The notes under the pieces were generated by a model that saw only the letters and a program-made list of their open reading frames with translations, was not told the DNA's origin and searched no databases. Positions 1 through 64,000 of a DNA stretch of 64,000 nt are shown in pieces. The translations under genes and the position numbers were made by a program. Position 1 is the first letter of the stretch. Each line of letters begins with the position of its first letter. The stretch is from Dehalococcoidia bacterium (GTDB lineage Bacteria; Chloroflexota; Dehalococcoidia; Lucifugimonadales; UBA3495). Location of the stretch: positions 1 through 64,000 of the forward strand of contig JAJDTP010000017.1 in the NCBI GenBank assembly GCA_022827095.1, given 5' to 3'.

Positions 1-173
1 GCAGAGGCGACTGCTCCGATTAGGATGGTCGGGGACAGTCTCCTGCGGATGCCGGTAGCGACTGGATGCTGATGGGGTTGGCCGTGTGTTCTCGGAACCT
101 GGTCGAAGAGGGACAATCACCTGTGGACACATAATAGCACGGACGTTCTGGTTTGGGCAAGGGGTTGGTTGGG
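1..173. other. No supported gene at window start
   Basis: A short open frame enters from the left edge on the plus strand and stops at 70-72. It could be the 3' end of a gene outside the window, but 23 codons are too few to support a call. I see no RNA gene or promoter here. Confidence 0.4.
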
Positions 174-283
174 CTCACGCGTACCCGGTTTGTTATCGCG
201 AGGAGCGGAGCGACGGGGCGATCCCATTGCGGAAAGAGGCCCTGTTGCCCTGACGAGATTGCCCCCCGCATTAAGCGCGGGGA
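174..283. repeat. Truncated copy of repeat family A
   Basis: It begins with the family A terminal sequence (CTCACGCGTACCCGGTTT, 174-191) and continues into the family core, with GAGGAGCGGAGCGACG and later GAGATTGCC. The matching right-hand terminus (AAACTGGGTACGC) is missing, so the copy appears truncated next to the 3' end of the LRR gene. Confidence 0.65.
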
Positions 284-310
284 CTTTACTATACAGAGCG
301 GTGCCCAAGT

Positions 311-1009
311 TCAGCAGTATGGCAGCCCGTCTAGACTGCTGGATGTCAGCTGGTCTTCCAGTACTGCTGGCACGCAGCCGGCCAACCGGTTGCCGCGGAG
401 GTCAAGCGTTGTCAGGCTGGCCAGGTTCCCCAACTCCGGCGGTATCTCTCCGCTCAGTTGGTTCCTGCTGAGGTCAAGAACCGTCAGGTTGGCCAGGTTG
501 CCCAGCTCCGGCGGTATTTCACCGCTCAACTGATTGCCGTAGAGAAGCAGGGCTCTCACATTGGCCAGGCCACCCAATTCCGACGGTATTTTGCCCGTCA
601 ACTCGTTGTCGGTGAGGTTCAACAGCTCCAGGTTAGCCAGGTTGCCCAGCTCCGGCGGTATTTCACCGCTCAACCGATTGCCGCTTCGGACCAGTACGGT
701 GACCCGGCCTTCTTCGTCAGTGAGGACCCCATCCCAAAGTGTGAGAGGAGCATCGCTCAGCCAGTTTTGGTTTTCTTTCCATTCACTGCCTCCGGTGGCA
801 TTGTAGAAGGCGGTCAACGCCTCCCGGTCCGTCTCAACTTCGGAGTTTTGGGGTTTCTCCGCCCCGGACCGGGGCGTATCGCTGTCTTCCTCGGCCGACC
901 CGCCACCGCTGCACGCTGTCGCCATCATCAAAATCACGATGAGCAGCACCGCGCCCAGCAGGGAAATCGCCCTGCCGGGCGACCACCACTCTTGATCCCT
1001 CGAGTTCAT
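311..1009 (-). CDS. Leucine-rich-repeat lipoprotein
   Basis: 232 aa. The N-terminus is a membrane segment (about residues 14-32) followed by a lipobox-like ATAC, so the protein is probably lipid-anchored and exported. After a Ser/Glu-rich linker there is an LRR cap motif (DREALTAFYNATGG, about 61-74) and then four or five plant-type LRRs with the consensus SGEIPPELGNLANL, closed by a Cys-containing C-cap (GCVPAVL). Such LRRs bind proteins or surfaces; the partner is unknown. The repeats are nearly identical at DNA level, which suggests recent internal duplication. It stands alone, convergent with the left edge and divergent from the respiratory operon. Confidence 0.8.
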   Translation of the reverse strand: MNSRDQEWWSPGRAISLLGAVLLIVILMMATACSGGGSAEEDSDTPRSGAEKPQNSEVETDREALTAFYNATGGSEWKENQNWLSDAPLTLWDGVLTDEEGRVTVLVRSGNRLSGEIPPELGNLANLELLNLTDNELTGKIPSELGGLANVRALLLYGNQLSGEIPPELGNLANLTVLDLSRNQLSGEIPPELGNLASLTTLDLRGNRLAGCVPAVLEDQLTSSSLDGLPYC

Positions 1010-1104
1010 TGCCCGATTCCCTCAACGCTCCACAACCGAGTTTTGCGAGTTACGATCATGGCCATTGCTGCCTTGAATGTCAATGAGAATTCATCTCAAA
1101 CCCA

Positions 1105-1291
1105 GGGCTATCGCATATGAAATTTCAAGACCGTCACTCCTGTGAAATCTGGGTCCAGAGCGTGCGATTGGCCCGAGTTGAGCAACGAAACTGCTGAACT
1201 GCTGATTTCGGACACTGGATTGCCGATTTCGCGGGGATGACGGTTGAGCAGCGTGCGTTTCGCCGGTCATTTTATCCATATGCGATAGCCC
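1105..1291. repeat. Inverted-repeat element (MITE-like), 15-bp perfect ends
   Basis: GGGCTATCGCATATG (1105-1119) is repeated as its exact reverse complement at 1277-1291, bounding about 187 bp with no credible coding frame. It fills most of the 434-bp space between the LRR gene and the respiratory operon and lies just upstream of the operon promoter. No other copy is seen in this window. Confidence 0.6.
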
Positions 1292-1312
1292 CGTGCTGGG
1301 CCTCGAATCTTA

Positions 1313-1341
1313 TTGACAGGCCATATTGAATGTGATAATTT
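1313..1341 (+). promoter_or_regulatory. Sigma70-type promoter for the alternative complex III operon
   Basis: A perfect -35 box TTGACA (1313-1318) is followed after exactly 17 bp by TAATTT (1336-1341), preceded by an extended -10 TG dinucleotide (1333-1334). Transcription would start near 1348, about 95 nt before the first gene of the operon. Confidence 0.7.
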
Positions 1342-1443
1342 TCACCAGCCAAAAACGGGCTACGTAATTCTAGCCGCTTTACGTGGTCGATCCTTGGGCA
1401 GAGAGCCCAGCATCAAACGTTCGAGCGCAGGTTCACCAGCCAC

Positions 1444-1746
1444 ATGCCGCAAACCGACCCCAACGCGATGAACGCGGCTCTCTGGGCCGATGTCAGCCTC
1501 TGGCTGACGTACCTGTGGATTTATTTCCCCCTGATCATCATCTTTGCGTTCAGCATGCTGATCGCTCACGGCCTGATCCCTTCGGGGGTGCAAACCGGAA
1601 CCTATCCGGCGTTCTTCTCTCGTTTACGATTACCCCTCACCGTGATCGGCCTTGCCGCGTTGGCGGGAGCTGTGGTCATGATGATTTTGACCATCATGCA
1701 GTCGCCGATAGCGCTGCAGCAAGTTTGGGAACGCCTCTTCGTGTAA
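1444..1746 (+). CDS. Small two-helix membrane protein at head of ACIII operon
   Basis: 100 aa with two predicted membrane helices (about residues 24-45 and 62-85) and short polar ends. I do not recognise a family. It is the first gene after the operon promoter and precedes the pentaheme cytochrome gene by about 90 bp, so it may be an accessory or assembly subunit of the respiratory complex. No strong ribosome-binding site is visible before the ATG; an in-frame ATG lies eight codons further in. Confidence 0.6.
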   Translation: MPQTDPNAMNAALWADVSLWLTYLWIYFPLIIIFAFSMLIAHGLIPSGVQTGTYPAFFSRLRLPLTVIGLAALAGAVVMMILTIMQSPIALQQVWERLFV

Positions 1747-1837
1747 CACTCGGCGCGTTCGTCTGAGACGTTGCCGCACGCCCTGTCTGACGATCTGACG
1801 AAACCGCTCCCTGCCGCCAACAGACCTGCCGAATTCC

Positions 1838-2515
1838 ATGCCGCCCCTCCCACCCACTCGACAGCTCATCCCGATGGCGATCGCCGGGCTGGTCGTGACG
1901 GCCATCGTTGCGTTCATCTTGGTGGTGCTGTTCATATCCTGGTTCTCCAACCCGCCCTTCGGCTGGGGCAACGCGCCGGCGCAGCCGATTGGCTTCCCGC
2001 ACACGGTGCATGCAGGGTCCGTTGAAGAGGGCGGCCATGCCATCCAGTGCGAGTTCTGCCACCGTAACGTGACCTCGGGGGCCGCTGCCACCGTGCCCGC
2101 TGTGGAAGTCTGCGTGATCTGCCACAAGCAGGTGAACGGCAGCAACGTGACCACCGACGCCGTGGCGCCGGAAACGCTCATCAACATCCAGCGGGTGCTG
2201 GACAAGCACGCCGAAGAGCGGCCCATCGACTGGGAGCGGGTGCACCGCGTGCCGGACCACGTGCGGTTCGTGCACGAGGCCCACATCCGGTTCCTGACCC
2301 AGGGCGAAGAGCGCACCGTCACCCTGCCCATTGGGGACGAAAAGCCGATGAACCTGCCGGTGACGACCGCCGAAGCCTGTTCGGTATGCCACGGCGACGT
2401 GGCCCACATGGAAGAGGTACAGCCGCAGGATGGGCAGTCGCTGAAGATGGGCACCTGCTTGGACTGCCACCGGGAAAACAACGTCAGCACCGACTGTACA
2501 ATTTGCCATAAGTAG
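1838..2515 (+). CDS. actA: Alternative complex III pentaheme cytochrome c, ActA-type
   Basis: 225 aa. One N-terminal membrane anchor (about residues 13-35) is followed by a periplasmic domain with five CxxCH heme sites at residues 71, 92, 181, 207 and 220. Five hemes and an N-terminal anchor match ActA of alternative complex III, which passes electrons from menaquinol oxidation to downstream carriers. Many His residues between the motifs could be distal ligands. It is followed after 44 bp by the ActB-like gene. The start codon is the first ATG before the anchor; its ribosome-binding site is weak. Confidence 0.85.
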   Translation: MPPLPPTRQLIPMAIAGLVVTAIVAFILVVLFISWFSNPPFGWGNAPAQPIGFPHTVHAGSVEEGGHAIQCEFCHRNVTSGAAATVPAVEVCVICHKQVNGSNVTTDAVAPETLINIQRVLDKHAEERPIDWERVHRVPDHVRFVHEAHIRFLTQGEERTVTLPIGDEKPMNLPVTTAEACSVCHGDVAHMEEVQPQDGQSLKMGTCLDCHRENNVSTDCTICHK

Positions 2516-2559
2516 GCTGCCACCAGTAGGCCGCACGCCGCTACCGGACTCTTGGAGCA

Positions 2560-4824
2560 ATGAAACTAACTCGCCGCAACTTCCTCGCCTGGGCCGGCAT
2601 CGCTGCAACGGGAGCGATCGCCTGCGACCTGTTTGACGACGAGTTGCGGGTGCAGAGCCCGGCGCTGATCCCTGAAGACCTGGTCAAGGGCCGGGACAAC
2701 TGGTACGCCACCTACGACGGGTCGGCTCCCGGCGGCGAGGGCGTGCTGGTTCGAGTGATGGAAGGGCGCGCCAAGAAAGTGCGCGGCAACCCCCGGTTCC
2801 CGACGAACCAGGGCAAGCAGTCGGCCACCGCTGACACCCTGCTGCAATCCCTGTACCACCCCGACCGCATTGAAGGGCCGATGCTGCGGAACGGCCCCAG
2901 AGGCTCGGGACGCTACCGACCCATCAGCTGGGAAGAGGCGCTGAACCGGTTCAATGCGGCGGTTGACGACCGCGGCAACGGGATGCTGCTGATCACGGAA
3001 GACCGCAAGTGCAGTTTCGCCAGGATCTGCGGGGCCTTCGCCGACGCGTTCGGCGGGCGGCACGTGGCCTTCGGCGGCGCGGCGGACGACACGGCCTACC
3101 GGGCGGCGGTGAAGGATGTGATGGGCACCGACAGTCTGCCCTTCCACGACATCGCCAATGCATATTCGCTGGCCAGCTTTGGCTCGGACTTCCTTTCGAC
3201 CTGGGGCAGCCCCACCGCTTACTCGGTGGCCTACGGCAAGTTCCGCTCGAGTCCGCATGTCGAAGACCGGGGCCGACATTACCATTTCGGTTCCCGCTAC
3301 TCGATGACCGCGGCCAACGCCGACAAGTGGATACCGATCAATCCCGGCGCCGAGGGCTACGCTGCCCTGGCGCTGGCGTGGGCGGTGGCATCGACGCATC
3401 CGGAATCGTCGGCGGTGGCGCAGATCACGGGCGAAGCCGGACCGGGTCCGTTGCGCGATTTCAACCCCGACGCCCTGGTGGAAGTCCTGGGAATACCGGG
3501 CGAAGTCCTGGACGGGAAAAATCTGCGGGAGTTCTTTGAAGAACTGGCCCACGACTACATGGCGCACGGCGGCCTGGCCATCGGCGGCGGCGGCGAGGCC
3601 GGCGCCTACAGCAACGGCCAGTTCAACGCCGCGGCGGTCCTGATACTGAACTACATCATAGGCAACGTGGGACACAAGGGCGGCCTGCTGCCCGACCCCG
3701 GCAGCCCCATCTCCGACACCCCGACGGCGGCGCCCGTGGCTTCCCTGGCCGACTGGCAGCGGATCGCCGGCGACATCAGCAGCGGAGCCACGCCCCTGGT
3801 CATCATTCACAACGCCAACCCGGTGCACGGGCTGCCGGCCAGCATGGGCATGGAAGCCGCGCTGGCGAACGAAGGCGTGGTGGTGATCAGCGGCAGCCAG
3901 TTCTTGGACGAAACCTCGGCCATGGCCGACCTGCTGATACCGGACCGCGCCGCCCTGGAGGCCTGGGGCGACGACCTGCCCGACCCCATGCCTGGGTACC
4001 ACGTGTACGCAGTGCAGCAGCCCGTGGTGAACCCCCTGGCCGACCTGGACCCGCGGAGCTTCCCGGACGTATTGCTGAACGCGGCGGCAACGCTGGGCCG
4101 TGGGGGCGACATGCCGGCCGAGAGCTACGAGGCAATGATCCGCGCCAACGTCGAGGACACGCTGGGCGCGGACTTCACCGACACGCTGATGTACGGCGGT
4201 TGGTGGGATGAGAGCGCCACCGGCCGCGTCGTGACGCCGCCGGAGGGCACGCTGGCCCGGATCGCCCGCAACGCCTCTCCGGCCAATCTGGTCGGCGGCG
4301 GCGACTTCCAGCTGCAACCCTACGAGCATCACACCCTGCGGGACGGGCGAAACGCTCACCTGCCCTGGGCGCAGAGCACGCCAGACCCCTTGACCACGGT
4401 AACTTGGCAGACCTGGGTTGACATAAACGAAACTCAAGGTCGGCAAATGGGCCTGCGTGAAGGTGACGTGGTCAATATCACCACCGGCGCCGGCAGCATC
4501 CAGGCGCTGGTGTACCTGAACCCGGGCGCTCCTCCCGGGATCGCGGCGGTGCCCATGGGCGGCGGCCGCACCCTGGGGTCCAGCTACGCCACGGATCGGG
4601 ACGCGCGGGAGAGCAGTAATGTAGTATCCATTCTGGAGCTCGTCGTGGTCGACGGCTCCGGCGGACTGGCCTGGGGTTCCACCCGCTGTTCGATAACGCC
4701 CACCGGTGACAGCATGGCCGTTTCCAAGCTGGAGGGCGACTACACCAGCCGCGAGGTCGGCGAGCATCCGGCCGAGCAGGTTTACAAGAGCATCAGCGCG
4801 GAGGGAGGAGGTCACGGTCACTAG
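2560..4824 (+). CDS. actB1: Alternative complex III ActB, molybdopterin-like half
   Basis: 754 aa. It starts with a twin-arginine signal (TRRNFLAWAG, residues 4-13), so it is exported folded. The body is the molybdopterin-oxidoreductase fold of ActB/PsrA-like proteins. The N-terminal Cys cluster that would bind a 4Fe-4S centre in true molybdoenzymes is missing around residues 45-65, as expected for ActB, where this domain has lost its cofactor and is structural. In characterised complexes this half is fused to the iron-sulfur half; here a stop at 4824 and a new start at 4865 split them. The C-terminus is His/Gly-rich. Confidence 0.88.
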   Translation: MKLTRRNFLAWAGIAATGAIACDLFDDELRVQSPALIPEDLVKGRDNWYATYDGSAPGGEGVLVRVMEGRAKKVRGNPRFPTNQGKQSATADTLLQSLYHPDRIEGPMLRNGPRGSGRYRPISWEEALNRFNAAVDDRGNGMLLITEDRKCSFARICGAFADAFGGRHVAFGGAADDTAYRAAVKDVMGTDSLPFHDIANAYSLASFGSDFLSTWGSPTAYSVAYGKFRSSPHVEDRGRHYHFGSRYSMTAANADKWIPINPGAEGYAALALAWAVASTHPESSAVAQITGEAGPGPLRDFNPDALVEVLGIPGEVLDGKNLREFFEELAHDYMAHGGLAIGGGGEAGAYSNGQFNAAAVLILNYIIGNVGHKGGLLPDPGSPISDTPTAAPVASLADWQRIAGDISSGATPLVIIHNANPVHGLPASMGMEAALANEGVVVISGSQFLDETSAMADLLIPDRAALEAWGDDLPDPMPGYHVYAVQQPVVNPLADLDPRSFPDVLLNAAATLGRGGDMPAESYEAMIRANVEDTLGADFTDTLMYGGWWDESATGRVVTPPEGTLARIARNASPANLVGGGDFQLQPYEHHTLRDGRNAHLPWAQSTPDPLTTVTWQTWVDINETQGRQMGLREGDVVNITTGAGSIQALVYLNPGAPPGIAAVPMGGGRTLGSSYATDRDARESSNVVSILELVVVDGSGGLAWGSTRCSITPTGDSMAVSKLEGDYTSREVGEHPAEQVYKSISAEGGGHGH

Positions 4825-4864
4825 GACGGTCGACCCGCCCGCCTTGACCTGGGATAACTGAGAA

Positions 4865-5647
4865 ATGCCGAACGCCGAACATCCGCACAAGTGGGGAATG
4901 GTCATCGACCTGGACAAGTGCACGGGCTGCCAGGCCTGTGTGGTGGCTTGCCAGGCCGAGAACAACATCCCCATTAACACCAAGGACTACTTCCTCCAGC
5001 GCCGCGCCTACGAGTGGATCCGCATCGAGCGCTACTGGGAAGGCGAGTACCCGAACATCAAGGCGCGCTTCATGCCGGTGCTGTGCCAGCACTGCGAGAA
5101 CGCTCCCTGTGAGCCGGTGTGCCCGGTGTACGCCACCTACCACAACGAAGAGGGCCTGAACGTCCAGGTCTACAACCGCTGCGTCGGCACGCGGTACTGC
5201 ATCAACAACTGCCCGTACCAGGTGCGGATGTTCAACTACTGGCATCCCAACTGGCCGGCCCGGCTGGAAAACCAGCTCAACCCGGACGTGACCGTGCGGA
5301 CGCGCGGTATCACCGAGAAGTGTACCTTCTGCGTGCAGCGTATCCGCCGGGGCGAAATCGAGGTTGAAGCCCGGGGCGGGCAGCGGCTGAATGACGAGCG
5401 CATCGCCGGCGGCAACTACGACCCCGCCTGCGTGCAGGCCTGCCCCACCAACGCCCTGATGTTCGGCGACCTGGAGGATCAGGGAACGGCGATCAAGCCG
5501 TACTTCGACGACGTCAACGCCCACCCGGGCCACGGCGAGCACGACCGCGAGACCCGGGGCTACCGGCTGCTGGAAGAGATGAACACTCGCCCCAGCGTCA
5601 TCTATCTGAAGAAAATCGACCAGTACCCCCTTAAGGGCGGACACTGA
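4865..5647 (+). CDS. actB2: Alternative complex III ActB, iron-sulfur half
   Basis: 260 aa iron-sulfur protein of the DmsB/NrfC type. Cys groups begin at residue 19 (CTGCQACVVAC) and continue with CQHCENAPCEPVC, CVGTRYCINNC, CTFC and CVQAC, enough for four clusters. The irregular CVGTRYC spacing is typical of ActB, where one site carries a 3Fe-4S cluster. It would relay electrons from the quinol site to the heme subunits. It has no signal of its own and is presumably co-exported with the Tat-bearing partner encoded just upstream. Its stop overlaps the next start (TGATG at 5645). Confidence 0.88.
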   Translation: MPNAEHPHKWGMVIDLDKCTGCQACVVACQAENNIPINTKDYFLQRRAYEWIRIERYWEGEYPNIKARFMPVLCQHCENAPCEPVCPVYATYHNEEGLNVQVYNRCVGTRYCINNCPYQVRMFNYWHPNWPARLENQLNPDVTVRTRGITEKCTFCVQRIRRGEIEVEARGGQRLNDERIAGGNYDPACVQACPTNALMFGDLEDQGTAIKPYFDDVNAHPGHGEHDRETRGYRLLEEMNTRPSVIYLKKIDQYPLKGGH

Positions 5648-7161
5648 TGGCTAGCGAAGCACAGGCCCATCCGGAACAGGGACACGACGCCCACGGGGTT
5701 GATACCGCGGGGCACGATGCCCACGATCACGGCCACTTCGGGCCGGAGATGTGGGTAATCCCCGAACGTTCGGGATTGGTGTCCGGCGTAGTCGAGCGGC
5801 AGCAAGCGGGTTCCGGCCTGCTGCGCTGGGTCTTTATCGTCGGCGGCCTGCTGACGATTCTGGGCATCGTGGGCTTTGTGCTCAAGCTGGTGACGGTCGG
5901 GTTCTCCGACCATCGCGACTGGGGCTTTTACGTCGCGGCGTTCGCTTTCGTTTTCACGCTGACCGCCTCGGCCCCGCTGGCGGCGTGCGCCTTCCGGTTC
6001 ACCAAGAGCCACTGGCGGCGGCCGCTGACGCGCATCGCCGAGGTGTTCTCGGTGGTGAGCATCATCAACATCCTGCTGTTCATCCCGGCGCTGATCGCGT
6101 TGCCGGACATCGGGGTGATGACCGAAAGCGGCGAGCAGATGGTACGCCGGTCCATCTGGTTCCAGGAACTGAGCAACCCGTCGGGATGGCTCATGGCCTC
6201 GATGATCGGGCTGGTGTTCTGCTCGTTGTCTATCCTGTGGCTCTCGGCCATGCCGGACATGGCGCAGAGCCGTTCGCTGGTCACCGGATTCCGCGCCTCC
6301 CTGTACGCCAGGCTGGCCGGCGGCTGGTACGGCACCAAGCGGCAGTGGCAGGTCCAGAAGGGCGGCCTGGCCATCCTGGGCGGTCTCTACTTTATGCTGG
6401 TGGTCTTCGTCCAGTTCCTGATCGTCAGCGACTTCGCCATGGCGATGATCCCGGGCTGGAAAGACTCGATCCTGCCGCCCTTTTACACGGTGATCAGCTT
6501 CCAGGGCGGCCTGGCGGCGATCCTGCTGACGGCCTACGCCCTGCGACGCTGGGGCGGCTATCGCGATTACATCGGTCAGGCGCCGTTCTGGGCGGCCAGC
6601 AAGGTGTTGCTGGGCCTGACGCTGCTGCACACCTACCACCTTTTCGCGTTCTTCATCACCTACTGGTACGGCCGGCTGGAGGTCGAGCAGGCGATCCTGA
6701 ACTATTTGATGTTCAAGTCGTACATCGGCATCTTCTGGGCGCAGCTGTTCTTCACTTTCTTCATACCGTTCCCGATCTTGGTGTCCAACCACGCCCGGCG
6801 GGAGGGCTGGGGTGCGCCTTTGGCAGCCGTCTTCATCCTGATCGGCCTGATGCTGTTCCACATCCGGATATTTGCCGCGGCTTTCGCGGCGGCGCCGGCC
6901 GACCTGCACGGGCTGTATTACCTGCCTTCGGACGCCTTCTCGTTCCCGGCGCTGCTGTTGCCGCCGCCCGGGGCGACCTTCCCCGACTTGTGGGACATCT
7001 TCATGATCCTGGGCGGCGTGGGCATAGTGCTCTTCCTGCTGCGCGTTGGCCTCGCTGTCCTTCCGCCGCTGTCCATGTGGGAGATGAAGGAAGGGTCGAT
7101 GTACCAGCGGGTCGACACGCTGATCCGTGGCCGCTACCTTGTCCTCGCCAAGCCCGAATAG
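5647..7161 (+). CDS. actF: NrfD/PsrC-like membrane subunit, ActF-type
   Basis: 504 aa with about ten predicted membrane helices. The first 32 residues are unusually His/Asp-rich (HPEQGHDAHG and similar), a possible metal-binding tail. Helices with WRRPLTRIAEVF and LLHTYHLFAFFITYWYGR resemble the NrfD-like second membrane subunit of alternative complex III. It overlaps the iron-sulfur gene by one base, so the two are probably translationally coupled. I assign ActF because the next gene matches ActC better; the assignment between these two NrfD-like subunits is inference. Confidence 0.78.
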   Translation: MASEAQAHPEQGHDAHGVDTAGHDAHDHGHFGPEMWVIPERSGLVSGVVERQQAGSGLLRWVFIVGGLLTILGIVGFVLKLVTVGFSDHRDWGFYVAAFAFVFTLTASAPLAACAFRFTKSHWRRPLTRIAEVFSVVSIINILLFIPALIALPDIGVMTESGEQMVRRSIWFQELSNPSGWLMASMIGLVFCSLSILWLSAMPDMAQSRSLVTGFRASLYARLAGGWYGTKRQWQVQKGGLAILGGLYFMLVVFVQFLIVSDFAMAMIPGWKDSILPPFYTVISFQGGLAAILLTAYALRRWGGYRDYIGQAPFWAASKVLLGLTLLHTYHLFAFFITYWYGRLEVEQAILNYLMFKSYIGIFWAQLFFTFFIPFPILVSNHARREGWGAPLAAVFILIGLMLFHIRIFAAAFAAAPADLHGLYYLPSDAFSFPALLLPPPGATFPDLWDIFMILGGVGIVLFLLRVGLAVLPPLSMWEMKEGSMYQRVDTLIRGRYLVLAKPE

Positions 7162-7232
7162 AGAAAACCGGCTTTCAACCGAGAACCAAACCCAGCGACC
7201 AACCGAGCCACCACAGGTAAGAGTAAGTCAAA

Positions 7233-8621
7233 ATGCAGGAAGGCAAAGTCCTACCCGCAGCGCAAGTTAACCGGGACCTGCTGCGGTCCATACTGGAAAC
7301 GCCCCGCTGGTTCTGGCCGGTGGTGTCGCTCCTCGGTATGGTCGTGCTGGCCGCTGCCGTGACCATCGGCATCATGGTCGACCGGGGTCTCGGTATCACC
7401 GGCCTGAACTACAAAGTGGTCTGGGGCTTCTTCATCACCAACTTCGTCTTCTGGATTGGTATCAGCCACGCCGGCGTGATGCTGTCCGCCATCCTGCGCC
7501 TGGCCAAGGCCGAGTGGCGCCGCCCGGCGACCCGCGCGGCCGAGGTTCTGACCATCTTCTCGCTGATGACGGCGATGATCATGCCGATCATCCACACCGG
7601 ACGGCCGTGGCGCATCCTCTATTGGGCGTTCCCCTATGACTTCGCCCGTGGCGTTTGGCCCAACATCCGGACCCCGCTGGTCTGGGACCCCTCCGCGATC
7701 CTGACCTACCTGACCTCTTCGACCCTGTTCGTCATCATCGCGCTGGTGCCGGACTTCGCCGTGCTGCGCGACCGCACCACGGGCTGGCCGAAGATCGTGT
7801 ACACGATGCTGGCCATGGGCTGGGAGGGCAACCCCCGCCAGTGGAAGCTGCAGATCATTGCCGGCGTGCTGCTTTCCGCGCTGATCCTGCCGGTGTTCGT
7901 GTCCGTGCACTCCATCGTGTCCTGGGACTTCGGCATGGCGGTGGCCATCAAGTCGTGGCACAGCACGGTGTTCGCGCCCTACTTCGTGGTCGGCGCGGTC
8001 CACTCCGGCGTCTCGGCGGTGGTGTTCGCCATGATCCTGCTGCGCTGGGCCTACGGCTGGCAGGACTACATCCGCCACGAGCACATCGACGCGCTGGGCC
8101 GTCTGCTGATCGTCGTTGCCACCGGGTGGTTCTACTTCCTGGTGATGGAGATCATCTTCGGCATCTACGGCCTGGAAGGTGACGAGCTTGCCGTCCGCGC
8201 CCTGCAATTCCTGCCCGGCGACCATGGAGTGGCCTACAACGTCTGGATGATTATTTTCGTCGGCATCACCTACTTCCTGCCGGTCATACTGTGGCTGCCC
8301 AAGGCGTGGCGGCGCAACCTGTGGATCATGTCCGCCGCGTGTATCTCGGTGAACGTGGGCATGTGGCTGGAGCGCTACCTGCTGTTCGTGCCTGGCCAGG
8401 CCAACAAGCAGTTCCAGACCTTCACGTGGAACGACTACCTGCCGCAATGGCCGGAGGCCCTGATCGTGGGAGCGACCTTCGCCTTCGTGTCGATGCTGAT
8501 GCTGCTGTTCAGCCGGGTCTTCCCGCTGGTGCCGTTGTACGACATCAAGGAAGGCGACATACTGAAGACGGAAATGCAGGTGGGTCGCCGCACCGTTCCG
8601 GCGACGTTCCGAGAGGATTAA
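7233..8621 (+). CDS. actC: NrfD-like quinol-site membrane subunit, ActC-type
   Basis: 462 aa integral membrane protein with about ten helices. The segments GISHAGVMLSAILRL, EWRRPATRAAE, IIHTGRPWRILYW and RTPLVWDPSA are characteristic of ActC, which forms the menaquinol oxidation site under ActB. It lies 71 bp downstream of the ActF-like gene and upstream of the two ActD copies. The C-terminal YDIKEGD resembles the cytoplasmic end of the ActF-type paralog (MWEMKEGS), so the two probably share ancestry. Confidence 0.85.
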   Translation: MQEGKVLPAAQVNRDLLRSILETPRWFWPVVSLLGMVVLAAAVTIGIMVDRGLGITGLNYKVVWGFFITNFVFWIGISHAGVMLSAILRLAKAEWRRPATRAAEVLTIFSLMTAMIMPIIHTGRPWRILYWAFPYDFARGVWPNIRTPLVWDPSAILTYLTSSTLFVIIALVPDFAVLRDRTTGWPKIVYTMLAMGWEGNPRQWKLQIIAGVLLSALILPVFVSVHSIVSWDFGMAVAIKSWHSTVFAPYFVVGAVHSGVSAVVFAMILLRWAYGWQDYIRHEHIDALGRLLIVVATGWFYFLVMEIIFGIYGLEGDELAVRALQFLPGDHGVAYNVWMIIFVGITYFLPVILWLPKAWRRNLWIMSAACISVNVGMWLERYLLFVPGQANKQFQTFTWNDYLPQWPEALIVGATFAFVSMLMLLFSRVFPLVPLYDIKEGDILKTEMQVGRRTVPATFRED

Positions 8622-8662
8622 CTTTGCATGGATGTACGGGATGGACGGGTCCGGATCAATCC

Positions 8663-8690
8663 GATTGCCACACTGGGCTCGCAATGACAA
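8663..8690. repeat. Fragment of repeat family A inside the ACIII operon
   Basis: GATTGCCACACTGGGCTCGC followed by AATGAC matches the right core of family A. It sits in the 93-bp gap between actC and the first actD, so an element or its remnant has entered the operon without interrupting a gene. Confidence 0.6.
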
Positions 8691-8714
8691 GGAACAAGGT
8701 TTAGAGTTATCGTC

Positions 8715-9275
8715 ATGGCAATGCAAGGGATAATGGGGCTGTTGCGGAACGCGATGCCCGCAGCCAGAACGAAGCATACTGTTCTGGGACTGTTCTCGGA
8801 CGCCGAGTCCGCAGCCACCGCTGGCGACGGGCTCAAGTCCGCCGGCATCCCCGACACCGACTACGACTTCCTGACCGACGCGCCCTACCCCATCGGGTCA
8901 CTGGGTGAGCGCGATGAGCCGCACCGCATTTACCTGTATCCCTTCATCGGCGCGCTGCTGGGGTTGTCCTCCGGCATCATGATCACGGCGATGACGCAGG
9001 TAGCATATCCGCTGGTAACGGGCGGTAAGCCCGTGCTTTCCCTGCCGCCCATGGCCATCGTCTGCTACGAAGGGACCATGCTGGGCGCAATCCTGTTCAC
9101 AGTGATCGGCATTGTCTTCGAATCGCGCCTGCCCAAGTTCGACCTGGGCCTCTACGACAACCGCATCACCCAGGGGTTCCTTGGCCTGCGCGTCAACGCG
9201 CAACCGGAGCAGAGCCGCGAGGTGGTGCAGATAATGAATGCCGCCGGCGCCGTAGACGTCAAGACGGACCAGTAG
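8715..9275 (+). CDS. actD: Alternative complex III subunit ActD (first copy, DUF3341-like)
   Basis: 186 aa. An N-terminal ferredoxin-like soluble domain (LGLFSDAESAATAGDGLKSAG, about residues 24-44) precedes two membrane helices (about 78-98 and 115-138) and a short C-terminal domain. This is the ActD plan, a subunit that packs against ActC. The first codons, MAMQGIMGLL, are almost identical to those of the following gene. Compared with that copy it has about 15 extra residues at the N-terminus. Confidence 0.8.
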   Translation: MAMQGIMGLLRNAMPAARTKHTVLGLFSDAESAATAGDGLKSAGIPDTDYDFLTDAPYPIGSLGERDEPHRIYLYPFIGALLGLSSGIMITAMTQVAYPLVTGGKPVLSLPPMAIVCYEGTMLGAILFTVIGIVFESRLPKFDLGLYDNRITQGFLGLRVNAQPEQSREVVQIMNAAGAVDVKTDQ

Positions 9276-9295
9276 CGAGGACCGGAACGATCGCC

Positions 9296-9805
9296 ATGGC
9301 AATGCAAGGAATACTGGGCCTGTTCGACGACGCTTCCGCGGCGGCGGATGCCGGCGATGCGCTGAAGGCGTCGGGCATCGCCGAATCGGACTACCATTTC
9401 CTCACCGACATTCCCTATCCGGAAGGCGCTTTCGGCGAACCGATGGAGCGGCATGCCCTGTTTGTGTGGCCGATTGTCGGCGGAATCCTTGGCCTTGTTC
9501 TGGCCCTGATAGTCGCCGGCATGACCCCGTTGGCAGTACCCATGACCACTGGCCCCAAACCCATCCTGGCGCTGCCGCCGCTGGCGGTGATCTGCTACGC
9601 CGGCGCGATGCTGGGTGCGATCCTGTTCACCGTGATCGGGATTGCCGTGTCGGTGCGGGCGCGGCTGGGCTCGCCGCACACGGACGACCGTATCGCCACC
9701 GGGTTGATCGGCGTTCTGGTCAACGCCGGCGCTGCACAGGCGCCCCAGGTTACTGAAATCCTGAACGATGCGGGCGCACTGGACGTTACGACCAACCGCG
9801 CCTAG
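9296..9805 (+). CDS. actD: Alternative complex III subunit ActD (second copy)
   Basis: 169 aa paralog of the preceding gene, 20 bp downstream. Both share MAMQGI-GLF/L at the start, FLTD-PYP near residue 40, two helices, LPP-A-VCY and GAMLGAILFTVIGI, and end in an A-G-A-DV-T pattern. Tandem duplication is the simplest explanation. Whether both sit in one complex or alternate is unknown. Confidence 0.8.
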   Translation: MAMQGILGLFDDASAAADAGDALKASGIAESDYHFLTDIPYPEGAFGEPMERHALFVWPIVGGILGLVLALIVAGMTPLAVPMTTGPKPILALPPLAVICYAGAMLGAILFTVIGIAVSVRARLGSPHTDDRIATGLIGVLVNAGAAQAPQVTEILNDAGALDVTTNRA

Positions 9806-9845
9806 ACTGGCCCGACCGCTGCGATTACCGAAGCTGAAAGTTGCA

Positions 9846-10403
9846 ATGAGAAAGTTGATGACACGGATTGGCTCGTTCCCCGGCACGCTCCGGCTCCCGC
9901 TGCTGTTTGCGGCGCTGGCGACGGTGGGGATCGTGGCGGCCGGCTGCTCGCAGGGGTCATACCCGCTGGACATCTTCTACGAAATGCACTACCAGCCGGC
10001 GTACAAGGTGCACGAGCCGCCGCGGCTCAGCGTGCCGGAGTCGGCAGTGCCCTGGTACGGTTCCACACCGCCGGAGTCCACCTCCTTCGCCGGTTCGGGC
10101 GCGCACATCTTTGCCACCAACTGCGCCATGTGCCACGGAGCCGAGGGTCTGGGCAATGGTCCGGTACTCGCGCGGATGATCGTGGACTACGGATACCAAC
10201 CGCTGGACCTGGCCACGCAGAACCCCAACCTCAAGTCGGAAGCGGCCATGAGCCTGGACCGGGCCGGATTGCGCGGGGTTATCGAGGGCGGCGTGAACGT
10301 CATGCCCAGCTTCAAAAAGCTGCTGACCCCGAATGAGATCGATCTGGTGCTGGATTACGTGGAAGGCTGCATCCAGGATGGCAACTCCGCGGCGTGCCAG
10401 TAA
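9846..10403 (+). CDS. actE: Monoheme cytochrome c lipoprotein, ActE-type
   Basis: 185 aa. A signal sequence ends in a lipobox with Cys34 (VAAGC), giving a membrane-anchored periplasmic lipoprotein. One CAMCH heme site (about residues 99-103) and a distal Met region (VNVMPSF) define a class I cytochrome c. ActE is the monoheme lipoprotein cytochrome of alternative complex III and carries electrons out to an oxidase or soluble cytochrome. I chose the ATG at 9846, where the signal peptide begins; an upstream in-frame ATG would add 26 non-signal residues overlapping actD. No oxidase genes follow. Confidence 0.85.
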   Translation: MRKLMTRIGSFPGTLRLPLLFAALATVGIVAAGCSQGSYPLDIFYEMHYQPAYKVHEPPRLSVPESAVPWYGSTPPESTSFAGSGAHIFATNCAMCHGAEGLGNGPVLARMIVDYGYQPLDLATQNPNLKSEAAMSLDRAGLRGVIEGGVNVMPSFKKLLTPNEIDLVLDYVEGCIQDGNSAACQ

Positions 10404-10491
10404 CGCCGACGGCCGGTTCAAATTCCCTGTGCGGCAGTGTCCCGCCGTGCTACCCTTGAGATAGCAGCCTATTTTGAGGAGCAGCGCGCCG

Positions 10492-10833
10492 ATGAAGGAC
10501 ACCATAACCATAACGGTGCCGGTTGATTCCGGGGTGGCTGAGTATTACCGCTCGGCGTCAGATGTGGAGCGGCGCAAGATCGAACTGCTGGTGAACTTGC
10601 ACCTGCGCGATATGATGGCGCTCGCCAAAAGGCGGCAAGAGGATGAGGCGGCGCGTGGCGAATGCTGGGAGGCAGACCTTGAGCGTCGGAGGGCGGATCT
10701 GCTAGTCAAGTTGGGCTTGGACAAAGTGCCGGAGAGCGGAAAGTCGTTGCAGGAGATTATGACCGAAATGAGCCGCAAAGCTCAGGAGCGAGGACTGACG
10801 CCCGAAATTTTGCAGTCCATACTTGACGAATGA
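10492..10833 (+). CDS. Putative antitoxin of a PIN-type toxin-antitoxin pair
   Basis: 113 aa, soluble, rich in charged helices. The N-terminal strand ITITVPVDSGVAEYY and the following helix look like the start of a small DNA-binding antitoxin. The C-terminal half is amphipathic and could bind the toxin. GAGGAG lies about 10 bp before the ATG at 10492. Its stop overlaps the start of the PIN gene (ATGATG), the classic antitoxin-toxin arrangement. No family name can be given from the sequence alone. Confidence 0.6.
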   Translation: MKDTITITVPVDSGVAEYYRSASDVERRKIELLVNLHLRDMMALAKRRQEDEAARGECWEADLERRRADLLVKLGLDKVPESGKSLQEIMTEMSRKAQERGLTPEILQSILDE

Positions 10834-11258
10834 TGCCCCGGCCCCGGTTTGTATTCGATACGAACGCTATCATCAGCGCGGATTTGTTCAGAGATTCCGT
10901 ACCGGGACGGGCATTGTGGCTGGCGCTTGATCTGGGCACGATCCTGATGTCTGAGGCGCTGATTGAAGAGTTGCGCGAGGTACTGAGCAGGCCCCGCTTT
11001 GACCGCTATGCCACCCGAGTCGAACGCGAAGAATTCTTGCGGCGCTTGATACGCGAAGCTGAGACCATAGAAATCATCGAAACAGTCCGCGCCTGCCGCG
11101 ACCCCGAAGACGACAAAATTCTGGAACTGGCCGTCAACGGCAGGGCTAACTATATTGTGACGGGCGATGACGACTTGCTGGATCTGAACCCGTTTCGCGG
11201 CATTGCGATTGTCAGGCCCGCTGAATTCCTGGCATTCGTGGGCGCAGAGCAGGGATAA
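10830..11258 (+). CDS. PIN-domain toxin (COG1569-like putative RNase)
   Basis: 142 aa. It opens with the PIN motif FVFDTNAIISA. Acidic residues follow in EALIEEL and in DPEDDKILELA, and the C-terminal YIVTGDDDLLDL completes the metal site. PIN proteins of this type cleave RNA and act as toxins held by a co-translated antitoxin. It overlaps the preceding gene by four bases and separates the respiratory operon from the cytochrome maturation genes. Confidence 0.82.
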   Translation: MMPRPRFVFDTNAIISADLFRDSVPGRALWLALDLGTILMSEALIEELREVLSRPRFDRYATRVEREEFLRRLIREAETIEIIETVRACRDPEDDKILELAVNGRANYIVTGDDDLLDLNPFRGIAIVRPAEFLAFVGAEQG

Positions 11259-11280
11259 CTCTGACACGCACTGGCTCCGC

Positions 11281-11847
11281 TTGTACCCGATTATCCTGAT
11301 ACCAGTAGATAGCTGGCGCCGCGCCCCCATTTGGGTTTGCATCGTTGCGGCGCTGACGTTGGCATCTGGTATGTCGTTCACCGGCGTCGTATCGGCCCAA
11401 TCCGGCGAAACGGGCGCATCGTACGACGAGGCGAAGGCGCAGGAGATCGACCGGATGCTGATGTGCCCGGTGTGTCCGGCGCAGACCATCGACCAGACCG
11501 AGGTGCCGCTGGCAAAGCAGATGCGGGCGCAGGTGCGGGAACTCCTGGCGTCCGGCGCGACCCGCGAGGAGGTGCTGGCCTGGTTCTCCGCGCCGGAGCG
11601 GTACGGGCCCAGCGTGCTGGCCGAACCGCCGCGCTCCGGCTTCTACCTGATCGCGTGGGTCGTGCCGGGTGTCGTCGTGGTGGCGGCGCTGGCCGGCGGG
11701 CTGCTCACGTTGCGAGCGATGCGCGGGCGGCGCGGCGACGCTGCCGAGGAACCCGCGACAAGCGACGATGACGGGTTGCAGCCCTACCTGGCGGCAGTGG
11801 ACCGAGACTTGGCGCTGGACACTCGGGATCCTGATGGAGAAGCCTGA
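11281..11847 (+). CDS. ccmH: Cytochrome c maturation protein CcmH
   Basis: About 188 aa if translation starts at TTG 11281; the true start is uncertain because the upstream frame runs into the PIN gene. An N-terminal export segment (WVCIVAALTLASG) is followed by the CcmH thiol motif LMCPVCPAQTIDQT, a helical bundle, WFSAPERYG, and a C-terminal membrane helix (AWVVPGVVVVAALAGG). CcmH reduces apocytochrome thiols before CcmF attaches heme, so it serves ActA and ActE encoded upstream. It is 2 bp from ccmF. Confidence 0.82.
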   Translation: MYPIILIPVDSWRRAPIWVCIVAALTLASGMSFTGVVSAQSGETGASYDEAKAQEIDRMLMCPVCPAQTIDQTEVPLAKQMRAQVRELLASGATREEVLAWFSAPERYGPSVLAEPPRSGFYLIAWVVPGVVVVAALAGGLLTLRAMRGRRGDAAEEPATSDDDGLQPYLAAVDRDLALDTRDPDGEA

Positions 11848-11849
11848 GC

Positions 11850-13835
11850 ATGGCTGATCTGGGAGCTGCCTGCCTCTGGATGGGGCTGGCGTTGGCGGCC
11901 TATTCCTTCTTCGCATCCGTTGGCGGGCAGCTGCGCGGCTCGGTCGCGCTGGTGGACAGCGGGCGCAAGGCGTCCTACGTGCTGGTGGTGGTCCTGCTGG
12001 TGTCCACGCTGTCGTTGGTGCAGTCGTTCATCACGCGGGACTTCTCTCTGCAATACGTGGCCGAGCACAGCAACCTGGCCATGCCCAACATCTTCACCTG
12101 GGTGGCCTTCTACGCCGGCAACGAGGGCTCGCTGCTCTACATCGCTTTCGTGTTGGCCGCGATGTCGGCGCTGGCCATTTGGCTGGCCCCGGCGTCCACG
12201 CGGCCCACCTTGGCGTGGACCACGGCCATCCTGATGCTGATCGAGGTGTTCTTCCTGGCGGTCATGGGATTCATGGCCAACCCTTTCGCCAAGCTGCCGT
12301 TCCCCGTTCCCGACGGGCAGGGCATCAACCCGCTGCTGACCCACTTCGGGATGTTCTTCCACCCGCCGGCGCTGATGGCCGGCCTGGTGGGCATCAGCAT
12401 CCCCATGGCCTTCTCCCTGGGCAATCTCATCGGAGGCAAGGGCGGCGACGAGTGGATCGACGCCGGCAGGGCCTGGGGCGTGGGCATCTGGGCATTGCTG
12501 GCCGCCGGCCTGTTGCTGGGCTCCTGGTGGGCCTACACCATCCTGGGCTGGGGCGGGTTCTGGTTCTGGGACCCGGTGGAGAACGCCGCGTTCATGCCCT
12601 GGATCGCGCTGACGGCCTTCGTCCACTCGATCATGGTGCAGAAACGGCGCGGCATGTTCCGCATGTGGAACATCGTGCTCATCGACGTGGCCTTCGGGCT
12701 GGCGCTGTACGGGATGTTCATGAACCGGGGCGGGCCGGTGCCCTCGGTGCACTCCTTCGGTGCCTCCACCCTGGGCTGGGTGTTCCTGCTGTTCCTGGCC
12801 TTCGGCGTGATTGTGCCGCTGGCGATCTTTTTCTGGCGATATGAGCGGATGAAGAGCGCGCAGAGCCTGGACTCGATGCTGTCCCGGGAGTCGGCCTTCC
12901 TGGTGAACAACCTGTTGCTGTTGGGAATCGCCTTCGCCACGCTGTGGGGCACGGTGTACCCGCTGCTGTCGCGGCTGTTCGCCGAGCAGGAGATCACGGT
13001 GGCCCGGCCTTTCTATGACCAGGTGAATGGCCCGCTGATGCTTGGGCTGGTGCTGCTGATGGGCGTCGGCCCGCTGCTGCCGTGGCGTCGGGCGAACCTG
13101 AGATCGCTGCAACGCGCGTTGCTCGTTCCGGGAATCGCTGCGCTGGCGACCATTGCCGTACTGCTGGTCGTGGGCATCCGGCAGCCCTACGCGGTGGTCG
13201 GTTTCGGCCTGTGCGCGTTGGTGACGACGAGCATCGTCGCCGAGTGGGTCCGAGGAACCATGGCCCGGCGGCGCAGCGTGGGCGACAATCCAGCGGTTGG
13301 GTTCGTGCGGCTGGTGTTGGCCAACCGGCCCCGCTACGGCGGCTACGTCGTGCATCTGGCGGTGGTGATGGTTGCACTGGGCGTGGTCGGCCAGTCCTTC
13401 TACGGCGTGCAGCGCGACGTGGCCCTGATGCCCGGAGAATCGGTGACCGTGGAGGAATACACGCTGGAATACGTGGACACCACCGCGCTGGCCTTCGCCG
13501 ACCGCACCGAGTTCCGCACCACGGTGGAGGTGTACCGCGACGGCGAGTTGCTGGAGACAATGCACCCGCAGCGGACGTTCCATCCGGCGTTCAACATGGC
13601 GTCGACGCGGGCGGCCATCCGCTCCACCCCGGTGGAAGACTTCTACGTGGTGCCCAGCGAGAACCGTGAGGACGGAGCGGTGGGTTTCCGCATCTTGGTG
13701 AACCCGCTGGTCTGGTGGATGTGGGTGGCCGGCCCGGTGATGGTGTTCGGCACGGTGATCGCGCTGTGGCCGACGCGGGCTCCGGCGAGGCGTCCGGTTA
13801 CGGTCGCGTCGCCGGCCCCTGGCGCGGCCGACTAG
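11850..13835 (+). CDS. ccmF: Heme lyase CcmF
   Basis: 661 aa polytopic membrane protein with about 14-15 helices. It has the WWD heme-handling signature (GSWWAYTILGWGGFWFWDP, near residue 226) and conserved periplasmic His regions such as HFGMFFHPPALM. CcmF ligates heme to CxxCH apoproteins. The C-terminus ends with the large periplasmic domain (VALMPGESVTVEEYTLEY) and a last helix. It follows ccmH directly and precedes a CcmI-like gene. No ccmA, B, C or E lies in the window, so the rest of the system must be elsewhere. Confidence 0.92.
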   Translation: MADLGAACLWMGLALAAYSFFASVGGQLRGSVALVDSGRKASYVLVVVLLVSTLSLVQSFITRDFSLQYVAEHSNLAMPNIFTWVAFYAGNEGSLLYIAFVLAAMSALAIWLAPASTRPTLAWTTAILMLIEVFFLAVMGFMANPFAKLPFPVPDGQGINPLLTHFGMFFHPPALMAGLVGISIPMAFSLGNLIGGKGGDEWIDAGRAWGVGIWALLAAGLLLGSWWAYTILGWGGFWFWDPVENAAFMPWIALTAFVHSIMVQKRRGMFRMWNIVLIDVAFGLALYGMFMNRGGPVPSVHSFGASTLGWVFLLFLAFGVIVPLAIFFWRYERMKSAQSLDSMLSRESAFLVNNLLLLGIAFATLWGTVYPLLSRLFAEQEITVARPFYDQVNGPLMLGLVLLMGVGPLLPWRRANLRSLQRALLVPGIAALATIAVLLVVGIRQPYAVVGFGLCALVTTSIVAEWVRGTMARRRSVGDNPAVGFVRLVLANRPRYGGYVVHLAVVMVALGVVGQSFYGVQRDVALMPGESVTVEEYTLEYVDTTALAFADRTEFRTTVEVYRDGELLETMHPQRTFHPAFNMASTRAAIRSTPVEDFYVVPSENREDGAVGFRILVNPLVWWMWVAGPVMVFGTVIALWPTRAPARRPVTVASPAPGAAD

Positions 13836-13860
13836 CAGCCGGCGCGGGCAGAGCGGTTCG

Positions 13861-14172
13861 ATGCAGCTGGGGCTGGCGATTGCGGTAGCGTTGCTCATCG
13901 TGGGGGCAGTGGCGTGGCCCTTCCTGGCCGGTCGATGGCGGGCATCCGGAAGCGTGTCGGGCCGGCAGGAAGCGGATGGCGGCATGATGACCAGCGGCGC
14001 CGCGCTGGAGGACGTGTACGAGGCGATACGCACCCTGCAAATGGAGCACAGCCTGGGCCGCATCGATGACGGGGATTTCCGCGAGCAGCTGGACCAGTAC
14101 CGGCGTCAGGCGGCGGAGATCATGCGGGATCTGGACCGGCAGGGCGAGCATGGCCAGGCGCCGAATGGCTGA
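13861..14172 (+). CDS. CcmI-like membrane protein
   Basis: 103 aa: one N-terminal membrane helix, a Gly/Ser linker, then a predicted coiled helix (AIRTLQMEHSLGRIDDGDF and QAAEIMRDLDRQ). This topology and the L-x-LE-x-x-x-G-x-I-x-x-x-DF pattern resemble the N-terminal part of CcmI, which presents apocytochromes to CcmF. The TPR domain of full-length CcmI is absent. Its position right after ccmF supports the role; the family call is inference. Its 3' end overlaps the next gene. Confidence 0.6.
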   Translation: MQLGLAIAVALLIVGAVAWPFLAGRWRASGSVSGRQEADGGMMTSGAALEDVYEAIRTLQMEHSLGRIDDGDFREQLDQYRRQAAEIMRDLDRQGEHGQAPNG

Positions 14173-15220
14173 TCGCTGGTCCCGGGGCTTGGCTTACGTG
14201 GTAGCCATGACGGTGGCCGCGTTGCTCACGGTCGGGCCCATGACTCTCCACGGGCAATCATCCGACGCCATCGCCGTGACCGGCACGGTGGTCAACGGTA
14301 CGCCGGGAGTGGGCGCGCCGGCGGGGGTAACCGTGCTGCTGCACCGCTTCGGCGCGGCTTCGGGATCGGTGGACACCTACGAGGAGACCACCGATGATGA
14401 CGGCGCGTTCCGGTTCGACGGTGTGCCCGCAGTGTCCGATGGCGACAGCATCGCGCTGGCCGTCGACTACGGGGAGACGCGCTACACCGAGGTGCTCTCT
14501 CAGTCCGAAGTGGCCGAACCGGTGGTTCTGACGGTCTACGAATTCACCCGCGACGTGGGCGTGGTGACCACCACGGAGCAGTCGATCATCGTCGCCGGGA
14601 TTGACTCGGCGACCCGGCGCATGGCGGTGGTCCAGCTTTTCACGCTGGAAAACCGCAGCGACACCACGCTGGTGCCGGATCTATCTGCGCCGCCCATGAT
14701 CGGGCAGTTCAGCTTCCTGCGGTTCTCCCTGCCGGCGGCGGCCACCGATTTGGACGTCTCCACCAACCTGGTGGGCGGAGAGGTGATACCGGTGGGCACC
14801 GGGTTTGCCATCACCGCGCCTGTGCCGCCGGGGAGGCACCAGGCGAGTTTCACGTTTACGGTGCCATACGAGGGCAACGGGGTATCGTGGCGGGACAACA
14901 CCCTGCAGGGCGCAGAGTCGTTGAATCTGTTGATCCCGGCCGAGTTCGGCAACATCGGGGTCGGCGGACTGGCTCCCGCCGATGGCTTCTCTGTAGGCGA
15001 GGTCACCTACCGGGCCTGGGGGACGGAAAATCTGGCGCCCGGAGAAGGCGTAAATATCACGCTGTCCGGCTTGCCCGAGCCAACGTGGATCGACCGGGTG
15101 GGCAACCCTCTATCGGAGGCGCGGTTCTGGTTCACCGCGCTGCCCATCATGGTGGGCGTGGCGCTGGCAGGACTCTTGGCCTGGGGCATCTGGCGGCGTC
15201 CCACTGCGAGCGCGGGCTGA
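14150..15220 (+). CDS. Membrane-anchored beta-sandwich protein in the ccm cluster
   Basis: 356 aa from the ATG at 14150, which has AGGG five bases upstream; another in-frame ATG lies at 14165. A signal sequence (AYVVAMTVAALLTVG) is followed by a carboxypeptidase-regulatory-like Ig fold (VTGTVVNGTPGVGAP to YGETRYTEV), further beta-rich segments, and a C-terminal membrane helix with a basic end (LAGLLAWGIWRRP). The protein is therefore periplasmic and anchored. It overlaps the CcmI-like gene upstream and the thioredoxin downstream (TGATG), so it is probably co-made with the cytochrome maturation set. Specific role unknown. Confidence 0.7.
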   Translation: MARRRMADRWSRGLAYVVAMTVAALLTVGPMTLHGQSSDAIAVTGTVVNGTPGVGAPAGVTVLLHRFGAASGSVDTYEETTDDDGAFRFDGVPAVSDGDSIALAVDYGETRYTEVLSQSEVAEPVVLTVYEFTRDVGVVTTTEQSIIVAGIDSATRRMAVVQLFTLENRSDTTLVPDLSAPPMIGQFSFLRFSLPAAATDLDVSTNLVGGEVIPVGTGFAITAPVPPGRHQASFTFTVPYEGNGVSWRDNTLQGAESLNLLIPAEFGNIGVGGLAPADGFSVGEVTYRAWGTENLAPGEGVNITLSGLPEPTWIDRVGNPLSEARFWFTALPIMVGVALAGLLAWGIWRRPTASAG

Positions 15221-15795
15221 TGAACCGGCGCGGTTGGATCATGCTGGGGACGGCGGTCGTGCTGATCCCACTGTTTGCCCTGCTGGCATGGGCGGCGGTG
15301 CGGCAGCAGGGAGCGCCGTCTGGAGCCGGGATCAACGCGCAGTTCGGCGAGGTGCGGGTGTCGGAGTCGCGCGCGGCCGATTTCGCGCTGGAGACGGCTG
15401 ATGGCGGCGCGCTCCGGCTGTCCGACCTGCGGGGCAAGGTGGTGATGGTGGACTTCTGGGCATCCTGGTGCGGTCCGTGCCGACAGGAGGCGGCGACGCT
15501 GAACCGCATCTACGCCGCCTACGCCGGTGCGCCGGTGGAATTCGTCGGCGTCAACGTCTGGGACACTCCGGACGCAGCGGAGGTATTCCTGGTGGAGTTC
15601 GGCGTCGCCTATCCCACCGGCGTGGACGCCGACGGATCGATTGCTCTGGAGTATGGCGTGCGCGGCATACCCGAGAAGTTCTTCATCAACGCCGACGGCG
15701 TGGTACAGCGCAAGTACGTGGGACCGATGCCCGAGGACGTGCTGCGGGGCGCATTGGATGAGCTGTTGGCCCAGGCGTCGGCGCAGGGCGGCTAA
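15220..15795 (+). CDS. Membrane-anchored thioredoxin, TlpA/ResA family
   Basis: 191 aa. An N-terminal membrane helix (about residues 6-26) anchors a periplasmic thioredoxin fold with the active site WASWCGPCR and the cis-Pro region GVRGIPEKFFI. TlpA/ResA-type proteins reduce the disulfide in apocytochrome CxxCH motifs, which fits its place at the end of the ccm cluster. The start overlaps the stop of the preceding gene (TGATG at 15218). A family A repeat begins 3 bp after its stop. Confidence 0.9.
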   Translation: MNRRGWIMLGTAVVLIPLFALLAWAAVRQQGAPSGAGINAQFGEVRVSESRAADFALETADGGALRLSDLRGKVVMVDFWASWCGPCRQEAATLNRIYAAYAGAPVEFVGVNVWDTPDAAEVFLVEFGVAYPTGVDADGSIALEYGVRGIPEKFFINADGVVQRKYVGPMPEDVLRGALDELLAQASAQGG

Positions 15796-15797
15796 GT

Positions 15798-15933
15798 CTC
15801 ACGCGTACCCAGTTTGTCATCGCCAGGAGCGCAGCGACGTGGCGATCCCGTTGCTGAAAGGGGCCCCGTTGCCATCACGAGATTGCCGCGCTTCGCTCGC
15901 AATGACCGGTGGGCGAAACTGGGTACGCATGAG
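15798..15933. repeat. Complete copy of repeat family A (MITE-like)
   Basis: 136 bp bounded by CTCACGCGTACCCAGTTT (15798-15815) and its near-perfect inverse AAACTGGGTACGCATGAG (15916-15933). Inside is an imperfect palindrome with GGAGCGCAGCGACGTGGCGA on the left and GAGATTGCC...CGCTCGCAATGAC on the right. It lies between the thioredoxin and ROK genes and has opened a reading frame that falsely extends the ROK gene upstream. Confidence 0.8.
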
Positions 15934-15946
15934 GCGGCTAAGCGTG

Positions 15947-15971
15947 TTGACTTCCAAGGGGGTGATACAAT
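15947..15971 (+). promoter_or_regulatory. Possible extended -10 promoter for the ROK kinase
   Basis: TACAAT (15966-15971) is preceded by TG (an extended -10 element, TGATACAAT). A TTGACT lies at 15947, but the 13-bp spacer is too short for a standard promoter, so the extended -10 would have to carry recognition. The ATG follows at 15994. Confidence 0.4.
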
Positions 15972-15993
15972 CCGGCGCACCGGAGGCCGGAGG

Positions 15994-17025
15994 ATGACCA
16001 CGCCCGAAAGCAACGTTCACGCTCAAGACGCGCCGGTAGCCCTGGCGATGGACTGGGGCGGAACCTGGGCCCGCGCCGCCGTAATCGACCGGCAGGGGAC
16101 CATCCTGTGGCAGGACCGCCTCGCTAATGAGCCGGGCGCGCTCCAGGACCAGCTGGTCCACGCCGCTGGGGGATTGTTGCAAACGGCGAAAGCGTGGGCC
16201 GGTGACCGGACAGTCGCGGGGGCAGGTATCGCCCTTGCCGGTTCGATTGACGCGGCCAGCAACATGCTGCTGTCCTCGCCCAACCTGCCGGCCCTGAACG
16301 GGGTCATGTTGCCCGCGCTTTGGGAGCCACTGCTGGGCGCGCCGGTCTGGGTGGGCAACGACGCGAACCTAGCGGCCCTGGGCGAGTATTACTACGGGGC
16401 CGGACGGCCGGTGCGACCGCAGGACACGCCGTCACGCACGCTGGTTTTCATAACCTTCAGCACTGGTGTGGGCGCGGGGATCGTCGACCGGGGTGAAGTA
16501 TTCACCGGCGCGGTGGGAGCGGCTGGCGAAGTTGGGCACATGACCATCGACCTGCGTGCCGACGCGCCGCCCTGTGCGTGCGGCAACAGCGGCTGCCTCG
16601 AAGCACTGGCGTCCGGCACCGCCATCGCACGGGCAGCCCAGGCCCGACTGGCCGACGCCACGCCGGGATCACCACTGCAGCGGGCCTACGAGGCCAACGC
16701 GGCGCTGACCGGAGAGGCGGTGTTCGCTGCCGCCGCGCGGGGCGACAACGTGGCCCTGGAGGTGATAGAAGCCGCGGTGGGCGCGATCATCGTCGGGTTG
16801 GGCAACGTGCTCAACATATTCAATCCCGACGTGGTGGTGATGGGCGGTGGCGTGACCCTGGGCCTGCAGGAGTTGGGCCTGCTGGGGCAGATCGAAGACG
16901 GCACGCGGCGGCGGGCGATGAGCTCCGGTCACCGGGCGTTCCGGCTGGCCCCGGCCACCTTCGGCGACAGTCAGGGGATGGTCGGCGCTGCCAGCCTGGT
17001 CTGGGCGGAAACGGCGAAGCGCTAG
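15994..17025 (+). CDS. ROK-family sugar kinase (glucokinase-like)
   Basis: 343 aa. The N-terminal phosphate loop is LAMDWGGTWARAAV (about residues 17-30). A GNDANLAALGEYYYG segment holds the catalytic Asp, and GEVGHM...CACGNSGCLEAL is the ROK zinc-binding signature (CxCGxxGCLE). The enzyme would phosphorylate a hexose or N-acyl-hexosamine with ATP. The start at 15994 has GGAGG seven bases upstream; the open frame further upstream is translated repeat DNA. It appears monocistronic. Confidence 0.9.
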   Translation: MTTPESNVHAQDAPVALAMDWGGTWARAAVIDRQGTILWQDRLANEPGALQDQLVHAAGGLLQTAKAWAGDRTVAGAGIALAGSIDAASNMLLSSPNLPALNGVMLPALWEPLLGAPVWVGNDANLAALGEYYYGAGRPVRPQDTPSRTLVFITFSTGVGAGIVDRGEVFTGAVGAAGEVGHMTIDLRADAPPCACGNSGCLEALASGTAIARAAQARLADATPGSPLQRAYEANAALTGEAVFAAAARGDNVALEVIEAAVGAIIVGLGNVLNIFNPDVVVMGGGVTLGLQELGLLGQIEDGTRRRAMSSGHRAFRLAPATFGDSQGMVGAASLVWAETAKR

Positions 17026-17184
17026 GTGGCCTCGCCACACGTGCGAGCGACTTCGCGGTGCTTGTACCGAACGTTGCGCCATTGGCGGGCCGTCGGCGCA
17101 AGAGTGACCGCCAATTGACGAACCGGGCGGCCTGCGCTACGCTTGCCCGTGCACTAAATCTCCACTGTTACGGAGCATTTCCCT

Positions 17185-17739
17185 ATGACCCAACAAGCCC
17201 CTCCCACCGCGCTGACGCCGGAAGTGCAGGCCATGGTGGGCGTCAGCGGCGACGTCGTAGAATCCTGGGGCGTGGTGGACGGCGAGTACATGCGCCGGTT
17301 CACCCAGGCGCTGATGGACCCCGACCCGCGTTACTGGGACGACGAGTTCGCCAAGTCCACCCGCTACGGCGAGATCATTACACCCCCGATCATGGTGAGC
17401 TACCTGGCCAGCCGTATCCGGCCGGACCAGGGCGACCCCATTACCGCGGCCTTCGAGGAGAACCCCGAATCGGACGGCATCGGCTCCGTGGAGCGTCCCG
17501 GAGAGTTGCCGCCGGTGCCCACCAACCTGGTGCGGGTGCTCAACGCCGGCAACGAGATCGAACTGTACGCTTACCCCAGCATCGGCGACACGGTCTTCTT
17601 CCAGAACCGCTACTCCGACATCCGCGAACGCCTGGGTCGGGACGGCACGCCGTTCCTGATCATCACCCGCGAGACGCGCTTCTGGAACCAGAACGACGTG
17701 ACGCTGTGCATCACCCGCGCTTCGACCATCCGCCGGTAG
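17185..17739 (+). CDS. Hot-dog fold acyl dehydratase subunit (FAS1-like N domain)
   Basis: 184 aa single hot-dog domain. It carries FTQALMDPDPRYWDDEFA and YGEIITPPIMVSYL, which match the FAS1-like dehydratase half of MaoC-type hydratases. Such domains pair with a second hot-dog subunit to hydrate or dehydrate enoyl-CoA thioesters. The following gene, 34 bp downstream, encodes that second half, so the enzyme is probably a heterodimer. The acyl substrate is not evident. Confidence 0.78.
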   Translation: MTQQAPPTALTPEVQAMVGVSGDVVESWGVVDGEYMRRFTQALMDPDPRYWDDEFAKSTRYGEIITPPIMVSYLASRIRPDQGDPITAAFEENPESDGIGSVERPGELPPVPTNLVRVLNAGNEIELYAYPSIGDTVFFQNRYSDIRERLGRDGTPFLIITRETRFWNQNDVTLCITRASTIRR

Positions 17740-17773
17740 ACTCCGCCGGCTCAGGACCCACTGGAGAAACGCC

Positions 17774-18334
17774 ATGACCACCCTGCTGGACGACCTGCTC
17801 AACATGGAGGCCGAGGAGATCTGGAAGCTCAACGAGCGCCCGGATGCTGATGGCCTGCGTGACAAGGAGCAGATCTACTACGAGGACGTCAACGAGGGCG
17901 ACGAACTGCCCAAGTACATATACAAGCCCACGCCCACTCACCTCTTCCGGTGGAGCGCGGCCATCGAGAACTTCCACCGGATCCATTACGATCTGGACTT
18001 CGGGCTGAACCACGACCGCAACCCCAGCATCCTGGTGCACGGCTCGTGGAAGCAGAGCGTGGTTCCGCAGTACCTAAAGGACTGGACGCTGCCCAACGGC
18101 TGGCCGTGGAAGGCGCGCTTTGAGCACCGGGCGATGCTGGTTCCCGGCGACGTGCTCATCATGTGGGGTCGGGTTACCAGCAAGTACGAAAAGGGCCAGA
18201 TGGGCTTCATCGACTTGGAAATCGGGATGAAGACCCAGGACGGCATCGAAAGCATGCCGGGAACGGCGACGGTGGTTCTGCCGCTGCGAAATGGCCCGCC
18301 GATCCCGTATCCCTTCGTACCGCCCGCCGACTGA
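17774..18334 (+). CDS. MaoC-like acyl dehydratase subunit
   Basis: 186 aa. After an N-terminal helix, the hot-dog fold contains the hydratase segment SAAIENFHRIHYD (about residues 63-75), with the catalytic His retained and the usual Asp replaced by Glu, followed by SILVHGSW at the dimer interface. Together with the upstream FAS1-like gene it would make a two-subunit (R)-specific enoyl hydratase. GGAG lies 8 bp before the ATG. Confidence 0.78.
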   Translation: MTTLLDDLLNMEAEEIWKLNERPDADGLRDKEQIYYEDVNEGDELPKYIYKPTPTHLFRWSAAIENFHRIHYDLDFGLNHDRNPSILVHGSWKQSVVPQYLKDWTLPNGWPWKARFEHRAMLVPGDVLIMWGRVTSKYEKGQMGFIDLEIGMKTQDGIESMPGTATVVLPLRNGPPIPYPFVPPAD

Positions 18335-18345
18335 CCACACCCGTC

Positions 18346-18372
18346 ATTCCGGCGAAAGCCGGAATCCAGAAC
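18346..18372. repeat. Short palindromic repeat (family B core)
   Basis: CGTCATTCCGGCGAAAGCCG followed by GAATCCA is the palindromic core that also occurs inside the family B elements at 22739 and 42718. Here it stands without terminal repeats, immediately before the ribosome-binding site of the next gene. Confidence 0.6.
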
Positions 18373-18386
18373 ACGGAGTTAACACA

Positions 18387-18656
18387 ATGGCACGTTTCAT
18401 TGCCGTTCACAACGTCCCCGGCATCACCGAGGCCGATTTCCGGGACAAGCTGGACGCCGTCCGCAAGTGGCGGCCCGACCGGCGCACCACCATCGTCAAG
18501 GTTTACGGCGACCTGGAGAATGGCAAGCTCATCTCCGAGTGCGAGGCAGTGGAGCAGTCCCACTTCGAGGACTGGCTCAACTTGGTGGGCTGGCCCGCCG
18601 AGTCCATCAACAAGGTGGACATCGTCTGCCAGGTGGGGACTTTCTGGAAGCTGTAG
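18387..18656 (+). CDS. Small alpha/beta protein of unknown function
   Basis: 89 aa, soluble. The pattern MARFIAVHNVPGITEADF, a helix, TTIVKVYGDLENGKLISECEA, a second helix and IVCQVGTFWKL suggests a small ferredoxin-like fold as in DUF4242-type proteins. I cannot name a function. GGAG is eight bases before the ATG. It follows the hydratase pair and is closed by a strong terminator, so it is the last gene of that transcript. Confidence 0.65.
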   Translation: MARFIAVHNVPGITEADFRDKLDAVRKWRPDRRTTIVKVYGDLENGKLISECEAVEQSHFEDWLNLVGWPAESINKVDIVCQVGTFWKL

Positions 18657-18685
18657 GTTCAGTTCTGTCGCCATTGACAACATCC

Positions 18686-18713
18686 GGCCGGAGGTCACCC
18701 TCCGGCCTTTTTT
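18686..18713 (+). terminator. Rho-independent terminator
   Basis: GGCCGGAGG (18686-18694), loop TCAC, then CCTCCGGCC (18699-18707) and six T residues. It ends the hydratase/small-protein transcript before the aminotransferase gene. Confidence 0.9.
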
Positions 18714-18805
18714 CGGTATTGGCCAAGCCCGCCCATATCGGATGTGATAACCTTGCAACGAGGCCGACGGCCTATTTTTGACACTGAAATGAGGTACGCC
18801 AAGCC

Positions 18806-19972
18806 ATGACTATTGCCACCCGAATGAGCCGCCTGGGAACCGAATCCGCCTTTGAGGTGCTGGCGAAGGCGCGGGCGCTGGAAGCGCAGGGACGCGAGAT
18901 CGTTCACCTGGAGATCGGCGAGCCCGACTTCGAGACACCGGAGCACATCGTTCAGGCCGGCATCAAGGCGCTGCAGGACGGCTACACCCACTATGGCCCC
19001 ACGCCGGGTCTGCCGGAACTCCGTCAGGCCGTGGCGCGCAACAGCCGGGAGGTGCGGGGCATCGACACCGACTGGGAGCAGGTGGTGGTGACCCCAGGCG
19101 CCAAGCCCATCATGTTCTACGTCCTGCTGGCGCTCGCCGAGGCCGGCGCGGAGGTTATTTACCCCAACCCCGGGTTCCCCATCTACGAGTCCATGATCGA
19201 GTTCAGCGGGGCCAAGTCCGTGCCGATGCAACTGCTGGAAGAAAAGGCGTATCACCCTGACCTGAGCCGCCTGCCCGACATGGTGAACGAGCGGACGAGG
19301 CTGCTGATCATCAACTCGCCGGAAAATCCCTGCGGATCCGCCTTCACCCTGGAGGAGTTGGAGACCATCGCCGACGTGGTGCGCAGCCACCCCGATATGT
19401 ACGTCATGTCCGACGAGATTTACAAGGACATACTGTACTCCGGCGAGCACCACAGCATCGCCGCGCTGCCGGGCATGGCGGATCGCACCATCATCCTGGA
19501 CGGCTTCTCCAAGAGCTACGCCATGACCGGCTGGCGGCTGGGCTACGGGATCATGCCCGAGGAACTGGTCCCGCATGTGTCCCGGCTGGCCACCAACAGC
19601 GTCTCCTGTGCCGCATCGTTCAGCCAGATGGCCGGCGTGGCCGCGCTGGACGGGCCGCAGGACGCCGTGCAGGAGATGGCTGCCGAGTTCGCGCGCCGTC
19701 GCCGTCTCATCGCCGACGGCTTGCAGTCCATCCCCGGCGTCAACTGCCCCGAGCCGGAGGGCGCGTTCTACGCCTTCCCCAGCATCAAGGACACCGGCCT
19801 AACCAGCGCCGAGTTCGAGGAACGGGCGATGCAGGAGGCCGGCGTCGCGCTGCTATCCGGCTCGGCCTTTGGCGAGTTCGGCGAGGGCTACGTGCGCCTG
19901 TCCTACGCCAACAGCCAGGAAAACATCAGCAAGGCCCTGGAGAGCTTGGACGCCATGGTTCGGGCGCTGTAG
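18806..19972 (+). CDS. Class I/II PLP-dependent aminotransferase
   Basis: 388 aa. It has the fold-type I landmarks EIGEPDFETP, YGPTPGLPELR, INSPENPCG, SDEIYKDI, and the Schiff-base lysine Lys236 in LDGFSKSYAMTGWRLGY. The C-terminal Arg region is VRLSYANS. It most resembles aspartate/aromatic-type aminotransferases that move amino groups from amino acids to 2-oxo acids; the exact substrate cannot be read. It lies downstream of a terminator and upstream of the Uma2 pair, from which it is separated by 29 bp. Confidence 0.9.
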   Translation: MTIATRMSRLGTESAFEVLAKARALEAQGREIVHLEIGEPDFETPEHIVQAGIKALQDGYTHYGPTPGLPELRQAVARNSREVRGIDTDWEQVVVTPGAKPIMFYVLLALAEAGAEVIYPNPGFPIYESMIEFSGAKSVPMQLLEEKAYHPDLSRLPDMVNERTRLLIINSPENPCGSAFTLEELETIADVVRSHPDMYVMSDEIYKDILYSGEHHSIAALPGMADRTIILDGFSKSYAMTGWRLGYGIMPEELVPHVSRLATNSVSCAASFSQMAGVAALDGPQDAVQEMAAEFARRRRLIADGLQSIPGVNCPEPEGAFYAFPSIKDTGLTSAEFEERAMQEAGVALLSGSAFGEFGEGYVRLSYANSQENISKALESLDAMVRAL

Positions 19973-20001
19973 CAACGTCACCGTCAGATGAGGTAACTGC
20001 C

Positions 20002-20604
20002 ATGGCTACTGCACAGACCAAGCCACCGCCGCCTTCCGCCGATGTGACTCAACTCCCGTTGCGCCGTTTCACCGTGGACGAATACTTCGCCATGGCTGAA
20101 GCGGGAATCCTGAAGGAAGAAGAGCGGGTTGAGTTGATTGACGGGGTGATAGTCGAAATGGCGCCGATCGGAAACAATCATCTTGGGACAACGGACCTGT
20201 ACAATATGTCGTTCGCCCGAGAGGTAGGGGATCGGGCCATTGTGCGGGTTCAAGGCTCGATACTGTTGGCCGAGCGCAGTATGCCCGAACCGGATTTGGT
20301 ACTGCTGCGAGCGCGTCAGGATTTCTACCGTTACCGGGCCGCGGTACCTGATGACGTCCTGCTGTTAATCGAAGTGGCCGAGAGTTCGGTGAACTACGAC
20401 CGCTACCAGAAATTGCCGAGATATGCCCAAGCTGGAATTCCCGAGGTCTGGATAACCGTCCTGCCCGAACGCATCATTGAGGCCCACGCTGAGCCCGTCG
20501 CCGGCAGGTACACCCGCAATCGCATCTACTTACCCGGCGACACCATCTCCCCCAGCGCCTTACCCGACATAGAGCTTGTGGTCAGCGATATTCTGCCCGA
20601 ATAG
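20002..20604 (+). CDS. Uma2-family (DUF820) endonuclease-fold protein, copy 1
   Basis: 200 aa. RRFTVDEYFAMAEAGIL opens the family. The PD-(D/E)XK core is seen as EPDLVLLRAR and LLIEVAESSVNYDRYQKLPRYA, with IPEVWI closing it. Uma2 proteins are common in cyanobacteria and Chloroflexota, and their biological role is not settled. The next gene, 15 bp downstream, is a paralog. Confidence 0.85.
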   Translation: MATAQTKPPPPSADVTQLPLRRFTVDEYFAMAEAGILKEEERVELIDGVIVEMAPIGNNHLGTTDLYNMSFAREVGDRAIVRVQGSILLAERSMPEPDLVLLRARQDFYRYRAAVPDDVLLLIEVAESSVNYDRYQKLPRYAQAGIPEVWITVLPERIIEAHAEPVAGRYTRNRIYLPGDTISPSALPDIELVVSDILPE

Positions 20605-20619
20605 CCGGAGGACGGAACC

Positions 20620-21219
20620 ATGACGACGCAGACCAAACCGCCGCCACAAACGTCAAGCGCGTTGAACCTCCCCGTGCGCCGGTTCACGGTGGCGGAATTC
20701 CTGGCGTTGGTAGAAGTGGGGGTCCTCACTTCAAATGACAGAGTAGAACTTCTGGATGGAGTGATAATTGAGATGGCCCCGATTGGCGACCCTCATGCGG
20801 GTACGGTCGACATATACACCGAGATGTTGCCATCGGGAGTTGATCGGGGGACGCTTCTGCGGGTGCAGGGGCCGCTGGCATTGGATGAACATTCCAGGCT
20901 TTATCCCGATCTGATGCTGCTACGCCGGCGGGCGGACTATTATCGGTCGAGGCCGCTCACTCCTGAGGATGTTCTCCTGCTCATCGAAGTGGCCGACAGT
21001 TCGGTGGATTACGACCGCAATGAAAAACTTCCCCGGTACGCGAACGCTGGCGTACCCGAGGTGTGGCTAACGATACTACCTGAGGATGTGGTTGAGGTGC
21101 ATACAGAGCCGACCGGGAATGGTTACCGGGTAACCCGGCGGCTGCGGGCCGGCGACGTCCTGCAACCCGGGTGCTACGACGGTGTTGAGATACCGGTGGG
21201 TGAGATCATTCCCGGCTAG
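20620..21219 (+). CDS. Uma2-family (DUF820) endonuclease-fold protein, copy 2
   Basis: 199 aa, tandem paralog of the preceding gene with the same landmarks: RRFTVAEFLALVEVGVL, LYPDLMLLRRRADYY, LLIEVADSSVDYDRNEKLPRYA and VPEVWLTIL. Core catalytic residues of the PD-(D/E)XK fold are kept in both, so both may be active. It ends convergent with an LLM-class oxidoreductase. Confidence 0.85.
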   Translation: MTTQTKPPPQTSSALNLPVRRFTVAEFLALVEVGVLTSNDRVELLDGVIIEMAPIGDPHAGTVDIYTEMLPSGVDRGTLLRVQGPLALDEHSRLYPDLMLLRRRADYYRSRPLTPEDVLLLIEVADSSVDYDRNEKLPRYANAGVPEVWLTILPEDVVEVHTEPTGNGYRVTRRLRAGDVLQPGCYDGVEIPVGEIIPG

Positions 21220-21252
21220 TAGCGTTCTACCGTTTTCTGCCGCACACGCCCG

Positions 21253-22287
21253 CTAGGCGAAGTGCGGCATCACCTTTTCCCCAAACATCCGCATGGACTT
21301 CTGCACCTTGTGCGTGTCCATTTCGCCGACGTTCAGCTTCAGCATCAGATTGCGCACACCGATGTCGCGCATGGCGGCGACCTGCTCCGCCACCTGGGAC
21401 GGCGTGCCCATGATGAAGGAGTGCTCCAGGCTCTCTCCCGCGGGTATCGGTCGGTTGGGATCGGGAGGCGGGAACCCGCCGGGGTTGTAGAGTTCGCGGG
21501 CGCTGCGGAAGTGGGTCCGCTCCCTTTCGAAGCCGGCGGCTGCGATCTCGTGGGCTTCGTCGTAGCTTTCCGCTACAAAGAGGTCGCGGGAAGCCCAGCA
21601 CTGATCCAGCGTACCCTCGGTCTGCTCTTCGGTGAAACCCGAATCCAGCATGGTGGCTCGGTAGCGCTCCAGCCTTGACTGCAGATTAGGCAGGGTCTGG
21701 ATGCCGATCATCACCGGGCGGCCTATCTCGGCCATCCGGATCGTTGACCCCTCGCTGATGCAGGCGCGGATCAGCGGCGGATGGGGCTGCTGATACGGGC
21801 GGGGCCGCAGCAGCGGGAACTCAACGTCCCAATGCGCTCCTTCGTGCTGCAATGGGTCGCCGGTCCACGCCTTGACCAGTAGCTCTTCAGCTTCGTCCAG
21901 GCGGGCCAGACCGTCTTCCATGGTGATGCCGAAACCGATGTACTCATAGTGGTTGTAAGCGGACCCTCGGCCGGTGCCGACGATGAGGCGCCCGTGGCTC
22001 AGGTTGTCCAGCAGGGAGGTTTGCACGGCGAGGCGCACGGGATGGTGGAAAGCAAGTTCCACCACGGCGAAGCCGATCTTGAGATCAGTGGTTCTGGAGG
22101 CGACGGCGGCGCCCAGAACCAGAGGGTCGGCATGCGCGGCAGCGCCGTCAAAATGGTGCTCGGTTAACCAGACCGAGTGCATACCGATCTGCTCGGCCAG
22201 CACGATCTCGTCGAGTGTGCTGTCGATCACTGCCGAGTCGTTCTCGGGTTGGTGGCTGACGGGAAATACGAAGGATCCGAAGCGCAT
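21253..22287 (-). CDS. LLM-class (luciferase-like) flavin oxidoreductase
   Basis: 344 aa TIM-barrel flavoprotein. MRFGSFVFPVSHQPEND, SVWLTEHHFDG, GRLIVGTGRGSAYNHYEYIG and IGIQTL follow the bacterial luciferase/alkanal monooxygenase family, which uses reduced FMN or F420 and O2 or a hydride acceptor. The start at 22287 has AGAGG just upstream and matches the family N-terminus; the longer upstream frame does not. Substrate unknown. A second family member is at 30915-31859. Confidence 0.88.
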   Translation of the reverse strand: MRFGSFVFPVSHQPENDSAVIDSTLDEIVLAEQIGMHSVWLTEHHFDGAAAHADPLVLGAAVASRTTDLKIGFAVVELAFHHPVRLAVQTSLLDNLSHGRLIVGTGRGSAYNHYEYIGFGITMEDGLARLDEAEELLVKAWTGDPLQHEGAHWDVEFPLLRPRPYQQPHPPLIRACISEGSTIRMAEIGRPVMIGIQTLPNLQSRLERYRATMLDSGFTEEQTEGTLDQCWASRDLFVAESYDEAHEIAAAGFERERTHFRSARELYNPGGFPPPDPNRPIPAGESLEHSFIMGTPSQVAEQVAAMRDIGVRNLMLKLNVGEMDTHKVQKSMRMFGEKVMPHFA

Positions 22288-22326
22288 ATCTGCCTCTGGT
22301 GGAAAATTTGGGATGGGGGTAGCAAG

Positions 22327-22332
22327 ATTATA
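22327..22332 (-). promoter_or_regulatory. Possible -10 box for the LLM oxidoreductase
   Basis: A perfect TATAAT on the minus strand lies 40 bp upstream of the gene start. No good -35 hexamer is seen at the right distance. Confidence 0.35.
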
Positions 22333-22430
22333 GACGAAAAATTCAGCTCTGCGCTTGGCCGCAAGAAGCCGGGAGTAAGGGCCGCCACAATCACTGATGG
22401 CCCGCTTCATCGTCGGTCGGAAGTGCGGAG

Positions 22431-22565
22431 CTCACGCCTAGCCTGCTTCGCGGAAACTGCCATTGCGAACGAGGCACGACAATCTCGTCAGGGCAACCGC
22501 CACCGCGAGAACGGGAGCGCCACGTTGCTGTGCTCCTCGCGATGACAATAATGGGTACGCGTGAG
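22431..22565. repeat. Degenerate copy of repeat family A
   Basis: The right end ATGGGTACGCGTGAG (22551-22565) is well kept; the left end (CTCACGCCTAGCC) is altered. The core includes GACAATCTCG and CTCCTCGCGATGACA. It is immediately followed by another, composite copy. Confidence 0.55.
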
Positions 22566-22575
22566 AAGTAAGGGG

Positions 22576-22932
22576 CTCACGCGTACCCATTTTCAAGAAC
22601 AGGGGGACATTTTACCGGGATAAACAGGATGATTCCAGTTTGGGTTTGACCGGCGACGAGTTCAACCCCGCACCGGCTCATCATGAGATGAGCGGGCGCC
22701 CAGGTGACGAGATTTCCACGCTGCGCTCGCAATGACATAGGACTGATGCAGTTGGAAGCCTTTACGCTCGTCATTCCCGCGAAAGCAGGAATCCAGAGGT
22801 CGAAATCGTTAACAGTATTCCAGATTCGTTCATTATAAAGTCAATGGATTCCTGCTTTCGCAAGAATGATGGGTTTGCAATTTCAAGTGCGTAAGTCCTA
22901 AGACAGTTTCAGCGAAACTGGGTACGCGTGAG
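22576..22932. repeat. Composite family A element containing other repeats
   Basis: 357 bp between CTCACGCGTACCCATTTT (22576-22593) and AAACTGGGTACGCGTGAG (22915-22932). Inside are a half of repeat family C (GATAAACAGGATG near 22619), a family A core (GAGATTTCCACGCTGCGCTC near 22710) and a complete family B element (22739-22899). The nesting suggests successive insertions. No gene is seen between 22288 and 23247. Confidence 0.65.
22739..22899. repeat. Repeat family B element, copy 1
   Basis: 161 bp bounded by AGGACTGATGCAGTTG (22739-22754) and CAAGTGCGTAAGTCCT (22884-22899), an imperfect inverted pair. Internal arms TCATTCCCGCGAAAGCAGGA and ATTCCTGCTTTCGCAAGAAT form a second inverted repeat. 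A second copy is at 42718-42868. Confidence 0.65.
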
Positions 22933-23247
22933 AAGCAAGGGGGCGTTGCGCTGCTGTGCGGCAGTCCCTATACTGCGCGGCCAGTTGACGCGCCTGCCCC
23001 TGATCGATTTTCAACTGCTGCCAGAGGGAATTCCGTCCAAGACTCTGGGTTCCGCTTCAAAAGCGGGTGGATTCCCAGCAATATAACGGACACTCGTTTT
23101 TGGACCAGTCCGGTCTCATGTATCGACACGTATATTGTTGGTATCCATTAAGAATTCACCAGCAGGTCGGAAGTCAGAAGGTTTGAATTGACCCCATCTT
23201 GCCCCAGCCTTATTGATGCCGCCCGGGAGTTGAAGACCGGTCGCCCG

Positions 23248-24195
23248 ATGCCGCCGCGGAATCTGACGGCGGTACTCGTTCTGGCGTGGCTGGCGGCGCT
23301 GGCGTGCGCGCCGACGAATCCTGCGGACGATCCATTGTCCCAGCCTCCAGGGGGCCCACCGGTCAGCCTGGTAGTGAGCAACAGCGACCTCGCCGTGGGA
23401 GAAAATCGCGTGTCTTTCGGGTTGGTGGATCGCTACTATATGCCGGTTCGTCCGGACGCCGTAGCGTTGCGCGCGGTGTATTACGAGCCGGGAGCCGCGA
23501 CGGGCCAGGTGCGATACCGGACCGAGGCAGAATTTCTGCCCTGGCCTCCGGAGGGCCGCCGAGGCGTGTTCGTCGCCAACGTGTCCTTCGATCAGGCCGG
23601 GACCGCCACGGGCGATACGCTGGGAATCTGGGAGTTGCACGCCACGTTTGACTACGCCCAGTCGTCTTCGGAAGCGACAGAGTCGCTGACCATAGGCTCG
23701 GTGGTGTCTGTGACTCAAAGGCACCGTGCGCCGTTCATCGGTGACGCGGCGCCCTTGTCCGACACCCCGACGGTGACGACGGTCACGGACCTGCGAACCA
23801 TCAGCAGCAGCCCTGAACCGGACCCGGCTCTGTACCAGTTGTCGGTGGCGCAGGCAGTGAGGGCGGGAAAGCCCGCGGTGATCACCTTCGCCACACCGGC
23901 TTTTTGCGTGACGGCGACGTGCGGGCCGCAAGTGTCGGACCTTTCGGTGTTGGCCGACAGGTACGAAGACCAGGCCAGCTTCGTTCATGTTGAGGTGTAC
24001 CGCGACCCGCACCGGATCAACCCCGCGGACCCGGCACGCCAGCTGGTTCCCGCCGTTGACGAATGGGGTCTCGTGTCTGAGCCCTGGACGTTCATCGTGG
24101 GAAGCAATGGCCGCATCACTGATCGATTTGAGCAATATGTACCGCCGCGAGTATTGGAAGCCGCGTTATTGGCCGCCATTAATCCGTCAAATTAA
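23248..24195 (+). CDS. Lipoprotein with thioredoxin-like Cys motif
   Basis: 315 aa from the ATG at 23248, chosen because it places a signal sequence (LVLAWLAALAC) and lipobox at the N-terminus. The middle is beta-rich. The C-terminal third has a thioredoxin-like layout: AVITFATPAFCVTATCGPQV (two Cys, four residues apart), then a helix, FVHVEVYRDPHR and a cis-Pro-like SEPWTFIVG. It may be an extracytoplasmic redox or copper-handling lipoprotein related to SCO/thioredoxin folds. Partner unknown. It is preceded by nearly 1 kb of repeats. Confidence 0.7.
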   Translation: MPPRNLTAVLVLAWLAALACAPTNPADDPLSQPPGGPPVSLVVSNSDLAVGENRVSFGLVDRYYMPVRPDAVALRAVYYEPGAATGQVRYRTEAEFLPWPPEGRRGVFVANVSFDQAGTATGDTLGIWELHATFDYAQSSSEATESLTIGSVVSVTQRHRAPFIGDAAPLSDTPTVTTVTDLRTISSSPEPDPALYQLSVAQAVRAGKPAVITFATPAFCVTATCGPQVSDLSVLADRYEDQASFVHVEVYRDPHRINPADPARQLVPAVDEWGLVSEPWTFIVGSNGRITDRFEQYVPPRVLEAALLAAINPSN

Positions 24196-24221
24196 TTTTG
24201 GTTATTGAGTGGTATGGTATA

Positions 24222-24249
24222 TTGAGCAATACGTATGTTAGAGTATATA
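24222..24249 (+). promoter_or_regulatory. Promoter for the TTG-start gene
   Basis: TTGAGC (24222-24227), 16-bp spacer, TATATA (24244-24249), in a short AT-rich stretch. It lies downstream of the first ATG of the open frame, so it supports translation from TTG at 24297. Confidence 0.5.
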
Positions 24250-24296
24250 GAACACCGACAGCACAGGGTAAAATTCGGGCAACCAGGAGCAAAACT

Positions 24297-24815
24297 TTGG
24301 CGAATGTCACAATAACGATTGAGGGCGATGTGGAGGAAGTGGTGGCGACGCTGAGAGGGATGGCCGGCCGGGCTGTCGTCCCGGCTGCAGGCGCGTCGCC
24401 CCCAGCAGCGGGAGAAACGGCCGGTGAAGCAGCTGCCGTTACCATAATGTCGGAGGCCGGAACAGAAGAAGGAGAGCCAACCGAAACGGTGGCTGAAGCA
24501 TCGGGGGCTGCCTGGAACGCAAGTTACGTCACAACGTTCTGGCGGAACCTGTCAGACACGGCTCGGCAGGCCATGCTGCGGGTCTCCCGGTCGCCCAACC
24601 ACACGCAAAAGCGCGCGCAGCTGATGCACACGCTGCGGCTCACTCAGCGCGAACTGTCCGGCTCACTGTCGAGCCAGGGGCACAGCCTGAACCGTCTCAA
24701 GCGTCGCCGCGGAAACGTGGACCTGCCCCGACCGCTGATTTACGACCGAACCGAAGACGCGTACGTTCTCGATTCCAACTTTGCCAACGCGCTGCGTGAA
24801 TTGGGGATGAACTGA
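24297..24815 (+). CDS. Predicted helix-turn-helix protein
   Basis: 172 aa using TTG at 24297, with AGGAG seven bases upstream. The N-terminus is a short beta-alpha unit (VTITIEGDVEEVVATLRGM), followed by an Ala/Gly/Glu-rich linker and a C-terminal helical domain (TTFWRNLSDTARQAMLRVS, LRLTQRELSGSLSSQGHSLN) that looks like a winged HTH. Basic residues RLKRRRGN follow the putative recognition helix. It is probably a regulator, with no recognised family and no obvious target. An upstream ATG at 24198 precedes the promoter and was not used. Confidence 0.6.
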   Translation: MANVTITIEGDVEEVVATLRGMAGRAVVPAAGASPPAAGETAGEAAAVTIMSEAGTEEGEPTETVAEASGAAWNASYVTTFWRNLSDTARQAMLRVSRSPNHTQKRAQLMHTLRLTQRELSGSLSSQGHSLNRLKRRRGNVDLPRPLIYDRTEDAYVLDSNFANALRELGMN

Positions 24816-24902
24816 CCGTCCATCAGGCTGTGTCGCCGCAGGAGGTCCATCCGAGGCTCATCGGATGGGTCCGGTTGCGCCGGAGTTGAGCGGCTGGCGC
24901 GG

Positions 24903-25697
24903 CTAGAAGTGGACGCCCCGCCCGGCGCCGCCATCCACGGCTATGGTCTGCCCGGTGATGGCAGATGCCAGATCTGAGCAGAGGAACGCCGCGAGGTTGG
25001 CGATGTCGTCCGGTTCGATCATGCGGCCAATGGGGATCTCGGCAACTGATTCTTCCAGTTCCGCCTGAGATGTGGTGTTGTTCCGGGCGGCGCGCTCGGC
25101 GACCAGGCCCATGTAGCGCTCCGTTCGGGTGCTGCCCGGGTGGATGCAATTGACGAGGATGCCGTCCGCCGCCACGTCGTCCGACAGGGCCTTGGAATAG
25201 TTGGACATCGCTGAGTTGGTGACGCCGGATCCCGGGTTGGTCGGGCTGGAGTTCCGCGCCGCCATGCCGCCTATATTGATGATGCGCCCACCGCCGGACG
25301 CGATCATGTGCGGCACGCACTCGCGCGCGCACCGGATGTATCCCATCACCTTGGTGGTGATGTGGTTCAGTATCACGTCGTCAGGAATTTGGCTGGCGCG
25401 GTCGCTGGTGCTGTTCACCGCGTTGTTGATCAGGATGTCGAGCCGGCCCAGCCCGTTGACCGTTTCACCCACCAGGTTGACTATGTCATCGGGCACCGTC
25501 ATATCGGCGCGGATGGCTATGACACGCGCGCCGGTGGCGTCACCGATTTCGGCGGCGGCCGCCCGCAGGTCATCCTCTCCCCGGGCGCAGATAGCGACGG
25601 AGCAACCGTCCCTGGCCAGCGCGTAAGCGATGGATTTGCCGATGCCCTTGCTCCCGCCGGTAACCAGCGCGGCCTTGCCTTCCAGTCCTGGCAGCAT
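24903..25697 (-). CDS. Short-chain dehydrogenase/reductase with divergent active site
   Basis: 264 aa Rossmann-fold SDR. TGGSKGIGKSIAYAL is the cofactor loop, NNAVNS the NAG-equivalent, and the C-terminal PDDIANLAAFLCSDLASAITGQTIAVDGG is typical of the family. The catalytic region is unusual: INIGGMAAR lacks the usual Ser, and NYSKALSDD has Tyr two rather than four residues before Lys. It may be a divergent reductase or non-catalytic. AGGAG precedes the ATG. Substrate unknown. Confidence 0.85.
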   Translation of the reverse strand: MLPGLEGKAALVTGGSKGIGKSIAYALARDGCSVAICARGEDDLRAAAAEIGDATGARVIAIRADMTVPDDIVNLVGETVNGLGRLDILINNAVNSTSDRASQIPDDVILNHITTKVMGYIRCARECVPHMIASGGGRIINIGGMAARNSSPTNPGSGVTNSAMSNYSKALSDDVAADGILVNCIHPGSTRTERYMGLVAERAARNNTTSQAELEESVAEIPIGRMIEPDDIANLAAFLCSDLASAITGQTIAVDGGAGRGVHF

Positions 25698-25749
25698 GAT
25701 TCACTCCTGTAGTCGATCGTGTTGGTTGGCTCGTCGTGGCGCTGGCGGA

Positions 25750-25755
25750 ATTATA
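25750..25755 (-). promoter_or_regulatory. Possible -10 box for the SDR gene
   Basis: TATAAT on the minus strand, 53 bp upstream of the SDR start. No convincing -35 element. Confidence 0.3.
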
Positions 25756-25821
25756 GAGCCTGGCGGCGTTATGGCCCCGCCCCGGAAGTGATCTTTCATG
25801 CTCACCCGTGCCAAATTGTTT

Positions 25822-25951
25822 TTTACATCGATAAACAGGATGGACAGGATTTGATTGATTGCTGGAAACGCCCCGCACTCTGGACGGCGCCATAAGCAGA
25901 GCGGCGAGCCTTCGTTGTCGGCATCCTATTCATCCTGTTCAGCGATGTAAA
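25822..25951. repeat. Repeat family C element with inverted ends
   Basis: 130 bp. The left arm TTTACATCGATAAACAGGAT and the right arm ATCCTGTTCAGCGATGTAAA form a long imperfect inverted pair. Half copies occur near 22619 and 48597. No coding content. Confidence 0.65.
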
Positions 25952-25969
25952 TTTGCTCCCCTCGTCGTC

Positions 25970-25987
25970 AAACTGGGTACGCATGAG
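25970..25987. repeat. Solo right end of repeat family A
   Basis: AAACTGGGTACGCATGAG stands alone, directly before the 3' end of the MmgE/PrpD gene and after the family C element. Confidence 0.6.
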
Positions 25988-25992
25988 ATCTT

Positions 25993-27405
25993 TCATGGCG
26001 TGGCTGCGGCAATCAGATCGCTCACGTCGGCGGCGCCGGGGACGTCGCCCACCGCTGCGACCGTGGCCTCCAGCTTTTCGGCGGGCCAGGTGATCTGCGG
26101 GAACAGTGGCCGGAGCCGTTCCACCTCGGTGTCCAGGCCCCATTCCAGCTCGTTGCCCTGGTATTCGCCACGGTACACGTTTCCGCCGGCCATATCGATG
26201 GTGATGCGCGGAGCAAAGGCCGGCCGATCCTTGTGGCCGACGATCTGGACCTTGTGCATCAGGGAGAGCACGGCGTCGTGGTTTTCGGCAGAGGCGGTGT
26301 CGGAATCGTCGCCCGGATCGATGCGGGTGCGCAGCGGCGGATAGCTGCCGTTCACGGCCACGTAGGCGGCGAAGTAGTGGGTGCTGCCCACGATGGCCTG
26401 ACCACGGGACGGGTTGGGGAAAGCCGGCGACGGGTAGAGCGTCTCGAGCCAGTTCATGTCGATTGTGATGCGCTCGATTTCGTCCAAAGCCAGCTGGTGG
26501 GAGCGCCTGATGTCTGTCATCAGGTCGATCACCGGGCAGTTGTAACCGGCCGTGGGATACATTTTGAGCACGGTGTGCAGCAGTTCCCAGCGAGCTCCCA
26601 ACCCTGCGGCCACTGGCTCGAATGTCACCTGCTGGGGGCCGGTGAACACGTAGGAAAGCTCGCCCTGGTTGTTGCCCGTAAAGGCGTTGTAGAAGCCGGC
26701 CGGCCCTTCGAGGGCCTCTTCCGACCCTCGGACGTCCTCGCGGGCCAGCAGGGCGGCCATGATGCCGCTGCGGGTAGCCTGGGGCTCGTGGAACATCATC
26801 TCCCGGCCTCCGGAGCGAGGCCCTTCGTTGGTTCCCGCCGTGAAGGTGCAGGCCAGAGCGATGGCGGTGACCATCTGATCCTCGGTGAGCCCGAGCAGCT
26901 TGCCGGTAGCGACCGCGGCTCCGAGGGTTCCGTAGATGGGGCTGGATCGAAACCCCCGGGCCTGGGTGGAAGCGATGAAGTCGCCGGCGATGCGCGATTC
27001 GACCTCGTATCCGGCGGCCATGGCGGTGATGAGCTGCGCTCCGGTGGCGCTGCCCAGCTGGGCGGAGGCCAGCGCCGCAGGAATTATGCACGGGCCGGGG
27101 TGGGTTAGCATCCGGTAGGAATCTGCCTGGTTGGTAGCATGCATCAGCTTGCTGTTGGCGAAGGCTGCTCCGCAGCGGGTGGCGCGGCCGCCCGAGGCCA
27201 GGATGCTGGCGCCGTGGGCTGAGGCTTCTTCGGCCAAAGCCAGGTCCACCGCAGCCTTACCGTGATGGGTTTCGGCGCCGATGATGGCCACCACGGTGGC
27301 GTGGAGCAGGGAGGTCTGCATCTTGTCGACCACGGCCGGCGGCAGGTCGGCGGCGTCCAGGTTGACGGCCCAGCGGGCGAGCTGGCGGGAAAGGGAGTCG
27401 GGCAT
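25993..27405 (-). CDS. MmgE/PrpD-family protein
   Basis: 470 aa. The all-helical N-terminal domain has HGKAAVDLALAEEA, NSKLMHATNQADSYRMLTHPG and GYEVESRIAG, followed by TAGYNCPVIDL and a smaller alpha/beta C-terminal domain. This is the family of 2-methylcitrate dehydratase and cis-aconitate decarboxylase; in Chloroflexota many members are of unknown substrate. GGAG lies upstream of ATG 27405, and the frame before it does not match the family. No methylcitrate cycle partner genes are adjacent. Confidence 0.85.
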   Translation of the reverse strand: MPDSLSRQLARWAVNLDAADLPPAVVDKMQTSLLHATVVAIIGAETHHGKAAVDLALAEEASAHGASILASGGRATRCGAAFANSKLMHATNQADSYRMLTHPGPCIIPAALASAQLGSATGAQLITAMAAGYEVESRIAGDFIASTQARGFRSSPIYGTLGAAVATGKLLGLTEDQMVTAIALACTFTAGTNEGPRSGGREMMFHEPQATRSGIMAALLAREDVRGSEEALEGPAGFYNAFTGNNQGELSYVFTGPQQVTFEPVAAGLGARWELLHTVLKMYPTAGYNCPVIDLMTDIRRSHQLALDEIERITIDMNWLETLYPSPAFPNPSRGQAIVGSTHYFAAYVAVNGSYPPLRTRIDPGDDSDTASAENHDAVLSLMHKVQIVGHKDRPAFAPRITIDMAGGNVYRGEYQGNELEWGLDTEVERLRPLFPQITWPAEKLEATVAAVGDVPGAADVSDLIAAATP

Positions 27406-27488
27406 GGGTGAGTCTCCAGGACAGGTACGACACGTTAGCAATCGCTCAGGTGGCTTGGATGGGCACGATAGCGGTGATGCGCAACGTG

Positions 27489-27950
27489 TTACAAATCTCG
27501 CAGATGCGTGAAGTTGATTGCGCTTTCAGGATCTGCTGAAGCAGCTGCCAGATACAGGTCCAGATCCACCGTAACCAGCGGATGCTCGGCCGTTGCGACT
27601 TCCAATAGAGCCCCATCGGTCAATCCAAGCCGCGTGAAAGCCTGATTGTGCGAGGCCTCAGTGCTGGCAACTACGACTTCCTCCGTGTGTTCGATCAAGA
27701 ATCTCAGGCCTTCGAAAAAGACAGAGCGTTCCGGTTCGCGGTGTTGGCCGAGAAGGTTTGACGTTTCTGTGAGCGTGTTCGGCGTGACCAGTACTCGCGG
27801 TACTTGACCAATCAGATCGAGAAGAATCTGGTAGTCATCTGCCGTGAATGCGCGAAGACGGCGGTGCCTGGAGATGGCCTCTCGATTGACGCTGCCCACA
27901 ACGAGCAGGAGAAGAAGGTTGGCGTCAATGAAATAACCCAATGCAGGCAT
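27489..27950 (-). CDS. PIN-domain protein (putative toxin)
   Basis: 153 aa. FIDANLLLLLVVG gives the first PIN acidic site, LTETSNLL the second, and LTDGALLEVA with VTVDLDLYLAA the C-terminal sites. It is predicted to be a metal-dependent RNase. It starts directly after the stop of the preceding gene (TGAATG), which makes a two-gene unit with the 94-aa protein. Confidence 0.75.
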   Translation of the reverse strand: MPALGYFIDANLLLLLVVGSVNREAISRHRRLRAFTADDYQILLDLIGQVPRVLVTPNTLTETSNLLGQHREPERSVFFEGLRFLIEHTEEVVVASTEASHNQAFTRLGLTDGALLEVATAEHPLVTVDLDLYLAAASADPESAINFTHLRDL

Positions 27951-28235
27951 TCAGTCACTTCTTGCAGCCAGCAATCGGTCCTTGAGGGATATCACGCTGC
28001 CGTTCTGGTCGTTGACACGTACGATCTTGTAGCTGCGGTCCGGACGCACTCCGGCCAAAGCAGCAGGCAAGCCGGACTTCTGATCCCATGGACGCGAGAA
28101 CCCTATCGTGATTTCCCAGCTGCCGGAAATCTCGTCGAAAACAACCTCTTCCAGGCCGATGTTGGAAATCTCCTCGTCGGCGAAAAGATCGACCAGATAA
28201 GCTTTGGCCGCGTTTGCGGCCTCCTTTACGTCCAT
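27951..28235 (-). CDS. Small partner protein of PIN gene
   Basis: 94 aa: an N-terminal helix (KEAANAAKAYLVDLF), then a beta-rich part (SWEITIGFSRPWDQ, SYKIVRVNDQNGSVISLKDRLL). It has no resemblance to classical DNA-binding antitoxins. Because it is co-translated directly upstream of a PIN gene, it may be a non-canonical antitoxin. That role is inferred from gene order only. Confidence 0.6.
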   Translation of the reverse strand: MDVKEAANAAKAYLVDLFADEEISNIGLEEVVFDEISGSWEITIGFSRPWDQKSGLPAALAGVRPDRSYKIVRVNDQNGSVISLKDRLLAARSD

Positions 28236-28361
28236 GATTGTCTTCGTTGCCCTTGCACTGGCTTTCGCTGACCATACAGTTTATCAGGTCTTGCCGCTGG
28301 ATTTGCCAGGCGTCATGGCATGATGCGTTTTGGAGGCCGGGGAATTGTCGCCGGCTACCGC

Positions 28362-29075
28362 TCAGTCCAGGTCGCGGATGTAGGCGCGGAAGATGACCTT
28401 GCTGACCGCCAGCGTAAGGACGGCGGCGATGAACAGCATCACCAGCGTGAATTCCAGGCTCTGCAGAGCGAAACCCAGGCCGGTGGCCGCCGCCGGAGGG
28501 TGCTCGGTGTCCGTGATCGACATCAGCAGGATCACCACGCCCAGGGTCATGGCCGCCGCGATGTCGGCGGCCCAGTGGTGTGCGCTATCGGGTACCGGGA
28601 CCCAGCCGGCGTGGAACAACGCGAATGAGGTCAGCGCGCCCACCGTCAACCCGAGGACGTGCCCTCCCACCAGGTGCCGCAGCGCCGCGCTGCTGGAGTT
28701 GGGATGCACGAAAACGATAACTGCGCTGGAGCCCAGGCCGGCGGCCAGAACCGCGTCGGCCAGGGAATCCACCATCAGCATGACGATGAGCATTACCACC
28801 GCCGCCAGCGCCGACTGCCACAGGTAGCGGGTTTTGAGCCGGAAGAACTGTACATTGTACAGTTCAATGAAGAGGGGCAGGTGGTAGCGGCGGCTCACCC
28901 GCCGGGGCATCAACTGCAACTCGCCACGGGAAAGCAGGCGATCCAGGAACCCGGTCGAGTGGCGTTCGCGGCGCTCACGGGCGCGACGGCGCGCTTGAGC
29001 GTGCGCTCTTCTTCTCCGCCGTGACGCCTCACCCCTCGCGATGTCACCAGATCCCGACCTGGCGCGGTTTGCCAT
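28362..29075 (-). CDS. HPP-family integral membrane protein
   Basis: 237 aa. A long Arg-rich cytoplasmic N-terminus (about residues 18-40) precedes four or more helices with the HPP-family landmarks GLGSSAVIVFVHPNSS and TEHPPAAATGLG. HPP proteins have been linked to nitrite transport in plastids and cyanobacteria; here the substrate is unknown. The start is uncertain: an ATG at 28910 would remove the Arg-rich region. It is the gene downstream of the alpha/beta hydrolase on the minus strand, 12 bp away. Confidence 0.8.
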   Translation of the reverse strand: MANRARSGSGDIARGEASRRRRRAHAQARRRARERRERHSTGFLDRLLSRGELQLMPRRVSRRYHLPLFIELYNVQFFRLKTRYLWQSALAAVVMLIVMLMVDSLADAVLAAGLGSSAVIVFVHPNSSSAALRHLVGGHVLGLTVGALTSFALFHAGWVPVPDSAHHWAADIAAAMTLGVVILLMSITDTEHPPAAATGLGFALQSLEFTLVMLFIAAVLTLAVSKVIFRAYIRDLD

Positions 29076-29087
29076 AGGGCGGCGGCG

Positions 29088-29882
29088 TTATGCGAGACTG
29101 CGGGCGAAGTCCAGCCAGACCCGGGCGCAGGGCACGGGCAGGATGTGTTGGACGAAGCCGGACACGCCCGGGAACACCACGGCGCGCCCGTTGGGGAAAA
29201 CGTCGGCAGCGCCGCGGAAATCGCCGAGCACCTCCTCGCGAAGAGCGGCTGCTGCGATGATCAACACCGGCGTCTGCACGTCCTTCAGCAGTGGCCGCAG
29301 GTCGCCGGATGCCTGGGCCTGGAAACCCGCCACCACGTGGGGCGTGGTCGCCTTCATTTGCTCGGCGTACCAGCGGGTGTAGGCCGGATCCACGATCTGC
29401 GGATCCAACCGGCGGCCGATGCTGCCTTCCACCCACGCGCCGATACCCTCGTTTTCAATCTGCACTGCCGATTCGGCATGGTGGGCGTCGTTGAAACTGG
29501 TGGGGGAGGTGCAGGCGGTCAGGGAGAGGAGCCGCTCCTGGTGCATGGTGGCGTAGCGCATGGAGATGCTGCCGCCCACGGTCTCGCCGATGAGGTGGAA
29601 CTTTTCCAACCCCAGCTTGTCAGCGAACTCAGCCAGGTCCTTGGCGAAGTTGTCCACCGACCACGGGTAGCCCGGCTCAGGCACGTCCGAATGGCCCATG
29701 CCCCGCATGTCGAACCGGATCACCCGGTAGTGTCGCGCCACGATGGGAACCCAGCCGAACCAAAGCTTGTGGTTCTTGGCCATGCCGTGGTGCATCACCA
29801 CAGTTTCCGGTTCCGTCCACGGGTCGGTGAAGTCGTCGATGGTGTAGAACAGCTCACAGCCGTCGTCCAGGCGCAGTTTCAT
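29088..29882 (-). CDS. Alpha/beta hydrolase with atypical nucleophile elbow
   Basis: 264 aa with the standard fold: oxyanion strand MHHGMAKNHKLW, VIRFDMRGMGHSDVP, and the elbow IGETVGGSISMRYA. The usual G-x-S-x-G is G-E-T-V-G, so the nucleophile Ser is replaced by Thr, or the protein is not a standard hydrolase. AGGA lies close to the ATG. It precedes the HPP gene and may share its transcript. Substrate unknown. Confidence 0.82.
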   Translation of the reverse strand: MKLRLDDGCELFYTIDDFTDPWTEPETVVMHHGMAKNHKLWFGWVPIVARHYRVIRFDMRGMGHSDVPEPGYPWSVDNFAKDLAEFADKLGLEKFHLIGETVGGSISMRYATMHQERLLSLTACTSPTSFNDAHHAESAVQIENEGIGAWVEGSIGRRLDPQIVDPAYTRWYAEQMKATTPHVVAGFQAQASGDLRPLLKDVQTPVLIIAAAALREEVLGDFRGAADVFPNGRAVVFPGVSGFVQHILPVPCARVWLDFARSLA

Positions 29883-29995
29883 CTTATTCCTGCTGACCTC
29901 CGTGCTGGCGGGTACCGGTCCCTTTCCAACTGATGAGCGCGAGGGCGTCGCCTCGCGCTATCGATGATGTTTGTGCTCCTCGCGTTAGCCCGAGG

Positions 29996-30787
29996 CTACT
30001 CGATTTCGAGCTCGTTGAACACGGAGCGGGCGATCCGCATGGCGGTTCGCGCGTTGATGTAGCCGCCGTACATGGACAGGTGGATGAAGATTTCCATCAG
30101 CTCCGTGGGGGTCATTCCCACGCCGATTGCGCCACGAATGCGGCGTCTCATCTGGTTGTCGTACACGCCCATGCTGGTGAGCGCCGAGAGCGAGACAATG
30201 GCCCGGTCCTTGTCGTCCAACAACGACCGGCTGTAAATCGCGCCCCAGTTGTACTCGTCTACGATCCGCTCCAGTTGTCCTTCCGGAGAATCGGCTTCAA
30301 AACCAGTCGGAGTATTGCCCATGTGATGGCGGTGTAGTTCCTGGCCTAGGGCGTACAATTCATCCGGGTGCTGGTTGGTGTCATATTCCAGGGCCGGCGC
30401 GCATTCGATGCCCAATTCTTCGTAGATTTCCTTGGTCAATCGCAAAGCCGATTCCACCGCCGGCACGCCGATGTAGAAGGTAGACTGCACGAAGACTTCC
30501 ACTACCTGTTGCGGCGTGAGGCCCACATTCAAGCCGCGCACGATGTGGCGACGCATCAGGTTCATTTCTCCCTGCGTCACCAGCGCCGCGATGGTGGCCA
30601 TGCAGCGCTGCCTCAGATCCAGGCCGGGACGACGCCAGATGGTCCCGAAAAGGGCTTCGTCAATGATGCGCTTCAGGTCGGGCGCCAGTTGGTCGACGCC
30701 GGGCAAGGCATAGTGGGACACATCGCCGGCGGCCATTTGTCCACGCATGTCCTGGCCGGCTTCATAGCGGTCATTGAGGGAAGTCAA
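29996..30787 (-). CDS. Two-domain carboxymuconolactone decarboxylase-like protein
   Basis: 263 aa made of two CMD/AhpD-type helical domains in tandem. Domain 1 (about residues 35-130) has RPGLDLRQRCMATIAALVTQG; domain 2 (about 165-260) has SLLDDKDRAIVSLSALTSMG. The AhpD CxxC pair is absent, so decarboxylase-like or lactonase-like rather than peroxidase activity is more likely. The start is TTG, with AGGAGG nine bases upstream, and an extended -10 promoter lies about 90 bp before it. Confidence 0.78.
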   Translation of the reverse strand: MTSLNDRYEAGQDMRGQMAAGDVSHYALPGVDQLAPDLKRIIDEALFGTIWRRPGLDLRQRCMATIAALVTQGEMNLMRRHIVRGLNVGLTPQQVVEVFVQSTFYIGVPAVESALRLTKEIYEELGIECAPALEYDTNQHPDELYALGQELHRHHMGNTPTGFEADSPEGQLERIVDEYNWGAIYSRSLLDDKDRAIVSLSALTSMGVYDNQMRRRIRGAIGVGMTPTELMEIFIHLSMYGGYINARTAMRIARSVFNELEIE

Positions 30788-30875
30788 GGCTGTATTCCTC
30801 CTCGCGAAAAGCAGCTATCTTGAAGTGGAGGCAACGATGGAACTGCGGCGCAGGCGCAGACCGTCAAGCGGTGGA

Positions 30876-30884
30876 ATTATAGCA
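30876..30884 (-). promoter_or_regulatory. Extended -10 promoter for the CMD gene
   Basis: TGCTATAAT on the minus strand (TGn plus a perfect -10). The -35 region is poor, as often for extended -10 promoters. Transcription would start about 80 nt before the TTG start codon. Confidence 0.5.
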
Positions 30885-30914
30885 TAGGGGCGTTTTGCTC
30901 CCACCCCGTACGAG

Positions 30915-31859
30915 TCAGTCAACTTGCCGCATCACGTCGCCGGCAAACCAGTCCAACCGCTCCAGGGCCTGATTGAGGTCGCTGCCGCGGATATCAAAAA
31001 TGATGTGGGAGACACCAACCTCGGAATAGGTATGGACATCCTCTAGGATGGCGTCGGTGGAACCGGAGAACCGTCGGCGCGGGCCCGTCTGCATCGTGCC
31101 CGGGTCGTACAGCGGGGCCTTCATGGACACCTGTATCTCAGAGGGGTCGCGGCCGGCCTGCTCGGCGAACCGGTTGAGAGTCACCAGGTCTCCCGCCAGT
31201 TCCTCCGGCTCCAGTGTTGCCGCCGGTATCGTGCCCACCGGATGCCAGCCGTCTCCGATGGTGGCGGCGCGACGGATTGCAGGACGGCTCTGGCCGCCTA
31301 CCCATATGGGAGGATGGGGCTTTTGCACCGGCTTGGGCAGGAACTGTATGCCCGAGAACTGGACGTATTTTCCGTCGAACTCGGGATTCGGGCTAGTCCA
31401 CAGCTCCTTGTAGGCGTTCAGGTACTCGTCGGTCACCGCGCCCCGCTCGGCGAAGGGCGGCGTGCCCAGAGCCTCGAATTCCTCTTCCATCCAGCCCACT
31501 CCGACGCCCAGGATGAGCCGGCCCTGGGAGAGTACGTCCAGCGTGGCCAGGATCTTGGCCGCCAGGATGGGCGGGCGGTAGGGGACGATCATCACGCTGG
31601 GCACCATCCGGATGTTTTCCGTGACGCCGGCTAGGAAGGTGAGCAGGGTCAGTTGCTCGAAATACTCTCCGCTCTCGCCGGTGGGGAACTCGCCGCCCAC
31701 GGTGTAGGGATAAGGCGAGTCGATCCGGCTGGGAACCAGCACGTGGTCACCGGCCACCATGCAGTAGAACCCCAGACGGTCGCCGGTTTGGGCGATCTGG
31801 GCCAGCGGACCGGGCTGGGCGTTGGGGCCGTGATTGGGCAGGTAGAATCCGAACTGCAT
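30915..31859 (-). CDS. LLM-class flavin oxidoreductase (F420-type)
   Basis: 314 aa TIM-barrel. MQFGFYLPNHGPNAQPG, YCMVAGDHVLVP, MVPSVMIVPYRPP, GRLILGVGVGWMEEEFEALG and HPPIWVGGQSRPAIRRAA are typical of the TIGR03619-like LLM group that often uses F420. AGGAG precedes the ATG. It differs clearly from the other LLM protein at 21253, so the two are not recent duplicates. Substrate unknown. Confidence 0.88.
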   Translation of the reverse strand: MQFGFYLPNHGPNAQPGPLAQIAQTGDRLGFYCMVAGDHVLVPSRIDSPYPYTVGGEFPTGESGEYFEQLTLLTFLAGVTENIRMVPSVMIVPYRPPILAAKILATLDVLSQGRLILGVGVGWMEEEFEALGTPPFAERGAVTDEYLNAYKELWTSPNPEFDGKYVQFSGIQFLPKPVQKPHPPIWVGGQSRPAIRRAATIGDGWHPVGTIPAATLEPEELAGDLVTLNRFAEQAGRDPSEIQVSMKAPLYDPGTMQTGPRRRFSGSTDAILEDVHTYSEVGVSHIIFDIRGSDLNQALERLDWFAGDVMRQVD

Positions 31860-31895
31860 ACTCTCTCCTGGGCGAAGCGATGCCGGGAAGGTTGG

Positions 31896-32021
31896 TTACA
31901 GGCCGTTGATCTCGCAATTGCCGAAGACCAGCCAGATGATAATCATGGCGATGACCAGGCCGGTCATCACGCCAAGGGCGCATCCGCAGCCCTTCTTGAA
32001 GGAGTCGAAGAAACCGAACAT
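31896..32021 (-). CDS. 41-residue Cys-containing membrane peptide
   Basis: ATG 32021 to TAA 31896. The product begins MFGFFDSFKKGCGCALGV, continues with a single membrane helix (MTGLVIAMIIIWLVFG) and ends NCEINGL. Amphipathic head, Gly/Cys hinge and helix look like a genuine small membrane protein rather than noise. No convincing ribosome-binding site is seen. It lies between the LLM start and a divergent promoter. Function unknown. Confidence 0.5.
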   Translation of the reverse strand: MFGFFDSFKKGCGCALGVMTGLVIAMIIIWLVFGNCEINGL

Positions 32022-32084
32022 AGTGGAGCGTGTCCCGTGAACCGGCGGGGTGCCCACTTAGCGCGGTGGTTTGGCCGGCTGCCT

Positions 32085-32093
32085 TGCTATAAT
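32085..32093 (+). promoter_or_regulatory. Extended -10 promoter
   Basis: TGCTATAAT (perfect -10 with TGn) ahead of the GTG-start gene at 32127; the expected start of transcription is near 32100. The -35 region is weak. Confidence 0.5.
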
Positions 32094-32126
32094 AGCGCAG
32101 CCCGTTGAATTCACTCAACTGGAGCC

Positions 32127-32693
32127 GTGCGGAGCGGAACCATAACACAACCTGATCGCAGCGTCGGACCCGGACCAAGGACGGGCCAAAGCAGAGAATC
32201 CATTTGGGCCATTCCGCCGCGCTGGAGGTTGCCCTACATCGCACTGTATTGGGTACAATGGTTCCTGGCAATGTACGGGGTTGTGGAGTTTCTCAGCTGG
32301 CTCCACCCCGATCACAGCGGAGGCGAAGTGGCGGAAGCGGCGTTGGCGCACATTCCTGCCGTCACGGCATTGGGAATTCCCGCTACGTTCACCCTGATGG
32401 AGGTCATTCAACGTCTTATGGTCACTTATGATTATCTGATGAACAAGTACGTCCGGCCGTTACAGGAGAAGCAGCGGGAGGAGGGCCGAGCTCAGGGACT
32501 GGCGGAAGGCCGTGCGGAGGGCCGCGAGGAAGGCCGGTCGGAGGGCCGCGAAGAAGGCCGGGCGGAAGCTGCGGCCGAATTCCGCCGGTTGGTCGGCGAG
32601 TGGAACCGGCGCCGGCTGGCCGCCGCCGCACGCAACGAACCATTTGACGAACCCCATCCGCTGCTCGAAAATGGCGATACGCAAAACGGCTAG
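32127..32693 (+). CDS. Membrane protein with EGR-repeat charged tail
   Basis: 188 aa from GTG 32127. After a polar N-terminus there are two predicted helices (YIALYWVQWFLAMYGVVEFL and VTALGIPATFTLMEVIQ), then a highly charged stretch of tandem EGR/EGREEGR units (about residues 118-150) likely to form a long helix or coiled coil, and a basic end. The repeats are imperfect 12-bp units at DNA level. Function unknown. It precedes the GlcG-like gene by 61 bp and may share its promoter. Confidence 0.65.
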   Translation: MRSGTITQPDRSVGPGPRTGQSRESIWAIPPRWRLPYIALYWVQWFLAMYGVVEFLSWLHPDHSGGEVAEAALAHIPAVTALGIPATFTLMEVIQRLMVTYDYLMNKYVRPLQEKQREEGRAQGLAEGRAEGREEGRSEGREEGRAEAAAEFRRLVGEWNRRRLAAAARNEPFDEPHPLLENGDTQNG

Positions 32694-32754
32694 CGATGGC
32701 TCGCAACCGTACAGCTCAGCACAAGACGATTCACTCACAAGGAGACTAGCAACC

Positions 32755-33174
32755 ATGCCTAACATCACCCTCGACCAGGCGGAAGCAGTATTGGCTGGCG
32801 CGAAAACCGCCGCCCTGGAACTCGGTAAAGCGTTCAGTTTCTCGGTGGTGGACGCCCGCGGCGACCTGATTACGATGTGCAAGATGGACGGCTCCGCCTG
32901 GCGGACACCGTACGTGTCCCGCGGCAAGGCCCGGGCGTCGGCCTGCTTCGGAGAGCCCAGCGGAGACCTTACCGAGCGGTCCACCACGCCCATCATGCGG
33001 GCGGTAATGGAAGTGGAACGCGGCGAGTTCGTGCCCGGACAGGGCGCGCTCCCCATCTACATGAACGGTGAACTGATCGGAGCCGTCGGCGGCAGCGGCG
33101 GCACGGCCCAGGAGGACGAGGACTGCTCCCGGGCTGGGATCTCCCGCCTGTCCGGTGCCAGCGCCAGCCGTTAG
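32755..33174 (+). CDS. GlcG/HbpS-family heme-binding-like protein (DUF336)
   Basis: 139 aa. ITLDQAEAVLAGAKTAA, FSVVDARGDLITMCKMDG, FVPGQGALPIYMNGELIGAVGGSGGTAQEDEDCS are the hallmarks of the DUF336 family. Members include GlcG of glycolate clusters and HbpS, a heme-binding sensor component. AAGGAG precedes the ATG at 32755. A strong stem-loop follows. No glycolate oxidase genes are near, so the specific role is open. Confidence 0.85.
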   Translation: MPNITLDQAEAVLAGAKTAALELGKAFSFSVVDARGDLITMCKMDGSAWRTPYVSRGKARASACFGEPSGDLTERSTTPIMRAVMEVERGEFVPGQGALPIYMNGELIGAVGGSGGTAQEDEDCSRAGISRLSGASASR

Positions 33175-33202
33175 CTTTTTCCTGCACGGCAGCCACAAAG
33201 CG

Positions 33203-33230
33203 ATGCCCCGCTCCATTTGGAGCGGGGCAT
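33203..33230. terminator. Bidirectional-type stem-loop between convergent genes
   Basis: ATGCCCCGCTCC, loop ATTT, GGAGCGGGGCAT: a 12-bp perfect stem. The T-tract is short on the plus strand (TTCT). It lies between the GlcG-like gene and the convergent monooxygenase-like gene. Confidence 0.7.
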
Positions 33231-33258
33231 TCTGGTGAGCACTGCGTGCGATGCCGGG

Positions 33259-33552
33259 TCAGTCGGTGGACGCGACTTCGAAGTGCTTCACCCAGTACTC
33301 GCCCCGGTAGAGGTGTTCGACCTCGCGGGCGATGTTGGCTCGGAACTCGCTGGTCTCGTAGGCGCGCAGATCGCCCAGCGTGTCCCAAACGCTGACGCTG
33401 ATCCCTTCGTCGGGATCTTCCGTGCTGCGGATCAATTGCCGCTCTTTCAATCCCTTGGGGAGCGTGCCGGTGGCAACGCGCTCGTGGTAGTGCCGCTCGA
33501 ATTCCTCCCAGGTACCCGCGCGAAGCTTGCCCCAGACCATCCTGATGAACAT
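33259..33552 (-). CDS. Antibiotic biosynthesis monooxygenase-like (ABM) protein
   Basis: 97 aa single ferredoxin-like domain: MFIRMVWGKLRAGTWEEFE, a helix with HYHERVA, LIRSTEDPDEGISVSVWD, a second helix (LRAYETSEFRANIARE), and YWVKHFEV. This is the ABM/dimeric alpha-beta barrel fold, found in small monooxygenases and heme-degrading or unknown proteins. GGAGG is just upstream of the ATG. Function not assigned. Confidence 0.75.
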   Translation of the reverse strand: MFIRMVWGKLRAGTWEEFERHYHERVATGTLPKGLKERQLIRSTEDPDEGISVSVWDTLGDLRAYETSEFRANIAREVEHLYRGEYWVKHFEVASTD

Positions 33553-33612
33553 GTCGGTGTATCCTCCTTGGCGTTGGGCCGGCCAATCAACGGCCGGCGT
33601 TATCAGCGTTGT

Positions 33613-34302
33613 TTAGTGCTCCAGGTCGCCGGCGGCGTGGGCAATGATCTTGGCGGCGGTGCCGTCGCTCATGTGACCCATGTCCAGCATCATGTGGTAC
33701 AGGGTCGGGTCCAGGGGCGACACCTTGAAGAATTTCTGGAAGAATTTCACTCGCGCTTCCTCGAGGCCTTCCAGGTAGGAGCGGGCCTGGGCTTCATCGA
33801 GGTGCTCGCGTTCCATGATGGTTGTTACGCGTCGTGACATGGGAGCCAGCATGCCAACATGCAGCACGCCAGGCGTGTCGCCGAGAATGATGTTGGCGCC
33901 GCGGCCGATGATCACCACGTGACCCGCCTGGGCCAGGTTGCGCACGACTTCTCGGGTGGTGTCAATGAAGACCTGGTCGTTCACGCGCTGCATCCGCGAA
34001 GATGGTTCGCCGGCCAGTTCGTGGTAAGTCTCCGGCAGCGTCTCGATGCCGACTCCGAGGTCATAGTCCCCCGACACGGCGGCCCGTTCCAGTACCCGAC
34101 CCAGCAGCGCCGTGACCCGGTCACCGAACCGCTCCACCCGTTGTTCCTTGGCGATCAGGTTGGAAACGGGAGAGCCGATGATGCGAGCGGCCTCGGCGAA
34201 GACCATCCGGTCCACGTAGTTGAGATGCAGGTCATGGGCAACCTGTTGCCCGACGGCGATGGAACCGGCCCCGATAGGGCCGTTGATGGTAATTACGGGC
34301 AT
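33613..34302 (-). CDS. Cytidylate kinase-like P-loop protein
   Basis: 229 aa. MPVITINGPIGAGSIAVGQ is a P-loop of the cytidylate-kinase-like family (PF13189 type), in which the usual Lys-Ser/Thr is altered. YVDRMVFAEAA and VIIGRGANIILGD are shared with that family. The substrate may not be CMP. The start at 34302 has GGAGG seven bases upstream. It lies just downstream of pnp on the same strand, separated by a stem-loop. Confidence 0.78.
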   Translation of the reverse strand: MPVITINGPIGAGSIAVGQQVAHDLHLNYVDRMVFAEAARIIGSPVSNLIAKEQRVERFGDRVTALLGRVLERAAVSGDYDLGVGIETLPETYHELAGEPSSRMQRVNDQVFIDTTREVVRNLAQAGHVVIIGRGANIILGDTPGVLHVGMLAPMSRRVTTIMEREHLDEAQARSYLEGLEEARVKFFQKFFKVSPLDPTLYHMMLDMGHMSDGTAAKIIAHAAGDLEH

Positions 34303-34450
34303 TACATCGCCTCCCAATCCCCTAAAACAACAGGGCGTATTGTGCCTGCATCATACAGCACCAATTACAGGATAACATAGCCTCGGCGCGGGTCGCGGCG
34401 CCACCTACAACGGCCCGTCCCGGCAACATCCAACCCTGCGATACATGATG

Positions 34451-34475
34451 AGGGGCAGGTACGAAACCTGCCCCT
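34451..34475 (-). terminator. Stem-loop after pnp
   Basis: AGGGGCAGGT, loop ACGAA, ACCTGCCCCT: a 10-bp perfect stem directly downstream of the pnp stop. The T-tract on the minus strand is poor, so it may be a processing or stability hairpin rather than a terminator. Confidence 0.5.
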
Positions 34476-34505
34476 GTTGCGCCTGATTATCCGCCTGCCT
34501 CCGGG

Positions 34506-37049
34506 TTAGCGGCGTGCGCCGCCGCCTCCCAGGAACCGGCGGTCGGACGGGTTGCGGCTTCCGCCTTGTGGGCGCCCGGGGTAGCGGCGCGGTCCCTGCC
34601 CGCGTTCGTTGGGTTCGCTGCCCAGCATGGAGCCGCGTTCCCGGCCACGGCTGGGGCCGCCGCGATCGCGGTCTCCTCCACCGCCACCGCCGCCATAGCC
34701 GCCGCGTCCGCCACGGTCACGATCTCCACCGGGACCGCCGCGTCCCGGCCCAGAACGGTCGCCGCCACGTCCACCGCCGCCGCCGTAGCCGCCGCGTCCG
34801 CCGCGGTCTCCACCGCCGCCGCCGTAGCCACCACGCCCGCCACGGTCTCCACCGCCGCCGCCGTAGCCGCCGCGCGGCCCGCGATCACGGTCCCCACGGT
34901 CGTCGAACCCTCCCCGTTCGGGTCGAGGGGCCGGTGGCTCGGTATCGCCCATCAGGGCGCGCCGCGACAGGTTGATGCGGCCCATGTGGTCGATCTCGTG
35001 GATCATCACGGTGATTTCCTGGCCGATGTCCACGTTCTCGTAGGCCAGGTCGCCCAGGTCTTCGTTGCGCACCAGGCCGTCCTTGCCGCCGGGGGTGAGC
35101 TCTACGAAGACGCCGAAGTTGGTGGTGCGGGTGATCTTGCCCGTGATGATGTCGCCGACCTCGGGGTCGCGAGTCAGGCCATCCACACGGCTCCGCGCCA
35201 GTTCGATCATGGTCTGGTCGTTGGAGGAGATGATGACGCCGCCGTCGTCGGAAACGTCGATGCCGCAGCCGGTCTCCTCCTGGATGGCGCGGATGACGCG
35301 TCCGCCGGGGCCGATGAGGGCGCCGATCTTCTCGACGGGAATCTGCATCTTGACCAGCTTGGGGGCGTACCGGCTCATCTGGGCCCTGGGCTCGGTGATG
35401 GCCTCGGACATGCGGTCGAGGATGTGCAGGCGGCCGACGCGGGCCTGTTCGAGGGCCTCGCTCAGGAGTTCCTGAGTCAGGCCGTCAATCTTGACGTCCA
35501 TCTGCAGGGCGTTGATGCCCTTTTCGGTGCCGGCGACCTTGAAGTCCATATCTCCGAGGAAGTCCTCGATGCCCTGGATGTCGCTGAGGATGGCGTAGCG
35601 GTCGCTGTCGGCGTCGGTGATCAGGCCCATGGCGATGCCGGCCACGGGAGCCCGCAGCGGCACGCCGGCGTCCATCAGGGCCATGGACGAGCCGCAGACG
35701 CTGCCCATGGACGTGGAGCCGTTGGAAGCCAGCACCTCGCTGACCACGCGCACGGTGTAGGGGAAGTCCTCCTCGGAGGGCATGGCTGCCAGGATCGCCC
35801 GTTCGGCGAGGGCGCCGTGGCCGATTTCACGCCGGCCGGGGGAACCCACCCGCCGGGCCTCACCCACGCTGTAGGGCGGGAAGTTGTAATGGTGCATGAA
35901 CTGCTTGGTGTTCTCCGGCCCCACGGTGTCCAGGGTCTGCTTCATGGACAGCGAAGCCAGGGTGGCTATCGAGAGCACCTGGGTCTGCCCCCGGGTGAAC
36001 AGGCCGCTGCCGTGGGCGCGGGGCAGTTCCCCGACGCTGCAGGTGATGGGACGGATCTCGGTGGTCTGGCGCCCGTCCGGGCGGACGTTCTGGTTGAGGA
36101 TGCGCCCGCGCACTTCTTTCTTCACCAGGTTCTTGAAGGCCTCGGCGACGTCGCCGCTGGAATAATCGTCGGCCAACTGCGCGGCAACATCCGACTCGAC
36201 GGCGTCCAGGCTGGAGTCGCGTTCGCTCTTGAAGGAATTGCGCTCCAGCACCTCGGAGATGCGACCGTTGACCAGGGCGTCGACCTTCTTCTGGCGCTCC
36301 TCGGTGGCGGAGTAGTCGAAGTGGACCTCAGTCTTGTCGGCGCCACGTTCGGCCACCAGGCGGTCGATCAACTCGATGGTCTGGACGTTGCTTTCGTGGG
36401 CCAGCCGGATGCCCTCCAGGATGACCTCTTCGGAAACCTCAACCGAGCCGGACTCGACCATCATGATGGCGTCGCGGTTGCTGGCCACCACCATGTTCAG
36501 ATCAGCGGAGTTGCTGCGCTGGAAGCTGGGGTTGATGGCGTAGTTGTTGCCGTCCCAGGTGACGCGGCAGGCGCCAATGGGTCCTTCGAACGGGATCTGG
36601 CTGAGGGACAGCGCAGCCGATGCGGCGACCATGCCCAGCGTTTCGGGTGGATGCTCTTCGTCCACCGACAGCACGGTGATGATCACCTGCACCTCGTTGT
36701 GCAGTCCCTTGGGGAACAGCGGACGGATGCTGCGGTCGGTCAGCCGGGCGGACAGGATGGCTTCGGTGCCGGGGCGCCCTTCGCGGCGGAAGAAGCTCCC
36801 TGGAATTTTGCCGACGGCGTACAGCCGCTCTTCGAACTCTACGGTCAACGGCAGGAAGTCAATTCCCTCCCGGGCCTGGTCGGACATCACGGCGGTGGCC
36901 AGCAGGATGGTCTCTCCGCAGGTGATGGTTACGGCGCCGTGGGCCTGCTGGGCCAGTCGACCGGTCTCCAGGGTTATGGGATGCCCGCCGATCTCGCCGT
37001 CAATGGAGAAGGGGTTCATCAATTCTTGGGCGGCGTCTATAGTTGTCAT
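34506..37049 (-). CDS. pnp: Polyribonucleotide nucleotidyltransferase with RGG-rich tail
   Basis: 847 aa. Two RNase PH domains (FRREGRPGTEAILSARLTDRSIRPLFP in the first; GSGLFTRGQTQVLS and MGSVCGSSMALMDAGVP in the second) flank the helical linker. A KH domain (IGALIGPGGRVIRAI) and an S1 domain (GKITRTTNFGVFVELTPGG) follow. PNPase degrades RNA 3' to 5' by phosphorolysis. After residue about 700 there is an unusual 147-residue tail of repeated YGGGGGDRGGRGG units and RGG motifs, likely disordered and RNA-binding. I chose the ATG at 37049; earlier in-frame codons at 37079 and 37094 would add 10-15 residues. Confidence 0.95.
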   Translation of the reverse strand: MTTIDAAQELMNPFSIDGEIGGHPITLETGRLAQQAHGAVTITCGETILLATAVMSDQAREGIDFLPLTVEFEERLYAVGKIPGSFFRREGRPGTEAILSARLTDRSIRPLFPKGLHNEVQVIITVLSVDEEHPPETLGMVAASAALSLSQIPFEGPIGACRVTWDGNNYAINPSFQRSNSADLNMVVASNRDAIMMVESGSVEVSEEVILEGIRLAHESNVQTIELIDRLVAERGADKTEVHFDYSATEERQKKVDALVNGRISEVLERNSFKSERDSSLDAVESDVAAQLADDYSSGDVAEAFKNLVKKEVRGRILNQNVRPDGRQTTEIRPITCSVGELPRAHGSGLFTRGQTQVLSIATLASLSMKQTLDTVGPENTKQFMHHYNFPPYSVGEARRVGSPGRREIGHGALAERAILAAMPSEEDFPYTVRVVSEVLASNGSTSMGSVCGSSMALMDAGVPLRAPVAGIAMGLITDADSDRYAILSDIQGIEDFLGDMDFKVAGTEKGINALQMDVKIDGLTQELLSEALEQARVGRLHILDRMSEAITEPRAQMSRYAPKLVKMQIPVEKIGALIGPGGRVIRAIQEETGCGIDVSDDGGVIISSNDQTMIELARSRVDGLTRDPEVGDIITGKITRTTNFGVFVELTPGGKDGLVRNEDLGDLAYENVDIGQEITVMIHEIDHMGRINLSRRALMGDTEPPAPRPERGGFDDRGDRDRGPRGGYGGGGGDRGGRGGYGGGGGDRGGRGGYGGGGGRGGDRSGPGRGGPGGDRDRGGRGGYGGGGGGGDRDRGGPSRGRERGSMLGSEPNERGQGPRRYPGRPQGGSRNPSDRRFLGGGGARR

Positions 37050-37437
37050 AACAGCAGTTCTCTCTACCTCTTCTTCCATCGTTGTTGCTACCAACCTGCT
37101 ACGTGTGAATAGGGGCCGGTTTTCATCCTGGTTTTTGATGGCACATTCTGTCGCCGCAATTCGATGCTTCCCGCTCCTGCGCTCAAACCACGCTGCCCGG
37201 TGGCCAGGTGTATGGACAATGTCTGAAGCGTTCTGAAATTGTTACGTTGAGCGTGGGATCACGGCTTTGCTGGCGGGGAAAGGTTCCGGTTCGGGGGTGA
37301 ACCCCCGGACGATTCTGTCCGGGCACTGGCATGGCGACCGGAGGAGCCGTCAATGGGACGGGAGTGCCGGCAGGTTTTTATCCCGGCCGGCAGTTGGGAG
37401 GGTGTGCGTGTGCCGGGTCTCGGCGTTTCGGGCCGAA
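37050..37437. other. Gene-free space between rpsO and pnp
   Basis: About 390 bp. Several G/C-rich inverted segments are present, including TGCCGGC (37365-37371) facing GCCGGCA (37386-37392) with AGGTTTTTATCCCG between them. In other bacteria the rpsO-pnp leader is where PNPase autoregulates its mRNA; a similar role here is inference. No small gene was found. Confidence 0.4.
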
Positions 37438-37704
37438 TTACCGACGTAATCCGAGCCGACCGATGAGGCTCTGGTAGCGGCCTACATCCTCGCGGCTGAG
37501 GTAATTGAGGAGCCGGCGCCGCTTGGAAACCATGGTTACCAGCCCCCGCCGTGAATGCACGTCCTTGCGATGGGTGCGGAGATGGTCGGTCACCTGCCGA
37601 ATGCGCTCGGTGAGCATGGCGACCTGGAGTTCGGTTGAGCCGGTGTCCGACTCGTGTGATCGATATTCCTCGATGATCCTTTGCTTGACGTCAGCGTCCA
37701 ACAT
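37438..37704 (-). CDS. rpsO: 30S ribosomal protein S15
   Basis: 88 aa, standard length. [45 protein letters not shown] and [20 protein letters not shown] are the conserved 16S rRNA-binding helices. The start at 37704 matches the family N-terminus; the upstream frame is spurious. The rpsO-pnp order is the usual bacterial one. Confidence 0.97.
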
Positions 37705-37952
37705 TACGGGCTTCGTACCTTCTCGTTTTGGGTTTCTTCTGTCTTTCGTGTAACAGGCTAACACGTCACGCCGTAATAGGCAACAGAGGCGCACTTTCGA
37801 TATTTGGCCAATTCCGATTCGTGCGTTCACGGATAAACAAAAGTGGCCTCAGCAACCTTCGTGACATTCTTATAGGCGAGTTATACGGAGTTGCGAACGG
37901 TTAGATGTTCCTATCGCGAACTGTGAGTGCAACGGCGGCACGTGAAATCCGA

Positions 37953-37983
37953 AAAGAAAAAGGGCGCAGATCAGACTGCGCCC
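37953..37983 (-). terminator. Rho-independent terminator for the downstream hydrolase gene
   Basis: On the minus strand GGGCGCAG, loop TCTGAT, CTGCGCCC is followed by TTTTTCTTTT. It closes the alpha/beta hydrolase gene ending at 38015. The rest of the 310-bp space 37705-38014 shows no gene. Confidence 0.88.
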
Positions 37984-38014
37984 CTGCGATTGCCTTGTAT
38001 CTCCGGGCTGACGG

Positions 38015-38812
38015 TTACGCCAAAAAGCCTTCCACCAACTCGACGAACCGCTCCGTGGCCTCCAGTTCCGGGTGGTGGCCGCAGTTGTCGATGACCTCTA
38101 GGCGGCTGCCGGGAATGCGCCGCTGGTATTCCTCGCCGGCGCTCACGGGCACGATGCGGTCCTGCTGACCCCAGATGAGCAGCGTCGGCACCCGCTCCAG
38201 CCGGTACACCTGGTGCACCAGGCCGGGGTCGTGCATGTAGGGCCGCCACGACACGCGGCAGGTCCCCTCCATGGCGTTCTCCCACCGCTCCAGGATGTCT
38301 TCCTCAGGCTCGGCGGGACAGACGGTGCGGTACTCGGGAGTGCCGTCCGGGTCCAGCAGGGAGTCGCGGATGTACAGCGGAGGCGTGACTTCGAAGATAT
38401 CGTAGATCTGGCCGCCGGGCGGGCGGATGCCGCCGGCGCCCACCAGGATGAGCTTGCCGAACTGCTGCGGGCACATGGTGGCCAACTCGGCGGCCAGCCA
38501 GCCGCCCAGGGAGAAACCCATCAGGTCCGCGCCCTCCAGGCCCAGCTTGTCAAAAGCGCCCAGGTACCAGATGGCCATGTCGTGCATCTTCATCGACCAG
38601 TCCAGCTGGTCGGACTGGCCGAAGCCGGGATGCGACGGGATGTGCAGGGTGTGGTTCTGGGCCAGGGCCTCGTGGTAGCGCAGCCAGCCGGGGTGCCCCA
38701 GCTCGTCGTGCAGAATGACCAGCGGGTTGCCGGACCCGCCGGTGACGACCTCCACGTTGGAGCCGGAAACTTCGGTGATGCTGGAAGTCCAGGATTGGGC
38801 GGTTGTGGTCAT
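38015..38812 (-). CDS. Alpha/beta hydrolase
   Basis: 265 aa. VILHDELGHPGWLRYHEAL carries the oxyanion strand, LMGFSLGGWLAAELA the nucleophile elbow with Ser intact, LLIWGQQDRIVPV the acid region and CGHHPELEATERFV the catalytic His. This is the C-C hydrolase/haloperoxidase-like branch; the substrate is unknown. The start at 38812 (MTTTAQSW) excludes an upstream frame that runs toward the tRNA gene. Confidence 0.88.
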   Translation of the reverse strand: MTTTAQSWTSSITEVSGSNVEVVTGGSGNPLVILHDELGHPGWLRYHEALAQNHTLHIPSHPGFGQSDQLDWSMKMHDMAIWYLGAFDKLGLEGADLMGFSLGGWLAAELATMCPQQFGKLILVGAGGIRPPGGQIYDIFEVTPPLYIRDSLLDPDGTPEYRTVCPAEPEEDILERWENAMEGTCRVSWRPYMHDPGLVHQVYRLERVPTLLIWGQQDRIVPVSAGEEYQRRIPGSRLEVIDNCGHHPELEATERFVELVEGFLA

Positions 38813-38899
38813 GGTCTGGCTAGTCCTCTCGGTGCGGGCTGCGGCGGACGGGCCACGAGGCAAGGCGCTTCGCAGCGGTAACGGCAATCTCCAAAGGAA

Positions 38900-38974
38900 T
38901 GGAGCGGGCGATGGGATTCGAACCCACGACTTTTTGCTTGGGAAGCAAACACTCTACCACTGAGTTACGCCCGC
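38900..38974 (-). tRNA. tRNA-Gly (anticodon CCC)
   Basis: The minus strand folds as a cloverleaf: acceptor GCGGGCG paired with CGCCCGC, D-arm with AGTGGTAGA, anticodon stem TTTGC/GCAAA with loop TTCCCAA (anticodon CCC at 38940-38942), T-arm GTGGGTTCGAATCCCAT, discriminator T, and an encoded CCA end. It reads GGG codons. Confidence 0.95.
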
Positions 38975-39000
38975 CCGGCGCTCAGAAATGGCTTTTCCGG

Positions 39001-39030
39001 ATGATAGCACAGCCGGAGGAGTCGGCTCAA
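39001..39030 (-). promoter_or_regulatory. Promoter for tRNA-Gly
   Basis: TTGAGC (39025-39030), 18-bp spacer, TATCAT (39001-39006) on the minus strand, with a TG ahead of the -10. It lies 27 bp upstream of the mature tRNA 5' end. Confidence 0.6.
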
Positions 39031-39080
39031 TCGCCGAAAGCGGGAGGTCTACGTTTATCGTGTACGGTAAACCACCAGGG

Positions 39081-39437
39081 TTATGAGTCCAGCAGGGGCT
39101 CCAGCTTGTCCAGGAGGAGCTCAACCCGGTCCAATCCTTCCGCGACGTCCGATTCGGAAAAGGTGTCTTCGTAGTAGTTCTCATGGAGCAGGTTCGCCCT
39201 CGCGAAGTGGTCCATGACATCGCCGTCGCCGGTGAGAGCCCTGAGATGGCTCGCCGCACGCGTCAGATGGCGGTGCCGCTCGTGGTCCCACCCGCGCTGT
39301 TCCGCGATGGCCTTCATCATCAGCGCCGCCGCGCCCCAGCCTTTCTCTGAAGCCTGACGGAGGTCTCCTTGAGTTAGCTCGCCGCGGGCCTGCTCCAACA
39401 GGCGACGGCTGTCTCTCTGATACTTCTGGGTAGCCAC
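39081..39437 (-). CDS. HEPN-like/PaREP1-type small helical protein
   Basis: 118 aa, all helical: RDSRRLLEQARGELTQGDLRQ, ASEKGWGAAALMMKAIAEQRGW, HLTRAASHLRAL, and a C-terminal helix. The K/R-x-W-GAA pattern and His-rich turn resemble PaREP1/HEPN-like proteins, which often act as nucleic-acid or nucleotide-related stress factors. No partner nucleotidyltransferase is adjacent. Function is inferred only at family level. Confidence 0.6.
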   Translation of the reverse strand: MATQKYQRDSRRLLEQARGELTQGDLRQASEKGWGAAALMMKAIAEQRGWDHERHRHLTRAASHLRALTGDGDVMDHFARANLLHENYYEDTFSESDVAEGLDRVELLLDKLEPLLDS

Positions 39438-39588
39438 GGGGGTTCCTCAATTGCGAGTGTAGGGAATGGATGGCGCTGGCGGTTTGCAAAACCTGTCACC
39501 TGATGATAACGCAGCCGCGTTCAAGGGCTCAATCCAGAAAGCGAAGCGGACAGGCCAAAGATTGGATGGCCAGCTTGCCGAAACCAGC

Positions 39589-39810
39589 TCATTCACCTGC
39601 TGAGGGGTTCCGCACAATCACCACTGCTGCGCTCGGCGCTATTTCGCCCGCCTCGGCCATATCGGCCACATACACGGCCACGGCATCGCCAAGCGCCGCC
39701 AACGCCTCCGTCCGGGAATAGCCCCAAGCTGTACAGCCGGGAAGATCGTCGATCCACGAACTCCAGCGGCCATCCAGATCCTGTTCGAGCCGCGCTGGGT
39801 ATGCCGCCAT
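39589..39810 (-). CDS. HicB-like orphan antitoxin
   Basis: 73 aa. YPARLEQDLDGRWSSWIDDLPGCTAWGYSRTEAL is the partial RNase H fold of HicB antitoxins, which neutralise the mRNA interferase HicA. No HicA-like gene (dsRBD fold with catalytic His) is found on either side and there is no C-terminal DNA-binding domain, so it is an orphan or a stand-alone regulator. Confidence 0.7.
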   Translation of the reverse strand: MAAYPARLEQDLDGRWSSWIDDLPGCTAWGYSRTEALAALGDAVAVYVADMAEAGEIAPSAAVVIVRNPSAGE

Positions 39811-39849
39811 AACAGTTATAGCTTGATCGTTGAGCCGACGTGAACTCTG

Positions 39850-40626
39850 TTAGCGACTGGCACTGAAAGATTCGGTGGGCGTGCTGGTTTGGGGTTGTGC
39901 CGCCGGGTTGGTTGGCAAGCTGGATACAAGGCGCTGCTCCAAGAGTTTTTGAACCTGGCCCACAGATGTCGTCAATTGAGTTGTTTGGTGCGCCATCAAC
40001 TCGTGCTCCAGTCTGCGACAGCGAGCGTCGTGTCGCTTGTCAGACTCTTGGACTACCAGCCTCCAAATGACGAATGCCAAACCAGTGACAGTAGTAACTA
40101 ATGCTACCGCCGAGAAAAAGTCTTTCGATTGGTGCAGCTGCCACCCATCATAGTACCCCCATGCAGCGAACAATCCCGCGCCCGCCAAAAGGGGTAAGGC
40201 GTTAGCCACGGGCCAAGTCACGAAGTTGAAGCTGAACTGGCGCTCGACATGCGCCAATATCAGCTTCCCGACCAACAGGAAATACACTCCGCTATCCACG
40301 GGACCGGCCACGACGGCAGGAACAACTTCTGACTTACTCCCTTTTCGAATGCGGATAGCCGGATTATGGCGAATCATGTCAGGGGACACGGTCACTTGGG
40401 AAAAATCCAACTTAGCGTTGATGGTGTCGTTAGGAAGGCTGTTGAATTTCGGTCGCCATTTGAGGAAGTGACGTAGATCTTTCCACTGCACCTCAATCAC
40501 CAACCATCCGGGGGCCTCTTGAGCAACAATGCAGTCATAGGTTGCATATTCCTTTCGGCTTCTCGCGAGCTGCCATCGGCGCCACAAACCTAGCGGACCG
40601 CTCACTATTTTCGATATAAACCTCAT
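39850..40626 (-). CDS. Membrane protein of unknown function
   Basis: 258 aa. The N-terminal part (about residues 25-130) is soluble and beta-rich (YDCIVAQEAPGWLVIEVQW, VTVSPDMIRHN). Two membrane helices follow (about 133-160 and 169-190), then a charged helical C-terminus (DKRHDARCRRLEHELMAHQ). No family recognised. It reads like a cytoplasmic domain joined to a membrane hairpin with a coiled-coil tail. Confidence 0.6.
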   Translation of the reverse strand: MRFISKIVSGPLGLWRRWQLARSRKEYATYDCIVAQEAPGWLVIEVQWKDLRHFLKWRPKFNSLPNDTINAKLDFSQVTVSPDMIRHNPAIRIRKGSKSEVVPAVVAGPVDSGVYFLLVGKLILAHVERQFSFNFVTWPVANALPLLAGAGLFAAWGYYDGWQLHQSKDFFSAVALVTTVTGLAFVIWRLVVQESDKRHDARCRRLEHELMAHQTTQLTTSVGQVQKLLEQRLVSSLPTNPAAQPQTSTPTESFSASR

Positions 40627-40732
40627 CTGGCCACCACTAGTGTGCGTACATTTGGCAAGTATGGTAACAGTAGTTGCCGATCAGTAGTCGGTCAAAATTT
40701 GGTCGATCCATGATTGATCCGCGCCATTTTGT

Positions 40733-42325
40733 TTATGCGTTAGATGCCCCCCGAGTCTCCCCCTGGAAGTCGCGCGTCAGCTGCGCCAGCAGGAAGAAGA
40801 TGTTCTCCACGGCGTTGGTGGCTTCTACGATGATGCGCTGGCGGTCGTCGTCTTCCTCGGGGGCCATGGCCAGGTAGCGGGCGCGGACGTCCTGCATCAT
40901 GCTGCGGCGGTCTCCCATCACCTGCCCGACGAACGCCCAGGAGTCGGGGTCGTCCTCTTCCAGCGCGTCCAGGAAGATGAGCAGGGCGGCGTCGGTGCCC
41001 TCGACCACGCTGATTTGGAAGGTCTCCAGCATGTCGTCCTCGGGCAGGTCGCGCAGCAGGCCGGGCAGCGTTGAGAACTGTTCCTCCAGCCAGGTGATGA
41101 GCTTCTGGCGGCCCAGCACGGCGTTGCGTCGTTCGCTGTCCTGTCCGGGGTTGCGCTGACCCAGCTGGGCCAGGAACTCGTCGATGCGACCGTTCACCTC
41201 CAGGGTGGACTGCCGGACGGCGCCCAGGGGCAGTCCCATGCGGGCCTGCTCCAGGTACTCAGAGAAGCGGCCCAGCACCCGCTTCTGTTCCAGATGGGCC
41301 AGGTCCAGGGCCGTGGTCACGTCGTCGATGGCCTGGTCGTGGATGAACTGGGGCCGGGACCGTTCCTCCTCAGCGCTGGCCGGCCAGACGCGGGCGAACA
41401 GCCGCATGGTCCATTCCGGCGCCGACAGCACCACGATCCGCGATGGCATGCCGAAGACGATCACCGCCAGCGCCATCTGCGGGCCCAGGTCGATGTCGGG
41501 CCAGGTCACCAGCGCCTTGACCAGCGGCACCTGCGCGTACACCTCTATATATAGGAGCATCACCAGGATGATCGCCGAGAAGAAGACCTGGAACGCCCAG
41601 AACATGCCCAGTTGCCGCGCGGTGCCGCTCAGACCCGAAGACACCACAATCACGCTGATGCCCAGCCCCACGTAGGAGCCGTAGATGTACATCAGCACCT
41701 GCTCCACGCCCACCAGCTGGGCGGCAGCCAGCCCGATGCCGAAGGCCACCACCGGCACCAGCGCCTGCACGATGAAGGTCAGCAGCGCGCCGATGATGAA
41801 GGACAGCAGGATGGACCCGGCGGAAAGCTCCAGGCCGGCGCGGAACCAGGGCTGCTCCGACAAAGGCGCCGCCGACTCCTTGATCAGCACCAGCCCGAAG
41901 AGCAGCGCCGCCACTCCAAAGAGCATGGCCCCGGCCTCACGGTAGTTGCCCCGGTTCAGACGGGTGATGATGACGCCGCCGATGCCGATACCGTAGAGCG
42001 CGGCGATACGTATGTCCACCGTCACAATGAACAGGATCAGGCCCACCCCCATCTGCGCGCCCAGGGCGATGGGATAGCCCTGCTTGGCCGAGATCAGCCC
42101 CGACCGCAGCATGCTGATGGTGATGAACGTGACGGCCGGCGAGGACTGGGTGATGGCGCCGGCCAGGGTGCCCCAGCCGAAGGCGGCGAAGCGGTTGTCG
42201 GCCAGGCGGCTGGCCAGCACCCGCAAGCGCGGCCCCACCACGGTTTTGAGGTTCTCGGAGAGGAGCCACATCCCGAAGAACAGCAGCCCAACGCCGCCGA
42301 GGATGCCGCCAAGCACTGCAATCAT
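40733..42325 (-). CDS. Na/Pi-cotransporter-like protein with PhoU-like domain
   Basis: 530 aa. The membrane half has two inverted repeats with the QSSP signature in AGAITQSSPAVTFITISML and GALLTFIVQALVPVVAFG, as in NptA/YjbB-type phosphate exporters or importers. The second half (about residues 330-520) is helical with PhoU-like character (LDLAHLEQKRVLGRFSEYLEQ, TNAVENIFFLLAQL). It would move phosphate with sodium. No pst or pho genes lie nearby. Confidence 0.82.
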   Translation of the reverse strand: MIAVLGGILGGVGLLFFGMWLLSENLKTVVGPRLRVLASRLADNRFAAFGWGTLAGAITQSSPAVTFITISMLRSGLISAKQGYPIALGAQMGVGLILFIVTVDIRIAALYGIGIGGVIITRLNRGNYREAGAMLFGVAALLFGLVLIKESAAPLSEQPWFRAGLELSAGSILLSFIIGALLTFIVQALVPVVAFGIGLAAAQLVGVEQVLMYIYGSYVGLGISVIVVSSGLSGTARQLGMFWAFQVFFSAIILVMLLYIEVYAQVPLVKALVTWPDIDLGPQMALAVIVFGMPSRIVVLSAPEWTMRLFARVWPASAEEERSRPQFIHDQAIDDVTTALDLAHLEQKRVLGRFSEYLEQARMGLPLGAVRQSTLEVNGRIDEFLAQLGQRNPGQDSERRNAVLGRQKLITWLEEQFSTLPGLLRDLPEDDMLETFQISVVEGTDAALLIFLDALEEDDPDSWAFVGQVMGDRRSMMQDVRARYLAMAPEEDDDRQRIIVEATNAVENIFFLLAQLTRDFQGETRGASNA

Positions 42326-42717
42326 AAAAGTATCGAGCCCCCGTATAGCAAAGAATGAGACCCGGAGGCATTATCTTTGCGCGACGCGGTAGATTCAACC
42401 CGCCGGTGTACTTGTTGGCGCGGGCTGCCGGGCCCGTCGGCAGGGGTACATCGGGCAGGTTCCGTTCGAGGCCACACTCGGGCTCGGGTGTATTGCAGCG
42501 CCTGTTACTGGATCAGCCAGGATGTATAGGGAAATTAGCGAAGTTAGCGTTAAATTGTAATTTGCCTAATTTTGCTATATTTGGTCGCTATTCAACGGAT
42601 TTGTAACCCGTATGCGCGTGAGGACGGCGTCTACTGCCGGACTGGTCCGCAATTGTCTAATCGCCGTTTTGGGAACCGGTTTGCCATTCCTGATCACTAT
42701 GTCCGGCCGACTGAATT
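42326..42717. other. Gene-free space
   Basis: No gene, tRNA or clear promoter is seen. A short AT-rich patch near 42530-42590 includes the palindromic AAATTGTAATTT. Further right is a family B repeat. Confidence 0.4.
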
Positions 42718-42868
42718 AGGAGTTACGCAGTTGAAATTCCACGCCCGTCACTCCGGCGAAGGCCGGAGTCCAGAAGTCGCAGTGTGAAAGGACCGGAACG
42801 ATGATTAACGATTTCGGTCATTGGATTCCGGCGAAAGCCGGAATGACGGTCCCAACTGCGTAAGTCCT
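42718..42868. repeat. Repeat family B element, copy 2
   Basis: 151 bp between AGGAGTTACGCAGTTG (42718-42733) and CAACTGCGTAAGTCCT (42853-42868). Internal arms CACTCCGGCGAAGGCCGGAG and TTCCGGCGAAAGCCGGAATG are themselves palindromic. It lies beside the 3' end of the virus-like module. Confidence 0.7.
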
Positions 42869-42927
42869 ATAACAATCCGGGAGGTAAAGCGACTTCCTGA
42901 TTGAACCAACTGTCCGGAGCGGTCGGG

Positions 42928-43872
42928 TTAGTCATCTTTCAACTGTGTCAACAGAGGCACCGCCCGCTTCGCCATGGCGTGATATTCGGTCGAAGACTCG
43001 ATACCCATGGCGCGCAGACCGGCGGCGCGGGCAGCCGCGACGGTGGAGCCCGAACCCATGAACGGGTCCAGTATGGTTCCGGTGCCCATCGGCAGCGCGG
43101 CCCTCGTCAGTTGTCGCATCAGCCGCTGCGGCTTCAGTGACGGGTGCGGAGCGATCTCCCGCTCAACCTTTCCTGCCGGGGGGCAGACGATCACGTCCCA
43201 AAACGGCTGCTCTTCCGAGATGCGCCGCAGTCCACCAACTCCCCACCTGCGCAGGTTGTCCTGAACCCGGCCCTCCACGGGTTTGCGGAACAGACCCCAC
43301 GGTTCCCAGCCCGAGCGTGGCATCACCGAGACATCGGGAAACTCCTCGTGAGCGCCCTTCGGGCGGTCTCCGCCGCGCAGGGTCTTGACGATGCGCACGA
43401 TCTCCCCGCGCTTTTCAAAACCCGACGACATCATCGGACCGTAAACGTGATGCGAAAGGAGGGGATTGGTGGCGATGAACACGTGCGCGCCCGGAACCAG
43501 CGCCTTCATCAACAGCGGCGCCAATCGAGTGAAGAACCGTTCCAGCTCCTCTTCATCGCCGGGCGTCAGCACCGTGAAGCGCGGGACTGGGCTGCGTCGT
43601 GCGCCGTCGAAACTCGGCGGGATGCGCCACACGCCGCCGTTGCCGGTTTGCCGCTTGTGCAGTTGGTCGGACCGGTACTCGACCAGTCCGTAGGGAGGGT
43701 CCGTGACGACGGCGTGGATTGATGACGGCTCGGCCATTTCCAGCCAATCGAAAGCGTCGGCCAATACCAGGTCGGTGTCGATGTCCGCTTCGGAACCAGA
43801 CAAACAATCGGTGGTCCGGTCCGTCGGCTTCAGGGTATCGGCGAAGTTATCCGGTTCCGGTTGGATGGCCAT
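42928..43872 (-). CDS. Beta-class DNA methyltransferase (N4-C or N6-A)
   Basis: 314 aa. The catalytic DPPY motif (VVTDPPYGLVEY, about residues 56-67) comes before the AdoMet-binding motif (LDPFMGSGSTVAAA, near 270), the order of beta-class amino-methyltransferases. PHPSLKPQRLMRQL precedes the latter as usual. It would modify cytosine N4 or adenine N6 in a short site. No restriction enzyme is adjacent; the neighbours are a phage portal and terminase, so it probably protects or marks packaged DNA, or is a phage-type orphan enzyme. The ATG at 43872 has GGAGGTG upstream. Confidence 0.88.
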   Translation of the reverse strand: MAIQPEPDNFADTLKPTDRTTDCLSGSEADIDTDLVLADAFDWLEMAEPSSIHAVVTDPPYGLVEYRSDQLHKRQTGNGGVWRIPPSFDGARRSPVPRFTVLTPGDEEELERFFTRLAPLLMKALVPGAHVFIATNPLLSHHVYGPMMSSGFEKRGEIVRIVKTLRGGDRPKGAHEEFPDVSVMPRSGWEPWGLFRKPVEGRVQDNLRRWGVGGLRRISEEQPFWDVIVCPPAGKVEREIAPHPSLKPQRLMRQLTRAALPMGTGTILDPFMGSGSTVAAARAAGLRAMGIESSTEYHAMAKRAVPLLTQLKDD

Positions 43873-43920
43873 GAGCACCTCCCGGCGCGCCGCTAGAATA
43901 TCCCAGGGGGTTGGGACTGT

Positions 43921-45156
43921 CTATCGCTCGGCCGGCCCGTCGCCCCACGGCACCTCCGCCAGGTTCCGCTCCCGGCGCACCTCGTTGATGGTGAGCACGC
44001 CCCGATCCAGCAGCGCCGACTCCCGCTGCACGCGGTTGTTCTCGTCCTCCTGCAGCGCCTCGATGGCCGACAGGTCGAACTCCACCGTCAGCTGCGGGTA
44101 GCCCAGCTTGGGCAGCAGCATCCGGTTCAGCTGTTCCTCCAGGAACCGCACCTCCGGCACGATGGTGTTGCGCCAGAACATGCGCTCCGACGCCTGCACG
44201 TTGGCGTAGGTGGCCCGCTCGAAGTCGCCCAGCAGCAGCTTGGGCACGCCATACGTTCGGCTGACCTCCTCCAGGCTCCAGCGCAGGCCCTGGATGAAGT
44301 CGATGTCCCGGTGGGACAGGCCCAGCGTCTTCACGTCCCGCACCGCCGACGCCACCGCCGGCCGGTTGGCGTTGGTCGAACCCTGGTGGCGCATCTCCCA
44401 CCGGGTGTAGAACTCCTCCAGCTCCGTCTCGTTCATCTCCTCGTCGGTCAGCAGCAGGAAGTCGGGCCGCGCCGAGTTGCGCAGCAGGTGCCGGTTGAAC
44501 CGCAGCCCCTCGTGCCCCATGTCCGCCGAGAGCCGCGCCGGCGCCAGCGGCGACAGGCCGGCCAGCTCCTCCAGCGGGTTGAAGTAGCGCAGCCACACGA
44601 TCTCCTCGGTCGTGTAGGCCACCGGCTCAGCGACCCCGCGGTACACGAACCCCCGCACGTAGCGCCGCCGGTCCGGGATGACGACCATCCGGTCGGGACG
44701 CAGGGGCCACAGCTCCGCCTGCCCGCCCTCGTCCCGCTCGATGGCCCAGAAGGCCGCGCCCCACAGGCACAGGTGCGTCTCCGTCGCCCGCCACAGGTCG
44801 GCCCGCGTGTGCCACGGGTTCACCCGATCCAGCAGCCGCGCCGCCGGATGCGACGCCTCCACCGCCGTCCGGCGTCCGCCCGACTCGCCGGTGCGGTACA
44901 CCCGCAGCGGCGGCCGGGTCAACGCGTCGGCCCTCAATTTGATCGCCGCGTACACCGACGGCGACGTCGCCATGTACCGTCCGTACTCCGGCCGAGCCCA
45001 GCCGCCGCCGGCGTCAGTCGCCAGGCCGGCCATCCGCTCCTCCGCCGGCAGCCGGTCCGCCCGCGCCGCCCTATTGGCCCGTTGCACTACCCTGGTATCC
45101 GTCGCCACGCGCCGGCCGACCCCAACGGAGCGCAGCATCTTGCCCAGTTTCACCAT
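43921..45156 (-). CDS. HK97-family phage portal protein
   Basis: 411 aa, full length for the family. SPSVYAAIKLRADALTRPPLRVYR, LLDRVNPWHTRADLWRATETHL, LWGAAFWAIERD, WPLRPDRMVVIPD, IVWLRYFNPLEELAGLSPL, and the C-terminal YGVPKLLLGDFERATYANV are standard HK97-type portal segments. Portals form the dodecameric DNA channel of a capsid. No frameshift is seen, so it looks functional. It follows the terminase by 60 bp; a protease and capsid gene would be expected next, but a methyltransferase is found instead. Confidence 0.9.
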   Translation of the reverse strand: MVKLGKMLRSVGVGRRVATDTRVVQRANRAARADRLPAEERMAGLATDAGGGWARPEYGRYMATSPSVYAAIKLRADALTRPPLRVYRTGESGGRRTAVEASHPAARLLDRVNPWHTRADLWRATETHLCLWGAAFWAIERDEGGQAELWPLRPDRMVVIPDRRRYVRGFVYRGVAEPVAYTTEEIVWLRYFNPLEELAGLSPLAPARLSADMGHEGLRFNRHLLRNSARPDFLLLTDEEMNETELEEFYTRWEMRHQGSTNANRPAVASAVRDVKTLGLSHRDIDFIQGLRWSLEEVSRTYGVPKLLLGDFERATYANVQASERMFWRNTIVPEVRFLEEQLNRMLLPKLGYPQLTVEFDLSAIEALQEDENNRVQRESALLDRGVLTINEVRRERNLAEVPWGDGPAER

Positions 45157-45179
45157 TTCCCTTCTTCTCCTGATAATCC

Positions 45180-45207
45180 GCTAATCCCGAAAATCCTGCT
45201 TCTGACC
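45180..45207. repeat. Short AT-containing repeat between terminase and portal
   Basis: CTAATCCCGAAAATCCTGCT followed by TCTGAC matches the repeat unit that is translated inside the terminase N-terminus (46560-46712). It lies in the 60-bp gap before the portal gene. Confidence 0.6.
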
Positions 45208-45216
45208 CACTCCTTA

Positions 45217-46755
45217 TTAAAGGAACAGGTCCCGCAGCCACCGCGGCATCTCGGCCGGCTGCTCCGTGTCCAGGAAGGCCAGCATCAGCGCGTCGGCCTT
45301 GTCCGGCGACGGCAGCCCGCGCCGCTTCATGTCCTCCTTGCTCTCCATCAGCACCTTGCCCCGGCTGTTGTACCGATACCGCAGCGACGCCAGCTCGGCG
45401 ATCAGCTCCGCGTCCCGGGGGATGCGGATGCTGTGCTCGCGGAACCGCCGCGCCAGCGTCCAGTAACCCTCCGCTCGCAGGTTCGCGCAGACCACCGCCT
45501 CCCGTATCGGCGAGTTGCTCCCGTTGATGCCCTGCACCGGCGCGCCCTCGTTCCGCAGCTTGTCCACCACGCCGGCGCCCATGCCCACTTCGTCCACGTT
45601 GACGCCCGACGCGTCCAGCGCCAGGGCGGTGTTCCGCACCCGGCCGGCCAGGTCCTCGGTGTCAATGCCGTGAAACACCCGCACGTCCACCACCACGTCC
45701 CCGCGCCGCGCCATGATCACGCTGCGGTCGACGCCGAACCGCGCCACGTCCACGCCCAGGATCACCGGCTCGTACCCGCCCGTCGCCGCCGGAACCTCTC
45801 CCAGCGGATACGTCGCGTCGTCGATGTCCGAGATGGCGATCAGGTTGTCCTCGCCCCGGTCCGGGAACTCCCCCATCACCCGCGCCTTGAACATCTCGCT
45901 GTTCTCGCCCCACATCGCCCGCCGCTCTTCCACCCACGCCGGCGTGGTCAGGCCGGGGATGACGATATCGCCCGCCGCCACGTTGGGCGACTCCAGCGCC
46001 GACATCGTGATCGTCTCGTAGATGCCCCGCTCCCGGTGAAAGGCCCGGTGGAACCCGCCCGACGTGGTCGTCGGGTTCCCGATCAGCAGCAGCGTCGGAC
46101 GCGCCGACGTCATCACCGCCTCCACCGCCTCGTAGATCGGCTCGGCGACCCCCTCCGCCTCGTCCACCACCACCAGCATGTTCTCGCAGTGGAACCCCTG
46201 GAACTGGTCCGCCTCGCTGGCCGACAGTCCCATGGCGTAGCGGTCCTCCGCCACCTCCCACCGCGTGTCCAGCATCGTGCCGCCCAGCGTGTCCGACGCG
46301 TTACGGTACAGCCGGTGGATCTGCCGCCACAGCACGTGGCGCACCTGCCGGAACGTCGGCGCCGTGCTCAGCGCGATGGCCGGATCATGAGCGTGCACGT
46401 ACCAGAGCACGGCCACGGCGGCGGTGAAGTCCTTGCCCAGCCCGTTGCCCGATTTCACCGCCACCCGACGCTCCCGCTCCACCGCCCGCAGCACCTCCTC
46501 CTGCTTGCTCCAAAGCCTCACGCCCAATGTGTCCGACGCGAACCGCACCGGACCATTGTCTGAAGCAGGATTTTCAGGATTATAGGATTTACCGGATGAG
46601 CGAAAATCCCGAAAATCCTCAAATCCGGCAAATCCTGCTTCAGACTGACCGGATTCACCGGATGAGCGGAAATCCCGAAAATCCCCAAATCCGGCAAATC
46701 CTGCATCAGACGATTTCGAGACGGCTACAACAACGTCCGTCCCATACCGCCCCAC
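45217..46755 (-). CDS. Phage terminase large subunit with repeat-derived N-terminus
   Basis: 512 aa. ATPase: VAVKSGNGLGKDF is a Walker A-like loop and MLVVVDEAEG the Walker B, followed by LLIGNPTTTSGGFH (motif III). The nuclease domain starts at ILGVDVARFGVDRS and includes DEVGMGAGVVD and DKADALMLAFL. It would drive packaging and cut DNA. The first 67 residues contain two copies of a GFAGF-DFRDFRSSG unit encoded by intergenic-type repeat DNA. Translation from GTG at 46755, adjacent to the preceding stop (TAAGTG), reads through them; a later start near codon 69 is possible. Confidence 0.9.
   Translation of the reverse strand: MGRYGTDVVVAVSKSSDAGFAGFGDFRDFRSSGESGQSEAGFAGFEDFRDFRSSGKSYNPENPASDNGPVRFASDTLGVRLWSKQEEVLRAVERERRVAVKSGNGLGKDFTAAVAVLWYVHAHDPAIALSTAPTFRQVRHVLWRQIHRLYRNASDTLGGTMLDTRWEVAEDRYAMGLSASEADQFQGFHCENMLVVVDEAEGVAEPIYEAVEAVMTSARPTLLLIGNPTTTSGGFHRAFHRERGIYETITMSALESPNVAAGDIVIPGLTTPAWVEERRAMWGENSEMFKARVMGEFPDRGEDNLIAISDIDDATYPLGEVPAATGGYEPVILGVDVARFGVDRSVIMARRGDVVVDVRVFHGIDTEDLAGRVRNTALALDASGVNVDEVGMGAGVVDKLRNEGAPVQGINGSNSPIREAVVCANLRAEGYWTLARRFREHSIRIPRDAELIAELASLRYRYNSRGKVLMESKEDMKRRGLPSPDKADALMLAFLDTEQPAEMPRWLRDLFL
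46560..46712. repeat. Tandem/dispersed repeat inside the terminase 5' end
   Basis: Two nearly identical units containing CGAAAATCC(T/C)CAAATCCGG and CAAATCCTGC(T/A)TCAGAC, plus a third degenerate unit at the left. The same unit occurs between terminase and portal. It is in frame with the terminase gene and adds a Gly/Phe/Arg-rich peptide. Confidence 0.75.
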
Positions 46756-47007
46756 TTACCGCGCCGCACCCGTGCCGGAGCCGGACCCCGGCCGCCGGCG
46801 CACCGCGGCCACCGACGCCAGCCGGCGCCTCGCCTCCTCGGAGTTGATCGGCGCCGCCGCCGGCTGCACGTTCGTCCCTCCCGCCAAACCCGCAGGCGGG
46901 CTGAACAGGAAGCCGCAGTCCAGGCAGCGGTACACCGTGTGGTCTTCCCCGTCCAGTCGGGCCAGTTCCAGCAGTCGGTCGGAATTGCAACGACGACAGA
47001 TCAACAC
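46756..47007 (-). CDS. Zinc-ribbon protein at head of the packaging module
   Basis: 83 aa from GTG 47007, with GAGGTGA upstream. Cys4 and Cys7 (CRRC) and a second pair about 24 residues later (CLDC) form a zinc ribbon; the C-terminal half is basic and Gly/Arg-rich. It could bind DNA or act with the terminase in recognition, the role of a small terminase subunit. That role is inferred from gene order. It is the first gene after a near-consensus promoter. Confidence 0.65.
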   Translation of the reverse strand: MLICRRCNSDRLLELARLDGEDHTVYRCLDCGFLFSPPAGLAGGTNVQPAAAPINSEEARRRLASVAAVRRRPGSGSGTGAAR

Positions 47008-47063
47008 TATTCACCTCTTTCCTGTGGCCGGAAATTGCGGATTGGCAGGCCACACCAGACCAC

Positions 47064-47091
47064 TCTATAGAACTAACGTTCCATATGTCAA
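47064..47091 (-). promoter_or_regulatory. Near-consensus promoter of the packaging module
   Basis: On the minus strand TTGACA (47086-47091), 16-bp spacer, TATAGA (47064-47069). Transcription would start about 50 nt before the zinc-ribbon GTG. It lies just beyond a terminator, so the zinc-ribbon, terminase, portal and methyltransferase genes form a separate transcript. Confidence 0.75.
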
Positions 47092-47106
47092 CACCGTCGT
47101 GTCACC

Positions 47107-47138
47107 AAATAAAAAACCCCGCCGGGAAGCCGGCGGGG
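47107..47138 (-). terminator. Strong rho-independent terminator
   Basis: On the minus strand CCCCGCCGG, loop CTTC, CCGGCGGGG, then TTTTTTATTT. It ends the transcript of the small genes upstream (47166-48460). Confidence 0.92.
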
Positions 47139-47165
47139 CGTCTCTGCGGCGGCGGCGGAACCGGA

Positions 47166-47360
47166 CTAGCCCGGATTGTGCCGCTCGACGAACTCCACGA
47201 TGCGCGCGTCCAGCGATCCCTTCTGGTCGTCCAGCGTGCCGGCGTCGGCGAACGCCACCGCCAGGTGCGCGTCCCGTTGGATGTCTTCCCAGTCGGTCTC
47301 CAGCTCGAACTCGTCCCGCAGTTCTTCAAAAAGCTGGTCCAGCGAAGCCTTGTCGAACAT
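47166..47360 (-). CDS. 64-residue acidic helical protein
   Basis: The start at 47360 has GGAGG about ten bases upstream. The product (MFDKASLDQLFEELRDEFELE, then DLDARIVEFVERHN-like helices) is strongly acidic and helical, with no membrane segment. It lies between a family A repeat and the terminator, as last gene of the small-gene unit. No family recognised; acidic DNA mimic or scaffold-like roles are conceivable but not shown. Confidence 0.6.
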   Translation of the reverse strand: MFDKASLDQLFEELRDEFELETDWEDIQRDAHLAVAFADAGTLDDQKGSLDARIVEFVERHNPG

Positions 47361-47530
47361 ATCGGTTTTGTTACCTCCTCCGGTTGGTCGGCGACCCTGC
47401 GGTTGAGCCGCCCCGTGCCACTCCGCCGCACAGGTCTCCCCGTGCTGACCCAACCCGATCTCCGGCGCGCGTGGCAGCAGACGGTATATTACTCCCATTC
47501 ATCGCCGGGGGCAAGCGGCCCCCATCGCCG

Positions 47531-47661
47531 GCGTACCCGGTTTGTCATTGCGAGCGCAGCGTGGCAATCTCGTTGCGGCTAGGATAGTCGCTGCACCAAC
47601 GGGATTGCCACGTCGCTTCGCTCCTCGCAATGACAGGTTTGAGGAAACTGGGTACGCATGA
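47531..47661. repeat. Complete copy of repeat family A
   Basis: 131 bp from GCGTACCCGGTTT (47531-47543) to AAACTGGGTACGCATGA (47645-47661). The core has both arms: CATTGCGAGCGCAGCGTGGC and CACGTCGCTTCGCTCCTCGC. It separates two genes of the small-gene unit; the 307-bp space 47361-47667 holds nothing else. Confidence 0.8.
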
Positions 47662-47667
47662 AGCCGA

Positions 47668-48033
47668 CTAGTCCGCCGCCGGGTCGGGTACCGGTTCGGT
47701 AGGCGTCAGGATGACGCCGCCCGTCTGTCCGTCGTGGCGGTGACGCATCACCAGGTCCACCCGCTCGTGCAGCGCCCGCAGCGAACCGCGGATTTCACCC
47801 ACCTGCTCCCGCAGACCGGCGATTTGCGTTCGCAGGTCGATTACCTGTTCCTCCAGACGCTCCACGCGGACGGTAAGGGCGGCAATCGCTTCGCGCAGGC
47901 CGTTGATGTCGCCCTGAATCCGGCCCACCAGGAACATCAGCCGCAGCACCGCGCCCAGCAGCGCCAGCAGCAGCAGACTCTGAAAGGCCATGAAGGCGTA
48001 CAGAATATAGGCGTTCGCGGTAACCTCGCTCAT
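47668..48033 (-). CDS. Membrane-anchored coiled-coil protein
   Basis: 121 aa. One N-terminal helix (about residues 8-34), then a heptad-rich coiled coil (REAIAALTVRVERLEEQVIDL, GLREQVGEIRGSLRALHERV) and a Pro-rich end. The layout is like small membrane-tethered spacers in phage lysis or membrane scaffolds. GGGAGATAAG precedes the ATG. It is third in the small-gene unit; function unknown. Confidence 0.65.
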   Translation of the reverse strand: MSEVTANAYILYAFMAFQSLLLLALLGAVLRLMFLVGRIQGDINGLREAIAALTVRVERLEEQVIDLRTQIAGLREQVGEIRGSLRALHERVDLVMRHRHDGQTGGVILTPTEPVPDPAAD

Positions 48034-48080
48034 CGCTGCTTATCTCCCTGGATCTGCGCGCAGTTTAGCACACGGCCCCG

Positions 48081-48311
48081 TCACCCCAATCCTCGCCCGT
48101 TCCGCCGCGCCAGCCCAATCCCACCGGCAAACCCCAGCAGCGCCCCCACCGCCCCTTTCACCATCCAATCCGCCAGCGCGATGAGCTGCTTCTGCGCCGG
48201 CGTCAACTCCGGCCCGGACACCCAGGCCTGCCACGCCATGCCGACGCTGCCCAGCAGCACCAAGCCTACCATCGTAACCAATATCGCGAGAGGCAGCGCG
48301 TTGCCGCTCAT
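48081..48311 (-). CDS. 76-residue two-helix membrane protein (holin-like)
   Basis: Two membrane helices (about residues 7-30 and 50-68) are joined by a short loop (VSGPELTPAQKQLIALAD), with a basic C-terminus (ARRNGRG). Size and topology resemble class II holins, but this is only a topological similarity. The start ATG overlaps the stop of the 50-residue gene upstream (ATGA). Confidence 0.6.
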   Translation of the reverse strand: MSGNALPLAILVTMVGLVLLGSVGMAWQAWVSGPELTPAQKQLIALADWMVKGAVGALLGFAGGIGLARRNGRGLG

Positions 48312-48460
48312 TGCCGGCTTCCTTCCGACTCGCCGGGAGTGGCCGCGCTCTTCTTGCCCTGCTGCCAAAGGATGTACACCACGCCGCCGAAACCGCCCAG
48401 CAGCATCAGCAGTCCGATCACCGCCACCACCAGCAGGATTACTCCGATTGCCGTATCCAC
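48308..48460 (-). CDS. 50-residue single-helix membrane protein, GTG start
   Basis: GTG 48460 to TGA 48308, with GAGGTGA upstream. A strongly hydrophobic helix (IGVILLVVAVIGLLMLLGGF, about residues 5-24, continuing GVVYILW) is followed by a short charged tail (QQGKKSAATPGESEG). The four-base overlap with the next start indicates translational coupling. It is the first gene of the small-gene unit. Function unknown. Confidence 0.6.
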   Translation of the reverse strand: MDTAIGVILLVVAVIGLLMLLGGFGGVVYILWQQGKKSAATPGESEGSRQ

Positions 48461-48491
48461 AGCGTCACCTCATTTCGTGGTTGGTTCGCCT

Positions 48492-48520
48492 CAATTATAC
48501 CGCTTGCCTCCCCACGGGAT
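48492..48520 (-). promoter_or_regulatory. Promoter candidate for the small-gene unit
   Basis: A perfect TATAAT on the minus strand (48492-48497); 17 bp upstream the -35 position reads CAATCC, inside a family A repeat. The GTG start is about 30 bp downstream of the -10 box. Confidence 0.45.
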
Positions 48521-48592
48521 TGCCGCGTCGCTGTCGCCCCTCGCGATGACGAAGTGGCGGAGCCTGTCATTGCGAGCGCAGCGCGACAATCC
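48512..48592. repeat. Core of repeat family A without ends
   Basis: GATTGCCGCGTCGCTGTCGC to CATTGCGAGCGCAGCGCGAC: the two inverted arms of the family core; terminal ACGCGTACC sequences are missing. It overlaps the putative -35 region of the small-gene unit. Confidence 0.6.
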
Positions 48593-48596
48593 CGCA

Positions 48597-48631
48597 TCCC
48601 CATCCTGTCCATCCTGTCCATCGATGTAAAA
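48597..48631. repeat. Half copy of repeat family C
   Basis: ATCCTGTCCATCGATGTAAA-type arm, as at 25822-25951, but without its partner arm. Between it and 48917 no gene or strong promoter is seen. Confidence 0.55.
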
Positions 48632-48889
48632 CCTAAAAAATCGCCCAAATTGCCATCCTTTTGTAATACTCCCGTAATGTTGACGCCGCTAAAATGGCAA
48701 GCCAAGTCTGGAAATCTACCCAGCCGTCGCCCACGGCCGGCCAATGCCCGCCCCGCCGACGGCCTCACCACAAGGAGGTGTGAGCCCAAATACCTGCCAA
48801 AAGCCGCCCCACGCCCGCCCGCGGGCAATACCTACGAGCCCGCGCCACGCTGGGCCGAGGGCGCAACCAACAACTCAAAGTACCCAGAG

Positions 48890-48938
48890 GACAATCTCGA
48901 AAGGGAGATTTTGTCAAATGAGTAGAAAAACGAGAAAG
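48890..48938 (+). repeat. Conserved leader/signal-start block, copy 1
   Basis: GACAATCTCGAAAGGGAGAT leads into the ATG and the first codons MSRKTRK. An almost identical block lies at 54885-54931, and a weaker one before 52148. It contains the ribosome-binding site. Confidence 0.6.
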
Positions 48939-51900
48939 CTGATATGGTCAGCGCCCCTGGTGGCGGTGTTAGCCGTCGCCGCCGCGCTGGCTATCTTTGC
49001 AGCCCATCCGCCGGGCGAGGCCCAGGCGGACCACGTGGACATCCCCGGCGCGCCGACCAATCTGGTAGCCAAGCCGGCCGACGGCAACGAGGGGCGAACC
49101 GCCGTGGTTCTCACCTGGCTCGCGCCGGAAAAAGGCCCGGTGACCGGCTACCGCATCGACTATTCGATGAATGGCTCCGTGTGGATGCAGCTGAAGGATA
49201 ACACCGGCGACACCGAGTTGACGTACAAGCACGAGGGCCTAAAACCCGGCCTGACGTACATCTACCGGGTCTTCGCCATCAACTCCGCCGGCACCGGTCT
49301 GGTCTCCGAGACCTACTCCACTATGACCACCGGAGCAGCGGGACAGCCCGACAGGGTCATGAACGTGCGGGCCACCGTGCCCACCACCATACCCGAAAAG
49401 TGGCACCAGATTGACCTGACCTGGGACGCGCCCTACGGCGGCGGAAAGAAAATCACCAACTACTGCATCGAGATGTCTGATGAAGCCACCCCGTTCCAGG
49501 CTGATGATGCTGGGTGCCGGGTGACAACCGGGGCCACTCGCGCGACCGCTGCCGACTTTGCCACTGGCTCCACCGCGGGCCTCATCCTCACGGACAATGC
49601 GATGACCAAACACTCGGTCAAGGAACTGCCCGCGGCAGAAAGGCGGTTCTTCAAGGTCTATGCCATTACCGGCGCGGGCACGACTGCCGATCCTTACGGC
49701 GTATCCGAGATGCCCTCTGACGCGGTGAACGCCATGACGGAGGCGGCGGTGAATCCAAGCCCGCCAAGAAACCTGCGCCTGGCAGTAGAAGGAACCGCCG
49801 TTAACCTCTACTGGCACTGGCCTACCAGCGACGGCGGCGTGCCCATCGATAACTTCCGCATTGAAGTGACCTCCGACCGCAACAAGTGGCCACTGGCGAG
49901 CCATGAAAACGCCGATAATGGGTGGGATGGCTCCACTGTCACCGCTACCGGCAATGATGAAGCCGTGTTGACGGATGTTACGGCGGCGGGCGCTCAATCC
50001 TCGACGGCGGCGGAGCAAACGACCCATACTCATAGTGTCCCCGTAAACGTAAAGAGGACGCTGTACTATCGCGTCTTCACCAAGAGCGGTACGAAGAAGA
50101 GCGTCGCGAGCAATATCGCCTCCATTGTCGTGAACAGCGGCACGATCTCGCCGACGACGCCGACGTTTGCGGCCATGGGCGCGGTTCCGGCCGACGAAGA
50201 CGCCGGCAGAACCAAGATCAATCTGGAGTGGGCAGCCGGGACTTACGACGATCCCAATGATGATCCCGATGCGGGCGCTACTGTTCCCTATCCCGCGTCT
50301 GGTTATCGGATTGACTACGCCATGGGCGCAGCGACCGGAACTGATCTGCTGAAATGGATGCCGCTGTGGGGACACACTGGTTTCACCGACACCAAGTTCA
50401 ACCACGAAGGGATCAAGCCCAGCACGGAAATCTATTACCGCATCTTCACCATCGGCGCGAACCAGGTCATCAGCGCCGCGAGTGACCTGCAAAGCACCAC
50501 CACCAAGGCGCCCGGCGCCTTAGCCAAGGCACGGAACGTGAATGCGCGGGCCGTCGACTCCACCAAGATCTCTGTCACCTGGGACCATCCCATGGGCCTC
50601 GGCGACAGCGACATCGACCACTACTCAGTCCAGATGGCCCAGCAGGGCGCTATCCCTGCTACCTTTGCTGATATTGTCACCGATCAGACGGATGGGCCGG
50701 CCTTGATGTACGAGCACACCGACCTGAGCCAGAATCAGGTTTGGCTCTATCGCGTCGCGGCCGTGGCTCCCAATCGTACCGGCGCCCTCGAGGAGAGCGA
50801 ATACACCGGGTGGGAGACGGCGACTACTCCCGCGGCGGGCAAACCCGAAATGCCCATCGGCCTGGTGGCCGAAAACGCCCGGGACTCCAACCTGACCGGC
50901 CCGGGACAGCGGGGCGTCCTGCTCATCTGGGACAAGCCTAAGGGCCCTCCTGGCTCCACGGTCGTAAACTACAAGGTTGAGCGGTTGGTCGTGGGAGAGG
51001 ACAGCACCTATAAGGCCCTTGGCACCACTACCAATATGCGTACCACCCTGACCGACTTCGACGAGCCGGCTGCCAACGAGGTGCGTATGTACCGCGTCGC
51101 CGCCATCGACGACGGTGACGTAACCGGCGAGTGGGCCGAAGTACGCTTCCCCGTGGACACTATGGTGGTCCCCAGCAAGCCCACCGTCATGGCCACGGTG
51201 TCCGCCGATATGCCTGGCTCCGAGATTAAGGTGTCCTGGACCGCGCCGGACATGAACGCCGACGACGTTACCGGATACATCATCGAGCGCAAGTACGCGG
51301 GCGACATGGTGGGTGCCATTCCGTCCGACGGCTACAACGACGACGCCATGGGGCGGATGCACGCCTTCATGGACTACAAGGAATGGTGGGAAACGCTGAA
51401 CTGTAAGGGAATGCTGGCCGTCGCCATGGCGGAGGACACCACCGCCAACCGCGACATGTACTGCAAGCACTTCGCCAACACCGCGCCCACCAACATGGCC
51501 TTCGAGGGCAGTACGGTTTCCGACGAAACTGCCATGAAGATCAAAGAGCTCTTCATGAAGCGCTACGTCTCCGATGACATGGGCAAGACCATGACCACGT
51601 TCACGGGCATGATGTTCACCGACATGAACCTCATGGAGAACACGGAGTACACCTACCGCGTCCGCGCCATCCATGGCATGAAGGCCGGTATGTGGTCTGC
51701 AGAGGCCACGGCCGCGACGATGGCGGTGACGCCTTTGACCGCGCCGGACCTGACCGCGACTAAGGGCACCGGCTCGGTGACGCTGACGTGGGACGAGCAG
51801 GCCGCCGCGGTTAAATACACCGTCTGGGGCGTCCGTTCGGACGGCTCACCCGCGAGGGAGGGCAGTGCGGATATCATCTTGCGGATTGATGACATCACCG

Positions 51901-52046
51901 CCACTACCTACGAAGTGACGGGCCTGACAAGTGGGCAGGAGTACTGGTTTGTCGTTACCGCCTGCGCGGTGGCGGACTGTAATCCTGGCCGTGAGGTTCA
52001 GGGCAGTTCCATCTTCTCCAACCTCGTCATCGCGGTGCCCGACTAA
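48918..52046 (+). CDS. Large secreted FnIII-repeat protein
   Basis: 1042 aa from the ATG at 48918, set by AGGGAG and the conserved MSRKTRK signal start; an upstream ATG would add 58 unrelated residues. After a signal peptide (cut near AEAQADH-like position 37) about eight fibronectin type III domains follow, each with a W-x-APE/DAP and Y-x-YRV pattern, for example GPVTGYRIDYS and TYIYRVFAINSAG. The seventh domain carries an inserted helical segment with two Cys (YKEWWETLNCKGMLAV). It is probably a surface or matrix adhesin. No sortase or S-layer anchor is seen. Confidence 0.82.
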   Translation: MSRKTRKLIWSAPLVAVLAVAAALAIFAAHPPGEAQADHVDIPGAPTNLVAKPADGNEGRTAVVLTWLAPEKGPVTGYRIDYSMNGSVWMQLKDNTGDTELTYKHEGLKPGLTYIYRVFAINSAGTGLVSETYSTMTTGAAGQPDRVMNVRATVPTTIPEKWHQIDLTWDAPYGGGKKITNYCIEMSDEATPFQADDAGCRVTTGATRATAADFATGSTAGLILTDNAMTKHSVKELPAAERRFFKVYAITGAGTTADPYGVSEMPSDAVNAMTEAAVNPSPPRNLRLAVEGTAVNLYWHWPTSDGGVPIDNFRIEVTSDRNKWPLASHENADNGWDGSTVTATGNDEAVLTDVTAAGAQSSTAAEQTTHTHSVPVNVKRTLYYRVFTKSGTKKSVASNIASIVVNSGTISPTTPTFAAMGAVPADEDAGRTKINLEWAAGTYDDPNDDPDAGATVPYPASGYRIDYAMGAATGTDLLKWMPLWGHTGFTDTKFNHEGIKPSTEIYYRIFTIGANQVISAASDLQSTTTKAPGALAKARNVNARAVDSTKISVTWDHPMGLGDSDIDHYSVQMAQQGAIPATFADIVTDQTDGPALMYEHTDLSQNQVWLYRVAAVAPNRTGALEESEYTGWETATTPAAGKPEMPIGLVAENARDSNLTGPGQRGVLLIWDKPKGPPGSTVVNYKVERLVVGEDSTYKALGTTTNMRTTLTDFDEPAANEVRMYRVAAIDDGDVTGEWAEVRFPVDTMVVPSKPTVMATVSADMPGSEIKVSWTAPDMNADDVTGYIIERKYAGDMVGAIPSDGYNDDAMGRMHAFMDYKEWWETLNCKGMLAVAMAEDTTANRDMYCKHFANTAPTNMAFEGSTVSDETAMKIKELFMKRYVSDDMGKTMTTFTGMMFTDMNLMENTEYTYRVRAIHGMKAGMWSAEATAATMAVTPLTAPDLTATKGTGSVTLTWDEQAAAVKYTVWGVRSDGSPAREGSADIILRIDDITATTYEVTGLTSGQEYWFVVTACAVADCNPGREVQGSSIFSNLVIAVPD

Positions 52047-52147
52047 CCTCAGCGGAGCGAATCAACAAGAAGCTGCCGGGCGCCCGCCAGGCGCGGGTGT
52101 CCGGTGGCACGGAATAGCAGTCTCAAGTCAAAGAGGAGACTCAACAC

Positions 52148-54790
52148 ATGAGTAACAAAACCAGAAAAGGCGTTCGGCCAGCAATGCTGGCTGCGGCGCT
52201 GGGCGTGGTCGCTATGTTGGCCGTATTGGCGGCGCTGGCGCTGCCGTACGGACCGGCCTACGCGCAAACCCCCTTCGATCCGCCGGCGCCTACAGGCGTG
52301 AATGCCGCTGCGAACAGTGACGGCACCCAGGTCATGGTGACCTGGACGGCCGGCACCGGAGGCGCTCCGGCCACAGGTTACGAGGTCGAGCGCAAAGTGG
52401 GTACCGGTAACTACGAGAGTGCCGACCCGGCCCACTCCGGCACGACGCCCAGTTACACCGACCACAACGTGTCGGCCGGCATGACTTACACCTACCGGGT
52501 GCGAGCCACCAACAGCATAAGCGTGAGCGCTTGGGTCGCGTCAAATGAAGTGGCGGTGACCGCCCCAGCCAACAACCCCCCGGTGGCCCAAGACCCCCCT
52601 GAATTGGACCCCATCGTGGGTCTCATGATAACGGACGCCGATGGCAATTCCGTAAGCAACACCGAAGTTGTGGAGGATATTGCTCAGTACTTCAGCGATT
52701 CCGACGGTGACACGCTGACGCTCACCCCGGGTTCCTCGGATACTTCGACGGCCACGGCCGAGATCAATGCGGAAGGGGACCTGGTTATTACCGCAGTTGG
52801 CGCCGGGGATGCTGACATCACAGTTACCGCGGACGACGGCAACGGTGGCACTGTCAGGCTGATCATCCCGGTGACGGTGCAGCTGTCGGCGGCGGAGCGG
52901 TACCACCTGTGGCACACCGATGATGACGACATGCGCATCAACTCCGTCGTACTCGACGCGCCGGCCACGCAGGAGATCACCTTCACGGTATCCGCCGTGG
53001 ACGCTGACGGCTCTAAACTGGACGAAGATGCCACGGTCAACTTTGTGATGCAGCAATTCCCTGAATCTGCGGCCAATTCGCCGCTGGTGACCCGCGTGAT
53101 CGGCTGGGACTCCAGTACCGACAGCAACATCGAGGATGACGACATCATCCAGGGTCTGCTGACGGTTCGCGCCGTCGACCCGGACGGGGAGCGGGGCTTC
53201 ACAGTCCATTTCCGGTGCGTGGAACCCGGCGACCGTGTTGAAATCGATATGCTGGACGAGGTGCCGGAACTGGTCGCCGAAGCTACCATCAGCTGCGGAG
53301 AACCGGAGCCCGATGTCACGCCCGGACCCGACGACACTACCTCCGACCATTTCACCGTAGCCAGCTACGGCGACTGGGAATACCATGACGTTACCGACGG
53401 CTTCATTCTCGATGTCGGCAATGGCAACCTTCACATGATCAACGATCACCCAATCGAAAAAAGGGGCTTGCTCCGCCGTGACGAGCCAGTGATCCACGCC
53501 GATTACACCCTGGGTGTGAGCAACATAGAGACGCTGGAGGACATGGACGACGGGTCGCCGCGCCGCGTCAAGACGGATGCCGATCTGACCCGTCAGGAAA
53601 AGAACGCCTACGTGGAAGAGGGACAGCGCACCATCGAGGTGCTGGCGGACCAGCCCAACGTGCAGTTGACCGTCACTTCCATGGAGCCAAGCCCGGCCTA
53701 CATCCGGTTCCTGGACAAGTACATGCGACCCTTCGGCACCGACGTGGACGAAGAGCCCATGTGGCGGGGCGCCGACGTGGTGGGCCTGGACAGCCAGGGC
53801 CGCCTGGAGCTGAACAACCAGGTGACGCTGTCCGCGGCGAAAGCCCTGGCCTATGACCAGTACTCCATCAAGACTCCCGACATCACTGAGGGCCAGCCGG
53901 TCGGCAATTCGTACCTGGTCGGCGCGGCCGGCGACTACAATCAGGGCGCTTTCCGGTTCATGAACCCCTGCCCCGAGGTGGGACACCACTTCTACGTGCA
54001 GGTGTACGAATCCACCGGGAAGTACCTGGAGACCACGGAAAAGATCGTCTGCGTGCCGTCGCCGCGGCCCGGTCCCACCGGACTGGAGTTCACGGTCGAT
54101 AGCCAGGAAGCCGGTAAAGGCGAGCTGACCTATCGGCACGCCCTGAACGCCGATGAGCACACCGTGTTGTTGGTCGACGCTCACAGCCGCACCATCGTGA
54201 CCGGTGGTGAGATCACCGACGCGCCGGAGATGGTGGAGTTCGGCCCCAACGGTGTCGGACCCACGCTCAACGACGGCTGGCGCTACCACTTCATCGTGGT
54301 CGCCCACGGCGTGAATGACCAGTACACCGCTGACGCGATAACCGTCACGACGGAATGGATCGACCACGCCGACGCCGCGGACAGCACCCTGACCGCTGGC
54401 GCCCCGACACGCACCCACATCGTGTGTCAGACCGGCAATGCCGAAGTGATGGCGTTGCTGGCCGACTGCGACGAGGAGCCCGTGATACCGCCAATGCTGG
54501 GCAAACCCACCAATGTGATGGCGAGGATTGACGACAGCGACCCCGGTCTCGACGACATCGTGGTTACCTGGATGGATGGAGCCAACGCGGACGTTCACCA
54601 CGTCTACCTGGTGCCCACCGACTTCAACTTCGCGAACATCCGCAACGAGCGGATCACGTCCGGAGGGACGCACACGTTCATGGACGTGGCGCCGGATACG
54701 TACATCGTCGCCGTGCAGTCCACGTCGCCGACGACAGAAGGCTACGAGTACGCCATCGCCCCCGCCCTCATCACGGTCGGAGGCCAGTAA
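52148..54790 (+). CDS. Large secreted FnIII/Ig-like protein
   Basis: 880 aa with the MSNKTRK signal peptide start and AGGAG before it. One FnIII domain (PPAPTGVNAAANSDGTQVMV, about residues 43-140) is followed by a cadherin/Ig-like domain rich in Asp (FSDSDGDTLTLTPG, ITVTADDGNGG) that probably binds calcium, then beta-rich segments of unknown type with several Cys pairs, and a last FnIII-like domain (PTNVMARIDDSDPGLDDIVVTW). It would be exported and act with its two neighbours. No anchor seen. Confidence 0.8.
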   Translation: MSNKTRKGVRPAMLAAALGVVAMLAVLAALALPYGPAYAQTPFDPPAPTGVNAAANSDGTQVMVTWTAGTGGAPATGYEVERKVGTGNYESADPAHSGTTPSYTDHNVSAGMTYTYRVRATNSISVSAWVASNEVAVTAPANNPPVAQDPPELDPIVGLMITDADGNSVSNTEVVEDIAQYFSDSDGDTLTLTPGSSDTSTATAEINAEGDLVITAVGAGDADITVTADDGNGGTVRLIIPVTVQLSAAERYHLWHTDDDDMRINSVVLDAPATQEITFTVSAVDADGSKLDEDATVNFVMQQFPESAANSPLVTRVIGWDSSTDSNIEDDDIIQGLLTVRAVDPDGERGFTVHFRCVEPGDRVEIDMLDEVPELVAEATISCGEPEPDVTPGPDDTTSDHFTVASYGDWEYHDVTDGFILDVGNGNLHMINDHPIEKRGLLRRDEPVIHADYTLGVSNIETLEDMDDGSPRRVKTDADLTRQEKNAYVEEGQRTIEVLADQPNVQLTVTSMEPSPAYIRFLDKYMRPFGTDVDEEPMWRGADVVGLDSQGRLELNNQVTLSAAKALAYDQYSIKTPDITEGQPVGNSYLVGAAGDYNQGAFRFMNPCPEVGHHFYVQVYESTGKYLETTEKIVCVPSPRPGPTGLEFTVDSQEAGKGELTYRHALNADEHTVLLVDAHSRTIVTGGEITDAPEMVEFGPNGVGPTLNDGWRYHFIVVAHGVNDQYTADAITVTTEWIDHADAADSTLTAGAPTRTHIVCQTGNAEVMALLADCDEEPVIPPMLGKPTNVMARIDDSDPGLDDIVVTWMDGANADVHHVYLVPTDFNFANIRNERITSGGTHTFMDVAPDTYIVAVQSTSPTTEGYEYAIAPALITVGGQ

Positions 54791-54884
54791 GGCAGCGCAA
54801 GAAGGCTCTGAGCGTTCTCAAGGAACGGTCAAACCCTCCGGCGGAAAGCTCGGAGCCCTCCCCTGCATTACGGCAATCATGAAA

Positions 54885-54931
54885 GACAATCTCAAAGGAG
54901 ATTTAGTCAAATGAGCAACAAAACGAGAAAG
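54885..54931 (+). repeat. Conserved leader/signal-start block, copy 2
   Basis: GACAATCTCAAAGGAGATTT, then GTCAAATGAGCAACAAAACG, nearly matches the block at 48890-48938. The three surface genes therefore share a translation-initiation cassette, which suggests duplication of the 5' ends or common control. Confidence 0.65.
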
Positions 54932-57517
54932 CGCCTCTGGCCGGCGTCGCTGGTGATGGCGGTTGCTATCATTGGCGTGGTGGCCGCATTCCTGATGGTG
55001 GCGTCTTCCCCGACCAACACGCAGGCGCACGACGGCGAGACCGGCGCGGCGCACTGCGAAGGATTAAACGAATTCCTCCAGGATCTCCATGACGCCTCCG
55101 CGGGCGATCACACCTGCGACAACCCGCCGCAGGCAACCATGGAGCCGACCGCGACGCGGGATCCGAGCGCCATGGACATGATCGACAACAGCAGCACCTC
55201 GGCCAGCGCCGGCGTGAAGCTCGTGTTGACCATTGGCAGCTTCCCCATGGACGCCAAGGCTGGCAGTTCCGTGGAGCTGTACCTGGAGGACGACTTCCAG
55301 GTCCCCGACTCCATCGACCGGGACACCGTGTACTTCACGGTCGATTCCAACGATCCCGACCAGAACAGCGGCGGTCGCGTGTATGCCACCGACCCCATCG
55401 AGATCGACGACGATGACCACTATGGCGGCGATGACGACTGGGCCATCCAGGTCTTCATTCCCGACATGAACGACGCCGAAGATAGCGGTTACGACGGGCC
55501 GTTGAAGAACCAGACTGTGACCCTGGTCTTCACCAAGGCCGCCGGCATCAAGAACCCCAGCGAAGAGGGCAGCCACAGCATCGACTACGTGGTGCTGGAC
55601 ACCAACGACGATCCCAACGACGGTCCTCCGGACCACGATCCCGACAAGCCCGGCAACCAGCCGCGCTGGGAAGTGCGGGTCGAGTCGAAGATCTCGCTGT
55701 CCGACGAGGATAACGATCGCGGCTACGAGCTGACCGTTACTGGTTCCGGATTCAACAACGGCACTTCCGCCGCCGTCCACGTCCTGAATGACGCCAGCGC
55801 CACCCCTAGCGACAAGACCACCTGGCCTTCGTGCGCCAAGGTCATCACCCAGGGCGCCCGCGCCGGCATCGCTACCGTGGGCAGCGACGACAAGGTGGCC
55901 GTAACCTTCGAGGTTACCGTGCCCACCTTCAAGGCCGGCAAGAACAACTACATCTGCATGGTGGACGGTGAAGGCCGCTCCTCCAGCACCGATGTGGAGC
56001 AGTTCGAGCTGCAAGACTCCCTGCGGGTGGTGCCTGCCACGGCCAACGCCGGCGACACCGTCAACGTGTTCGCCCAGGATTTCCCGCAACAGGGAAACAA
56101 CAGCCTGACCTCGCTGAAGATAGCGGGTCAGGAAGTGTTTGACCGCACTATCGACGCCGACACCGGTCTGGCTAAGTGCGCTCCGAATTGTATGTCCGTC
56201 AACCACGACTCCATCGGCGCCGACGGTTCGGCGACAGTGTCCTTCGAGCTGCCGGGCAGCATATCCGGCAGCGCCCTGGAAGGCACGGTGCGGATCGACG
56301 CCAAGTGGGGGAGCGTGAGCGAAGACGCCAAGATCACCATCACCGGTTCCCAGCTGACTCTGAGCAAGAGCGAAGTGTCGGCCAACGAGAGCGTCACCAT
56401 CCGGGGCAGTGGCTTCGGCGACGGCTCCGGCTGCCTGGTGTCCGCCACCCTCAGCGGTGCCAACCTGATGCTGGTCAGCGATGACGACCCCACCAAACCC
56501 AATACGCTGGGTGCCGACGAGAGTTGCATCGACGTTGAGGTTTCCTCGGCCGGTCAGTTCGCCGCCACCGTGGCCATCTGGGTCGACGACGACAACGCAA
56601 CCAACCCGGCGCTGACCCCCGGCACACACACCATCGAGGTGGTGGACGACGAGGGTTTCACGGGCAACGCCACCATCATCATCAAGGAACCCACGCTGAC
56701 GGTCACCCCCGACGTGGCCGGCCCCCGGGACTACGTCACCATCTCCGGTGAGAACTGGCCCGTGGAGAACGAAGACGGCGGGGACATCGACGAGGTGAAG
56801 ATCGTCATCGACGAAAGCGGTGTGGACGACGACGAGGACGCCGACCCGGACGCCAGCGGGCGTTGGTCCGTGACCTACCGGGTGGACGGCGGGGTCACCA
56901 TCCCCTCCACCGTCCCGGTCAAGGCTTCCTATGGCTCGGGCAGTGAAATCGTTCGCGTCGGCTCCTTCAGCGTGCCGGCCGCCAACCTGACGGTTGAGCC
57001 CATGAGCGCCGTCCCCGGCGACACGATCACGCTGTCCGCCACCGGCTTCTCCCTGTTTGAGTCGGACATCGAGGTCAAGATCGGCAGCCTGACGGTCAAC
57101 GTGCCCGCCAGCGCCCACACCGACGGCGACGGCGCCATCGACGGACTGGAAGTTCTGGTCCCGTCCCTGGACCCGGCCCTGTACACCGTGCAGATGAATG
57201 TCGGTGATACGGTCACCATCGGCGAGCTGACGGTGATGGACGACGTGGCCGTGGGCGTCCCGCAGTCGCTGCCCGACGCGGTATCTGCGGTGGGCGACAA
57301 CTTGGTTGCCGTCTTCTACTTCGACGACGTGGCCAAGGCCTGGTCCTTCTACGACCCGCGCCCCGAGTTCGCCGACCTCAACACCCTGTCCGAAATGGTC
57401 AGCGGCCAGGCCTACTGGATCCTGGTCAGTGAGACTGTGGAAGACGTGGTCCTGAACGGCCGGCTCCGCAGTCTCACCTGCCGCGGCGACGACTGCTGGA
57501 ACCTGGAGGTCTGGTAG
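54911..57517 (+). CDS. Large acidic secreted IPT/TIG-like repeat protein
   Basis: 868 aa. The MSNKTRK signal peptide is followed by a very acidic region (IEIDDDDHYGGDDDW) and then repeated Ig-like/TIG domains, each opening with patterns such as LTLSKSEVSANESVTIRGSG, LTVTPDVAGPRDYVTISGEN and LTVEPMSAVPGDTITLSATG. The C-terminus is a distinct 80-residue domain (VGDNLVAVFYFDDVAKAWSF, then DLNTLSEMVSGQAYWILVSE) found at the end of many Chloroflexota surface proteins as I recall, possibly for attachment. Probably calcium-binding and exported. Confidence 0.8.
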   Translation: MSNKTRKRLWPASLVMAVAIIGVVAAFLMVASSPTNTQAHDGETGAAHCEGLNEFLQDLHDASAGDHTCDNPPQATMEPTATRDPSAMDMIDNSSTSASAGVKLVLTIGSFPMDAKAGSSVELYLEDDFQVPDSIDRDTVYFTVDSNDPDQNSGGRVYATDPIEIDDDDHYGGDDDWAIQVFIPDMNDAEDSGYDGPLKNQTVTLVFTKAAGIKNPSEEGSHSIDYVVLDTNDDPNDGPPDHDPDKPGNQPRWEVRVESKISLSDEDNDRGYELTVTGSGFNNGTSAAVHVLNDASATPSDKTTWPSCAKVITQGARAGIATVGSDDKVAVTFEVTVPTFKAGKNNYICMVDGEGRSSSTDVEQFELQDSLRVVPATANAGDTVNVFAQDFPQQGNNSLTSLKIAGQEVFDRTIDADTGLAKCAPNCMSVNHDSIGADGSATVSFELPGSISGSALEGTVRIDAKWGSVSEDAKITITGSQLTLSKSEVSANESVTIRGSGFGDGSGCLVSATLSGANLMLVSDDDPTKPNTLGADESCIDVEVSSAGQFAATVAIWVDDDNATNPALTPGTHTIEVVDDEGFTGNATIIIKEPTLTVTPDVAGPRDYVTISGENWPVENEDGGDIDEVKIVIDESGVDDDEDADPDASGRWSVTYRVDGGVTIPSTVPVKASYGSGSEIVRVGSFSVPAANLTVEPMSAVPGDTITLSATGFSLFESDIEVKIGSLTVNVPASAHTDGDGAIDGLEVLVPSLDPALYTVQMNVGDTVTIGELTVMDDVAVGVPQSLPDAVSAVGDNLVAVFYFDDVAKAWSFYDPRPEFADLNTLSEMVSGQAYWILVSETVEDVVLNGRLRSLTCRGDDCWNLEVW

Positions 57518-57558
57518 GCGGTCGTCCCCCAAGGGGAGCGACAGTCAACCGACTGAAT

Positions 57559-57658
57559 GTCATTGCGAGGAGCGCAGCGACGCGGCAATCCGGTCAGCCT
57601 GATTGGATTGCCGCAGAGCAGCCTCCATGAGATTGCCACGCTGCGCTCGCAATGACAG
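57559..57658. repeat. Core of repeat family A
   Basis: TGTCATTGCGAGGAGCGCAG at the left faces CACGCTGCGCTCGCAATGAC at the right; the ACGCGTACC ends are absent. It lies between the third surface gene and the collagen-like gene. Confidence 0.75.
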
Positions 57659-57699
57659 ATAGAAACCAGCAGAGACCACCCCAAGCAGGAGCGAATGAG

Positions 57700-58392
57700 A
57701 TGAAGAGAATTGGAGCGATGGCGGCGGTGGCGTTGGTTGCCCTGCTGATCGCATTGCCCCTGGGCCTTGTTGCGGCTCAGGGAGATGCGCCGCGGGCCAA
57801 CGTGCCCCCCGCCTTCATATTCGGCTACGCCATGGCCGACGGCCTGCCCGTGCCCGAAGGAACCATGGTCGTCGCCATGGCCGGCGACGAGAAGATCGGT
57901 TCCACCACGGCCATGATGGGCGGCCACTACGAGCTGCAGCTCATGCAGCCCATGGACGACGACGCCATGGTCACGTTCATGATCGGTGAGCGCATGGTGG
58001 ACTACGAGTACACCTGGATGAGCGGCGACCGCATGATCATGGACCTGTCTGCTGACCTGGCCGCCCAGGGCGAGGGCTCCATGGGTCCTCCCGGAGCGCC
58101 CGGCGCGGCTGGGCCTCCGGGCGTCCCCGGTCCCGCCGGCGCTGACGGAGCCGACGGCCACGACGGCCACGACGGCCGTGACGGAGCCGCTGGCGCCGCC
58201 GGACCTCCGGGTCCCCAGGGCGAGCAGGGTATCGCCGGACCTCCGGGCCCTCCGGGTCCCCAGGGTCCCGCCGGTAACATCGGCCCGGCCGGTTCCGGTG
58301 GTTCCATGGGCATCATCGCGCTGATCGTGGCCATCGTGGCCGTGATAATCGCGATCGTGGCCATCATCATGGGACGCCGCACCACCGCGTAG
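57700..58392 (+). CDS. Membrane-anchored collagen-like protein
   Basis: 230 aa from ATG 57700 (AGGAG eight bases upstream). A signal peptide (about residues 1-28) precedes a small beta domain ([20 protein letters not shown] to YEYTWMSGD, about 36-110), then about 23 Gly-x-y triplets ([32 protein letters not shown] and so on) and a C-terminal membrane helix ([20 protein letters not shown]) with RR after it. It probably trimerises as a stalk on the cell surface. A strong terminator follows. Confidence 0.88.
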
Positions 58393-58450
58393 TCCCCGGC
58401 CAACCCCCCGGATCAGGATCGCCCGCGCGGCGACCCACGATCCGAAAACC

Positions 58451-58482
58451 GGCCCCCGTCGGCAACGGCGGGGGCCTTTTTG
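58451..58482 (+). terminator. Rho-independent terminator
   Basis: GGCCCCCG facing CGGGGGCC with GGCAAC-type loop, then TTTTTG. It ends the collagen-like gene. Confidence 0.9.
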
Positions 58483-58625
58483 TAATCAAAAAATTGTTCA
58501 AAATCGCGCGCCGTCGCCGATGTCGATTGCCCGCCGCGCCGGCTACCATTAGCCACCCTCCATACAATCTTGGTGAAGAGTCAATACACGGCTGATAACT
58601 GATGCTGACCAGCGGGAGCAAGGAA

Positions 58626-59324
58626 ATGAAAGGCAACAACCCACTACGCCGCCGGTTCGCGTGGCGAACGATTCCGACCCTGGGCGCCGCGGCGCTGCTG
58701 CTGGCGTCCATGCTGGCCGCCCTGGGCGCGGGCCCCGACGACTCCGCCGGCGCCACCGCGTCCAACACCGGCGCGCAGTGGCAGGTATTCGAAGGGCACG
58801 CCTTCGCCGACAGCCGCATCGTTCCCACGGGCGTGTCGTTGGTCGCCTGCCTCGGCGGGTGCGAGGACGGTTACATCAGCGAGCCGGTGGCCATCGGCCA
58901 GGACGGACGTTACAGCAGCCTGATGGTCGAGCCCGGCGGCGCAGACCGCAGCGCCCTGCCCGACGCCGACGTCATCACCTTCTGGCTGGTGGGCCACGAC
59001 GACCGCGTATCCGCCGTGCAGTCGTGGCTGTTCACGGGAGACGGCCGCACCCGCGAGCTGCACCTGAGCTTCCACAAGCTCCCCGTGCCCTCGCGCGGCG
59101 TCACGACGTCAGCCGGCTCTGCCGGCACGGTGACCACCGACCTGACGGTACCCGATGCGGGGGAGCTGGGCTTGGCTCCGGCGCGCACCCCGCGCAGCTA
59201 CGTCAACTCCTGGTCCTACTCCGGCGTGCCGGTTCTGCCCGGCCTCACGATCCTGGTCGGGCTGCTGATCGCCATCATCGGCGTGGCGGTGCTGGTTCAC
59301 CGCAACCGCCTCACCTGGCGGTGA
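58626..59324 (+). CDS. Membrane-anchored surface protein related to the collagen-like protein
   Basis: 232 aa from ATG 58626 (GGGAG seven bases upstream). After a signal peptide (about residues 14-35) a domain VFEGHAFADSRIVPTGVSLV to VITFWLVGHDDRVSA (about 45-130) matches the pattern of the N-terminal domain of the preceding protein, but with two Cys (CLGGC). A Ser/Thr-rich linker leads to a C-terminal helix (LTILVGLLIAIIGVAVLV) and basic end. No collagen repeats. It ends convergent with glyA. Confidence 0.75.
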   Translation: MKGNNPLRRRFAWRTIPTLGAAALLLASMLAALGAGPDDSAGATASNTGAQWQVFEGHAFADSRIVPTGVSLVACLGGCEDGYISEPVAIGQDGRYSSLMVEPGGADRSALPDADVITFWLVGHDDRVSAVQSWLFTGDGRTRELHLSFHKLPVPSRGVTTSAGSAGTVTTDLTVPDAGELGLAPARTPRSYVNSWSYSGVPVLPGLTILVGLLIAIIGVAVLVHRNRLTWR

Positions 59325-59337
59325 GACGGCGCGACCT

Positions 59338-60588
59338 CTACTCGTCGTCCAGCCCGGGCACCGGGAACTGCCGGCTCAGGTGCCGCACCTCGTCGCCGAT
59401 GACCGACATGGCCGCCTCATCCCCAATGCTGCCCAGCGTCCGCACGATGAGGCGAGCCACTCGGCGCGTGTCTTCCTCGCCCATGCCCCGGCTGGTGATA
59501 GCGGGAGTGCCCAGGCGCAGACCCGAGGCGGTGCGTGGCGGCAATTGGTCGTAGGGGATCGCGTTCTTGTTGGCGACGATGTTCACCGATTCCAAAGCCC
59601 GCTCCGCTTGCCGCCCGGTGATGCCCAGGGGCGTCAGGTCCACCAGCATGAGGTGATTGTCCGTTCCGCCGGCCACCAGCCGGACGCCGGCCTCGGATAG
59701 CTCCTGCGCCATTACTTGCGCGTTGGCCACCACCTGGTGAGCGTAGCGCGAGAAGTCCGGCTGCATCGCCTCGCCGAAACAGACCGCCTTGGCGGCGATG
59801 ACGTGCATGAAGGGGCCACCCTGCATGAAGGGGAACACCGCGAAGTCGATCTTGCGGCCCAGGTCCTCCTCGGTCAGGATCATGCCGCCGCGCGGTCCGC
59901 GCAGGGTTTTCTGGGTGGTCGAAGTGACGATCTGCGCGTGGGGGAAAGGCGAAGGATGCGCGCCGCCGGCGATCAGGCCGGAGATGTGCGCCATGTCCAC
60001 CATCAGCATCGCTCCCACCGAATCCGCAATCGCGCGGAACCGGGGGAAGTCCAGCACCCGTGAATAGCTGCTGCAACCGGCGACGATCAGCTTGGGACCG
60101 TGCTCCCGCGCCAGCCTCTCCACCTGGTCGTAGTCGATGGTCTCGGTCTCCCGGTCCACGCCGTAGGGTATGAAGTTGTACAGCTTGCCGGAAAAGTTGA
60201 CGCCGGCGCCGTGGGTCAGGTGCCCGCCCATGTCCAGCTGCATCCCCAGCACCGTGTCCCCAGGCTCCAGGACAGCGAAGTAGGCGGCCATGTTGGCCTG
60301 CGCGCCGCTGTGGGCCTGCACGTTGGCGTGCTCCGCGCCGAACAGCTCCTTGGCCCGGTCGATGGCGAGGGTTTCCACCACGTCAACGAATTCGCAGCCG
60401 CCATAGTATCGCCGGCCGGGGTACCCCTCGGCGTACTTGTTGTTCATCAACTGCGCCTGTGCCTCCAGCACCGCCTTGCTCGCGTAGTTCTCCGACGCGA
60501 TCAGCACGATGGAATCGCGCTGGCGGTGGTTTTCGCTCTCAATGGCGGCGGCGACGGCGGGGTCTAACCGGTCAAGCAGGGTAGTCAT
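59338..60588 (-). CDS. glyA: Serine hydroxymethyltransferase
   Basis: 416 aa. [47 protein letters not shown] and [14 protein letters not shown] (PLP-binding Lys227) are diagnostic. It interconverts serine and glycine with tetrahydrofolate, supplying one-carbon units. Length is standard for bacteria. The start is ATG 60588 with AGGAG upstream; a TTGCCG-TATTAT promoter and a small hairpin lie in the leader. Confidence 0.97.
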
Positions 60589-60611
60589 AAGTGGTTGTCT
60601 CCTGATAGATG

Positions 60612-60630
60612 TCGACGCTATCCGCGTCGA
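60612..60630 (-). promoter_or_regulatory. Hairpin in the glyA leader
   Basis: TCGACGC, five-base loop, GCGTCGA: a perfect 7-bp stem between promoter and ribosome-binding site, 24 bp from the ATG. It may influence translation. It does not look like a glycine or purine riboswitch. Confidence 0.4.
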
Positions 60631-60643
60631 ATTTCGTACCTAC

Positions 60644-60671
60644 ATAATAACAAATCGCAAACCGTCGGCAA
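60644..60671 (-). promoter_or_regulatory. Promoter of glyA
   Basis: On the minus strand TTGCCG (60666-60671), 16-bp spacer, TATTAT (60644-60649). It gives a leader of about 50 nt. Confidence 0.55.
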
Positions 60672-60726
60672 TTGTGCCCGTGACGCCGTCCCGGACGCCT
60701 CGACCCGCCGGGCACGTCCGGTATGG

Positions 60727-63033
60727 TTACGGGCGGGCCTGGATACCGACAAAGTTGTCCGTGAAATCGTCAGGATTATCGGGCGTGTTGGGGTACATCA
60801 AGAACGTTGGCATCACCTCGTGCTCGCGGAAGTTCTCGCAGGGGTACCGCTGTGGATATGCAGAATCCGCATCGAGGCAGACGTATTCGTCCGGGCTGTC
60901 CACGTGTTTTACCAGCCTGGCTTCGTAGCACATTCCCTGCTCCAGTGTAACCCTGGCGCCGGTATTGGTAATAATCTTGACGAACTTCAACTCCGAACCG
61001 TACCGGTTCGGATCCCAAACGTCCCACGAAGCCAGCCGGAACCTGCGGGCGGACGTCTGCGTGCCCAGGTAGCAGCCTTGCAGCAGGACATGGGTTCCGG
61101 GCGGCGAATTCGTGATTTTGGTTTGAGCCGGGTGCTGGATGAGCCACTGGTTCGGCGTTAGTGTAGCGGGCGGCACCGGCGTGGAAGTTGGGGGCGGAAT
61201 GGGAGTAGGCGTAGGCGTAGGCGATGGCGTGTCGGTGGGTTCCGGCGTGTCAGTAGGGATTGGCGTCGGGCTGGGCTGCGACGTGGGAGCAGGTTCCGGC
61301 GTGGGCGTGTCAGTGGGCGCTGTAGTGGCCGTCGGCGGTAGGGCAGTGACCGTGGGTTCCGCGGTCCGCGTCGGCTCCGGCGTATCGGTGGGGACTACAA
61401 CCGGAGCAATTCCACCGCCGGCGCTGGCATTGACCACGTTTCCGGCCGCTGACGCAACCGCGCCGCTGTCAGCGTTGGACGCATCGGCCGCCGCCGGCAA
61501 ACTCCTTCTATAGCGCCAATCCTCCCATTCCCGGAAGACTGCTGAGCCCATGCCGACCAGGATGAAGAGGGCCAGCAGAGACACCCCGCCAACGGCAATC
61601 CAGCGCTGCATGGGGTTGGAGCTGCGCAGCGACCCGGACAGCCATCCTCTAGCCGGAACCAGAAAGACGAATGCACTGCCCATGCCCGCCGCCAGCCACA
61701 GCCACCACGGCCAGGTCATCATGGCGGCTTCGATCAATGCCAGCAACGTGGCGGCAGTGAAAATCGAGGCGACTGCAATCAGAACCCAGCGTGTTGGAGT
61801 GATTGGCCGGCTGAACAACAGGCGGACCGGAAGGTAAAGAAATGCCGCGGCCACCAGCATCAGAGCCAGCCACCACCAGGGCCGGAACTGCTGGAAGGTC
61901 ATGAGAGGTATCAACGCCCCGTAGCCGGCGAACGCCAAGACCCAGTAGATCCAGGTGTCGCCCATAGAGACAGGAGGTCGGTAATAACGCTGGGGCCCCG
62001 GTCTGGCCGGCGCGGCGGCCGGCGTCCCGGCTGGGATGTTCGCCGCTGGCGACGGCGAAGGAGCCGGTCCGGTCGGCGCGGGCGATGGCGCGGGCGCCGC
62101 GCTTGGCATCTCCATCAGGGCTTCCACCCACTCTTCTGGCGTGGGCCGGGGCTGGCCCTGGTGAGCCCGGTCGAAACAGCGCAGGAACAGCTCTTTCTGC
62201 GTGTCGGTCAGCGTGTTCCAGGCTGCGTTATACGGATCCGGAGCGGTAACGCCCCGGCCGGCCGGCGCGAACAGCCAGTTGCTGATCCGCTCGCCGGGCA
62301 GCGCGTGATTGGGCTGGTTGTTGACGGTGTAAGGATGGTAGCCGGTGAGCAGGTGAAAGATGACCACGGCCAGCCCGAAGAGGTCCTGCTCCTGGGTGCG
62401 GTTGTTATAGTCGCTCTGGGCTTCCGGGGCCTGGAACTCGGGCCGGCCCATGCCGTTGGAGAAGGTGCGGCCGCTGGCGGCGTCGGTGAACCCATAGGAA
62501 TCGCAGTCCACCATGGCGATGTCGTTCTGTCGGTTGACTTCAACGTTCTTCTCGTTCACGTCGCCGATGACGTAGCCGGCCTCGTGAACGGCGCGAAACC
62601 CCAGGGCCAGGTTCCGCGCCATGCGCACCCGGTCATCAATTTGGATCTCGCGGGCCTGGGCCGTGCCGGTGCTCTGGGCGGCTCGGCGATTGTAGTATTC
62701 GACGATGGGTTCCCATGACTCGTTGGGGTTCAGGATGGGCATGGTATAGCCGGCGATGCCCCCATTCTCCATGACCATGCGCTGGGGCCAGGTGATGTGC
62801 CAGGTGGCCCCCAGGTCGGGCGCTACCGGGTTGTTCACCAGATGCCGGATCTTCGCGTCGGCGTCCTGAGGCGTTCGCCCGGGATGCCAGATCTTCAGCA
62901 CCGAGCCGGGATCGCCGCCCACCAGGTGCACCGCGCCCTCACCGCCCTCGCCCAGCTTGCGGCCCGCCACGATGGGGTTGCCGGCTTCGTCCACGAAGCG
63001 GCGTCCGGCGAGAGGATTGCCGGGGGAAGTCAT
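60727..63033 (-). CDS. Divergent membrane protein kinase (COG4248-like) with extracellular tail
   Basis: 768 aa. The kinase domain (about 15-310) has a Gly-rich loop KLGEGGEGAVHLV, Lys in VLKIWHPG, a catalytic loop VIGDVNEKNVEVN instead of HRD, and MVDCDSYGF for DFG, as in the COG4248 kinase group linked to stress and Ter-type systems. A Pro/Ala linker, five membrane helices (about 345-510), a Thr/Pro-rich stalk (TDTPEPTDTPSPTPTPT) and a C-terminal external domain with Cys pairs follow. No HhH domain. It is coupled to the TM2 protein upstream (TGATG) and may signal across the membrane. Confidence 0.82.
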   Translation of the reverse strand: MTSPGNPLAGRRFVDEAGNPIVAGRKLGEGGEGAVHLVGGDPGSVLKIWHPGRTPQDADAKIRHLVNNPVAPDLGATWHITWPQRMVMENGGIAGYTMPILNPNESWEPIVEYYNRRAAQSTGTAQAREIQIDDRVRMARNLALGFRAVHEAGYVIGDVNEKNVEVNRQNDIAMVDCDSYGFTDAASGRTFSNGMGRPEFQAPEAQSDYNNRTQEQDLFGLAVVIFHLLTGYHPYTVNNQPNHALPGERISNWLFAPAGRGVTAPDPYNAAWNTLTDTQKELFLRCFDRAHQGQPRPTPEEWVEALMEMPSAAPAPSPAPTGPAPSPSPAANIPAGTPAAAPARPGPQRYYRPPVSMGDTWIYWVLAFAGYGALIPLMTFQQFRPWWWLALMLVAAAFLYLPVRLLFSRPITPTRWVLIAVASIFTAATLLALIEAAMMTWPWWLWLAAGMGSAFVFLVPARGWLSGSLRSSNPMQRWIAVGGVSLLALFILVGMGSAVFREWEDWRYRRSLPAAADASNADSGAVASAAGNVVNASAGGGIAPVVVPTDTPEPTRTAEPTVTALPPTATTAPTDTPTPEPAPTSQPSPTPIPTDTPEPTDTPSPTPTPTPIPPPTSTPVPPATLTPNQWLIQHPAQTKITNSPPGTHVLLQGCYLGTQTSARRFRLASWDVWDPNRYGSELKFVKIITNTGARVTLEQGMCYEARLVKHVDSPDEYVCLDADSAYPQRYPCENFREHEVMPTFLMYPNTPDNPDDFTDNFVGIQARP

Positions 63034-63689
63034 CAGAACCAGGGCATCCGGCCGACTACGTAATCCCGCTCAAACCGGTTATCGCTCTTGCGTAAGTAGA
63101 TGACGCCTTCAACCACGCCAATCGCGATGGAGGCGGCGATGGCAAGGTAGCCGACGAAGGAGAAAATGAAGTAGTACAAGGCCACTATGGCTGCGGCAAT
63201 AGCCAGAGACAGCACTATGCCCAATACTAACACCACACACCCCATTGAAAGCCAACCGCCATCGTCGTCATTCCTCCGGCGTCCCCGCCGCCGGCGCCAA
63301 TTCCGCTCCGCTCTCTCCTCCCCCATCATGTTGGCCCCCGCCCGGGTCATGCGAAAGGTGTACCGGATCAGTCGCCAGGGCCAGAGCAGTAACCGGCTGG
63401 GGCTGACTATCTCGGCCATGGTGTGACCATAATGAAACCGGCGGACGTAGCAGTAGCCGAAAATGATGACTACCCACGCCGCGACCTGGACGATGATGAC
63501 GCTGCCGGAGTCGCCGGCGGTCAATTGGGCCAGAAATACCACCGGCCCCACCGCGGTCAGCGCAATGTGGATGCCTCCGACGTTCCGGTGGCCAAGATAG
63601 AATTTATGGAGTCCGGCCCAGCCCAGAAAAATGGCCAGACAAGCTGCCGTGGTTCTGCTTTTCGGGCCGGGCGAGAACATTGCCAGCAT
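63033..63689 (-). CDS. TM2-like membrane protein coupled to the kinase
   Basis: 218 aa from ATG 63689 (GGAG eight bases upstream); the longer frame beyond is translated repeat DNA. FLGWAGLHKFYLGHRNVGG is the TM2-domain signature. Two further helices follow, then a basic Arg-rich cytoplasmic stretch (RNWRRRRGRRRNDDD) and two more helices (CVVLVLGIVLSLAIAAAIVAL, SFVGYLAIAASIAIGVVEG). Its stop overlaps the kinase start by one base, so the two are co-expressed. Confidence 0.75.
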   Translation of the reverse strand: MLAMFSPGPKSRTTAACLAIFLGWAGLHKFYLGHRNVGGIHIALTAVGPVVFLAQLTAGDSGSVIIVQVAAWVVIIFGYCYVRRFHYGHTMAEIVSPSRLLLWPWRLIRYTFRMTRAGANMMGEERAERNWRRRRGRRRNDDDGGWLSMGCVVLVLGIVLSLAIAAAIVALYYFIFSFVGYLAIAASIAIGVVEGVIYLRKSDNRFERDYVVGRMPWF

Positions 63690-63711
63690 ACGCTTATCTC
63701 CCCACCGGCGG

Positions 63712-63859
63712 CTCACGCGTACCGAGTTTTCCGCAAACCTGTCATTGTGAGGAGCGAAGCGACGTGGCAATCCCGTTGGTGTAGCGGTGATCCTGGCCGC
63801 AACGAGATTGCCACCCCCGCATCAAGTGCGGGGTCGTAGTGACAAACTGGGTACGCGTG
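63712..63859. repeat. Complete copy of repeat family A
   Basis: 148 bp from CTCACGCGTACCGAGTTT to AAACTGGGTACGCGTG (63844-63859). The core has GAGGAGCGAAGCGACGTGGC and GAGATTGCCACCCCCGCATC. It separates the TM2/kinase pair from the gene running off the window. Confidence 0.8.
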
Positions 63860-63901
63860 CGGATGTAGCGCCCCTATCGCGCCTTTGCCGGCCCGGCCAG
63901 C

Positions 63902-64000
63902 CTAGAAGTGCCGGAAGTTCTGTTCGGGCAGGCGGAGGCCTTCGCCGGGCTGGGACTGGGAAACGGCGGTCACGGACCGGGACAGCCACTCAATGGAACC
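63902..64000 (-). CDS. 3' end of an unidentified gene
   Basis: An open frame enters from the right edge on the minus strand and stops at TAG (63902-63904). The 32 visible residues (IEWLSRSVTAVSQSQPGEG, ending NFRHF) are too few for a family call. Hydrophilic, no membrane segment. Confidence 0.5.
   Translation of the reverse strand, partial: GSIEWLSRSVTAVSQSQPGEGLRLPEQNFRHF

Follow-up and report, generated by a model that had tools for sequence, protein, structure and literature searches.

A packaging operon and an unlinked capsid operon in SAR202 genomes, likely the two halves of a domesticated phage head system

Encapsulins are host-owned HK97-fold shells (nanocompartments), and to our knowledge encapsulin systems lack terminase, portal, S78 protease and connector. 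Published gene transfer agents (GTAs) are multi-locus systems that have co-evolved with their hosts and have been reduced to packaging and structural genes (PMC11841831), and LexA has been linked to GTA control in the RcGTA group (PMC6473078). None of the ICTV-listed GTA families has a Chloroflexota host (PMC9953437), and no GTA or equivalent in SAR202 or Chloroflexota was found in the literature searched, the coverage of which was incomplete. SAR202 bacteria abound in sponges and the deep ocean and have hardly any cultured members.

The window analysed here, a 64,000-nt stretch of contig C21 from genome G000 (the window's own genome), carries a compact minus-strand operon that we read, with a probability of about 0.58, as one half, the packaging one, of a phage head system that SAR202 has domesticated and passes on vertically, most likely a GTA-like one. 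If this reading is true, bacteria across the order would own and inherit a DNA-packaging particle with which to exchange genes or repair DNA, and a phage would have been domesticated independently, outside the ICTV-listed GTA families. Comparisons were made within a genus sample of 14 genomes and an order sample of 250 genomes (SAR202, Dehalococcoidia, Chloroflexota).

The packaging operon and its control region

The operon and its flanks comprise the following features.

40733-42325: Na/Pi cotransporter, the next gene on the methyltransferase side of the operon
42928..43878, minus strand: MTase, beta-class N6/N4 DNA methyltransferase (PF01555, 9e-16)
43921..45156, minus strand: PORTAL, HK97-family portal protein (PF04860, 4e-71)
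45217..46755, minus strand: TERL, large terminase (phrog_2, 1e-37)
46756..47007, minus strand: ZNR, 83-aa zinc-ribbon protein in the slot usual for the terminase small subunit
47064..47091, minus strand: operon promoter, with -35 TTGACA at 47086-47091, a 16-bp spacer and -10 TATAGA at 47064-47069
47070..47081, no strand assigned: LexA-type box GAACTAACGTTC between -35 and -10
~47109..47140, minus strand: intrinsic terminator (hairpin and T run) between the upstream orf (47166-47498) and the operon
47166..47498, minus strand: orf64, small acidic protein with a conserved 64-aa core at 47166-47360
47668..48033, minus strand: coil121, a protein with one membrane segment and a coiled coil
48081..48368, minus strand: small membrane protein of about 76-95 aa

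The four genes follow one another as zinc ribbon, terminase, portal and methyltransferase, all intact and with intergenic gaps of 0, 60 and 42 bp, in agreement with the tight minus-strand module described in the first-pass annotation of this DNA. The TTGACA-N16-TATAGA promoter that it proposed was recovered exactly (47064-47091), a terminator separates the operon from upstream genes (hairpin and T run at ~47109-47140), and its beta-class assignment of the methyltransferase is upheld by the motif order, in which DPPY precedes FxGxG. The zinc ribbon of ZNR is sub-threshold in Pfam, with a CxxC..CxxC pattern present, and the gene is kept alongside TERL in families f1, f17, f24 and f27. For the portal of the window, the nearest solved structure is the RcGTA portal (6tba), and the best phage match is the portal of Geobacillus phage GBK2, at 29.6% identity. 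Neither a capsid nor a protease gene is present in the operon neighbourhood in the window, and large FN3-type proteins lie on the other flank from 48960 on. A row of very large secreted proteins of the fibronectin type III kind (48744-57517) is divergent from the packaging operon, and similar genes occupy the same place in several members of the genus.

The genes around this core differ in how firmly they belong to it. Of the 14 genus genomes, only 5 have the methyltransferase behind the portal, and when the window is compared with G009 the dS of this gene reaches 1.06, whereas that of the portal is 0.26; on these two grounds it is a passenger outside the conserved set, exchanged on its own. 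The small acidic protein orf64, found beside the packaging module in 8 of the 14 genomes of the genus and, in G223, beside the capsid module, is a probable accessory. Relatives of coil121 lie inside the capsid cluster at a second locus, and this protein is possibly a membrane or lysis accessory, while the small membrane protein at 48081..48368 could conceivably be a holin-like accessory.

The LexA-type box of the window is a perfect GAACN4GTTC palindrome that fills most of the promoter spacer, and a box with a different four-base core stands at the same position in G001, G009 and G011. GAACN4GTTC matches the LexA box of Gram-positive bacteria. It occurs within 700 bp upstream of TERL at 14 of ~36 loci, against an expectation of ~0.01-0.02 per locus, the loci being related and hence not independent, and in 8 of 13 f27 genomes it also precedes the protease, at a distance of 50-200 bp. 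No exact GAACN4GTTC box was found at the capsid operon of the window genus. In the genus, lexA promoters contain a close variant of the box, GAACATTAGTTT. Searched over 260 bp, the recA promoters of the genus gave no LexA-type box, and SOS control of the operons is accordingly no more than probable.

Interspersed-repeat DNA, in copies of a 66-bp repeat, is translated within the first ~65 residues of the TERL ORF, and the conserved part of the protein starts near 46560; the true start is therefore uncertain. The interspersed repeat, 39-66 bp long and of the GGATTTTCGGGATTT type, is found in and around the terminase at 45168-45206 and 46558-46711, and also on many other contigs of the genome. 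The P-loop of TERL reads GLGKD in the window lineage instead of GxGK(S/T), with the nuclease motifs intact. It is GLGKG or GSGKD in most other SAR202 families, GSGKT in f27 and GVGKS in phage relatives. Most SAR202 families, including that of the window (GLGKD/GLGKG) but not f27, have Asp or Gly where the Ser/Thr would be, although TERL is under purifying selection. TERL has an internal stop in G002 and is split in several MAGs, and the portal is broken in G004; judging by these broken copies, some lineages may be losing the system. An alternative scenario is that a GTA-like system functions in relatives such as f27 and no longer packages DNA in the window lineage, a view with which the contrast between GLGKD in the window genus and GSGKT in f27, the relaxed dN/dS of TERL and protease (about 0.33-0.37) and the box-free capsid operon of the window genus are all consistent. 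However, TERL there is intact and conserved in its nuclease motifs, the portal and capsid of that genus are also under strong constraint, and we consider such a loss of packaging very improbable.

Terminase is multi-copy and dispersed in G019, G031 (L308-L319), G060 (L320-L322) and G016 (L323-L325), with up to six copies per genome, while portal and capsid stay single. Within G019 and G031, most of the copies are 88-96% alike and have ~0.3-0.8 kb of upstream DNA in common, and the homology stops shortly past the stop codon, a pattern that would fit terminase having spread by itself. One of the six copies in G019 is immediately preceded by genes for a decoration-like protein and the head-tail connector (L309:3163-7378), so that in this lineage the capsid cluster is split a third way.

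Capsid genes at a second locus

A PF05065 search of the genus gave one weak but above-threshold capsid match in most genomes (13/14), at a locus different from that of the packaging operon. In the window's own genome it lies on contig C14 at ~324.9-333.0 kb (loci L054, L055). Genes there were called by codon usage and conservation, since longest-ORF calls are misleading in this high-GC DNA, and follow in this order.

C14, first: prohead protease, S78-type (PF04586, 7e-9)
C14, second: major capsid protein, HK97-type, with an N-terminal coiled-coil delta-like region (PF05065, 1e-8; PHROG major head)
C14, third: head-tail adaptor, or connector (phrog_442)
C14, fourth: major-tail-protein homologue, 141 aa, tail-tube-like (phrog_10528, 9e-13)
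C14, fifth: 675-aa protein with a lectin or CBM66-like middle domain in the model

The HK97 fold of the capsid rests on Pfam, PHROG and PDB sequence profiles, the AlphaFold capsid model having a pLDDT of 42, and the lectin/CBM66-like domain of the 675-aa protein comes from an AlphaFold model of a close relative that is partly reliable (pLDDT 60.6) and of which the middle domain alone was used. The capsid lies 17-356 kb from the packaging operon in closed genomes of the genus, and the presence of closed SAR202/Dehalococcoidia chromosomes among the genomes with the system rules out binning contamination as an explanation. The observation of the first-pass annotation that no capsid accompanies the module therefore holds for the locus and fails for the genome, in which an HK97-type capsid is encoded elsewhere. 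With it falls the proposal of a satellite that borrows capsids, as this genome has an HK97-type capsid, a protease and a connector of its own, encoded at a second locus that is inherited together with the first, and the packaging module occupies a fixed site. An encapsulin was likewise rejected, given that the capsid co-occurs with terminase and portal and that its relatives in the PDB are phage major capsid proteins.

Terminase, portal, protease and capsid lie in canonical order within a few kb in G088, G025, G037 and G152, which represent several families other than that of the window, and also in G335, which belongs to another taxonomic order. In G088, a host transporter gene already stands between portal and protease, and in other lineages the portal-capsid distance ranges from 10 kb to 1.6 Mb, often with the genes on opposite strands. 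The contiguous order in distant relatives indicates that the arrangement in the window is a secondary split or relocation, and the capsid that seemed to be missing is, on this comparison, evidently the relocated half of an ancestral cluster of which both halves were kept. The first-pass annotation had held that capsid and protease genes beside the set in homologous loci would mark an ordinary decaying prophage. Such neighbours do exist in the relatives just named, but decay does not follow from them; they show instead that the window genus split an ancestral cluster and kept both halves under selection.

Across 61 capsid loci mapped by conservation, protease, capsid, small decoration-like proteins and connector are succeeded by ordinary host genes. 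Some of the loci add a tail-terminator-like protein (phrog_17840) or a fibre (phrog_18345), and part of family f1 encodes tail-tube-like and lectin-domain proteins. A tape-measure gene was seen in none of the capsid clusters, and in most lineages these clusters contain no tail gene at all. In the genus, PF10145 (tape measure) gave nothing above the cut-off, the best sub-threshold match being on contig C64 of G003, with one weak match in G006. Contig C64 (L025, L027, L196) carries a better capsid match (3e-20) together with portal and tape-measure-like matches, and is probably an ordinary prophage, in contrast to the conserved system.

The missing tape measure, and the lack of tail genes from the capsid clusters of most lineages, also suit a domesticated head system with a role other than transfer, in which DNA-filled or empty shells, possibly tailless, would serve storage, protection, decoy or lysis. 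The retention of decoration-like and fibre proteins would fit such shells, and the unusual P-loop of most families may mean an altered motor activity. However, terminase, portal and connector are kept with the capsid, whereas an empty shell needs neither a portal nor a terminase nuclease, and the window genus retains a major-tail-protein homologue and a lectin-domain protein. We regard a non-transfer role as unlikely, although it carries appreciable weight.

Inheritance, selection and distribution

Pairwise distances among the system proteins track those of RecA (Mantel r 0.91 for portal, 0.85 for capsid and 0.75 for terminase; each p=0.0005). In quick maximum-likelihood trees, all testable families (5/5) and genera (12/12) were monophyletic for the portal, as were 13 of 14 groups for the capsid and all groups for RecA. 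Within the genus, dN/dS was 0.11 for capsid, 0.18 for portal, 0.22 for the tail tube, 0.28 for the 675-aa protein, 0.30 for the connector, 0.33 for terminase and 0.37 for protease; all system genes are under purifying selection, and their dS is comparable to that of neighbouring host genes. The syntenic site is fixed, with the Na/Pi transporter coming after the packaging module in 12 of the 14 genomes of the genus. The system has evidently been inherited vertically with its host over long times.

The portal is present as a single copy in all 14 genus genomes (in two pieces in two of them), at about 80-93% identity that declines with kinship; G003 has in addition a distant second portal, from a probable prophage. 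Among the 250 order genomes, TERL was found in 89, PORTAL in 88 and the major capsid protein in 78, with all three in 67; portal and capsid occur together in 70 genomes (Fisher p=1.8e-35) and terminase and portal in 80 (p=4e-45). More than one copy of portal or capsid is rare, and both unlinked halves are retained across tens of genera. The system is missing from 148 of the 250, a set that includes many small genomes. A class sample of 393 genomes contained a capsid outside the order in two, namely G335, where the cluster is complete and contiguous, and G552. The latter, from another order of the class, has a lone capsid relative near a tyrosine recombinase, with no terminase or portal (L330:15344-18061). 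A search of 84,980 species returned 54 capsid relatives, all 54 labelled as the SAR202/Dehalococcoidia group or Chloroflexi/Chloroflexota. Collectively, these genome comparisons show the packaging and capsid operons to be co-inherited, selected for and, as read from gene order, derived from one contiguous ancestral cluster.

An ordinary decaying prophage, split by rearrangement, would account for the local absence of protease, capsid and tail genes, for the broken genes in some relatives and for the repeats in and around the module. Nevertheless, a dN/dS near 1, which the first-pass annotation had named as the mark of decay, is not seen despite occasional broken copies, the values of 0.11-0.37 standing with the preservation of both unlinked halves across tens of genera, the co-occurrence of portal and capsid, the host-like trees, monophyletic by family and genus, and a LexA-type box fixed in position while its core drifts. 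Decay was rejected as improbable on this evidence, and neither locus has the setting of a prophage, since both lie amid host genes with no integrase beside either. The alternative that the annotation had offered, a domesticated element, is borne out by dN/dS far below 1 and by the recurrence of the set, free of an adjacent capsid, beside the Na/Pi transporter at the syntenic locus (12/14).

A currently mobile temperate phage or a PICI-like satellite that uses the packaging set is a further scenario, to which one might be led by the occurrence of terminase-portal-methyltransferase sets in phages, by the multiple dispersed TERL copies of some lineages and by related capsid contigs in IMG/VR. Yet there is no integrase or replication gene beside the module, the syntenic site is fixed, the trees follow the hosts, and portal and capsid are at most about 30% identical to those of known phages. 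The seven close capsid contigs in IMG/VR (L133-L139; 65-72%) are short, measuring 5-16 kb, and in at least one of them a host-type gene adjoins the protease; they are probably fragments of SAR202 chromosomes. A mobile element of this kind is very unlikely.

Predicted mode of action and known systems

In the GTA-like reading that we prefer, DNA damage or stress would lift LexA repression from one or both operons, a prohead of the HK97 type would mature around the portal through the action of the S78 protease, and the terminase would thread in host chromosomal DNA with no preference for its own genes, because two unlinked loci cannot both fit one small head. The connector would close the filled head, and the lectin-domain tail protein could let the particle adsorb to polysaccharide. 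A few cells would lyse and release particles, and neighbouring cells would recombine the delivered DNA. With the halves up to 1.6 Mb apart, self-transfer of the system is unlikely.

The system is built from phage packaging and head genes (TERL, PORTAL, S78 protease, HK97 capsid and head-tail adaptor), and as far as sequence can tell it shares the published GTA traits of several loci, co-evolution with the host and a content of packaging and structural genes only. It would work like a GTA and is a candidate member of that class. More tentatively, SAR202 may possess an independently evolved GTA class whose structural genes lie at scattered loci and whose particle, lacking a tape measure, consists of a head with little or no tail; both operons would be under SOS-type control, a zinc ribbon would stand in for the terminase small subunit, and in some lineages terminase would have multiplied on its own, apart from portal and capsid. 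Genome scans for complete clusters miss such systems, as each half alone resembles prophage debris and the two lie tens of kb to 1.6 Mb apart. The sequence families make the system testable in existing sponge and deep-sea viromes and metatranscriptomes.

Among described systems, RcGTA and its relatives (Rhodogtaviriformidae, Alphaproteobacteria) likewise have a host-inherited HK97-type portal, protease and capsid, several loci and no integrase in the set. In RcGTA, head and tail genes, including those for the tape measure and the tail tip, still form one contiguous cluster, whereas the SAR202 system, whose hosts are Chloroflexota, has its head genes divided between loci and a minimal tail set or none. 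VSH-1/BhGTA of Brachyspira (Brachygtaviriformidae) has its GTA genes divided between chromosomal regions, as cited in PMC11841831; the likeness lies in locus layout, and the host phylum is unrelated. Phage GBK2 and other HK97-type siphophages share the terminase-portal-prohead-capsid-adaptor order seen in G088 and G335, but the terminase small subunit, tail genes and tape measure present in GBK2 have no counterpart in the SAR202 clusters. Unlike encapsulins, the SAR202 system co-retains terminase, portal, S78 protease and connector with its capsid.
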